From Bacillota bacterium (GTDB taxonomy: Bacteria; Bacillota_I; Bacilli_A; RF39; UBA660): a DNA stretch of 38,408 nucleotides. The notes under the pieces are model-generated. The model was not told the origin of the DNA. It worked only from the letters and a program-made list of their open reading frames with translations, and ran no database searches. The stretch's first letter is position 1, and the number at the start of each line of letters is the position of its first letter. Below are positions 1 to 38,408 of this stretch, piece after piece. The stretch spans positions 1-38,408 of the forward strand of contig QAMK01000014.1 in assembly GCA_003149915.1 (NCBI GenBank), in the 5' to 3' direction. The position numbers and the translations under genes are program-made.

Positions 1-2
1 CT

Positions 3-299
3 AGAGTAATCGATAATTCTGGCACTTTTACCATCCAAAACAAAAAGTTTCAAATTCTTAATAATCATATCTCTCCAGGTGTTAAGGTTGAAATTTATAT
101 GAGCAAAAAAATTGGTATCATTGTTTTACACAATAATACCAAGTACAAAGTGGTTAGTGTTGATTCTCTTCCAGCAAAATATTCAACACTTAACCTAAAT
201 CAATTTTACAAAGAACATAGTTTAGAAATCAATAATTTTGTCGAGCATTTACTTTCTTACGATGCCAAACAAAACAGTCCTTTGCTTACTACATCTTAA
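3..299 (+). CDS. ISNCY/IS1202-like transposase, C-terminal fragment (5' end outside window)
   Basis: An open frame runs in from the window edge (first full codon at 3) to the stop at 297-299, giving about 98 residues. The reading starts R-V-I-D-N-S-G-T-F and continues through a short beta-rich stretch (K-K-F-Q-I-L, V-K-V-E-I-Y, I-G-I-I-V-L, Y-K-V-V-S-V). This resembles the beta-rich tail that follows the DDE integrase core in ISNCY/IS1202-type transposases. The catalytic core is not in the window, so the assignment rests on the tail alone. The in-frame ATG at 99 is internal and not a start. Repeats just downstream (345-412) fit an element terminus. It could instead be another DDE transposase with a similar tail. 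Confidence 0.55.
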   Translation, partial: RVIDNSGTFTIQNKKFQILNNHISPGVKVEIYMSKKIGIIVLHNNTKYKVVSVDSLPAKYSTLNLNQFYKEHSLEINNFVEHLLSYDAKQNSPLLTTS

Positions 300-344
300 C
301 AAATTATTATTCTTTTTTCAATATACTTCGATAGTATACCACCC

Positions 345-412
345 TATGACATTTTCATATGTTAATTTTGTTCATTTTTTATGACATTTTCAAAAATTAT
401 TGACATATTTTC
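345..412. repeat. Directly repeated TGACATTTTCA motifs, probable IS end
   Basis: The 13-mer TATGACATTTTCA occurs at 345-357 and again, identically, at 380-392, 35 bp apart. A shorter variant, TGACATATTTTC, follows from about 401. They lie between the transposase stop and the next gene. Sub-terminal repeats of this kind commonly bind the transposase at an element end. No target-site duplication can be tested because the other end of the element is outside the window. Confidence 0.5.
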
Positions 413-413
413 C

Positions 414-1193
414 TCAGGCTTTTCGCGTTAAAAATTTTCCCGCCAACCCATATTTTTCATGATTAACAATGTATAAATAACCGAATACACTATAGATAAA
501 TGCACCGATGCAATTGACAACTAAATCCATCATCGTATCTTTTAAACCGATATCCAAATATCCATCGATGGCCGTAGAATGAAGTCCATTCTCACTCAAA
601 ATGAGTGTCTTCGATATATCTTCAATGGAAACCACTTGATTCGATTGTTCTTGATCTAACGTTACCGTATGGATTTCATTCACAATCGTATCTTTCTGCA
701 TGTCTAAATGAAATACTTGATCCATGCCGAATTCAAAAAACTCCCATGCAACTCCAATTGTCATCGAAAAACAGAAAGAAACGAGAGCGACAAATACAGC
801 CGATAGATGAACTGACTTACTTCTTTCGTTAAGTAAATAAACAAGAGAAAATCCGACACTGGCACATAAAAATCCATTTAATGTATGTAAAATTGTATCC
901 CAATATGGAATAGCACCATAGAAATTATTAATTTCCCCCAGTATTTCTGCTGCGAAAATAAAAACAAAAATGATAATTTCTAAAGCACTGGGAAACTGTA
1001 CCTTCAACTTCTTTTCTAAGAAAAATGGTAAGATAAGTAAAAATAACGATAACACGCAAAGGGCTGCATTTTGAAAATTACCATTGAACAATTCACGAAC
1101 CATACAAACGATAATTAAAAAACGCAAAATGAAATATACCGTCAAGGATTTCTTATCGTTTCCTTTCAATAAATTAGACCACTTACTTTTCAT
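414..1193 (-). CDS. DUF2238/YjdF-like integral membrane protein
   Basis: A 259-residue protein with about six hydrophobic spans (near residues 17-34, 41-59, 69-88, 98-122, 130-150, 219-242). Conserved polar patches sit at the membrane edges: WDTILHTLNG (98-107), WEFFEFGMD (150-158) and DTMMDLVVN (219-227). These are typical of the DUF2238/YjdF family, whose biochemical function is unknown. A hydrophilic insert of about 50 residues (about 165-215) before the last span is longer than in simple family members. It lies 77 bp downstream of the 976-residue gene, behind a terminator and its own promoter, so it is probably transcribed alone. The ATG start is preceded by AAGGATG. Confidence 0.75.
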   Translation of the reverse strand: MKSKWSNLLKGNDKKSLTVYFILRFLIIVCMVRELFNGNFQNAALCVLSLFLLILPFFLEKKLKVQFPSALEIIIFVFIFAAEILGEINNFYGAIPYWDTILHTLNGFLCASVGFSLVYLLNERSKSVHLSAVFVALVSFCFSMTIGVAWEFFEFGMDQVFHLDMQKDTIVNEIHTVTLDQEQSNQVVSIEDISKTLILSENGLHSTAIDGYLDIGLKDTMMDLVVNCIGAFIYSVFGYLYIVNHEKYGLAGKFLTRKA

Positions 1194-1225
1194 AATCTAC
1201 ATCCTTTACTGCAAAATTCACTTTC

Positions 1226-1254
1226 ATTGTATCAAACAAAGCTTCAAATGTAAA
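1226..1254 (-). promoter_or_regulatory. Sigma-A promoter for the DUF2238-like gene
   Basis: On the minus strand, TTTACA (1249-1254) and TACAAT (1226-1231) are separated by exactly 17 bp, upstream of the gene starting at 1193. The -35 lies just beyond the terminator hairpin of the preceding gene. Confidence 0.65.
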
Positions 1255-1283
1255 CGAAAACAAACTAGGATTACCTAGTTTGT
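1254..1283 (-). terminator. Rho-independent terminator after the 976-residue gene
   Basis: A perfect 10-bp stem (ACAAACTAGG at 1260-1269 with CCTAGTTTGT at 1274-1283) and 4-nt loop is followed on the minus strand by a T-rich run. The stop codon of the upstream gene lies inside the hairpin. Confidence 0.8.
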
Positions 1284-4201
1284 CCACCAAACGTGTTTAT
1301 ATTGAGAGGTAAATTCGTCTGAGCAAGTTCCATTGGAACACGAACATCCATCGTAGGTAATATTACACAATCAACTTGTCCATCTTTACGCTTGCCAGCA
1401 TACCAATCTTCCCCACAGTACAACGATTCAAAATCATCTAATAAAATCGGTTTGCTACGAACATCTAACTTACCTTGTTTGATAATTTCATCTAATACTT
1501 GAATCCGTTTTAAATCATTTTCTGTAATATCCTCTTTTGTTTTCACTGGTTGACGCAAATGGTCATAAATCGGTTTCTCAAATGAAGAAGTATCTACTTG
1601 GCTACTTTCTAACCCGCCAACATACTTGTCTGAAGTTTTTAAAACAAAAGCATATGGACCTAAATCAGCATGAAGAAAATCTGTAAACAAACGACTATCT
1701 TCAATCATCGGAGAATGTAAATCAGAAGTTGGAAATAAACCACAATTATATAATATTGCATCGATAGAATCATCTTTCTGCTTCGCTTGAGACATCATTT
1801 TATCGCCAATTTCCTGCAATACATCATCTTGTAAAAAAGGTTCAAAAACATGTCCCTTCGTATCATAAAAAGGTGCAAGCATAACAGTGTTTTTTGTACG
1901 GAACAAAATACTACGAGCAACAATCTCATGAGTAAATTTATCGCGAACAATCAAAACATCCATATTCGGTTTCGTTAGACAACCACGATAAGTAGGAGCA
2001 CCCGAAACATTAGTCAAATCAATACAACTTCTACTAAATTTTGAACCAATTAACAAATTATCAGGTTCCTTTGTCGTTGTAGAATAAGAATAAGGTCCCA
2101 CCGAGCCAGATATTTGCGGAATACTACTCTTTTCCCGTAACATAGACTCGATGTATACTTTTGTATAATCTGAAAGCAATTCGGATGGTAAAGAAGATAC
2201 AACTCTATCTCCTAAAATAAGCGGATATAACTCTTTTTCTTCCTCTTTTAATCCATTCGCCATTGAAATGACTTGTTTCATATGGCCAATCAAGTACAAT
2301 AACGGATTATTATCATACAGATACTTAGCCGAAGAATCACTCGTCAATCTTTGATATATTTCTGGATAATCTGTCAAGATGGACAAATAGGTATCCGTAG
2401 AAAAAGATGGTACTAAATCAACCAAAGGTAATAACGATGCAATTTCCGGAAACCTTTGATACGTATTCAATATGTTAGGAATGTCTTCTTCTTTAATTTT
2501 TGAAAACAAAGTTTGCAATACAGTAGAAATATGTCCTTCATTTGCAAACTGATAATTTAAATAATGATATGGAAACTTTTCTTTATCGCTCATTTCGATT
2601 GAAAATTTAGAAGTACGTTTATCTTCCTTAGCAAGATCTGCATAAAACCGATTGTAAAAACGGAACACTTCCAAATCCAACTTTACATCATAAGAGTGCA
2701 AAGTATCCGCAACCGTCTCTCGACTAAGCTTTCCCTGTAAACACAAATTTTCTAACTGTGAAAACTCTTCCTCTGTAAAATCAAATAAAGACGACCGAAC
2801 ATGATGCATCTTTAAAACATGTTCCCGTTTGGATTGTAACTCTTCTAAAAGATGATCATAACCACCATAATCGTCCCACTTTTGATGTTGAAAATCTGTC
2901 TGAATTCGACGAATACTCTTTCCTAATTTAACTTTGTTTTCAGCCTTAGAAGACAATTCCAAATCTTTAATGACTTTCTTTTTCATTTGACTCACAGATT
3001 TTGACAAATAAACATCACGATGTAAATTTAAAAGAAAAGAATAAATATTGCTAATTTCTTCTGTTCGATAGGTACCAGAAGATTGTTGATTATCTTTAAC
3101 ACTTTGCACTAAAGATGTCAATTGTTCTCTTGTAACAACTTCTTGCCCTTGATTAATAAAGGTATCTAAATCCGAAATTAAATTTTCTTCTTCATGACGA
3201 AGAAAAGCATTTTGGAAAGCTAAATTCATAGAAGCAACATCCGGATATAAGAAATGCAATTTATTTTGTTGGTAATCAAATTCTGCTTGCATCGAAAAAA
3301 GCTGGTTTAACAATTGTTGATATTTCATTTGTGTATCAACATCATTGAAACTTAAATCCACATCAAAATACGATAACAATTCTTTCATAGAAGCTGATTG
3401 AAAACGTTTTTGAAAAGGTGGTCTCATAAACGGAAGACTTAGTAAAGCATCATATTTTTTCTCTTTTAAAAATGTTACAATATACATTCTCTGTTCACTT
3501 TTGGTCAAATGATAAAGTTTGAAATTATGATCCCGAAAAATCAAATAAGACATCAAATAATCATTTTGAACCATGGCAGGATTTTCTTCCAACACCTCTT
3601 TCGTAACCGGATACTCACTAAGTGCATGTTTTAGAACGGAAGGACTCAACATGATATCCGCACCAATATAACGAATAAAAGATGGATTTTGACGAATGGC
3701 GCATTCCATAATTTTTTTGTAATTTCGTAAATTTGGATTCCGAATAAAATCAGATTCTTGAAACAAATAATTATTTTCCTCTAATAAAAACATATCTATA
3801 TAAGAAAAAACATGATTAGGATCTAATACCATCACATCGACATATTCACTCTCACTTCGCTCGACTAAAGAAGGAATCTGAAATAACACCGGATTCTTTT
3901 CATAAATTTTCCTTGTCGGTGCATAAGAAATCGAATCGAGATAAGAAACTACTTCATCGTCCAATTCCTCTTTCGATAAATAGATAACACGATTAGGATC
4001 TCCTTTTACAAATTCCATTTTCAAAGTATGCGAAGTAAGTAAAGAAGGCGCTACCATAACCATCTCTGGAGTCACTTCAAAAGAATGTTGTTCAAAAAAA
4101 GATACAGCACCTGGTTTTTCTAACTCGTTTTGCACCTCTTTCAATTTATCAACATCGTGACCATTGTGAATACAAAAAGATACCAACTTTGAATAATTCA
4201 T
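1271..4201 (-). CDS. Large (976 aa) protein of unknown function
   Basis: I do not recognise this protein. It is soluble-looking, with no signal peptide or membrane span. The N-terminal half is helical and carries repeated units ending in N-P or D-P followed by a hydrophobic residue (for example ENPAMVQND and RQNPSFIRYIG), loosely like DUF4116-type helical repeats. A Lys/Glu-rich middle (about 380-500) could form coiled coil. The C-terminal part (about 700-870) looks like a separate alpha/beta domain, with LIGSKFSRSCIDLTNVSG, a second Cys in YRGCL, then DVLIVRDKFT and a hydrophobic strand ending NTVMLAPFYD. The Cys pair and the RSILFR segment could mark an active site. The ATG is preceded by AGAAGGTG. 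It has its own promoter and terminator. Confidence 0.85.
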   Translation of the reverse strand: MNYSKLVSFCIHNGHDVDKLKEVQNELEKPGAVSFFEQHSFEVTPEMVMVAPSLLTSHTLKMEFVKGDPNRVIYLSKEELDDEVVSYLDSISYAPTRKIYEKNPVLFQIPSLVERSESEYVDVMVLDPNHVFSYIDMFLLEENNYLFQESDFIRNPNLRNYKKIMECAIRQNPSFIRYIGADIMLSPSVLKHALSEYPVTKEVLEENPAMVQNDYLMSYLIFRDHNFKLYHLTKSEQRMYIVTFLKEKKYDALLSLPFMRPPFQKRFQSASMKELLSYFDVDLSFNDVDTQMKYQQLLNQLFSMQAEFDYQQNKLHFLYPDVASMNLAFQNAFLRHEEENLISDLDTFINQGQEVVTREQLTSLVQSVKDNQQSSGTYRTEEISNIYSFLLNLHRDVYLSKSVSQMKKKVIKDLELSSKAENKVKLGKSIRRIQTDFQHQKWDDYGGYDHLLEELQSKREHVLKMHHVRSSLFDFTEEEFSQLENLCLQGKLSRETVADTLHSYDVKLDLEVFRFYNRFYADLAKEDKRTSKFSIEMSDKEKFPYHYLNYQFANEGHISTVLQTLFSKIKEEDIPNILNTYQRFPEIASLLPLVDLVPSFSTDTYLSILTDYPEIYQRLTSDSSAKYLYDNNPLLYLIGHMKQVISMANGLKEEEKELYPLILGDRVVSSLPSELLSDYTKVYIESMLREKSSIPQISGSVGPYSYSTTTKEPDNLLIGSKFSRSCIDLTNVSGAPTYRGCLTKPNMDVLIVRDKFTHEIVARSILFRTKNTVMLAPFYDTKGHVFEPFLQDDVLQEIGDKMMSQAKQKDDSIDAILYNCGLFPTSDLHSPMIEDSRLFTDFLHADLGPYAFVLKTSDKYVGGLESSQVDTSSFEKPIYDHLRQPVKTKEDITENDLKRIQVLDEIIKQGKLDVRSKPILLDDFESLYCGEDWYAGKRKDGQVDCVILPTMDVRVPMELAQTNLPLNINTFGGQTR

Positions 4202-4229
4202 TTGAACACCTTCTATCTACTCTATATTC

Positions 4230-4238
4230 ATTATACCA
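4230..4238 (-). promoter_or_regulatory. Extended -10 promoter (TGGTATAAT) for the 976-residue gene
   Basis: On the minus strand the sequence reads TGGTATAAT, a TGn-extended -10, about 30 bp upstream of the ATG at 4201. No good -35 hexamer is present at the usual distance, as expected for extended -10 promoters. Confidence 0.55.
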
Positions 4239-4246
4239 AAAATTAT

Positions 4247-4276
4247 TAAAAAAACTAGTAACTTTCGTCACTAGTT
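4247..4276 (-). terminator. Terminator after the 355-residue membrane protein gene
   Basis: AACTAGTAAC (4253-4262) pairs with GTCACTAGTT (4267-4276) with one G-T wobble. The loop is GAAA on the minus strand, followed by a run of seven or eight T. Confidence 0.8.
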
Positions 4277-4294
4277 ATTGACCTAATATCATCT

Positions 4295-5362
4295 CTATTT
4301 TTCTTTGACATCAGAATTCTTTTCTTTTTTTTCACGACTACGTCCTACTTCACAAGAAGGATCAACGTCGATATTCGGATTCTTCTTTACTAACTCCTCG
4401 ACATATCGTAGAATATCTTTCTTCTTAACTGCGATATCAAATACTTTGCCACTTGCCATCCGAGCCCTCAAGTATCGATTAGTAACAATTCCTCTACTTC
4501 TTACTTCATAAATACTCAAATCAGTAATATCTGCTAATTTACCAATCGTAATATTTGGTCCTGCTAAAATATAGAAGAAATGATCACTCACTTTAAACTT
4601 TTTCTCGTTAAACGAGAATGTTCCTTGTTGATATTCCATATCAGCACGTGCTAAATCTTCATCCGTCAACGCTTTGAAAGAATGATTCCGTTTTGGATCC
4701 AAGAACTCACGGAATGCTAAAATTGCTAAGACAATGAAAAATAATCCAATTCCACCAAAAATCGCTACATAGATATACATAGAAGTTGTCGTATGATCAT
4801 ATCCATTTACTTGAAGAGGTAAAATAAAGTTATAAACCTCATCTTCGGTATAAGCAAATCCGTACTCATTGTAAAACTCTTCACCAGTATAGTAATCGAC
4901 ATAGCCATCTACTACAGCAAAAAGTCCTTCATTATAACTAGAATCCAGTTCCCCTAAATGACCAACGTAAGTAGCAGTCTCACCGTTGTTAATCTGTTCT
5001 TGCATTTTATCCAAATCACTAACAGAAACAACTCCTAAAAGAGACATATAAGACTCTGTTCCCTCTAAAGGAATTTCAAAATCGACAAACTTAGAAAGTG
5101 TAATATCTGTACTAACATCATAGTATTCATAACCAGCCTCATAAACGTAGTCAGAATAAACTTTTACAAAATATTGGTCCTTTCTAGAACATTCTACATA
5201 ATCTTCATATGTACGAATTTCACAATAGTTTCCTGTCACATCTTGAAAAGAATATCCCAATAAAAGGATTAAACAAAAAAAGACAACGGCTAATACCAAA
5301 AAGACAATAAAACGAATTAGCCCAGACATTTTCGCCCGTTTTAAAATACTCTCACCCATCAT
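4295..5362 (-). CDS. Two-span membrane protein with extracytoplasmic domain, function unknown
   Basis: A protein of 355 residues. A positively charged N-terminus precedes a membrane span (about 15-36). An acidic, Tyr-rich outer domain follows (about 40-192), then a second span (194-216) and a charged cytoplasmic tail. The tail, from about residue 240, has alternating short strands (FSFNEKKFKVS, YILAGPNITIG) and ends in a Lys/Glu-rich stretch. No enzyme motif was found. It follows the XRE/membrane regulator by about 39 bp on the same strand, so the two are probably co-transcribed and may work as a membrane sensing pair, which is inference from position. Two adjacent ATG codons occur; the second (5359) has the better spacing to GAGGTG. 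Confidence 0.75.
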   Translation of the reverse strand: MMGESILKRAKMSGLIRFIVFLVLAVVFFCLILLLGYSFQDVTGNYCEIRTYEDYVECSRKDQYFVKVYSDYVYEAGYEYYDVSTDITLSKFVDFEIPLEGTESYMSLLGVVSVSDLDKMQEQINNGETATYVGHLGELDSSYNEGLFAVVDGYVDYYTGEEFYNEYGFAYTEDEVYNFILPLQVNGYDHTTTSMYIYVAIFGGIGLFFIVLAILAFREFLDPKRNHSFKALTDEDLARADMEYQQGTFSFNEKKFKVSDHFFYILAGPNITIGKLADITDLSIYEVRSRGIVTNRYLRARMASGKVFDIAVKKKDILRYVEELVKKNPNIDVDPSCEVGRSREKKEKNSDVKEK

Positions 5363-5401
5363 AACACCTCACTTAGATTATGACATAAATAAGCTTTCAC
5401 G

Positions 5402-6793
5402 TCAATTAGAATGAGAAAGAGCATCAAAAGTTTCTTGATTGCAAGTAATGGTAACTTTCATCCATTGATCACGATTTACCGCCCAAATAGTATGATTTTG
5501 TAAACTTTCAAGAAAAAGATGATACGCTTCATAGAAAGAAAGTCCTTTATAATATATGGTAAAAGAATTACAAAGATGATCTGAATTGTCATTTTCAGTA
5601 TCGGGACAAACATGTCCAAACGTATCAGTATCATATTCCAAGAAAGAAGCCAATTGAACTTCCACTTTAATTTCACGATCACCTAAAGTAGGATCGATAA
5701 CATAATCCAAAGGAACATTAAATGGAGTATCAATCCAAGATACATCATCTTCTAACACTGTCGTAAACGTAGAAGTAACGTACTCATCTTCTGTAAGCGA
5801 TGTCTTCTCATCATACGTCAATAAAACGGTAATTCCAAGCCCGCTTCCTACACCAATTAAAACCAAACCGGCCATAGCAACTAAAAATAATTTACGAAAT
5901 CCGATTGCCAAAACGAAAATAAATTGATAAAGGAAACGCATACAAGCAAACAAAAGCATGATAATTCCCAATATAGCAAGTCCAAAAAAGAACGATGCCA
6001 TAGAATAAATCGAATGATAAAACAAAATTACATCGAAAAGAACGGAACATACCAAGAAGAATGCAAAGAGAAGAAAAAAGAAAAAGGCACAAATTCTCAT
6101 AATCCAAGTAATGAACTTAGTAATTGGACCAAAAAAGGAATACTCTTTTTTAGAATCTCGAATGATGATTCGCGGACGAGAAACCAATCCGTCGATTGTT
6201 TCATCTGATGACTCAGAAGATTTCATATCCACATCTTCCATATAATCTAAATATCTCATTTTAAATAATCGAATAAAGATAATGATACCAATCAATACAA
6301 TGGCAAAGAAAATAATAGACCCTAATATATTGACAAAGTAATGACGAAAACTATATGGTAAAAAAGAAAAAATCTTATATAGAACCCAATCGGAAATCGA
6401 ATAAACAATGGCGCCTATCGCAGCCAAGAAAAGACCGATTAAGAGAAGTTCAAATAGACAGCGAACTTTCCCTTTCCACGTCAACCGACAAAACATGTTG
6501 TACGTCTTCTCTGTAAAATTCAAAAATGATTGAAACCAATCGTGAATCCAACTATGACGTTTCTGTGGTTCTTCCGGTTGACTATCATGCTTAATGACAC
6601 CATCATCCAATAAATCTTCCAATGTACAATTTAAAATTTTAGAAATCGAAATAATCTTATCCATATCCGGATAACTCGATCCATTTTCCCATTTACTAAC
6701 TGCCTGCCTAGAAACTGATAACATCTCTGCTAACTGTTCCTGTGATAAATTATTGTTTTTTCGTTGTTTTGCTAACTTTTCACAAAACTTCAT
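5402..6793 (-). CDS. Membrane-bound XRE-family transcriptional regulator
   Basis: A protein of about 463 residues. The N-terminal 60 residues form a classic Cro/CI helix-turn-helix, with LSQEQLAEMLSVSRQAVSKW followed by ENGSSYPDMDKI and LNCTLEDLLDDG. A linker and about six hydrophobic spans follow, ending in an outer C-terminal domain of about 110 residues that holds a CPD...C pair. This is a one-component design: DNA-binding head inside, membrane bundle, possible sensor outside. The ATG at 6793 was chosen because GAGGTGAG lies directly upstream; a longer frame to 6838 lacks a good ribosome site. The downstream 355-residue membrane protein is a likely partner. The ligand is not known. Confidence 0.85.
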   Translation of the reverse strand: MKFCEKLAKQRKNNNLSQEQLAEMLSVSRQAVSKWENGSSYPDMDKIISISKILNCTLEDLLDDGVIKHDSQPEEPQKRHSWIHDWFQSFLNFTEKTYNMFCRLTWKGKVRCLFELLLIGLFLAAIGAIVYSISDWVLYKIFSFLPYSFRHYFVNILGSIIFFAIVLIGIIIFIRLFKMRYLDYMEDVDMKSSESSDETIDGLVSRPRIIIRDSKKEYSFFGPITKFITWIMRICAFFFFLLFAFFLVCSVLFDVILFYHSIYSMASFFFGLAILGIIMLLFACMRFLYQFIFVLAIGFRKLFLVAMAGLVLIGVGSGLGITVLLTYDEKTSLTEDEYVTSTFTTVLEDDVSWIDTPFNVPLDYVIDPTLGDREIKVEVQLASFLEYDTDTFGHVCPDTENDNSDHLCNSFTIYYKGLSFYEAYHLFLESLQNHTIWAVNRDQWMKVTITCNQETFDALSHSN

Positions 6794-6906
6794 CTTGCTC
6801 ACCTCACAACAATCGTAACAAAAAAGATGCGGTAGCACTATCTAAAATAACGTTCTTTTTGTAAACTTTCGGTTGCATTTTCATAAAATGTAAAACAATT
6901 TCTTTT

Positions 6907-6939
6907 ATTTTATCATAGAAAAAAGAAATATGATAAAAT
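6907..6939. promoter_or_regulatory. 11-bp inverted repeat in the promoter region of the MBL gene (candidate operator)
   Basis: ATTTTATCATA (6907-6917) and TATGATAAAAT (6929-6939) are perfect reverse complements separated by 11 bp. The right arm contains the likely -10 (TATGAT or TAAAAT) of the gene starting at 6960. It lies in the divergent spacer shared with the XRE regulator gene, which could be the factor that binds it; that link is inference. Confidence 0.45.
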
Positions 6940-6959
6940 GAAAATAGGAGATGATAAAA

Positions 6960-7877
6960 ATGAGACGAAAAAAGAAACAAATTTCACTATTGATGGCACT
7001 TTTTCTAGTCATTTTTGGTAGTATTTTTTACTTTTTAGAACCGAGTCAAGCAAATCCTAACACTCCTACTCCAACACCGGAGATAGTTCAAGCAAATCAA
7101 GAAATACAAGATGGTGAAAAATTACAAATTTGGTTTTTGGATGTTGGACAGGCAGATTCTATTTTAATTCAAAACGGAGATGCCAATATGTTAATCGATG
7201 CTGGCAACAACGAAGATGGTAAAAAACTCGTTTCCTATTTTCAAAGTTTAGGAATCGAAACATTCCAATACGTCATCGGTACGCATGCTCACGAAGATCA
7301 CATCGGAGGCATGGATGACATCATCGACAACTTCGATATCGATACATTCTATATGCCAGATGCCATTACAACAACTGCAACATTCGAAAGTGTCCTAGAT
7401 TCTTTAGAAGCCAAAAATATTGCCTTTCAAACACCTTCTATCGATTCTATTTTCAAATTAGGAAATGCAACGATAGATGTTTTGTACGTTGGAACAGATA
7501 ATAGCGATTTAAATAACACATCCATCGTATTAAAATTAACTTACGGTAACACCAGTATATTATTTATGGGCGACGCTGAAAAAGAAGTCGAAACGACAAT
7601 CGAAAAGAAAGACATTTCTGCTGATGTATTAAAGGTCGGACATCACGGATCGAATACTTCATCTAGTAAAACATTCTTAGAAAAAGTAAATCCAAGTTAT
7701 GCCATTATCAGTGTCGGTACAGGAAACAGTTACGGTCATCCTAGCAACACAACCATTCAAAATTTAGAAAATCAAAATATACAAATTTATAGAACTGACG
7801 AAAACGGAACAATCATTATGACAAGCGATGGCACAAATATCACATTTCAAACCATTCAAACAAACACCAATGGATAA
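6960..7877 (+). CDS. Secreted/membrane-anchored ComEC-like metallo-beta-lactamase-fold hydrolase
   Basis: A protein of 305 residues. An Arg/Lys-rich start and one hydrophobic span (about 8-25) are followed by a Pro/Thr linker (NTPTPTPE), then a metallo-beta-lactamase domain. WFLDVGQADS opens the fold, THAHEDHIGG is the main metal motif, LFMGDAEKEVE supplies the bridging Asp, and VGHHGSNTS the later His. This is the family of stand-alone domains related to the C-terminus of the DNA-uptake channel ComEC. The domain should sit outside the cell; a phosphodiesterase or nuclease role is likely but unproven. The ATG at 6960 has AGGAG nine bases upstream; an ATG at 6951 is too close. The next gene is a DUF3006 protein, a pairing often seen. 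Confidence 0.88.
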   Translation: MRRKKKQISLLMALFLVIFGSIFYFLEPSQANPNTPTPTPEIVQANQEIQDGEKLQIWFLDVGQADSILIQNGDANMLIDAGNNEDGKKLVSYFQSLGIETFQYVIGTHAHEDHIGGMDDIIDNFDIDTFYMPDAITTTATFESVLDSLEAKNIAFQTPSIDSIFKLGNATIDVLYVGTDNSDLNNTSIVLKLTYGNTSILFMGDAEKEVETTIEKKDISADVLKVGHHGSNTSSSKTFLEKVNPSYAIISVGTGNSYGHPSNTTIQNLENQNIQIYRTDENGTIIMTSDGTNITFQTIQTNTNG

Positions 7878-7886
7878 GGAGAATTT

Positions 7887-8114
7887 ATGAAATACAGTGT
7901 AGATCGAATTGAAAATGACAAAATCATCGTTCAAAATTTAGAAACATTACAAATGGAAGAAATTTCAAAAGATAAAATTCCATTTTCAGTACGAGATGGC
8001 GACATTCTGAAACTTGAAAACAATACTTACCAATTAGATGAAGCAGAAAAAGAAAAGAGAAAAAAAAGAATTCAAGAAAAACTAAACAAACTAAAACAGA
8101 TTTCAAACAATTGA
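7887..8114 (+). CDS. DUF3006-family small protein
   Basis: A 75-residue protein with the DUF3006 pattern: YSVDRIEND, a short beta core through VRDGDILKLENNTYQLD, then a strongly charged Glu/Lys helix. Ten base pairs separate it from the MBL-fold gene, with AAGGAG upstream, so the two are co-transcribed. The function is unknown; the family is typically encoded next to ComEC-like MBL proteins. The TGA stop lies inside the terminator hairpin. Confidence 0.85.
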   Translation: MKYSVDRIENDKIIVQNLETLQMEEISKDKIPFSVRDGDILKLENNTYQLDEAEKEKRKKRIQEKLNKLKQISNN

Positions 8115-8126
8115 AATCTGTTTTTT
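8094..8126 (+). terminator. Terminator of the MBL-DUF3006 operon
   Basis: AAACAGATTTCAA (8094-8106) and TTGAAATCTGTTT (8111-8123) form a perfect 13-bp stem with an ACAA loop and a T run. The plus-strand stop codon falls in the stem, and the convergent gene ends at 8125. Confidence 0.9.
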
Positions 8127-9153
8127 ATCGTTTTAATATTTTCGGATGATCTTCTAAATAATCCGGGTGAGAATAAAAGAAATTCCTCCACGACTGATTG
8201 TATCTATTATGATACTGTTCTAACAACTTTTCATTTGCGAAAAAGTCGCGCATTGCAATCTCTCGAGAGAAAAAAAGTTGATTACAAATATCTTGAAATT
8301 GATTAACCTTAGAATAAATCGAAGAATCCTTCGTTATATAACTATTTCGAATATCATCAATCAAATCTGTTATTGTCTCATAAGCACGATTATCATCTAA
8401 AAATGAATTAATTGACTGGACCAATGTATCTGCATTCATACGAGAAGCATATAAAAACTCATTAACCGGGTAGTAACCATCAGGCATTGAAATCGTACTC
8501 AAGATAGGACTTTGTCCGTTTTGAAACAATTCATCATATGAAACAGTTGGCAGATTGCAGAATGTCCATAATAATGGTTGACACAAATCTGCCATAAAAA
8601 AAGGAGGATGGGAAATAGGTAATCCCCATTCACTACTCGGATGCGTTAAAATAAAATCAAGCGAATGCGTACCTAGTATATGTGTATACTGTGCTCCTAA
8701 TAAAAAAGTAAAGTAATCGTTTGCTACTTCATTCAAATGTTCGCCATGTGACTCTGTATCACCGAACTCGCGTAATCCAACCCAAACAACATCTCCTGCT
8801 TGATGTCTCGATAAAACATTCGTAAGCGCGTGACTAACTTCATGATAATAAGAAAGTTGTAATAAATCATAATATGGTGAATCTTTTCGAAAAGTAGAAA
8901 GAGAACGAAGATAAATCTGTTGTTTCGACATTGGATAAATCAAATACCTGCAACACCCTAATGCATCTGGATTTAAATTGGACATATCTGAACCAGAAAC
9001 TGACATAAAACTTTGAATATCATTTTCTAATGTATAACGTGTCTTTATATAAAGTTCTGAATTTTTCTTGCCAGAATGAAATTCTACATTTTCGTGAAGT
9101 GCCCGCCAAAATAATTGACGATCTTGATTTTTTTTTACATCAATTTCCATCAT
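8125..9153 (-). CDS. Putative zinc metallopeptidase (HExxH), uncharacterised
   Basis: A 342-residue protein with no signal peptide. HEVSH at residues 104-108 lies in the hydrophobic helix SYYHEVSHALTNVL. About 35 residues later comes LNEVANDYF, whose Glu (about 142) is well placed as a third zinc ligand, the gluzincin arrangement. The rest is helical and not recognised. The gene follows the HAD phosphatase by 5 bp on the same strand, so it is translated from the same transcript. Two adjacent ATG codons (9153, 9150) follow AGGTG. Peptidase activity is inferred from the motif only; it could be a domain that has kept the fold and lost the function. Confidence 0.6.
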   Translation of the reverse strand: MMEIDVKKNQDRQLFWRALHENVEFHSGKKNSELYIKTRYTLENDIQSFMSVSGSDMSNLNPDALGCCRYLIYPMSKQQIYLRSLSTFRKDSPYYDLLQLSYYHEVSHALTNVLSRHQAGDVVWVGLREFGDTESHGEHLNEVANDYFTFLLGAQYTHILGTHSLDFILTHPSSEWGLPISHPPFFMADLCQPLLWTFCNLPTVSYDELFQNGQSPILSTISMPDGYYPVNEFLYASRMNADTLVQSINSFLDDNRAYETITDLIDDIRNSYITKDSSIYSKVNQFQDICNQLFFSREIAMRDFFANEKLLEQYHNRYNQSWRNFFYSHPDYLEDHPKILKR

Positions 9154-9158
9154 ATCAC

Positions 9159-9863
9159 CTACTTCTGTAACTTTTTTTGAATTAACTTATGCACAGAAGA
9201 AACAGTAGGAATTTGATGACCAAATAAAGAAGGATTGCTAATTGGCATTTTATATCCATCGTAATTTAAGAGCATATCCAAATCATTTAAATTATCACCA
9301 ACTGTTACAACTTCATCTGGATGAATTAATTCTTCCACTGTTCGAATTGTACGACTCTTTCCATCTTTTAGCTTTATATAATTAATGTTAAAAAAATTCA
9401 TAATATCTAACTCTGGATACTGAGCAACAATTTCTTGCAACCGTAAATAATCCGATTTAAACTTAGTTAATTTTGTAACTAATTCCAACTCTAAAACATT
9501 ATCAAAATTTTGAGTCATACCAGAATAATCAAACATACATAAAACTTCACCCAAAGCGGTCCGAAAAATTTGGGATACAATCTCACGAGCAACATCGGAA
9601 TTGATATAAAAAGATTCTACAATATGGTAATCTTGATCAAACAAAATAGAACCATCATTACATGCTAAATAATCAAACGGAATACGATGTTCTTCAATCT
9701 CTTGTCGAATGGCAGGCAAAGTACGCCCAGTCGAAATCATAAATTTATTGCCATTATCACGAAATTCACGAATCGCGTCAATATTTAATTGTAAATTACG
9801 AATTCGAAATGGATTACAAGACGGATTCAAAGTTCCATCGTAATCACTCACTAATAACTGCAT
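9159..9863 (-). CDS. HAD-superfamily (Cof-type, subfamily IIB) phosphatase
   Basis: A 234-residue protein with all HAD signatures: DYDGTLN (motif I, nucleophile Asp7 and Asp9), STGRT (motif II), a Lys in KDGKSR (motif III) and GDNLNDLDML (motif IV). The cap lies between motifs II and III, as in Cof-type sugar-phosphate or FMN phosphatases. The substrate cannot be told. The ATG has AAGAAGGTG upstream. It sits between the tandem paralogue genes and the metallopeptidase in a same-strand run. A second 234-residue HAD protein of the same architecture is at 17031-17735. Confidence 0.88.
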   Translation of the reverse strand: MQLLVSDYDGTLNPSCNPFRIRNLQLNIDAIREFRDNGNKFMISTGRTLPAIRQEIEEHRIPFDYLACNDGSILFDQDYHIVESFYINSDVAREIVSQIFRTALGEVLCMFDYSGMTQNFDNVLELELVTKLTKFKSDYLRLQEIVAQYPELDIMNFFNINYIKLKDGKSRTIRTVEELIHPDEVVTVGDNLNDLDMLLNYDGYKMPISNPSLFGHQIPTVSSVHKLIQKKLQK

Positions 9864-9912
9864 ACAACACCTTCTTATTCTCTAACAGTATATGAGAAAA
9901 ATTAAAAATTGC

Positions 9913-11274
9913 TTAGTCAAAATTCTTTTGATTTACTTTCTCCGTAGGACTTGGAAAAATTTTTCCATCTAAAGTCAAATCTCCATTTGGATCAAAACTA
10001 CCATCCTTAATTCTTTTTGACGCAACAGAATAAAGTGTATAATTAAAAGGAATATCATGACGTTTAAAGAAATCTAAAATTGACTGTTTTTCATCATCGT
10101 TCAACTGATAAACAGAGTCTGTGAAACTGCCATCTTGTTCTTGATGAAACCTTTTCTCTTGAAATACCATACCAACATGATATAAACAACTAAATTGCTT
10201 ATACTGATCATAAAGACGTACCATTTTGCTGAAAGGACGATACTCTTCTTCTGGCATGATTTTTTTTGCTTCATAAAGTGTCTCACCTGTCGGTTGCCCT
10301 ATGTAAAGAGCATATTCTAACATACGATAACAAGAATTAGGGAACCCTTTTTCAGCATCCGCCTTTACGATGCGTGCAACTTTTTTAATTCTAGAAGATA
10401 ATAAAATATTTTCCATCTGGTACTTACTTGCCACCTGAGAGAGCAATTCTTGAACATCAGAATGATTTTCATCCTTTAAACAATCCAGCGCTTTCTCTAT
10501 TTCTTCTCTAGAAATCGATAATTGCTTACACAATGCAGAGATATCATGAGCATCCGTTGCAAGAACTCCTTCTAACAAAGTTTTAGCATCTTGAACCTTT
10601 TTATCATGTTCTACTTGTTGCAATTGTTCAATAAATTGTCTCATAGTATGAAGATTTTTCTTGATTGCTTCTTCCTTCTCAGCACCCTTCAATTCTGTTT
10701 CAATATATTGTAATGGTAAAATAACAAGTTTAGCACGACTAACCTTTAAATCTTTGCACAAAGCAAAAAAATCATCCGTATAACCACATTCACAAAATTT
10801 GCGATAAGCAATGGTAGCTTTCGTATTTTTCACTACTGGTGCCTTCATACTTGCCTTTACCTGACGATACTGCCTAGATTCTCTCGAAGTAGCATACTGA
10901 TTAGCATACTTTTCAGCATTAGCCTTCTCTGATAAAGTTAACTTTTCACCATTTAAAAAACGATTAAATTGATGCTCATACTCAGTAACATCAATATGCA
11001 AAAATTTAATAGCTTCTGCTCTCTTCACTTGAAAATACTTTTCTTCTATTTCAGGTGATTCTGGATGAAGTTGAACATATTTATAGGCAATCGGACGAAA
11101 AATAGTTGCATTAATACGAAAACCACAATAATCAAATGAAGTACGATTTTCTAAATAGCCAGGAGAAATATAAATAGAATACAATCCTTTTAAAAATTCC
11201 TCCTGTTTGGAATCTTGTTTGGAATCAGACAATTTTTTTAAATATAAATCGATTTGATCAATTACAGATGCCAT
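9913..11274 (-). CDS. Unknown protein, paralogue of its upstream neighbour (453 aa)
   Basis: Not recognised. A soluble, helical, Lys/Glu-rich protein. Two segments look like helix-turn-helix-type helical pairs: FFALCKDLKVSRAKLVILPL and ISALCKQLSISREEIEKALD. The C-terminal third (YALYIGQPTGETLYEA, then DIPFNYTLYSVASKRIKDG) lines up with LGQPINEVLPIAQ and HIPFCSAIYNAALRLYMNG in the neighbour at 11277-12671, so the two are diverged tandem duplicates. The ATG at 11274 follows AAGGAG at suitable spacing; the TTG at 11283 is too close. The start lies 2 bp past the neighbour's stop, which suggests translational coupling. The two products may form a heteromeric pair. Confidence 0.78.
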   Translation of the reverse strand: MASVIDQIDLYLKKLSDSKQDSKQEEFLKGLYSIYISPGYLENRTSFDYCGFRINATIFRPIAYKYVQLHPESPEIEEKYFQVKRAEAIKFLHIDVTEYEHQFNRFLNGEKLTLSEKANAEKYANQYATSRESRQYRQVKASMKAPVVKNTKATIAYRKFCECGYTDDFFALCKDLKVSRAKLVILPLQYIETELKGAEKEEAIKKNLHTMRQFIEQLQQVEHDKKVQDAKTLLEGVLATDAHDISALCKQLSISREEIEKALDCLKDENHSDVQELLSQVASKYQMENILLSSRIKKVARIVKADAEKGFPNSCYRMLEYALYIGQPTGETLYEAKKIMPEEEYRPFSKMVRLYDQYKQFSCLYHVGMVFQEKRFHQEQDGSFTDSVYQLNDDEKQSILDFFKRHDIPFNYTLYSVASKRIKDGSFDPNGDLTLDGKIFPSPTEKVNQKNFD

Positions 11275-11276
11275 AT

Positions 11277-12671
11277 TTAGCAATCTCCTTTCATACGTAA
11301 AACCTTAACTGGACTAGATACTTTGCTATCTTCTGTTTTAGAAGAAACCATTAAATTTCCATTCATGTATAGTCGCAATGCTGCATTGTAAATAGCGGAA
11401 CAGAATGGAATATGATAAGCTTCCATCAACTGAACTACTTCTCGCTTATGCTCCAAAGTTACTTGTTCTCCAGTTCCAGCAATCGGCATACCATTTTGAT
11501 CTTTTTTACAATGTACTTCAATTTGTTGGGCCATAAAATCATCCATCGTAGGAATAAATCCATTTGTTTGATTTTTTGTCAAGCGAGTATAGTAATTAGA
11601 AATAGATTTAAAATAATTAAAATCACTGCTAGATAATAATGACTGCGCAATTGGTAAAACTTCATTAATCGGTTGACCTAATTCAAAGATACATCTCAAA
11701 GCAAATCTCGGAGTAAACGTAGAATGATTTTGAATACTTTCTTTTGCATCGGCCATAACAGAGCGAATTCCTGAATACAATGGAACTTTATCCCCTGTTA
11801 CCTTTTGATAATATTGTTCATATAAAACTGGATTTCGTTCGAATAGAATTTGTGCTTCATTTTGTAATTCAGCAGATGGATTATGCAAATCAGACTGAAT
11901 AAACTGCGAAACATCTTGAGTTATTTTTTCCAGTTCTTGAGAATCATCATCTTTCGAAAAAGAGTTTGATTTCTTTTTCATTTGTTGAATTGCTTTCTTA
12001 TATTTTGCAGTTACTTCTGCTTTCTCTTCAGATGAAAGTAAATCCGACTTTAAATATTCCAAAATACGAGAACGAACCGTAGCCATGGAAAGCCCAAATT
12101 CTTCTGGCAAAGCCAGAAATTCTGGTGAATCAAATCCATATTGAATCGCTATTTCAAAAGATTTTTGTCCATCACGAAAGCGCTCCTGTCTTCTTTGAAG
12201 TTCCAAAGCCAATCTCTGATTTTTTCTACTTTCTTTAGCATTTTCATATAATGCTACTTCTTCCCTAGTTGCAAACTGTTTTACGTACATATCTAAAGTA
12301 GCTAAATTAGTCGGATTGGTATCCAAATGTAAATATTCCTGAAAAACATCTTGCAATCTTTGTACATCACGATGCATTACTTTTTCACTAAACTCTCGAT
12401 ATCTCGCAAAAAATTGTTTTTCTTCTACATCACTACATTTATCTCTTGCATAACTTCTGGCACTATTCATTATAAAAGCAACTGGTATTTGATATGTCCG
12501 AATAACACCATTTACACGCAATTTAAACAAACATGCATGTGAAGTAGCTTTCCACTTTTTTTCCGGCCAAGTCATAAAAAAACGATAGCAATTTTTTTGA
12601 ATTTGCTCTCTAACTTTCTCATTTGCATAATCGTATAATTGTAAAAATTGTTCATATGTATAATTTTTCAT
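11277..12671 (-). CDS. Unknown protein, first of two tandem paralogues (464 aa)
   Basis: Not recognised. The N-terminal part has an aromatic, basic stretch (YRFFMTWPEKKWK), then long charged helices rich in Arg, Glu and Gln. A helix-turn-helix-like unit (LALPEEFGLSMATVRSRILE) corresponds to the LKVSRAKLVILP unit of the downstream paralogue. There is no membrane span and no enzymatic motif. The ATG at 12671 follows AAGGGG by 7 bases. It has its own promoter (12702-12730) and heads a run with the paralogue, the HAD phosphatase and the metallopeptidase. The regulator-like helical units suggest nucleic-acid binding, but this is weak inference. Confidence 0.78.
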   Translation of the reverse strand: MKNYTYEQFLQLYDYANEKVREQIQKNCYRFFMTWPEKKWKATSHACLFKLRVNGVIRTYQIPVAFIMNSARSYARDKCSDVEEKQFFARYREFSEKVMHRDVQRLQDVFQEYLHLDTNPTNLATLDMYVKQFATREEVALYENAKESRKNQRLALELQRRQERFRDGQKSFEIAIQYGFDSPEFLALPEEFGLSMATVRSRILEYLKSDLLSSEEKAEVTAKYKKAIQQMKKKSNSFSKDDDSQELEKITQDVSQFIQSDLHNPSAELQNEAQILFERNPVLYEQYYQKVTGDKVPLYSGIRSVMADAKESIQNHSTFTPRFALRCIFELGQPINEVLPIAQSLLSSSDFNYFKSISNYYTRLTKNQTNGFIPTMDDFMAQQIEVHCKKDQNGMPIAGTGEQVTLEHKREVVQLMEAYHIPFCSAIYNAALRLYMNGNLMVSSKTEDSKVSSPVKVLRMKGDC

Positions 12672-12701
12672 AACCAAACCCCTTCTCCAGATAGGAAACC
12701 T

Positions 12702-12730
12702 ATTGTATCATATTTCCATAAATTTGTAAA
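12702..12730 (-). promoter_or_regulatory. Sigma-A promoter for the tandem-paralogue operon
   Basis: Minus strand TTTACA (12725-12730), 17 bp, TACAAT (12702-12707). The hexamers and spacing are identical to those of the promoter at 1226-1254. The -35 directly abuts the terminator of the upstream gene. Confidence 0.65.
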
Positions 12731-12757
12731 GAAAAAGGACTATTTGAAGTCCTTTTC
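12731..12757 (-). terminator. Terminator of the 162-residue membrane protein gene
   Basis: AAAAGGACT and AGTCCTTTT pair around a 6-nt loop, with a T-rich tail on the minus strand. The TAG stop (12740-12742) lies inside the hairpin. Confidence 0.8.
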
Positions 12758-13228
12758 GCGAAATTTTCTTAAATCATATGCTTCAGGTAATCCGCCAAGA
12801 GATACCTTAGTCAAATTACCACCATATTGATTTAAATCGATAAAATAAAATTTATCTTTGACAAATTTTCGTTTATTTTTTGTAACATAAACGTAATACT
12901 TTTTCAAATCCGTATACATTCTCACATTATCTTTTGTTTGCGAAGTAAATAGAATCGTTATTTCCCCAGTTTCTTTATTGATACTTGCCTGAAATGGCCG
13001 AATTGAAACAATCTTAGTCCCATAATTCATTATTTTAGAAATAAAATAAGCCAAAATGAGAACATTGAACACAATCATAACTCGAAACAACAGAGGATCA
13101 AAGTTAATGACAATTTGTAAACTTAAATCTCCCTTGCTATGATAAATATAAAACAAATAAAATGCATCAACTGCTATCATAAGGATAAAGATAAGCAAAC
13201 GAAGCAAAATACGGAATTTCTTTTTCAC
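12740..13228 (-). CDS. Small membrane protein with two N-terminal spans, unknown
   Basis: A 162-residue protein. Two hydrophobic segments (about 6-28 and 43-65) are followed by a basic cytoplasmic or outer domain of about 95 residues, rich in beta-forming residues (ASINKETGEITILFTSQ, YYVYVTKNKRKFVKDKFYFI). No family was recognised. The start appears to be GTG (13226-13228) with GGGGTGG upstream. It is followed by its own terminator, so it is probably monocistronic or the last gene after the MBL-fold gene, 55 bp upstream. Confidence 0.7.
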   Translation of the reverse strand: MKKKFRILLRLLIFILMIAVDAFYLFYIYHSKGDLSLQIVINFDPLLFRVMIVFNVLILAYFISKIMNYGTKIVSIRPFQASINKETGEITILFTSQTKDNVRMYTDLKKYYVYVTKNKRKFVKDKFYFIDLNQYGGNLTKVSLGGLPEAYDLRKFREKDFK

Positions 13229-13283
13229 ACTACACCACCCCTAAAATTGCCTATATTTTATCACAAGATAAAGAAAAAGGCAA

Positions 13284-13910
13284 TCATAACTTTATGACAC
13301 TCACTATATCAGAATCTAATTGTTTTAAAAAATGAACTTCATCTTCTTTGCTTCCGACAATACTTCCATAATGAATCGGTACAACCATTTTAGGATGCAA
13401 ACAGTTGACAAATTGAGAAGCCTCTTTCCAATCCATAGTGAATGTTCCACCAATCGGCACAAAGGCCACATCACAAGAGATAGACTCGTTTTCTTTTAAA
13501 GCATCCGTGTCCCCTGCATCATAATAAGTAACACCATCCAAGCGAATAACGTATCCTACCCAAGAAGCCGCTTGTGGATGATAAGGCTTTGCAACATTAT
13601 ATGCTGGTACAGTATGGATAGATAAATTTTCGATTTCTAATGTTTGATTCGGTTCAACTGCATACATTTGATTACTAGAAAATATCGTTTGAACTTTTTC
13701 TATGACATCCATGGGAGCTACGAATACCGTATCGTCCTTTTTAACTTTTAAAATATCTTCTACACTAAAATGATCATAGTGAGCATGCGTAATCAAAATG
13801 AAATCCGCATCGTGAAAGTCTTTTGGAACCTGATAAGGATCAAAATAAACCTTTTTATTACCATGAATACAAATACTGCTCTGTGTAAACACTTCTACAT
13901 TTTCTAACAT
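13284..13910 (-). CDS. Metallo-beta-lactamase-fold hydrolase (UlaG/YtkL-like)
   Basis: A 208-residue cytoplasmic protein. ITHAHYDHFS is the metal-binding HxHxDH motif, YYDAGDTDA supplies the bridging Asp, and PIHYGSIVG carries the C-terminal His. Short members of this type are usually annotated as UlaG-like or YtkL-like hydrolases of unknown substrate. The ATG is preceded by AGGAGGAG. The upstream AbrB-like gene ends 38 bp away on the same strand, so the two may be co-transcribed. Confidence 0.88.
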   Translation of the reverse strand: MLENVEVFTQSSICIHGNKKVYFDPYQVPKDFHDADFILITHAHYDHFSVEDILKVKKDDTVFVAPMDVIEKVQTIFSSNQMYAVEPNQTLEIENLSIHTVPAYNVAKPYHPQAASWVGYVIRLDGVTYYDAGDTDALKENESISCDVAFVPIGGTFTMDWKEASQFVNCLHPKMVVPIHYGSIVGSKEDEVHFLKQLDSDIVSVIKL

Positions 13911-13948
13911 ATACTCCTCCTATGTTTCTATTATAATTGTAACACAGT

Positions 13949-14365
13949 CTAACGATATGGGAAACTTGCAAAAGACTTAGTTTTTTGAATATGAGTGGAA
14001 TACTCATCCTGATTAGAAAATAAAAACACCTGATCAAATATAGCTTTCACAAAAACAGTTGGCTCTTTTAAAATAGATAGACAAGCCGTAGATAAAATGA
14101 TGCGATAATGTGCATCGACAACCCGTTTACTAAAGTCAGCTAAATAATATTTACGCAAAAGTTCAATATCCTTATCGTCTTTAATTTTCTGAAATAGTTG
14201 ACAAAATTTTTCATATGCCATTAACTCTACAAAGTTTTCTTGATACCCATTGATAAGAATTAAAGTATCTCCTTCTTCACGATAAGTAAAAGGTGGCAAA
14301 ATAATCCGTTTCTTTTGATCAATTGAAACCGTTGCTTGTCCTAACATCTCTTGTTCTGCAAACAT
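13949..14365 (-). CDS. MraZ/AbrB-like double beta-barrel protein (probable DNA-binding)
   Basis: A 138-residue protein with two similar halves. VSIDQKKRIILPP in the first half and RVVDAHYRIILST in the second each match the core of the SpoVT-AbrB/MraZ fold, where D-x-x-x-R-I-x-L-P is the signature. The length agrees with MraZ (about 140). Neither half keeps the Gly of the D-K-K-G-R signature, and the gene is not beside mraW/ftsL, so it is not the usual division-cluster MraZ. An AbrB-like regulator duplicated in tandem is the alternative. The ATG follows GGAGGTG. Confidence 0.5.
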   Translation of the reverse strand: MFAEQEMLGQATVSIDQKKRIILPPFTYREEGDTLILINGYQENFVELMAYEKFCQLFQKIKDDKDIELLRKYYLADFSKRVVDAHYRIILSTACLSILKEPTVFVKAIFDQVFLFSNQDEYSTHIQKTKSFASFPYR

Positions 14366-14388
14366 ACTAACACCTCCAAATCACGCCT

Positions 14389-14397
14389 ATTATACCA
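14389..14397 (-). promoter_or_regulatory. Extended -10 promoter (TGGTATAAT) for the MraZ/AbrB-like gene
   Basis: The minus strand reads TTTGGTATAAT, ending about 24 bp before the ATG at 14365. No good -35 was found. Confidence 0.5.
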
Positions 14398-14441
14398 AAT
14401 TTTCAAAAAATGAAAAACAACTTTTTTTCAGAAAGACACTC

Positions 14442-14450
14442 TGCTATAAT
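14442..14450 (+). promoter_or_regulatory. Extended -10 promoter (TGCTATAAT) for the 275-residue protein
   Basis: TGCTATAAT, a TGn-extended -10, lies about 20 bp upstream of the ATG at 14471 and is followed by the ribosome site AGAGGAGG. It is divergent from the promoter at 14389. Confidence 0.5.
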
Positions 14451-14470
14451 AAAGACAGAGGAGGATAAAT

Positions 14471-15298
14471 ATGAAAGTGTTGATAAGAGGGTTACTTACT
14501 ACAGTCATGGTTATTACTATTTTCTTACTTTGCTCTTGTACCTATGTAAAACAAATCATCAATGATGAAATTATCAGTCACATTGGAAGAGAGACATTTA
14601 CAACAGAAATAAGTGATTCCATCGAAAGTCAAATGCCAGAAATAGATGAACAGAAAAAACAGGAAATTAAAGATCTATTAGACAACAATGAACAACTTAA
14701 TAATATTGTAGACACTATTAGTGAACGAATTGTTGCGGATTTATCCAAAGATAAAATTGAAAACATCGATATTAACGATGATATCAAAACGTTTCTACAA
14801 GAAAACAAAGATTTGTTTATCGGTGCGATAGGCGATGAAATCAGCGAAGAAGAAATCGACCAAGCAATCGACGAAGCAATTAGTGAAACAGATTTCAATC
14901 AAGTCTATCGCGATGCTGTAAAAAGTGTACAAAACGATATGGATCAAGATATCCAAACCGTATTAGACGTATACAATTACATAACTTCACAAGAATTTTT
15001 AACGATTCTAATCATCGTATTCGTAGTTGCAATGGCAATCACTTTCCTATTACAAAAACCACACTACAAAGGAATTGTAAATGTAAGTATTGCAACCATT
15101 GTATCTGCCGTTTTAGTTGTTCCAATCGCTTTGATCATGAACATGATTTTACAAGCAATCTTAGAAGAAATTGATACCGCAATTGCATTAAACGCCAATC
15201 CAATTTGGATGAGTGCCGGATGTTTACTAGCAATTGGAATCTTGTTACTAATTGTCAAATATTTAATCGAACAAAAGAAAAAAGAAGTCGCACAATAA
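14471..15298 (+). CDS. Putative lipoprotein/membrane protein with helical outer domain, unknown
   Basis: A 275-residue protein. A hydrophobic leader ends in LLCSC-T, a possible lipobox (Cys24). An acidic helical domain of about 130 residues follows, rich in Ile, Asp, Glu and Gln. Three hydrophobic spans come next (about 177-197, 201-228 and 240-260) and a Lys-rich tail. Lipoproteins with three C-terminal spans are uncommon, so the first segment may simply be a membrane anchor, giving a four-span protein with one large outer loop. No family was recognised. It has its own promoter and a strong terminator, so it is a single-gene unit. Confidence 0.75.
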   Translation: MKVLIRGLLTTVMVITIFLLCSCTYVKQIINDEIISHIGRETFTTEISDSIESQMPEIDEQKKQEIKDLLDNNEQLNNIVDTISERIVADLSKDKIENIDINDDIKTFLQENKDLFIGAIGDEISEEEIDQAIDEAISETDFNQVYRDAVKSVQNDMDQDIQTVLDVYNYITSQEFLTILIIVFVVAMAITFLLQKPHYKGIVNVSIATIVSAVLVVPIALIMNMILQAILEEIDTAIALNANPIWMSAGCLLAIGILLLIVKYLIEQKKKEVAQ

Positions 15299-15325
15299 AA
15301 CGTACAAAAAGTACGTTTTTTATTG
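15297..15325 (+). terminator. Terminator after the 275-residue protein
   Basis: AAAACGTAC and GTACGTTTT form a 9-bp stem around AAAAA, followed by a T run. The stop codon touches the start of the stem. Confidence 0.88.
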
Positions 15326-15361
15326 AAAAATATTTTATAATAGAAAAGAGGATGTGAAAAT

Positions 15362-15919
15362 ATGACAATAGAAGAAATTGAAAAAGAAGTAAAAGAAAAA
15401 TTATCCCCTTTCCGATATGACCACAGTCTTAGAGTGGCAGAAGAAGCAAAAAAGCTAGCAGTTCACTATCATATCGACGAACAAAAAGCATACGTAGCAG
15501 GGATTCTTCACGACATTGCTAAAGAACTACCAGAAGAAGAAAGCAAGCAATGGATAGAAACGTATCACTTATCAAAAGAGTTGCTAAAAGAAGAAAATAA
15601 AAACATCAAACACGCAGATATTGGTGCTGTAATAGCAAAAGAAAGATACCATTTAGATGATGATATATGTCATGCCATTCAATATCATACGATTGGAAAC
15701 AAAGACATGGATTTATTAGCAAAAATCATCTATATTGCAGATAAAATTGGCAGAAAAGATATTCCAGATGACCTACTTCCATTAAAAACACTAGCATACC
15801 AAGATATCGATAGAGCACTTTTGTATTGTTTAGAAAAACAAGGAAAAAAATTACAGCAAAGAGGCTTTACAATGAACCCCGCAACCAAAGAACTATTGGC
15901 AAGTTTAAAACAACAATAA
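15362..15919 (+). CDS. yqeK: YqeK-type HD hydrolase (symmetrical Ap4A hydrolase)
   Basis: A 185-residue HD-domain protein. HSLRVAEEA carries the first metal-binding His, GILHDIAKE the HD pair, KHADIGAV and IQYHTIG the further His ligands, and IIYIADKIG the final Asp. This is the YqeK pattern; the family hydrolyses diadenosine tetraphosphate to two ADP. In most Bacillota yqeK lies between nadD and rsfS. Here it stands alone, flanked by terminators, which is a local rearrangement. The ATG is preceded by GAGGATGTG. Confidence 0.88.
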   Translation: MTIEEIEKEVKEKLSPFRYDHSLRVAEEAKKLAVHYHIDEQKAYVAGILHDIAKELPEEESKQWIETYHLSKELLKEENKNIKHADIGAVIAKERYHLDDDICHAIQYHTIGNKDMDLLAKIIYIADKIGRKDIPDDLLPLKTLAYQDIDRALLYCLEKQGKKLQQRGFTMNPATKELLASLKQQ

Positions 15920-15932
15920 TGTTGTTTTTTTG
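15908..15932 (+). terminator. Terminator of yqeK
   Basis: AAACAACA (15908-15915) pairs with TGTTGTTT (15920-15927) around ATAA, followed by T residues. The TAA stop lies in the loop. Confidence 0.85.
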
Positions 15933-15981
15933 TGTCATTTTATAAACAGATAGACAATAATTAAAGTGAGGAGGGATAAAA

Positions 15982-16761
15982 TTGAATCAAGATATAACTG
16001 GCTTCCAAAACGAAGCAAACATTGCTACTGCATTGCATCATAAAAAGATGAAAGAATTAAATCCACTCTATCAAACTTTCATAGCGGATTTATTTCAAAA
16101 CATCACACAAGAAGACTTGATAGAATGCCAACAAGATTACAATCAAAAAAAATATGATATTGTCATTACAGTAAACGGAACAAAGAAATACGTCAGTATC
16201 AAAAAAGGTGCAAAAAATTCCGTTCATAAAGAAGGAATCTCGTCTTTTATCCATTTTTTAATAGACAGTCAGGTAACGCAAACAACAATCATAGAATATT
16301 TAAAATATCATTATGCCGATGGAACCACAAATGGAACCGGAAAAGAACGCACCTCTGCCCTAGTCTATAAAGAACAAAATCAAGAAAAAATTGACGTTAT
16401 CAACAAAGAAATCAATCGTCCAGATATTTTAAAAAAAGCAATCGACCGGTTTGTATTATCAGGAATTAACGATGGAAAAACAATCGATGCTATTTTATTG
16501 GGTACTGAAAATGATTTTATTTGGTTAAAAAAAAATGACATCATTGGCGTCATCTTAGCACAACATAATGTAAATTCAACGGCTGTTCACTTTGGTCCTT
16601 TAACAGTACAACCTTTGGATCGATGTCTAAATCATAATCCAAAATATGAAAAAAGTAGATTTTGCGTGCAGATCAAATGGTACAATTTATTTGACAGTAT
16701 CATTTGGCAAATGAATGAAAATATTAAGAAACAAAATATCAACGAAGATGAAAAAGTATAA
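15982..16761 (+). CDS. Unknown protein with a degenerate PD-(D/E)xK-like motif
   Basis: A 259-residue protein starting at TTG; GTGAGGAGGG six bases upstream makes that start convincing. An N-terminal helical part is followed by KKYDIVITVNG, then YVSIKKGAKNSVHKEG. The order Asp, about 15-20 residues, x-S-x-K-K recalls the PD-(D/E)xK nuclease core, with Ser where Asp or Glu is usual. Further patches are YHYADGTTNGTG, DRFVLSG and VQIKWYNLFD. Conservation-like patches of polar residues suggest an enzyme, possibly a restriction-type nuclease. No methyltransferase is adjacent, so a restriction-modification role is not supported. The family is not recognised. Confidence 0.7.
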   Translation: MNQDITGFQNEANIATALHHKKMKELNPLYQTFIADLFQNITQEDLIECQQDYNQKKYDIVITVNGTKKYVSIKKGAKNSVHKEGISSFIHFLIDSQVTQTTIIEYLKYHYADGTTNGTGKERTSALVYKEQNQEKIDVINKEINRPDILKKAIDRFVLSGINDGKTIDAILLGTENDFIWLKKNDIIGVILAQHNVNSTAVHFGPLTVQPLDRCLNHNPKYEKSRFCVQIKWYNLFDSIIWQMNENIKKQNINEDEKV

Positions 16762-16770
16762 AGACGGATG

Positions 16771-16826
16771 TGACAATGTTCCTTTCCTTACGAATCCGTG
16801 CAATCGCCTTCTTGCTCCTGACGTGG
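16771..16826 (+). pseudogene. Inverted, internally deleted partial copy of the tRNA-Gly gene and its promoter
   Basis: TGACAATGTTCCTTT (16771-16785) is the exact reverse complement of 16974-16988, which holds the -35 and spacer of the tRNA-Gly promoter. Further on, GCCTTC-TT-GCTCCTGACGTGG (16806-16826) matches the tRNA anticodon-to-variable region (16895-16916 on the minus strand) except that the three bases CAA are replaced by TT. Both matches are in the same order as in the tRNA gene, with the -10, D-arm and acceptor region missing. It is not a functional tRNA. Confidence 0.65.
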
Positions 16827-16829
16827 CAT

Positions 16830-16858
16830 AAAAAAAATCAATCTATTTCTAGATTGAT
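16830..16858 (-). terminator. Terminator of tRNA-Gly
   Basis: ATCAATCT (16837-16844) and AGATTGAT (16851-16858) form an 8-bp stem; on the minus strand it is followed by about eight T. It lies just downstream of the tRNA 3' end. Confidence 0.85.
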
Positions 16859-16870
16859 CGAATTCATAAA

Positions 16871-16944
16871 TGGAGCAGATGATGGGAATCGGACCCACGT
16901 CAGGAGCTTGGAAGGCTCTTATTCTACCATTAAACTACATCTGC
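16871..16944 (-). tRNA. tRNA-Gly (anticodon TCC)
   Basis: 74 nt including an encoded CCA. The acceptor stem GCAGATG/CATCTGC is perfect, the D-loop keeps GG, and the anticodon loop is CTTCCAA (TCC at 16910-16912). Two oddities are the bottom anticodon-stem pair, which is A-C, and the T-loop, which reads TCCGATT. The T-loop therefore has C at position 55, where almost all tRNAs have U (pseudouridine). Confidence 0.93.
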
Positions 16945-16960
16945 AACAAAGACAATATTA

Positions 16961-16989
16961 ATTATACGCAAAAAAAGGAACATTGTCAA
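16961..16989 (-). promoter_or_regulatory. Consensus sigma-A promoter of tRNA-Gly
   Basis: Minus strand TTGACA (16984-16989), 17 bp, TATAAT (16961-16966): a perfect consensus match, 16 bp before the tRNA. Its -35 and most of the spacer form one arm of the 15-bp inverted repeat with 16771-16785. Confidence 0.9.
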
Positions 16990-17030
16990 CACTTTTATGA
17001 TATAATTTAAGTAAGAATTGGAGGTACAGC

Positions 17031-17735
17031 ATGAAAATACTAATCAGCGACTTTGATTTAAGTCTATACGACAAGGAAACCGATTTTCATAAGACACTTG
17101 CTGCCATCGAAGAATTTCGTAAATCCGGTAACATTTTTATCATTGCGACTGGTAGAAACATCAGCAGTCTTTTAAAAACCATCAGTCCTTACGGTGTCTT
17201 CTACGATTATATTATATGCGGAGATGGCACAAAAATATTCGATCAAAACTTAAGCGAATTATACAGTGAATACATTACTCATAAAAACAGAAGAGACATT
17301 ATCAACGCTTTAAACTCAGCAGATTGTATCGACCGCGTCTACATTGACGACGGCTATAATTTTTATGACGATAACTACGACATGGATGGAACTGCAATCA
17401 TCGCATCTTTCGACCTATCTCAAAGAAAAGAAACAAATGACTTATTAAACGATATCGTTCAAAAATACCCAGATGTATCCGGTTACTTGAGTGCCAAATG
17501 GGTAAACATCATCAATCAAAACACAAACAAAAGCACTGCCATTCAAAAATTAATTTCGTTAAAAGGATGGAATCCAATCGATGTATACACCTTTGGCGAT
17601 GAAATAAACGACTATTTTATGATTAAAGATTACAACGGATATATGAAAGAAAATGGAAATCCAGTCTTAAAACATGTCGCAACCAAGACCTATCCAGATA
17701 TCACCGCATGCATCGAAGACTTGCTAAAAAAATAA
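17031..17735 (+). CDS. HAD-superfamily (Cof-type) phosphatase, second copy
   Basis: A 234-residue protein. Motif I is DFDLSLYD (Asp7 and Asp9 kept; the usual G-T after them is L-S). Motif II is ATGRN, the Lys of motif III lies in NTNKST, and motif IV is GDEINDYFM. Architecture and length equal the HAD protein at 9159-9863, but sequence identity is low, so they are old paralogues. The substrate is unknown. The ATG follows TTGGAGGT. TATAAT at 17001-17006 is the likely -10, divergent from the tRNA-Gly promoter. Confidence 0.85.
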   Translation: MKILISDFDLSLYDKETDFHKTLAAIEEFRKSGNIFIIATGRNISSLLKTISPYGVFYDYIICGDGTKIFDQNLSELYSEYITHKNRRDIINALNSADCIDRVYIDDGYNFYDDNYDMDGTAIIASFDLSQRKETNDLLNDIVQKYPDVSGYLSAKWVNIINQNTNKSTAIQKLISLKGWNPIDVYTFGDEINDYFMIKDYNGYMKENGNPVLKHVATKTYPDITACIEDLLKK

Positions 17736-17765
17736 TCATATGCATCACGCATATGATTATTTTTA
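17732..17765. terminator. Bidirectional terminator between the HAD gene and tex
   Basis: ATAATCATATGC (17732-17743) and GCATATGATTAT (17749-17760) form a 12-bp stem with a 5-nt loop. There are T runs on both strands, and the stop codons of both convergent genes touch the structure. Confidence 0.9.
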
Positions 17766-19913
17766 TGCCTCTGGAATCAAACTCAAAGAAAGTTTTTGTT
17801 TCTTTAAATCGATACCGATTACATAGCAATCAACAATATCTCCTACACTTAAAATATCGGATGGATGTTTAATATAACTCTTCGAAATCTTAGAAATATG
17901 AACCAATCCATCATCGTGCAATCCGACATCGATAAATGCTCCAAAATCGACGACATTGCGAACTGTTCCTTGCAACTTCTCTCCAACATGCAAATCTTCC
18001 AAATGTAAAATATCAGCACGTAACAACGGCTTTGGCATATCATCACGAGGATCTCGATTCGGTTCTAAAAATGCCTTAATGATATCTTCCAACGTATAAC
18101 GGTCAATACCAAGCTTTTCCATATATGAATTATAGTCAAAATCTTTCAATGCATTTTTTAATGCATCCGTTCCAATGTCATTAGCAGAAAAACCAAGTTC
18201 TTTTAAAATACTTTCTGCCTGTTTATAATTATCCGGATGGATAGAAGTTCTGTCTAACGGATGATCTCCACCTTCAATTCGTAAAAATCCAATGGCTTGT
18301 TCGTAAACTTTCGGAGTAATCCCCTTCACTTTCTTTACTTCATCACGGTTCAAAAATTTTCCAAACTGATCCCGATATGCCAAAATAGCATCGATTGCTT
18401 TCTTAGTAAGTCCAGATACATACTTTAACAAAGAAGATGAGGCAGTATTGATGTTGACGCCAACGCGATTGACCGTCTTTGTTACAACGAAATCCAACGA
18501 CTCGTCCAATCTCTTTTGCTGTACATCATGTTGATAAAGTCCAACGCCAATGCTCTTCGGATCAATTTTAACAAGTTCTGATAACGCATCTTGAAGTCTT
18601 CTACCGATACTGATAGCACTTCTTTTTTCAACTGTCAAATCTGGGAACTCAGAAATTGCCAAAGGACTAGCCGAATAAACACTAGCACCAGCTTCTGAAA
18701 CGATAATGTACTCTACCTTTCTCTTCGCTTCCTTGATGCAAGCAGCAACAAACGCTTCAGACTCTCTAGAAGCCGTACCATTTCCAATCGCAATAACATC
18801 TACTTGATAACGGTCAATCAAATCGAGCAATACTTTCTTTGATCCTTCAAAATCATTATGAGGTTCCGTAGGATAAATGACTGCAATATCCAAAACTTTT
18901 CCTGTTCCATCTAAAACAGCCAATTTACAACCGGTACGGAATGCCGGATCAAATCCCATGACAACTTTCTCCTTCATTGGTGGAGTTAAAAGCAAATGCT
19001 CCACATTATGAGAAAAGTTCTGAATTGCATCCTCTTCTCCCACTTCTTTCAAATCCGCCCGAATTTCTCGTTCAACAGAAGGATAAATTAATCGTTTCAA
19101 ACTGTCTTTAATCGCATCTTTAATCTCATCTACAACAAACGATTTCGGATTTTTAATAATCTTTCGCTCCAAATAAGACGTAATATCTTCCTGATTCACA
19201 TCCAAAGAAACAGATAAAACACCCTCTTTTTCACCACGGTTGACAGCCAAAACACGATGCGGTTTCATACGAGATACCTTTTCAGAGTAGTCATAATACA
19301 TCTCGTAAACACCTTTTTCATCCTCCGCATTTTTCTTCTTTTTAGAAATCAAAACGCCATTGTGATAAACATAATCACGAATTGCTTTCCGATGCTTGGC
19401 ATCATCGCTAATTCGTTCCGCAATAATGTATTTAGCGCCTTGAACAGCATCTGCAACAGTTTTTACTTGTTCCGTCAAAAAATTTTGACAAATGCTATCT
19501 AACGTTCCAAAATCAGGAAATTTCATAAAAATATCAGCAAGTGGCTCTAGTCCATTTTTAATAGCCTCGGTCGCTTTTGTCTTTTTCTTTTCTTTATATG
19601 GGCGATATAAGTCCTCTACTTCTACTAATTTGCTTGCATTTAAAATTTCGTTTTTTAATTCTTCCGTCAAAAGACCTTTTTCATCAATTAGACGAATAAC
19701 ATCTTCTTTTCTTTTCAATAAATTTACCTGATACTCGTAAACTTCGTTAATTTTACGAATTTCTTCTTCATCCAAAGCACCAGTTGCTTCTTTTCGATAT
19801 CTGGCAATAAACGGAATCGTATTTCCTTCGCTCAGAAGAGTCAAAACCACTTCTACTTGATGTTTCTTAACACCTAAGTCATTTGCTATTTCTGTAATAA
19901 TTTGATCGTTCAT
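17763..19913 (-). CDS. tex: Tex, S1-domain RNA-binding transcription accessory protein
   Basis: About 716 residues, the usual Tex length. The N-terminal helical part carries GNTIPFIARYRKEATGALDE. The YqgF-like RNase H fold follows with VVMGFDPAFRTGCKLAVLDG and IAIGNGTASRESE. The helix-hairpin-helix part carries SSSLLKYVSGL. A C-terminal S1 domain reads GTVRNVVDFGAFIDVG, with DDGLVHISKIS. Tex binds RNA and rescues or modulates transcription. The ATG at 19913 is used because GAAGGTGAG lies directly upstream; the GTG at 19922 is part of that ribosome site. It is a single gene between two terminators. Confidence 0.95.
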   Translation of the reverse strand: MNDQIITEIANDLGVKKHQVEVVLTLLSEGNTIPFIARYRKEATGALDEEEIRKINEVYEYQVNLLKRKEDVIRLIDEKGLLTEELKNEILNASKLVEVEDLYRPYKEKKKTKATEAIKNGLEPLADIFMKFPDFGTLDSICQNFLTEQVKTVADAVQGAKYIIAERISDDAKHRKAIRDYVYHNGVLISKKKKNAEDEKGVYEMYYDYSEKVSRMKPHRVLAVNRGEKEGVLSVSLDVNQEDITSYLERKIIKNPKSFVVDEIKDAIKDSLKRLIYPSVEREIRADLKEVGEEDAIQNFSHNVEHLLLTPPMKEKVVMGFDPAFRTGCKLAVLDGTGKVLDIAVIYPTEPHNDFEGSKKVLLDLIDRYQVDVIAIGNGTASRESEAFVAACIKEAKRKVEYIIVSEAGASVYSASPLAISEFPDLTVEKRSAISIGRRLQDALSELVKIDPKSIGVGLYQHDVQQKRLDESLDFVVTKTVNRVGVNINTASSSLLKYVSGLTKKAIDAILAYRDQFGKFLNRDEVKKVKGITPKVYEQAIGFLRIEGGDHPLDRTSIHPDNYKQAESILKELGFSANDIGTDALKNALKDFDYNSYMEKLGIDRYTLEDIIKAFLEPNRDPRDDMPKPLLRADILHLEDLHVGEKLQGTVRNVVDFGAFIDVGLHDDGLVHISKISKSYIKHPSDILSVGDIVDCYVIGIDLKKQKLSLSLIPEA

Positions 19914-20004
19914 TTTTCTCACCTTCGCACTTCTATTCTAACCTAGCACATCTATTTTAGCAAAGTTTAGCACATATTAGAATACAATTGACAGAACTTT
20001 GACA

Positions 20005-20026
20005 AAAGAAAAAAGGCCGAAGCCTT
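20005..20026 (-). terminator. Terminator of the perR-hydrogenase-rubrerythrin operon
   Basis: On the minus strand, AAGGC and GCCTT enclose a TTCG tetraloop, followed by a T run, right after the rubrerythrin stop. Confidence 0.88.
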
Positions 20027-20030
20027 CTTT

Positions 20031-20573
20031 TTACATATAGTTATCTGCTTTTACTTCTTGGAAGCTTCTTGGATGCTTGCAAACTGGGCATACTTCTAAA
20101 GCGTCTTTACCAATGTAAACGTGTCCACAGTTACGGCAAATCCAAATCTTGTCTCCATCTTTGTGGAATACACGATCATCTTTTACATTTTGAAGTAATC
20201 TTAAATATCTTTCTTCATGTTCTTTTTCGATTTTTGCAACTGCATCGAATAAATATGCAAGTTCTGCAAATCCTTCTTCTTTAGCTGTTTCAGCAAATTC
20301 CTTGTACATTTCTGTCCATTCATAGTTTTCACCTTTAGCAGCATCTTCTAGGTTTGTTGCAGTATCAGGAATATCTCCACCATGTAAGTATTTAAACCAT
20401 AGTTTTGCATGTTCTTTTTCGTTATTTGCAGTTTCTTCAAAAATTGCTGCAATCTGCTCATAACCATCTTTCTTAGCCTTAGAAGCATAGTAAGTATACT
20501 TGTTTCTTGCTTGACTTTCTCCTGCAAAAGCAGTCATTAAATTTTGTTCTGTTTTACTACCTTTTAATTCCAT
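20031..20573 (-). CDS. rbr: Rubrerythrin
   Basis: A 180-residue protein. A ferritin-like diiron domain carries [24 protein letters not shown], and later [11 protein letters not shown], giving the Glu/His ligands. The C-terminal rubredoxin domain has CRNCG and CPVCKHP around one iron. Rubrerythrin reduces hydrogen peroxide to water in anaerobes, taking electrons through rubredoxin. It lies 42 bp after the hydrogenase gene on the same strand, with AGGAG before its ATG and the operon terminator after its stop. It is therefore the likely last gene of the perR operon and the probable electron acceptor of the rubredoxin-bearing hydrogenase; that electron route is inference. Confidence 0.96.
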
Positions 20574-20615
20574 TTTAAATTCTCCTTCTTTCTTATTTTT
20601 ATATTAAAGAGAGTT

Positions 20616-22283
20616 CTACTCTCCTAATATCTCATGTCGGTCGGTAAACGTCGTATGTAATAATTCTTCTGATGTCTCACTCAGTGGAGCACCCAAAAAT
20701 TCATCATATAGACGTTTGATATCTGGGTTTTGATAAGACGCACGTTTCGTATCTTTCACATCCGCTTCATAAAGTCCAGTAATACGACTCTGTTTTGCCT
20801 TATCAGCATCCGCTAAATTGATCAATGGTTGACCACCACCGCCAATACAGCCACCATGACAGTTCATTACTTCGATAAAATCATACTGTAACGTTCCCTT
20901 TTCCCGTAATTCATCCAAATATGGTTTTAAATTCGTAAGACCATGAACGACCAATACATTCAATTTTATCTTACCCATATCGACGGTTGCTTCTTTTACG
21001 AAGTTCATACCACGAACAGGATTAAATCCCAAGAAACGCAAATCCGGATCTTTTCCATTTAAGAAGTAATAAGCTGTCCGCAAAGCAGACTCCATCACAC
21101 CACCAGTGTTACCGAAAATTAAGCCGCCACCACTGCCTTGTCCTTGCATAGAATCGAACTCACTACTTTGAATCGTCTTAAAGTCGACTCCTTTTTCCCG
21201 TAGCATAATACCAAGTTCAGATGTTGTCAAGACATAATCGGTATCTCGCATCTCATCATCATGCCAGAACTTAGCGGAAGCATTCATCTCTGGCCGGCGA
21301 ATCTCCGCTTTCTTAGCTGTACAAGGCGTAATCGAAACGGTAACAATCTTCTTTGGATCAAGTCCCATTTTCTTCGCATAATACGTCTTGATAATAGCCG
21401 CCTGCATCGAAATTGGACTTTTACAAGAAGAAAGATGATCTTTCAAATCCGGATAATAAATTTCCATATATTTTACCCAGGCTGGACAGCATGAAGTGAA
21501 CATCGGCATTTTTTCTTTTTGATTGATGCGACGAATCAATTCAGACGCTTCTTCCATAATCGTCAAATCGGCTCCGAACGTAACATCTAAAACGTAGTCA
21601 AACCCTAAACTACGAAGTGCTGCCACCATCTTTCCTTCTACGAAAGTACCAGCTGGCATACCGAATTCTTCTCCTAATGCGACGCGAACAGCCGGTGCCG
21701 TAAAGGCAATGACAACTTTTTCTGGATCATCAATAAGTTTAAAAACTTTCTGATAATTATATTTGGGAACCAATGCTCCAACCGGACAATTTAAAATACA
21801 TTGACCACACTCGATACAGACAGGAGCCAAGGATTTTGCACCATCATAATGGATTCCAACAATGTTCTCACAAGTTGTTTTACACTTTCCACAATTCGTA
21901 CATTTATCCAAAATCATTGCGATTCCCATATTGTTTGGATCGACATCGATTTTTCGATTGACAGTTTCGTATTTCATCTCGGCTTCCACCATAATTTCTT
22001 CATAAGGAACCGCTTCAAACATATCCTTTGGTACCCCACAAAGTGGACATTTCCAATCATCTGGGAGTGATTCAAATGGAACAGCCTCTTTAGCATCATC
22101 GTAAATATATCCACACACTTTACAACGATATCTCTTTTTACGAACAACATAAGTATCATCAGTTGGATTAACCATTACAGGTTCTAACATACTCTTTGGT
22201 GCTCCACAAGATGGACAAATCTCCACCTCCCGAACATCATCTTGAACAAATGTCTTTCCACAAATTTTACACTGATATTTCAT
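20616..22283 (-). CDS. [FeFe] hydrogenase fused to two N-terminal rubredoxin-type domains
   Basis: A 555-residue protein. Residues 1-35 are a short rubredoxin-like knuckle (C5xxC8, C23xxC26). About 52-90 is a full rubredoxin ([12 protein letters not shown], then [11 protein letters not shown]). A 2[4Fe-4S] ferredoxin domain follows ([23 protein letters not shown]). The H-cluster domain has TSCCPAW (L1), TPCTAKKAE (L2, Thr where Met is usual) and [14 protein letters not shown] (L3). A small-subunit-like tail ends it. All cluster Cys are present. The fusion gives a built-in path from the H-cluster to rubredoxin acceptors. The start overlaps the end of perR by 17 bp with AAGGAGG upstream, so the two are coupled. 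Maturases HydEFG are not in the window. Confidence 0.93.
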
Positions 22284-22665
22284 TGTTATCCTCCTTCAAA
22301 CATTTTTCACAAAGCCCATGCGCTGTAATATTGGAATCCAGCACAAGATGAGGCATGAATTGAAACAAACGTTTTTGCTCTTTCGTTTCTACGACAACAT
22401 CATAAATCTGATGACAACGATTACAAACAAAATGAGCATGAAAAGAAGTATTCCAATCGTAATGATCCTCGCCATCGATTGTCGCAACACATCTAATTTT
22501 ACAATCAGAAAGTAAACGATGGAGTTGTCGATATACAGTTGCTTGACCAATCGACGAATCAACTTGTTTCACCATCTGACAAACTTCTCTAGCAGTCGGA
22601 TGACTTTTAGTTTTCATCATAATATCAGTAATAATATCTTTCTGTCTCGTATTTCGTTCCTTCAT
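22267..22665 (-). CDS. perR: PerR-type Fur-family peroxide regulator
   Basis: A 132-residue Fur-family repressor. The winged helix includes [15 protein letters not shown]. All five regulatory metal ligands of Bacillus PerR have counterparts: His in SHPTA, Asp in HYDW, the two His of HAHF, and Asp in IYDVV. The last is Asp, which marks PerR, rather than the Glu of Fur. Two structural zinc pairs are VCNRC and LCEKC. Metal-catalysed His oxidation by peroxide would release it from DNA. It heads the operon with the hydrogenase and rubrerythrin and has a 7-1-7 operator at its own promoter, so autoregulation is likely. A ferric-uptake or zinc role is possible but less consistent. Confidence 0.87.
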
Positions 22666-22680
22666 ATTCTTTTTCCTTAT

Positions 22681-22723
22681 TGATAACCGTTATCATTATA
22701 TAATATTTTCTAAAATTTATCAA
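22681..22723 (-). promoter_or_regulatory. Promoter and PerR/Fur-type operator of the perR operon
   Basis: Minus strand TTGATA (22718-22723), 17 bp, TATAAT (22695-22700). Overlapping the last base of the -10 and the expected start site is TGATAAC-C-GTTATCA (22681-22695), a perfect 7-1-7 palindrome that differs from the Fur/PerR consensus TGATAATnATTATCA by one base per half. Binding here would block initiation. The -35 is only 3 bp from the gene that ends at 22727. Confidence 0.8.
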
Positions 22724-22726
22724 GTA

Positions 22727-23326
22727 TCAAAATCGCTTGACTTTATATTCCTTGTCAACAAATGCAAAGTACAACAAGCTATTCTTCTTCAAAGCCTTTA
22801 AATTCTCTTCTTCTGTTTTAAAGAAATTGTAATTAGCAATCACTTTCTGAGCTGGTGTAAAAAAATACTTAGCAATCTTAATATCGTTTAAACGAAAAAC
22901 TTTCTTCTTCTTTTTAATATAGTGACAAAAGAAGATTTTACATGCCAAACTCTTAATGGTACACCCATGATCTCCCAAATATTCACAAGTACCACAGCAT
23001 CCATTGATGATAGCCTTTTCTTTTCCGGCTCTTTGACAAGCACATTTTCCATCTTGAAACTCACAGAAATTCAAGTTCACATAATTTCGATCGATGTAAT
23101 CGCAGGTCTCTTCAAATACATAACGCAATCGCTCATCTTTATCTTTCAAATTAAAAGCATGCTCGATACTTTCTAACTCTCTTTTAAAAACAGAATTGAT
23201 CTTTGGTGAAATAGAAAGATGCATCGTCTTGCGATTCAAAAATCGTTTCCAAAAGGGCAACTTCCGATAAAATGAAGAAATATCCTGACTATTTTGAATA
23301 TGAATCTCGATTGTATTGTTCTTCAT
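22727..23326 (-). CDS. Cysteine-rich protein of unknown function
   Basis: About 200 residues from the ATG at 23326, which follows GGTGAG; a longer frame to 23458 would overlap the divergent sirtuin gene and lacks a good start. The centre is a dense Cys cluster: FCEFQDGKCACQ, NGCCGTCEYLG, GCTIKSLACKIFFC. Ten Cys in about 50 residues suggest an iron-sulphur or zinc site, similar in style to YkgJ-type cluster proteins, but I cannot name the family. The N- and C-terminal parts are Lys-rich and helical. It lies directly upstream of the perR promoter on the same strand, so read-through from it could reach perR. Confidence 0.72.
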   Translation of the reverse strand: MKNNTIEIHIQNSQDISSFYRKLPFWKRFLNRKTMHLSISPKINSVFKRELESIEHAFNLKDKDERLRYVFEETCDYIDRNYVNLNFCEFQDGKCACQRAGKEKAIINGCCGTCEYLGDHGCTIKSLACKIFFCHYIKKKKKVFRLNDIKIAKYFFTPAQKVIANYNFFKTEEENLKALKKNSLLYFAFVDKEYKVKRF

Positions 23327-23440
23327 ACTACTCACCAAACATATTATATCAAAATTTTTGTATAAAAACATCCAAAACACATAAAAAATAAGATACGAGT
23401 CTCTAGAAAAATGATATGATAAAGAAAAGGATGTGATAAA

Positions 23441-24172
23441 ATGGATGCAATCGAACAACTACATGAAATGATTGAAAAAAGTAAAAAGATCGTCTTCTTC
23501 GGAGGGGCCGGAGTATCTACTGAAAGTGGTATCAAAGATTTTCGTAGTGAAGACGGTCTCTACTCTGAAAAATACCCGTATCCACCAGAATACATGCTAA
23601 GCATTGACTTATTTCAAAAAGACCCAAAAACATTCTTTGATTTTTACAAAGAGAAATTGAATTGTCTAAATGCCAAACCGAATATCACACATAAGTATTT
23701 AAAAAAATTAGAAGACCGTGGCAAATTACAAGCTATCATTACGCAAAATATCGACGGTTTACATCAAAAAGCAGGAAGTAAAAATGTATATGAAATTCAC
23801 GGCACAATCTATCAAAATCACTGTACCAAATGTCATAAAAGTTATCCTCCCAAGAACGTATTTCATGCAAAAGGAATTCCAACTTGTGATTGCGGCGGAG
23901 TCATAAAGCCAGACGTGGTACTATATGGAGAGATGTTACCGGAGGCCTATTCCAAAGCGATTGCATCTCTAAAAGGTGCAGATATGCTCATAGTCGCCGG
24001 AACTTCCCTAACCGTAAGTCCAGCCAATCAACTAGTCATGATGTTTGAAGGAAAATATCTTGTGTTAATCAATCGTACTCCTACTCCGTACGATTCCATT
24101 ACGACATTAACCATTCATGAAAACTTAAAAGATGTATTTAATAAAATAGAAGAACTTGAAAATAGAAAATAA
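23441..24172 (+). CDS. cobB: Sirtuin, NAD-dependent protein deacylase
   Basis: A 243-residue Sir2-family protein of normal bacterial length. GAGVSTESGIKDFRS is the NAD-binding loop, TQNIDGLHQKAG the ribose/nicotinamide site, YEIHGT holds the catalytic His, CTKC and CDCG are the zinc ligands, KPDVVLYGE and GTSLTVSPA complete the Rossmann part. It removes acyl groups from lysines, consuming NAD. AAGGATGTG precedes the ATG. The sortase gene follows 16 bp after its stop on the same strand, so the two are probably co-transcribed, although no functional link is known. Confidence 0.95.
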   Translation: MDAIEQLHEMIEKSKKIVFFGGAGVSTESGIKDFRSEDGLYSEKYPYPPEYMLSIDLFQKDPKTFFDFYKEKLNCLNAKPNITHKYLKKLEDRGKLQAIITQNIDGLHQKAGSKNVYEIHGTIYQNHCTKCHKSYPPKNVFHAKGIPTCDCGGVIKPDVVLYGEMLPEAYSKAIASLKGADMLIVAGTSLTVSPANQLVMMFEGKYLVLINRTPTPYDSITTLTIHENLKDVFNKIEELENRK

Positions 24173-24188
24173 GAAAGTGAGGAAACAT

Positions 24189-25010
24189 ATGAAAAAAAGA
24201 AAAATAACACCCAAACATATAGTCGCCCTACTCTTACTAATCTTTTTTTTAACTGCATTCACGATTTCAATTATAAACATTACCAAATGGTTACTTGACT
24301 CCAACACCACCAATACTCAAATAGAAGAAATACAAAATATCGTCACCATTGAAGAAAGTAGTGATAACGAAAATACAGAAATCATTGAACAAGAACCGAA
24401 AGAAGAAAGTAATCCATACTGGGATTACATCAAAATGAATTTAATCAATGTAGATTTTCAAGAATTAAAATCAACTAACAATCAAACTGTTGGTTGGATA
24501 CAAGTAAACGGAACCAATATTAATTATCCATTCGTACAAGCAAACGACAATAAATATTATTTAACACACTCTTTTGATAAAAGTCACAATACATCTGGTT
24601 GGGTATTCCTAGATTACCGAAACAATATACAAACACTAGACAAAAATACAATTTTATATGCTCATGGCAGAATAGATAAAACAATGTTTGGAACTTTAAA
24701 AAACATTTTAAATAATGATTGGCTCACCAATACAGACAACTATATAATCAAATTATCAACAGAATACGAAAATAGCCTATGGCAAATCTTTAGTGCCTAT
24801 CACATTCCAACAACAAGCGATTACTTACAAATTAATTTTGGAAATAATGAAGATTTTAAAAATTTTGCAAACATGTTAACAGAACGTAGTCAATATAATT
24901 TCAATACCACAGTAAATGAAAATGATCATATCTTAACATTATCTACTTGCTACAATAGTAGTGAAAAAATGGTCATCCACGCAAAACTAATCAAAAAAGA
25001 AACAAGGTAA
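24189..25010 (+). CDS. srtB: Class B sortase
   Basis: About 273 residues. A basic N-terminus and one membrane span (about 10-32) are followed by an acidic linker, then the sortase barrel: NQTVGWIQVNGTNINYPFVQ, YYLTHSF, ILYAHG with catalytic His159, and LTLSTCYN with catalytic Cys254. By alignment of the last strand (KMVIHAKL with the RIVVVAKI of staphylococcal SrtB), the catalytic Arg position is Lys260. The ATG at 24189 has GTGAGG upstream; an earlier ATG (24156) lies inside cobB. The enzyme should link surface proteins to peptidoglycan, and the convergent gene at 25017-26711 encodes a protein with an NPKTYD signal, its likely substrate. Confidence 0.93.
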   Translation: MKKRKITPKHIVALLLLIFFLTAFTISIINITKWLLDSNTTNTQIEEIQNIVTIEESSDNENTEIIEQEPKEESNPYWDYIKMNLINVDFQELKSTNNQTVGWIQVNGTNINYPFVQANDNKYYLTHSFDKSHNTSGWVFLDYRNNIQTLDKNTILYAHGRIDKTMFGTLKNILNNDWLTNTDNYIIKLSTEYENSLWQIFSAYHIPTTSDYLQINFGNNEDFKNFANMLTERSQYNFNTTVNENDHILTLSTCYNSSEKMVIHAKLIKKETR

Positions 25011-25035
25011 TTTGAATTATCTTGTTTCTTTTTTT
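24993..25035. terminator. Shared bidirectional terminator of sortase and ubiquitin-domain genes
   Basis: A 14-bp perfect stem (24993-25006 with 25021-25034) is extended by one wobble and four more pairs to a TTGA loop, with A/T runs on both flanks. The last five codons of both convergent genes lie in the arms, so both proteins end in KKETR. Confidence 0.9.
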
Positions 25036-26711
25036 AAATAAACACTCGTACCAATTAATCCAACAACCGATACCAATCCTAGTCCAATATAAAATAAAAT
25101 GCTATCATAAGTTTTTGGATTATCGATTGTATTTTCTACTTTCTCAGAAGGGATACCATCCTCTTGTTTCTCAATTATAAATGTCGTTGTGGCACTAGCT
25201 CCAGTCGTATACGTCACAGTCAATTCGTAAATTCCTTCTTCCAAAGCTTTCAAATACTCATTTTTTAATGTTAAAACCGTACTGCCTTCTGTAATCATGT
25301 AATTACTAGAATCTAATTCCTTACCATTTACAAAAACTTGATTCACTAAATCGAATTCCCCATCTAAAATAAACACCAAATCAGTATCTTGATACGTAGC
25401 ATTTTCTCCTACGGTAAACTGATATGGAATTGCTTTAAACGTTGCCACGATAGTTGCCTTGCCATCTTTTGGTAAAGAAAATGTATAATCGCCAACTTCA
25501 ATATTACCATTAGAACCCGAAACCGTAAGCACGTCTAATTCATAACCTTTATCAGGAATTATCGTTATTGTCACTAATCCATTGTCATCTACTGCATGTG
25601 TAATATTACCATGAGTTGTGTTTTCTACTGTAATCTTTGAAATCTGATATGGATTTTCACGAGTTCCATTACCTAGCAATTGTATGCCATCATAATCTAT
25701 CCCTACATTTACAACAGGTCTAACATCAAGTTTCCAATCTGTCATTACATAACTCAAATGATTGCCAACATACGAAATATAAGCATAATCATGAGTAGAA
25801 TCACCATCAGAATCGGTAGTGGCAAAAGGATTGATTAACCAAAAATCATTTCCTTGATTCATTGTAACTAACCAATTAGTATCTCCGCAAACATCCATAT
25901 TATGAAACTCATCCGTTACAGTTCCACATTGCTCTATATTGCTGTTTGCTCTGATATAATCACTAACTGTTGGTAATCCAACTCGATTATGAATTTGGAT
26001 ATTTGACTCTTGTGATAATAAATCTGATATAGTACCACTTTGTAATAATCGATAACTAATCGTCCCAACATTATAAGAAGACTCTAATATTAACTCTTTT
26101 GAAAAAGAATTCAACCCACTATAATATTCGTCGTTCAAATCAATCAATAAAGGTGCGTTAGAAAAATCTATATCATTTTTGTATTCCCAATTTTCTGAAA
26201 AAGCTTTCTTTTCTTCTAACGGTGTCTCTTTTATAAGCTTCAAACTATCATTCTCAATAGAAATAATTCGCCATAACTCATCATTAAACATAATATAATT
26301 AGCCGGATCAACACCTTTATAAGTATACTTACCATCCTCATATTCATCTACATATAATCCGTCCCCAGTTATTACAAGTGGAATTTGTTTCTTTCCAATC
26401 GACATAAAACTAGATTTCAATGTCAAGTGTAAAGTACTATCTTTACCAACACTATAGTCTTGTAAAGTGTTCTCATCTATCAACTCTTTTCCAGCAAAAA
26501 TAAGAATTTGCTCAGAAGAATCAATTCCTTCCTTCTCCTCAATTTTATCTTTGACATCCACAATTCGATCAGTCGGTTCTACTTCCAAAGTAATATGCTT
26601 TCCAGTTAATGTTTTCACAAATATTTGCATGGCATCAACACGCATAGGCACAACTACAAAAATTGCTAATAATACAACCCAAACCCATCTTACTACACGT
26701 TTTGTTTTCAT
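25017..26711 (-). CDS. Secreted, sortase-anchored surface protein with an N-terminal ubiquitin domain
   Basis: A 564-residue protein. Residues 1-27 are a signal peptide ending VDA. Residues 28-103 (26630-26403) align without gaps to ubiquitin, beginning [11 protein letters not shown]; by eye 48 of 76 match human ubiquitin. Lys6, 11, 27, 29, 33, 48 and 63, Leu8, Ile44 and His68 are kept. Arg42 is Ile, Val70 is Thr, and the final R-G-G is absent. About 104-355 is a surface-type domain ([24 protein letters not shown]). Two beta repeats follow (about 360-440 and 440-515). The tail has NPKTYD (531-536), a membrane span and KKETR. Cleavage after VDA would expose ubiquitin Met1. GAGGTG precedes the ATG. 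Lacking Gly-Gly, it cannot be conjugated in the normal way; it may mimic ubiquitin for a host. Confidence 0.93.
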
Positions 26712-26740
26712 CTCACACCTCGCCTATTTTACTCTATTTC

Positions 26741-26769
26741 ATTATAGAGGAAAAGCAAGACACAGTCAA
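26741..26769 (-). promoter_or_regulatory. Sigma-A promoter of the ubiquitin-domain surface protein
   Basis: Minus strand TTGACT (26764-26769), 17 bp, TATAAT (26741-26746), about 29 bp upstream of the ATG. Near-consensus, so strong expression is expected. No operator-like repeat was seen. Confidence 0.85.
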
Positions 26770-26779
26770 TTCCAAAAAG

Positions 26780-26802
26780 AAAAAAAACAACCAAAAGGTT
26801 GC
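26780..26802 (-). terminator. Terminator of tRNA-Cys
   Basis: CAACC (26788-26792) and GGTTG (26797-26801) around a 4-base loop, with eight T on the minus strand. It separates the tRNA from the ubiquitin-domain gene promoter. Confidence 0.85.
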
Positions 26803-26841
26803 TTAATCAAAACGTTCAAATATTGGAACGGAATAACAATT

Positions 26842-26915
26842 TGGAGGGGCCTACCGGATTTGAACCGGTGCTCAAGGAGTTGCAGTCCTTTGCCTTACCA
26901 CTTGGCTAAAGCCCC
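26842..26915 (-). tRNA. tRNA-Cys (anticodon GCA)
   Basis: 74 nt with encoded CCA. The acceptor stem is GGGGCTT/AGGCCCC (one G-T pair), the anticodon loop CTGCAAC, and the T-arm ACCGG-TTCAAAT-CCGGT is regular. Confidence 0.96.
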
Positions 26916-26925
26916 AAGTAATTAG

Positions 26926-26954
26926 ATTATAACAAAGAATAATCTAATTTACAA
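26926..26954 (-). promoter_or_regulatory. Promoter of tRNA-Cys, overlapping an 11-bp palindrome
   Basis: Minus strand TTGTAA (26949-26954), 17 bp, TATAAT (26926-26931). AATTAGATTAT (26920-26930) and ATAATCTAATT (26939-26949) are perfect reverse complements 8 bp apart and cover the -10 and much of the spacer. Confidence 0.75.
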
Positions 26955-26985
26955 TATATTATATTCGCTTTTTTTGAAATTTCAA

Positions 26986-28869
26986 CTATGATTCCTCATA
27001 ATAATCACTTAGTAAGATATTGTTATTTGTTAAAATTTTATCTTGAACTTCTTTACTAACAGAAGAAACGTACGGCAATAAATCATCATTAACAACTTGA
27101 CCAGTATAATATAAATTGCCATCATACCAACTACCATCGGCAAAATAAACATAGTTATTGTGATTGTTTCCAAACACATCCGTTGCAATATAGTTGCGTG
27201 GATTGTATCCATCTAAACCAAATAAATTTGCAACCGTCGGCAAAATATCTGTCGTTGTCATAAGCATATCAAATGTTTGGGACTCAATATCATTACCCCA
27301 GATGACAAATGGCACGTGTTGTAACAAATTTCCATTGCTCTCATTCTTAACAGTAGCAATGTAAGAAGGATCTGGATAAGCATATGCATAATGGTCGGAG
27401 AATAATACCAAAATCGTATCATCTAAATGACCCTCTTGTTCTAAGCGTTCTAACAACTCTTTTAAAAACTCATCCGTATCACGGGCAAGATTACGAATAC
27501 AAGAAAGTGTAGAATCACCCGGAACCGCTAACCCGTACAAATCTGTCACACATTTGTCATTTGTACTATCATACGGCATATGAGCAGTATATGTAATGAT
27601 AAAGTTCATAAACGGTTCTGCATCAGGAATGATTAAATCTGCAACCGACTCATCTTTCAATAAATTACTATCATAAAAGAAATTCAAATTAGAATTCGGA
27701 AAATCATCTAACAAAGCAATATGACGATCATATCCAATTGCTAAATGAATGCTATTACGATTATAAAAATTCCCATGATTGACATGCAAAGCTTGCGTCT
27801 GATACCCATTATTGTGAAACAAACTAGGAAGCGAATAAGGATATGCATTACGGTCAAAATTATAAGCAGCTTGCCCATTTTCAATAGCAAAAAGTCCAGT
27901 ATTAGCAGCAAATTCACTATTAAACGTCTGCCCGCCACCAAATGCTGGCGAGTATCTTTCTGTAAAGTTCCAACCAGTCTCTTGAAGATAAGATAGCGTC
28001 GGCATTATCTCTTCATTAACAAGCCAAGAATCGATACTTTCCATCATAATCAAAATTAAGTTTTTATCTTTAAAAATACCCGTATACTCATTAGTAGACA
28101 AATCTAATGTTTCATTTCTAGTTGTAAAGTAAGACTCTACTTCTTCTCGCAACGTACTTCTGTCTTCAAGATATTCCTGTTCAATATATACGACAACACT
28201 ACGAAAAGTCATTTCATAAAGGCCTGCTACTTCCATATTTTTTGATGGATTGTTAAAATCCAAATAAACGTTGTAAACATTGTTCCAACGATCCCAAGAA
28301 TTAGGATCAGACGGTTCTCCCAAACGTTCAAAAGCAAGACCACGAAATAAAACAAAACCAGATAATAAACAAATACCTAACCGAGTATAATACGAATTTT
28401 TTCGTTTACAAACTGGTTCAGTAGAAAAAAGAAAACAGCCAAAAATACAGGAAACTATGGACAAAAACAATAAACTCACCATATAAGGTGTAATCCATCG
28501 AAAAGACGAAAGAAAATATCCCGCCCCTTCTCCTGTCAAGAACAAATCATAAACACTGAAAAATCTTCCCAAAATACTTTGATGAAGCATCTGTGCTAAC
28601 ACTAAAACTTGAAACAAACCAATTAAAATTCCATACGCAATGACTCGTCTCTTTTTAGGTAATAACATTACAAAAAAGAAAAAAAGAAAAATCCAACTTA
28701 CACTAAAAAAGAAAGGGGAAGCGTGCGTCCATCCATAAAAACCAGTATATTGATTAGAAAAATAGCGAATTCCCAAATCTAAACTCATAAATGAAAAAAA
28801 GAAAAATCCAAAAAGGAATAAATATGCAAAACAAGGATATTGCCATACTTTATTAAAAAACTTCTTCAT
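26986..28869 (-). CDS. LtaS-like phosphoglycerol transferase (lipoteichoic-acid-synthase family)
   Basis: A 627-residue protein. Five N-terminal membrane spans (to about residue 165) are followed by an extracellular sulfatase-fold domain. LILIMMESIDSW holds the metal Glu, GGGQTFNSEFAANTG the Thr nucleophile, HVNHGNFYNR a substrate patch, and LVLFSDHYAYAY the metal Asp-His pair. These match LtaS, which builds polyglycerol-phosphate from phosphatidylglycerol. The length is close to that of typical LtaS (about 650). Whether it is the main synthase or a primase-like or modifying relative cannot be told. It follows the 423-residue membrane-anchored protein gene, behind a terminator. AAGGTG precedes the ATG. 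Confidence 0.88.
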   Translation of the reverse strand: MKKFFNKVWQYPCFAYLFLFGFFFFSFMSLDLGIRYFSNQYTGFYGWTHASPFFFSVSWIFLFFFFVMLLPKKRRVIAYGILIGLFQVLVLAQMLHQSILGRFFSVYDLFLTGEGAGYFLSSFRWITPYMVSLLFLSIVSCIFGCFLFSTEPVCKRKNSYYTRLGICLLSGFVLFRGLAFERLGEPSDPNSWDRWNNVYNVYLDFNNPSKNMEVAGLYEMTFRSVVVYIEQEYLEDRSTLREEVESYFTTRNETLDLSTNEYTGIFKDKNLILIMMESIDSWLVNEEIMPTLSYLQETGWNFTERYSPAFGGGQTFNSEFAANTGLFAIENGQAAYNFDRNAYPYSLPSLFHNNGYQTQALHVNHGNFYNRNSIHLAIGYDRHIALLDDFPNSNLNFFYDSNLLKDESVADLIIPDAEPFMNFIITYTAHMPYDSTNDKCVTDLYGLAVPGDSTLSCIRNLARDTDEFLKELLERLEQEGHLDDTILVLFSDHYAYAYPDPSYIATVKNESNGNLLQHVPFVIWGNDIESQTFDMLMTTTDILPTVANLFGLDGYNPRNYIATDVFGNNHNNYVYFADGSWYDGNLYYTGQVVNDDLLPYVSSVSKEVQDKILTNNNILLSDYYEES

Positions 28870-28905
28870 AATAACACCTTATAACATTATATCAATAATA
28901 AAATG

Positions 28906-28928
28906 AAAAAAAAAGAGGAAACCCTCTT
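28906..28928 (-). terminator. Terminator of the 423-residue membrane-anchored protein gene
   Basis: AAGAGG and CCTCTT form a 6-bp stem around 4 nt, with a run of about nine T on the minus strand, just before the LtaS-like gene. Confidence 0.85.
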
Positions 28929-28931
28929 CTG

Positions 28932-30203
28932 TCAACGTCGATAAACGTCATAAACATTATGATAAGTATAATGAAACATAGACGCCAAAAATATCGGACG
29001 AACACCAATTGTTTCCTCATAATAATATAATATTGTACCATCAATATAGAATAGATAATCATCTACTACTTTCAACTCTTTAGGACTATCTAATGTCAAT
29101 AAAATAACTGGATGTGATAAATCTTCTTTATCAAACTTATATATTTGATTACCTATCAACAGATAATAATACCGAGAAGACTCAACAATTTCAGTCGGAT
29201 GATATGCTTGTAGCTCTGGAATTGCAAATAAATCTTTACCAAAATGAATTTCTTCCAATTTCATTTCATAAACATTCTTTGTAAACCAATTCTCACCATC
29301 AAAATAACGTACATTTTCACCCTCTAAAGTATTGACTACAGTGCCATCTTGTGGATTGATTTCATATTGTACTAAATTACTCCGATCAAATAAATATAAC
29401 TTATCCTCCACAACACCATTCACATAACTGTCTGTCGAAATAGGATTCGAAAAATTATACGTTGAAACAGAATTAGAAAGCAAATCGACAACTTTATATT
29501 GTTTATAAGTAGCTCCATCTTCCGGAATTGGCATCACATAATACTGTCCCACTAAAGTTCCATATTCATTTTCATAAATATCCTGATCACTCACTTCAGC
29601 ATAAGATTGATAATCAACACTTAAATTAATTAAATTACGATAATCCCAAACAACAATATTAAAATCTGGCAATAAATAATCACGATAATACCGGCCTTGC
29701 AAAATTGTTGTTTCTTTGCTTTCTTCTACACCCCAACCAGCATACACAAATTCATTTTGAGAGCGAATCTCTTCTTGAAAAGACTCTAGAGAAATGATAT
29801 TAGCAAGAGTCTCTCCCATGTAAGTTACTCCATCTTTAGAACAAGAAATATTATTGTAAGAACCACCCTTGTCAAATGCAACCTGTTGATAAATCGGATA
29901 AATACAACGATACCCATCAATATCTGAAACCATAATATCATCTAAAATTTCTTCTTGCTTGTTAAAATCGGTACGATTTTCATAATGATAGACATGATTT
30001 TCATCTGAAATTTTTAAATAATAGTTACCGTCATGGAAATCTTCTTGAATATTAAAGATGATATCCCCTTTACGAATCGAATACGTTATAGAATGATCTG
30101 TCTTAAAAAACGAATAAACTAACTGCAAGGCAACTAATAAAAGAAGTAGAAAAAAAAGCAATGGCAAAATTTTTGAAAGATCGTATACTAAACGTTTTAT
30201 CAT
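28932..30203 (-). CDS. Membrane-anchored extracellular protein, unknown
   Basis: About 423 residues. A basic start and one strong hydrophobic span (about 12-33) lead to an outer domain of about 390 residues dominated by short beta strands and aromatic residues (YYLLIGNQIYKFDKED, YLFYIDGTILYYYEE). The repeated pattern of strand, turn and strand with a 'value display' character suggests a beta-propeller-like fold, but I do not recognise a family. A lone Cys pair (YRCIYP, NISCSKD) could form a disulphide. The ATG at 30203 follows AGGTGA; the GTG at 30212 is part of the ribosome site. It has its own promoter and terminator. Confidence 0.75.
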   Translation of the reverse strand: MIKRLVYDLSKILPLLFFLLLLLVALQLVYSFFKTDHSITYSIRKGDIIFNIQEDFHDGNYYLKISDENHVYHYENRTDFNKQEEILDDIMVSDIDGYRCIYPIYQQVAFDKGGSYNNISCSKDGVTYMGETLANIISLESFQEEIRSQNEFVYAGWGVEESKETTILQGRYYRDYLLPDFNIVVWDYRNLINLSVDYQSYAEVSDQDIYENEYGTLVGQYYVMPIPEDGATYKQYKVVDLLSNSVSTYNFSNPISTDSYVNGVVEDKLYLFDRSNLVQYEINPQDGTVVNTLEGENVRYFDGENWFTKNVYEMKLEEIHFGKDLFAIPELQAYHPTEIVESSRYYYLLIGNQIYKFDKEDLSHPVILLTLDSPKELKVVDDYLFYIDGTILYYYEETIGVRPIFLASMFHYTYHNVYDVYRR

Positions 30204-30220
30204 ATGATTCACCTAGAATA

Positions 30221-30249
30221 ATATTATCTAAGAAATGAAAAAAAGTCAA
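30221..30249 (-). promoter_or_regulatory. Sigma-A promoter of the 423-residue protein gene
   Basis: Minus strand TTGACT (30244-30249), 17 bp, TAATAT (30221-30226), just upstream of the ribosome site. Confidence 0.65.
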
Positions 30250-30280
30250 TGTTGAAACAGAATTATAATAGATAATCAAA

Positions 30281-30304
30281 ATAAAAGAATCCAAAAAGAT
30301 TCTT
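30281..30304 (-). terminator. Terminator of the PH-like protein gene
   Basis: AAGAATC (30285-30291) and GATTCTT (30298-30304) pair around 6 nt, followed on the minus strand by a T-rich tail. It overlaps the gene's stop codon. Confidence 0.75.
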
Positions 30305-30764
30305 AATTAGAAGACGACAAATATTCCTTTTTTAAATTAGTCATCGTTCCTGATACATGATTTTCAATATCGTCTAATGATCTGCGATCCAAATGCGTAA
30401 TGATAACTTTTTCTTTAACTGTATCTAATATGACAGAGCCAAAAACCGGACCACACTCAACTCTTAAATCGTTGAACATATCTGGAGTAATAACATTCAG
30501 AGTATAACCAAAATGAAATAATTGTGAACGTCCAATCAAAATACGTTTATCTGTAATTGTAACGACAGCAGTCTGGTTACGTCCCATACGGTCTTTACGC
30601 TTTTGACCGACAAACGTATAAAGTGGCGTCTCACCAGCATCCAAATGTTTTTGAACAACAGCAGAGTTTGCTTTCAAACGGAAAGCAACCGTCAAAGGAT
30701 ATTTCTTTCGAAATTCACGTGCCGCTTCATAAATACTCTTTCTTACGTTAATGCCATTATCCAT
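30303..30764 (-). CDS. Bacterial PH-like domain protein
   Basis: A 153-residue soluble protein. An N-terminal helical lead (RKSIYEAAREFRKKYP) precedes a single PH-like beta domain with GETPLYTFVGQ, TAVVTITDKRILIGR and a final helix (LDDIENHVSGTMTNLKKE). The phrase T-D-K-R-I-L-I-G is typical of bacterial PH (YokE/bPH) domains. The role is unknown. GGAG precedes the ATG. It starts 43 bp after the ABC-F gene ends on the same strand; TATAAT in that gap may give it a separate start, but read-through is possible. Confidence 0.72.
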   Translation of the reverse strand: MDNGINVRKSIYEAAREFRKKYPLTVAFRLKANSAVVQKHLDAGETPLYTFVGQKRKDRMGRNQTAVVTITDKRILIGRSQLFHFGYTLNVITPDMFNDLRVECGPVFGSVILDTVKEKVIITHLDRRSLDDIENHVSGTMTNLKKEYLSSSN

Positions 30765-30807
30765 ACGATCACTCCTAAAACTCTATATTGTTATTATAAC
30801 ATATCCT

Positions 30808-32427
30808 CTATTGATTCTGATATGCTTTTTCACGAATTTCATTGACTTTCGGATCGACGACATATTCGTCATATGGAATCCTTCGATCGATAATTCCAGT
30901 CGGAAGAATTTCAATAATACGGTTAGATACCGTACTAGTTAATTCATGGTCGTGTGAAGTAAATAAAATGTTAGAATCATATCGAACCATACCTTCATTC
31001 AAAGCCGTAATACTTTCCAAATCCAAATGATTCGTCGGTTCATCTAAAATCAAGAAGTTAGGTGACTCCAACATACATTTTGCTAACATACAACGAGCCT
31101 TTTCTCCTCCCGATAAAACCGTAACTTTCTTAAATACGTCTTCTCCAGAAAATAACATTCTACCTAAGAAGCCACGAAGCACTGTTGGATCATCTTTTTC
31201 ATAGTAATGTCCCATAAAATCCATAATCGTCTCATCTTTTTGAAAATATGCGGAATTATCCTGTGGAAAATAACTTTTCATAACAGTTGTACCGAAAGTT
31301 ACTTCTCCACTATCTGGTTCCAACTCGCCCATCAAAATACGAAACAAAGTAGTCTTTGCAATGTCATCCGTTCCCACAAAGGCAATCTTATCACCAGAAA
31401 GAACTTGGAAAGATACATCGTTCAATACTTTTCTACCATCGATTGTTTTAGAGAGATGAGATACCGTTAAAATTTCTTTACCAATCGGACGTTCTGGTTT
31501 AAAATCAATAAACGGATACTTTCTAGAAGATGGTACAATATCCTCTAACACAATTTTCTCCAACATCTTTTTTCTAGAAGTTGCCTGTCTACTCTTAGAA
31601 GCATTGGCACTAAAACGCGCGATGAACGATTGCAATTCTTTAATTTTTTCTTCTTTCTTCTTATTGGCATCTTTCATCTGTTTCAAAGCCAATTGACTAG
31701 ATTCATACCAGAAATCGTAGTTACCGATATATAACGTCATTTTATGGAAATCGATATCGACAATATGTGTACATACTTTATTTAAAAAGTGACGATCGTG
31801 GCTGACGACGATAACCGTATTTGGAAAATCGATTAAAAACTCTTCTAACCAATTGATTGCGGCAATATCCAAACCATTGGTCGGTTCGTCTAATAACAAA
31901 ATATCTGGATTTCCAAACAATGCTTGGGCAAGCAAAACTTTAACCTTATCTTTTTCTGGAAGTTCACTCATAAGAACAGAGTGTTTCAACAGATCTAATC
32001 CCAAATTGCTTAATAACGTACTAGCCTCACTCTCCGCTTCCCAGCCATTTAATTCTGCAAATTCTCCTTCTAGTTCACCTAAGCGAAGTCCATCTTCTTC
32101 GGTGAAATCAGTATGACTATAAAGTTCCTCTTTTTCCTTCATAATCTCATAAAGTCTTGCATTCCCCATAATGACTGTATCCATAACCGTATAATCATCA
32201 TACGCAAAGTGATCCTGTTTTAAAGTTGCAATTCGTTCACCCTTCGATAAGATAATCTCACCAGCAGTAGTTTCTAGTTCACCAGACAAAAGTTTTAAAA
32301 ACGTACTTTTTCCAGCTCCATTGGCACCGATAATGCCATAACAGTTTCCATTCGTAAACTTTAAATTAACATCTTCAAACAACGTTCTTTTTCCAAATCG
32401 TAATGTAACATCTTTTACTTGTAACAT
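30808..32427 (-). CDS. ABC-F ATPase, YbiT/YkpA-type
   Basis: About 539 residues with two ABC domains and no membrane part. Domain 1 has GANGAGKST and LLLDEPTNGLD but a degraded signature (MSELPEKDKVKV). The linker carries SANASKSRQATSR, as in YbiT, and HDRHFLNKVCTH precedes it. Domain 2 has an intact signature (LSGGEKARCM) and LILDEPTNHLDLES, but its P-loop reads GTDDIAKTT. So one composite ATP site (P-loop 1 with signature 2) is complete, and the other is degraded on both faces. ABC-F proteins of this type act on the ribosome. The ATG at 32427 is used, with GGAG upstream. A promoter lies at 32457-32485. Confidence 0.92.
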   Translation of the reverse strand: MLQVKDVTLRFGKRTLFEDVNLKFTNGNCYGIIGANGAGKSTFLKLLSGELETTAGEIILSKGERIATLKQDHFAYDDYTVMDTVIMGNARLYEIMKEKEELYSHTDFTEEDGLRLGELEGEFAELNGWEAESEASTLLSNLGLDLLKHSVLMSELPEKDKVKVLLAQALFGNPDILLLDEPTNGLDIAAINWLEEFLIDFPNTVIVVSHDRHFLNKVCTHIVDIDFHKMTLYIGNYDFWYESSQLALKQMKDANKKKEEKIKELQSFIARFSANASKSRQATSRKKMLEKIVLEDIVPSSRKYPFIDFKPERPIGKEILTVSHLSKTIDGRKVLNDVSFQVLSGDKIAFVGTDDIAKTTLFRILMGELEPDSGEVTFGTTVMKSYFPQDNSAYFQKDETIMDFMGHYYEKDDPTVLRGFLGRMLFSGEDVFKKVTVLSGGEKARCMLAKCMLESPNFLILDEPTNHLDLESITALNEGMVRYDSNILFTSHDHELTSTVSNRIIEILPTGIIDRRIPYDEYVVDPKVNEIREKAYQNQ

Positions 32428-32456
32428 GTGCACCACTCCTTTTTAAAACTACTAAG

Positions 32457-32485
32457 ATTTTACTAAAATACATCCAAAAAAGCAA
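32457..32485 (-). promoter_or_regulatory. Promoter of the ABC-F gene
   Basis: Minus strand TTGCTT (32480-32485), 17 bp, TAAAAT (32457-32462). Confidence 0.55.
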
Positions 32486-32521
32486 GTTTTAATGACAGAA
32501 TGAAATTTTTTGGTATACTAT

Positions 32522-32530
32522 TGGTATAAT
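32522..32530 (+). promoter_or_regulatory. Extended -10 promoter (TGGTATAAT) of the deacetylase gene
   Basis: TTGGTATAAT ends 19 bp before the ATG at 32550. An upstream pair, ATGACA (32492-32497) and TATACT (32514-32519) with 16-bp spacing, is an alternative. Confidence 0.5.
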
Positions 32531-32549
32531 ATAAATAATGAGGTACAAT

Positions 32550-33827
32550 ATGGAGAAAGAGAAAAAAAAGAAAGATAACAACCCGCAACAAGAGTCCAAA
32601 AAGAAAAAAATTATTATATTCACACTACTTATCATTTTTATAACTCTCCTCATCTTTTGGATCAGTTGGCGTAAAAAACTTTTAAAAATCACTCTCGTTG
32701 GAAATAATGAAATTATCCTAGAAGTGAATTCTTCCTATCAAGAAGGAAGTGCCAAAGCAACTTACTTAACGGATGATATTTCGTCTAAAATCACGATGAA
32801 TCACAATGTCGATGTAACAAAATTAGGAACTTATTATGAAACGTATCAAATTACCTATCGAGGAATTCAGAAAGAGATTAAACGCACCATTATTGTTCAA
32901 GACACAACTGCACCAGAATTGCTACTAAATGGAGAAGAAGAAATGACCATCTTTGTAAACGAAGAATGGCAAGATCCAGGTGCTACCGCAACTGATAACT
33001 ACGATGGCAACCTTTCTAATAACATCGAAACAAAAAATAACATTGATATCACCCAACCTGGAACTTATCAAATCAACTACACAGTAAAGGATTCATCAGG
33101 AAATACAACGGCCAAAACACGAACAATCATCTGTAAAGAAAGACCAATCATCGATGATCAACAAATCGCCGTATTGAATTACCATTTTTTCTACGACCAA
33201 AAAAATGAATCTTGTAATGAATCGATCTGTCTAGATATCGAAAAATTTAAAGAACAATTAGATTATTTAAAAGAAAACAATTATAAAACATTAACTATGC
33301 AAGAATTTAGAGATTGGATGTACGGAAAAATCGATATTCCAGAACGTTCTGTATTAATTACAATAGATGACGGTGCCATGGGAACGGGAGCTCACAATGG
33401 AAATAAATTAATTCCAATTTTGGAAGAATACGAAATGCACGCTACGCTATTTTTAATTTCCGGCTGGTGGAATGTAGAAAACTATCAATCCCCTTACTTA
33501 GATATCGAATCTCATACCCATGACATGCATACAAAAATCTCCTACGGTAGCGAGATAGGATCCAAACTTCTATATTCTAAAGAAGAGAACGTTCTACAAG
33601 ACTTAACTTTATCTATCCAAACCATCGGTTCTAAAACTGCCTTCTGCTTTCCTTTTTACGAATCCAGTAAAACGGCAATCGAACAACTAAAAAAAGTCGG
33701 CTTTGAACTTGCCTTCGTTGGTGGAAACCGAAAAGTAAGTCGCAAAACCGACAAATATCAAATTCCAAGATATATCATTTATAAAAATACATCTTTGCAA
33801 TCATTTATCAACATGGTTTCAAATTAA
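32550..33827 (+). CDS. Membrane-anchored polysaccharide deacetylase with two Ig-like (DUF5011) domains
   Basis: About 425 residues. A Lys-rich cytoplasmic start and one membrane span (about 20-38) are followed by two beta domains of the DUF5011/HYR type; the second has TTAPELLLNGEEEMTIFVN, DNYDGNLSNNI and GTYQINYTVKDSSGN. The NodB-type carbohydrate esterase domain then follows: VLITIDDG (catalytic and metal Asp), ESHTHDMHTK (metal His residues) and FCFPFYES. It should remove N-acetyl (or similar) groups from peptidoglycan or a surface glycan. The ATG at 32550 follows GAGG; an ATG at 32538 lacks spacing. Its stop shares the bases TTAA with the stop of the convergent gene. Confidence 0.87.
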   Translation: MEKEKKKKDNNPQQESKKKKIIIFTLLIIFITLLIFWISWRKKLLKITLVGNNEIILEVNSSYQEGSAKATYLTDDISSKITMNHNVDVTKLGTYYETYQITYRGIQKEIKRTIIVQDTTAPELLLNGEEEMTIFVNEEWQDPGATATDNYDGNLSNNIETKNNIDITQPGTYQINYTVKDSSGNTTAKTRTIICKERPIIDDQQIAVLNYHFFYDQKNESCNESICLDIEKFKEQLDYLKENNYKTLTMQEFRDWMYGKIDIPERSVLITIDDGAMGTGAHNGNKLIPILEEYEMHATLFLISGWWNVENYQSPYLDIESHTHDMHTKISYGSEIGSKLLYSKEENVLQDLTLSIQTIGSKTAFCFPFYESSKTAIEQLKKVGFELAFVGGNRKVSRKTDKYQIPRYIIYKNTSLQSFINMVSN

Positions 33828-34645
33828 GATTCTCGGAAGATTTCATACCACTGACGAATCGCATCGATAGCACTGCTACCTAAATCTTTCAACAGGTCAA
33901 ATGTTAACCCAAACGATTCCTTCATGGTTTTGAAGTCTTCTTTTGCTTGGTTACAAATATCACTACCAACAGCTTCGCAAGCAGAAGATGTGATATCTAA
34001 ATAAAGATTCATTAATTCAGCTTTGATTTTTGTAAATCCAGATTTAATACTCTCCTTGTAACCAGGAAAGTAAGAATCAATTTTATTATCGATAGAAAGT
34101 CCAATCTTCAATAACTGCAATTTAGCAGAAGTTGTCAAACCATCGAATGTATAGCCGTTAATTTCACCATCGTAAAATAAGAAATCGACGATGGTAACAA
34201 ACATGTTTTTAGCACTTTCTCGAATCGTTGGATTCTCTTCCTGTCCAGCATAGGTAGAAAGCGTATTGTCATAATTTTGAAAATATTGAATCAAATCCGA
34301 TTCACTTCGAATATTCTCTTCCGGATTCGTAACCACCGGTGTTGGTGTCGGTGTACTTGGAACTGGTGTACTAGTAGTGCCACCATTATCATTAGAACCG
34401 CTATTCAAATCACTAGAAGAATCGGAATCTGGAACAACAATCTGTTCTGGATCCGAAGTAGCAGGTGTCGGAGTAGATGAATTATCATCTGTTACAACAC
34501 CTGAATTCTTCTCACCTTCATGAGAAGATGCAAACTGTGTCTCATAAATTGTAAAACAACCGACAACTAGTAACACACCTAAGAAAATACCAAGAATAAA
34601 ACCTAATACTGTATTTTTTTGAAACCAATTTTTAAAACGTTCCAT
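33824..34645 (-). CDS. Single-span surface protein with Ser/Thr/Pro linker, unknown
   Basis: About 273 residues. One membrane span near the N-terminus (about 14-35) is followed by an extended linker of about 80 residues made of Ser, Thr, Pro, Asp and Asn (for example STPTPTPVV), likely spanning the cell wall. A helical C-terminal domain of about 150 residues comes next, with a possible disulphide (SACEAVGSDIC). There is no enzyme motif. GAGGGGAG precedes the ATG at 34645; the upstream TTG is not needed. The helicase gene ends 25 bp upstream on the same strand. Confidence 0.78.
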   Translation of the reverse strand: MERFKNWFQKNTVLGFILGIFLGVLLVVGCFTIYETQFASSHEGEKNSGVVTDDNSSTPTPATSDPEQIVVPDSDSSSDLNSGSNDNGGTTSTPVPSTPTPTPVVTNPEENIRSESDLIQYFQNYDNTLSTYAGQEENPTIRESAKNMFVTIVDFLFYDGEINGYTFDGLTTSAKLQLLKIGLSIDNKIDSYFPGYKESIKSGFTKIKAELMNLYLDITSSACEAVGSDICNQAKEDFKTMKESFGLTFDLLKDLGSSAIDAIRQWYEIFRES

Positions 34646-34670
34646 AATATCTCCCCTCAATTCGCCTATA

Positions 34671-36746
34671 TTATATCATATTTTTTGGATTTTTAAAAGT
34701 CCTACGAAACAATTGCTCTTCTCTTAACGAAGAAAGTTGCTTGGATAGTTCTAGTATATGCTTTTGCAACTGTTCTATTTCTCTACATCGACCAGCTAAG
34801 TAAAGTTCTTTTTCTTCATTTATCTGGTATTTTATTTTCTCTTGAATTCCAACCACGTCTTTCTGATAAAGAGATGCCCAAAAACGACTGTTTTCCAAAC
34901 TTTGATTCGTCTCTAATATTTTTCGGGCCAGCATTCGGTTACTCATCAAACGATAATTCTCGTTTAATGCATATTCCCTCACAAAAGAATCAACTTGTAA
35001 AGAACAAAGAAGAAAACTTTCTTTGGCTCTCGTTGCAGCAACATAAAAAATACGTCGTTCTTCTTCGCTAGTACAAGATGTATGATTGCGATAATAGTAG
35101 CACACTCGGTCAAATTCGTTTCCTTTCGTCTTGTGAACAGTTGTAACAAAAACTCTACCTAACAATTTACGAGGAAAACCTTCCAATAATTCTTTTGTCT
35201 CCAATACTGAATAGATTTTAAATAGGGAAAACCATACCATATCGATTCCTGAAATTCGATGAGAGCGAACCGTTTTCTCAAAAGAAGTCGGATAATTTTC
35301 CAAAAAGATACTGCGAACTTTGCGAAACTTACGAATTGAATATCCCGTCTCATAACCATGAAATAACAAAAATGCTTGCAAAAATAAAACATCTTCTTGA
35401 TAACGGCACAAGATAACAAAGTCGACGTTTGCTTGCACGCACTCCCTCACAAAATTTAAAATGGTATCTAACTGCTGCCTTACCTTTCCTACACATATGG
35501 TAATCGTTCCAGAAACATCACTATAAGACTCTATCTTCTTTTCAATGCGGTGCAAATTATGAGAGATGAGCCAAGATGCGTGCCGAACTAAATTTTCATA
35601 AGAGCGATAATTAATACATAACGAAATTCGTTTGATAAGAGAATATCGTTTCATAAAAGAAAACGTATTTTCATTGCTAGAACCTCGAAACGAATAAATC
35701 ATTTGATCATCATCTCCAACGACAAATAAATTCTGTCTAGGCATCGATAAAACTTGAATCAAACGAAGTTGAACCGGATTTAGATCTTGAAATTCATCCA
35801 CCAATACATACTCGTACTGACTTTGTAGCATCAACCGCAAACCCTTATTTTGTAAAATCATACTGAGTACCAAATACAACATATCTTCATAGCCGTACGT
35901 GTTGCGCAATTGTTGTTTCTCTAAATACATCATAAAAACATCCCAAAAATGTGGTGCTAATTTTTCAATTTCTTGTTTCGATAATAAATTTTCTTTAATT
36001 TTTTGAATCCATTCGGTAAATGTTGCAATCAACTCATCACTTTGTCGATTTACCTTACGATGTTTCTCATTCAAAATTTCATATAAGATGGCTTTCTCTT
36101 CATCCTGATCCAAATCCAAAACCAAATTGGTATATCGCAATAAGATTTCATTTCCGAAACTGTGAAACGTACGAATGACAACATCACCTAGTTCACTCCC
36201 ATCCGCCATTTTTAAGCGCAGTCGCTCTGTTAATTCTACTGCCGCTTTCGTATTGTAGGCAAGTACCAAAATCCTGTTTGCGGGAACTCCTTGATTTAAC
36301 AAAGAAAGAACACGATTAATCAACGTTTTGGTCTTACCAGAACCTGCTGGCGCAGATACCCAAACGACTCCCTTCGTACTTCTTACTGCCAGCATCTGTT
36401 CTGGATTTAACGGTTCTAACTCGTATGGATGCTCTCTTGGAACCCACTTTGTTTGAAAAGATTTCAAAAAATACCAAGCTTCTAAATATAAAAAAGAATC
36501 GATTGCTTCAGGATTCGTATGTAAATATAATGGAGAAATCGAAAAATAGTCGTCAATCAAACCGGGATCTCCAACAACTTCAATTTCTTTTTCATAGAAA
36601 AACAAAACGTAGTACAACTCTTCAAACAAAATTCCAATATTTTTCACAAACGTCGCTTCGTCGATATCACAAATCAAACGATAAGATGAATACTCTAAAG
36701 AAATGGTTCTCTTCTCTAAAAACTCTTTGAACGATACTTCAAACAT
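34671..36746 (-). CDS. UvrD/Rep-family superfamily 1 DNA helicase
   Basis: A 691-residue protein with the superfamily 1A motifs in order: LNPEQMLAV (Q motif), APAGSGKTKTLINRV (P-loop), LAYNTKAAVELTERL (Ia), YVLVDEFQDLNP (DExx), VVGDDDQMIYSFRGS (III), SLCINYRSYENLVR (IV), VTTVHKTKGNEFDRV (V), RRIFYVAATRAKE (VI). It has an unusual extension of about 115 residues before the helicase core. After motif VI it has a short coiled-coil tail (REIEQLQKHILELSKQLSSL) in place of the normal PcrA C-terminal region. It probably acts in repair or restart, 3' to 5'. AAAGGAGGAGGT gives a very strong ribosome site. Confidence 0.93.
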   Translation of the reverse strand: MFEVSFKEFLEKRTISLEYSSYRLICDIDEATFVKNIGILFEELYYVLFFYEKEIEVVGDPGLIDDYFSISPLYLHTNPEAIDSFLYLEAWYFLKSFQTKWVPREHPYELEPLNPEQMLAVRSTKGVVWVSAPAGSGKTKTLINRVLSLLNQGVPANRILVLAYNTKAAVELTERLRLKMADGSELGDVVIRTFHSFGNEILLRYTNLVLDLDQDEEKAILYEILNEKHRKVNRQSDELIATFTEWIQKIKENLLSKQEIEKLAPHFWDVFMMYLEKQQLRNTYGYEDMLYLVLSMILQNKGLRLMLQSQYEYVLVDEFQDLNPVQLRLIQVLSMPRQNLFVVGDDDQMIYSFRGSSNENTFSFMKRYSLIKRISLCINYRSYENLVRHASWLISHNLHRIEKKIESYSDVSGTITICVGKVRQQLDTILNFVRECVQANVDFVILCRYQEDVLFLQAFLLFHGYETGYSIRKFRKVRSIFLENYPTSFEKTVRSHRISGIDMVWFSLFKIYSVLETKELLEGFPRKLLGRVFVTTVHKTKGNEFDRVCYYYRNHTSCTSEEERRIFYVAATRAKESFLLCSLQVDSFVREYALNENYRLMSNRMLARKILETNQSLENSRFWASLYQKDVVGIQEKIKYQINEEKELYLAGRCREIEQLQKHILELSKQLSSLREEQLFRRTFKNPKNMI

Positions 36747-36782
36747 ACCTCCTCCTTTGCACCAAAGATATCAAAAAAGGAT

Positions 36783-36813
36783 AAAAAAAGAAAATGACCA
36801 AATAATCATTTTC
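36783..36813 (-). terminator. Terminator between the zinc-ribbon gene and the helicase gene
   Basis: GAAAATGA (36790-36797) and TCATTTTC (36806-36813) form an 8-bp stem with an 8-nt loop, followed on the minus strand by seven T. Confidence 0.82.
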
Positions 36814-36841
36814 CTTCCAAAACTTTCTAAAATTTTAAAAA

Positions 36842-37894
36842 TTAAGATATGAATTTTCGAAGTTCTTCTAAATAATTCTCGATTAAATTTTTTATTTCAT
36901 CATTTTTTGTAATCATTGCAATTTCTGTAATCGATGTAAAGTAATGACGAAGTAAATACTCTAAAGAACTTGTTAAAAAATTCATAACGACGATATTCGT
37001 ATCATATCGGAAATAATGAGAATTTAAAGTAAATGCCACGTGTGAAATTTTCTCTTCTTCTGCAAACGTAAAGTAACGGTAAAATAAACTTCCCAACGTG
37101 CTTTCTTCTTTCGACGTCTTTCCTTTTAATTTTAAGTTTTCCCAATAAGAATACTGTTCTTCTTTTCTATCGATTACTGGTTCGCGGTTATCACCAAACT
37201 CATCATTGCTAATATCCACTTGAACAAAGTGATGTTTATATGGCTTCGAACGAACGACAACTTTAGATAACAACGCCGAAACCAAATCAGCAAACGGAAT
37301 ATCTGTCTGGTAATAAAGCATAGCAAGACGAATAAAACTACTATTCATCGGAATGTAATCATTATCAAAATAAATCGTAGCAGAAAGACAGTAAGGACAC
37401 AAGCATAGATGATTTTTTGACATGTGATGAATCAAATCGACATAAAACACATTATGACAACTGTAACAAGCACCGACGTTATTGTGAGATACCTTATCTT
37501 TGGTTGGAAGAACGGTATGTAAATTAGCAATTTCCTCTAACACTTCTGAAAACGTATAGTCACTCACTGGTAAACTCGTATCAGGAACCTTTAACATCGC
37601 CTCTAAGACGCTAGGAATCGTTCCATCTAAAATACAATCTTCTAACGTATCGTTAATCCGGCAATCCGTCAAAACAGAATACAAATAGACTTCCAATTCG
37701 GCATCGTTCAAAGAGGCAACATCGCGGTCTCGCAACATCTCAAATCGTTCTTTCGTATAAGCCAAATACGAAAGATAATATTCACAATCCAAAAAGAAAG
37801 ACTGTAATTGCTTTTGAAATGACTCTTCTTGAAACGTTTCCTTCGTCACATTTTGAAAAATCGATACGTAAGGAACCAACCATTCATACTTCAC
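36842..37894 (-). CDS. Protein with a zinc-ribbon-like centre, unknown
   Basis: About 350 residues. The first half is helical and acidic. The centre has CYSCHNVFYVD, about 20 residues, then CLCPYC, two CxxC pairs typical of a zinc ribbon. The last third has GSLFYRYFTFAEEEKISHV and a helical end. No family is recognised. The start is uncertain: GTG at 37894 (AGGGTGG upstream) is preferred over GTG at 37903, which is too near the ribosome site. A terminator separates it from the helicase gene, so they are not strongly coupled. Confidence 0.72.
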   Translation of the reverse strand: MKYEWLVPYVSIFQNVTKETFQEESFQKQLQSFFLDCEYYLSYLAYTKERFEMLRDRDVASLNDAELEVYLYSVLTDCRINDTLEDCILDGTIPSVLEAMLKVPDTSLPVSDYTFSEVLEEIANLHTVLPTKDKVSHNNVGACYSCHNVFYVDLIHHMSKNHLCLCPYCLSATIYFDNDYIPMNSSFIRLAMLYYQTDIPFADLVSALLSKVVVRSKPYKHHFVQVDISNDEFGDNREPVIDRKEEQYSYWENLKLKGKTSKEESTLGSLFYRYFTFAEEEKISHVAFTLNSHYFRYDTNIVVMNFLTSSLEYLLRHYFTSITEIAMITKNDEIKNLIENYLEELRKFIS

Positions 37895-37929
37895 AACAAC
37901 CACCCTGCTTTCACTTTAAATTTGGCCTT

Positions 37930-37938
37930 ATTATACCA
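37930..37938 (-). promoter_or_regulatory. Extended -10 promoter (TGGTATAAT) of the zinc-ribbon gene
   Basis: The minus strand reads ATGGTATAAT, about 35 bp upstream of the preferred start. Confidence 0.5.
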
Positions 37939-37945
37939 TAACAAC

Positions 37946-37972
37946 AAAAAAAAAAGAAGATTATTCTTCTTT
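37946..37972 (-). terminator. Terminator facing left, upstream of the zinc-ribbon gene
   Basis: AAAGAAGA (37953-37960) and TCTTCTTT (37965-37972) form a perfect 8-bp stem with a TTAT loop; on the minus strand it is followed by a long T run. It would end transcripts coming from beyond the IS30-family element, hinting at a minus-strand gene outside the window. Confidence 0.75.
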
Positions 37973-37990
37973 CTTTGTTACTTAAAGAGA

Positions 37991-38049
37991 TAAATGCAAC
38001 TTATTCTCTAAAGATTTTAAAACTTGCATTTAATGTTTGAAAGCGCTTT
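37991..38049. repeat. Inverted repeat and palindrome upstream of the IS30-type transposase
   Basis: TAAATGCAA (37991-37999) and TTGCATTTA (38024-38032) are perfect reverse complements 24 bp apart. AAAGCGCTTT (38040-38049) is a perfect 10-bp palindrome. They probably mark the left end and control region of the element. The exact element border cannot be fixed without its right end. Confidence 0.45.
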
Positions 38050-38105
38050 AATAACTAAACGTCAATTGTTTTCTTTAAGGTGATAAACAGAAAGGTATGA
38101 AAGCA

Positions 38106-38408
38106 ATGAAAAAAGAAAGATTAACAATCGAAAATCGTATTTTGATTGAAGAATTGTTAAGACAAAATTATAAATTAAAAGATATTGCAAGAGCAATTAA
38201 TGTCTCTCCATCAACTATTTCTAGAGAAATAAAAAACAGAAGATTAGGAAATGAAAAATTAGAAATCTGTTTAAAGACAAATAGATATCCTTTCGTCTGT
38301 TATAATTGTCCTAAAAAAGTTCACTGTTACAAAAAGAAATATTACTACAATTTTAAAGAAGCTCAAAAAGACTACGAAAAGAAAATGAAATATTCAAGAA
38401 TTGGAATC
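38106..38408 (+). CDS. IS30-family transposase, N-terminal fragment (3' end outside window)
   Basis: An open frame continues to the window edge. The N-terminal helix-turn-helix reads LTIENRILIEELL, LKDIARAINVSPSTISREIK and N-R-R. This is the IS30 DNA-binding head. It is followed by a Cys set (CYNCPKKVHCY) as seen in several IS30 members. ATG at 38106 is favoured because AAAGG lies about ten bases upstream; an ATG at 38097 directly abuts that site. The DDE core is outside the window. Confidence 0.87.
   Translation, partial: MKKERLTIENRILIEELLRQNYKLKDIARAINVSPSTISREIKNRRLGNEKLEICLKTNRYPFVCYNCPKKVHCYKKKYYYNFKEAQKDYEKKMKYSRIGI

Follow-up and report, generated by a model that had tools for sequence, protein, structure and literature searches.

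A predicted bacterial surface protein that carries a eukaryotic-type ubiquitin directly behind its signal peptide

The gene at positions 25017..26711 (minus strand) of the 38,408-nucleotide stretch of DNA analysed here, called the window in the following, which comes from a bacterial relative of uncultured Bacilli, encodes a protein of 564 amino acids in which a eukaryotic-type ubiquitin follows directly behind a predicted signal peptide and precedes a long stalk that ends in a sorting tail. Ubiquitin is regarded as a eukaryotic signature. Our favoured reading, to which we give a probability of roughly 45%, is that this non-conjugatable ubiquitin, which is predicted to be exported and wall-fixed, would act at the free outer end of the protein as a binding head and not as a tag, and we favour it over an inert cap, over antagonism between bacteria and over a role at a receptor for extracellular ubiquitin. 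What can be read from the genes themselves are the head, its place, its lost tail, the sorting signal, the neighbouring sortase, the varied stalks behind one head and a type of stalk that occurs both headed and headless.

The gene was delimited as an open reading frame and by profile search. Its predicted signal peptide (residues 1–27, 26631..26711, minus strand) was judged by eye from the start MKTKR, a hydrophobic stretch and the letters VDA directly before Met1 of the ubiquitin, as a preliminary description of this DNA had also read it, and of 27 aligned rows all but the giant-virus-like L043 have an alanine directly in front of the ubiquitin. The ubiquitin domain (residues 28–103 with homology up to residue 99, 26403..26630, minus strand; profile, alignment and structure comparison) had been described as aligning with human ubiquitin over 76 positions without a gap and with 48 identities, and recomputing the alignment gave the same result (48/76, or 48/72 over the first 72), including the preserved K6, K11, K27, K29, K33, K48, K63, L8, I44 and H68. 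Equally, the exchanges R42I and V70T and the replacement of the conjugating tail were found again: SSFM stands in place of LRGG at 73–76, the chain continues behind it, R42, R72, R74, G75 and G76 of eukaryotic ubiquitin are all lost, and no exposed C-terminal Arg-Gly-Gly is present. Conjugation by an E1 is unlikely because the chain runs on past the domain, which fits the earlier claim of a non-conjugatable ubiquitin. With the Pfam ubiquitin profile (PF00240) the protein scores 78.5 bits (E 3.2e-22, cut-off 25.4), its best 60 matches among solved structures are ubiquitins or engineered ubiquitin variants, and the structure comparison gives the ubiquitin beta-grasp fold with an identity of 66% to ubiquitin, 49% to NEDD8 and 46% to BfUbb, the ubiquitin of Bacteroides fragilis. 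The possibility of a general beta-grasp protein was rejected, as profile, tree and structure alignment agree on ubiquitin.

Behind the head follow a DUF6273-like stalk region (residues 105–357, 25641..26399), assigned by PF19789 in relatives with the window protein itself below the reach of the profile, an InlB B-repeat-like domain (residues 359–428, 25428..25637; PF18998, 28.0 bits, cut-off 23.6) and a CBM_X2-like region (residues 439–510, 25182..25397; PF03442 below the cut-off, 22.7 vs 28.9 bits), all on the minus strand. A viral DUF6273 protein is found among the fold matches, in lists that are dominated by ubiquitin and barely probe the other domains. The protein ends as previously noted, with the sorting motif NPKTYD (residues 531–536, 25104..25121, minus strand) and a membrane span with basic end (residues 537–564, 25020..25103, minus strand; predicted helix 535–562, terminal KKETR). 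The GC content of the gene (0.325 vs 0.333 for the window) shows no recent import. Elsewhere in the window we observed a membrane sulfatase-family protein (PF00884) beside the ubiquitin-headed gene (26986–28869), which we take to be LTA-synthase-like, surface Ig-like domains (PF16403) fused to a polysaccharide deacetylase (PF01522; 32538–33827), and an [FeFe]-hydrogenase with N-terminal rubredoxin-like domains (20616–22283) that adjoins a rubrerythrin and a Fur-type regulator, from which the organism is likely an anaerobe.

A class B sortase gene (24156..25010, plus strand) lies tail-to-tail with the ubiquitin-headed gene and was identified by a TIGR03064 equivalog match (169.3 bits, cut-off 153.75), in agreement with its solved SrtB relatives. 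A 19-pair hairpin (24993..25034) reaches into the 3' end of either gene, folds on both strands and recurs in the orthologous locus L001 introduced below; it is likely a shared two-way terminator. With its NPXT-type motif, membrane span and basic tail the window protein carries the signature of a class B sortase substrate, and from this tail and the gene adjacency we predict that it is anchored to the wall by the adjacent enzyme, as the preliminary description had proposed. We inspected the DNA around 16 intact genes for ubiquitin-headed proteins from Bacillota, the window included. In favour of our reading, a class B sortase gene adjoins six of them (the window, L001 and L021 tail-to-tail; L020, L023 and L024 head-to-head) and lies two genes off in a seventh (L029), and the proteins end in NP[KQN]TxD in 10 of the 16 cases and in a similar motif in two more. 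Against it, nine of the genes have no homologue of the window sortase in the 6.5 to 10.5 kb that were read, four of the proteins have neither motif, and those of L034 and L041 have no sorting tail. A further point against it is that the window sortase possesses His and Cys of the His-Cys-Arg triad but a Lys at the expected place of the catalytic Arg. This Lys is found in 16 of the 17 sortases of the group (window, L001, L020, L021, L023, L024, L029 and L048–L057; L056 has Arg) and is, as judged from the aligned residues, a group trait. Finally, a sortase homologue occurs in 76/147 relatives of L001's genome and ubiquitin in 5/147, and L049, L055 and L057 pair the homologue with other NPxT proteins; a sortase devoted to ubiquitin cargo alone is thus unsupported.

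Using the window protein as query in a protein search, we examined the best 120 of 1751 matches and found among them at least 11 bacterial relatives of the stalk, eight with a ubiquitin head, two without (P0027 and P0078) and one fragment lacking the N-terminus (P0013). The remainder of these 120 are listed as ubiquitins, and the nine unnamed entries inspected were all ubiquitin repeats. P0027 and P0078 are perhaps neighbours, as both share a longest contig of 18,498 bases. The architecture of the window protein recurs in the separate entries P0002, P0003 and P0007, and a genome scan gave one locus, L001 from the metagenome-assembled genome (MAG) of an uncultured member of the Bacilli, which is 71% identical over residues 1–561 and shows the tail-to-tail sortase of the window next to different outer neighbours. 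The search for orthologues suggested earlier was therefore positive, and the same architecture in these three entries and on the MAG contig disfavours a chimera, which had been named as a possible refutation.

In a tree of 45 rows and 76 columns, for which the bootstrap had not settled, the window domain falls among the ubiquitins and within a 13-row clade of Bacillota only (support 100/99). The tree included six ubiquitin-like reference sequences entered by hand; left out were P0002, P0004, L024 (a near-copy of L023), L030 (a broken remnant), L046 (the same as L045) and all loci of the second, 20-locus virus-contig ubiquitin scan. NEDD8 and Rad23 lie outside the ubiquitins with modest fork support (85/75 and 90/78). 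UBL4A, Parkin and FUBI, which have long branches, are placed inside the same open fork, a placement we do not trust. As the window domain sits among eukaryotic-type ubiquitins, the horizontal acquisition suggested in the preliminary description is well in line with the tree, and the tree requested there confirmed this placement but left the donor undecided with its 76 columns. The other Bacillota rows form a group with support 86/87, and Ruminococcus albus and the non-Bacillota rows are located elsewhere or are unplaced, so that more than one acquisition is possible. Most likely, an ancestor took up the ubiquitin from a eukaryotic organism or a virus of eukaryotes, after which it was passed on within Bacilli and moved from one stalk to another. 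A phage-borne origin was rejected, since none of 50,697 phage records matched the domain at E 0.01.

Ubiquitin is rare but recurrent in the genomes surveyed with PF00240. Besides the five carriers among the 147 relatives of L001's genome, matches above the cut-off were obtained in 11/385 genomes of its order (14 at E 1e-3), in 4/395 of its class with the same four in 4/392 of its phylum, and in 4/98 relatives each of G504 and G734, again the same four, in total 15 distinct genomes, and the 14 control genomes gave none in every survey. Profiles for E2 enzymes (PF00179) and deubiquitinases (PF00443) found nothing in 11 carrier genomes, with the 14 controls equally silent. The stalks behind the head comprise DUF6273 (L025), Listeria-Bacteroides repeats (L020, L022, L027, L028 and L029), a chitobiase/Fn3-type (L035) and others. 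By its similar neighbours, L030 in genome G259 looks like the decayed remnant of a ubiquitin-headed gene that G063 keeps intact (L022). A cultured carrier is R. albus 7, where plasmid pRUMAL01 encodes one such protein (WP_013483628.1, annotated 'ubiquitin family protein') whose head equals human ubiquitin at 65/72 positions and which has no sorting tail. It lies in a run of small secreted proteins, several of which (L036:3953-9761) show a motif like TYTVTIPASV around the ubiquitin-headed gene; by eye, this motif is also seen behind ubiquitin in L041 and more weakly in L034. In a cadherin/Ig-like protein of very large size, encoded on a plasmid of Pseudoalteromonas, the first domain is a diverged ubiquitin. 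Scanning virus contigs with the full window protein gave no match, and scans with ubiquitin alignments gave six and then 20 loci in overlapping sets. In the IMG/VR contigs L045–L047 ubiquitin is joined to an IPTL-CTERM sorting tail (L045:2322-2768, 28.4 bits, cut-off 20.8) and in L066 to an autotransporter beta-domain (63.4 bits, cut-off 26), with a barrel match in L044 just under the cut-off (24.6 vs 26). L067, which was outside the Pfam scan, also appears to carry a ubiquitin head on an autotransporter-type protein. L042:4811-5137, likewise from an IMG/VR contig, encodes a predicted signal peptide and a complete ubiquitin with intact RLRGG (68/72 as human); this would be a bacterial-type ubiquitin that is secreted and may have stayed conjugatable. 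L059, L060, L064, L068 and L069–L077 from the second scan have no signal peptide in front of ubiquitin and are irrelevant to the surface claim for this reason. The preliminary description has to be corrected in one respect: judged by its relatives, the window protein belongs to a clade of bacterial ubiquitins and shares an architecture that recurs, with one cultured carrier species.

In order to see where the head is conserved we compared ten of the 13 clade rows, leaving out P0053, P0003, which is 99% identical to the window, and L029 with its long branch; L028, L035, L029 and L037 were aligned but excluded from the patch counts. Among these ten rows 34/72 positions are invariant, including residues 1–8, 10, 12, 13, 16–21, 63 and 64 in ubiquitin numbering; strand one and the greater part of the hairpin are frozen, as are residues 16–21, and His12, Thr20 and Asp64 are fixed against the human letter. 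With position classes assigned by hand, identity to human ubiquitin is 133/140 in the buried core, 67/70 at the lysines, 140/250 at other exposed positions and 1/40 in the tail 73–76. None of the ten rows keeps Gln49, Arg54, Ser57, Asn60 or Arg72, and Arg42 is lost in eight. The hypergeometric probability for the beta1-beta2 face is 0.001, uncorrected and for a face chosen after seeing the data, and that for the other sets is 0.088 (F4 patch alone), 0.436 (Ile44 patch) and 0.307 (lysines). The late choice of the face and the values for the F4 and Ile44 patches count against a binding head, as does Phe4 in the second Bacillota group, which is kept in 2/6 rows and replaced by Tyr in three and Lys in one. 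Compared to L001, two parts of the stalk have a dN/dS of 0.17 and 0.26 and the domain has one of 0.10, the latter a rough value from a single gene pair with a dS of 1.44 near saturation.

Alternatively, the head could be an inert cap or spacer of high stability, whose compact fold shields the N-terminus of the stalk and binds no partner. In line with this, the buried core belongs to the best-kept classes, the retention of the lysines may be structural, for which reason we do not press a chain-building reading, strongly diverged heads stay in the same place (L027, L028 and L029) and headless stalks exist. Such a cap does not account for exposed beta1-beta2 residues that are invariant in ten clade members, three of them with non-human letters, and any stable domain would serve, yet ubiquitin recurs on several anchor types. 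We consider the cap unlikely, though it survives best among the alternatives. Somewhat more doubtful is that other bacteria are the target of the head, be it through contact-dependent antagonism or through binding of competitors at the cell surface. BfUbb, an exported ubiquitin that also lacks Gly-Gly, inhibits strains of B. fragilis (excerpts of PMC5705921), and the patchy presence in 11/385 genomes fits a competition trait, but a wall-anchored protein, as predicted here, would not diffuse, and the window domain is nearer to eukaryotic ubiquitin (66%) than to BfUbb (46%), whose activity cannot be assumed for it. It is improbable that the tethered head activates or blocks a receptor that senses extracellular ubiquitin, such as the proposed CXCR4, and would calm host cells on contact: Phe4 is invariant in the window's clade, but position 70 varies between T, L, A, V and F, and activation of CXCR4 by ubiquitin is disputed (excerpts of PMC10892293). 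An assembly chimera or eukaryotic contamination, for which we found nothing in favour, is for practical purposes ruled out by the orthologous fusions, the Bacillota-only clade and the ordinary composition.

The non-conjugatable binding head remains our preferred reading. After export, the neighbouring class B sortase would link the protein to the wall, which would place the head outermost, and there it would bind something, presumably eukaryotic. As partner we favour a protein from the cells of a eukaryote that the bacterium encounters, either a host or a protist, and contact would be made via the conserved beta1-beta2 face with Met1, Phe4, His12, Lys63 and Asp64. A head is likelier than a tag because the same ubiquitin sits on other kinds of surface protein in other bacteria, and we count in its favour the unrelated anchors (IPTL-CTERM in L045, autotransporter in L066), the stalks without head (P0027 and P0078), the alanine that nearly always precedes the ubiquitin, the invariant beta1-beta2 residues and the lower dN/dS of the domain. 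It is possible, though we would sooner doubt it, that bacteria of several phyla repeatedly made eukaryotic ubiquitin an exchangeable outermost head of anchored proteins (sortase B, IPTL-CTERM and autotransporter), a class of ligands docking on eukaryotic ubiquitin-binding proteins which, if true, would be unrecognised so far. A ubiquitin head with a near-frozen exposed face on predicted anchored proteins points to ubiquitin as a surface ligand without conjugation, and its evolution free of the conjugation machinery is a natural experiment. This has a bearing on how extracellular ubiquitin signals and on antibodies against ubiquitin, and R. albus 7 offers a testable system.

In the literature searched, which covered few subscription papers, we found one bacterial eukaryotic-type ubiquitin described in detail, the free secreted BfUbb, and no description of an anchored form. 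The preliminary description had held a Met1-exposed ubiquitin at the wall to be undescribed, which stands for the anchored form but not for the Met1 start, as mature BfUbb already begins at Met1 after signal-peptide removal (excerpts of PMC5705921 and PMC3352274). Both proteins share export and the Met1 start, both predicted in our case, and the missing Gly-Gly, but BfUbb (structure 8hm2) is a free-standing protein of 76 residues from a Gram-negative bacterium that inhibits B. fragilis strains (same excerpts) and has no stalk, sorting motif or sortase, whereas the window protein is a 564-residue fusion. For extracellular ubiquitin a disputed CXCR4 activity has been proposed, with ubiquitin 1–74 said to bind without activating (excerpts of PMC10892293), and the parts of PMC4378268 available treat secreted ubiquitin hydrolases, not ubiquitin. 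WP_013483628.1 of R. albus 7 resembles the window protein in its predicted signal peptide followed by ubiquitin and a further domain, but has no NPxT tail, lies among small secreted proteins and falls outside the window's supported clade. Eukaryotic (poly)ubiquitin shares the sequence family (PF00240), the fold and all seven lysines, and differs in being neither predicted to be exported nor fused to a stalk and in keeping the arginines and glycines lost here. Class B sortases usually recognise NPXTG or NPQTN, and haem-transport proteins are named as known substrates of two SrtB enzymes (excerpts of PMC11987632); the window protein, which is like such substrates in its sorting tail and adjacent sortase gene, has Tyr-Asp where G or N is expected and carries a ubiquitin head. 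The secreted ubiquitin effector of Globodera rostochiensis likewise has a signal peptide before ubiquitin and is exported towards another organism, but it belongs to a eukaryotic parasite, a nematode, and is a free protein with a short C-terminal extension (excerpts of PMC5705921).
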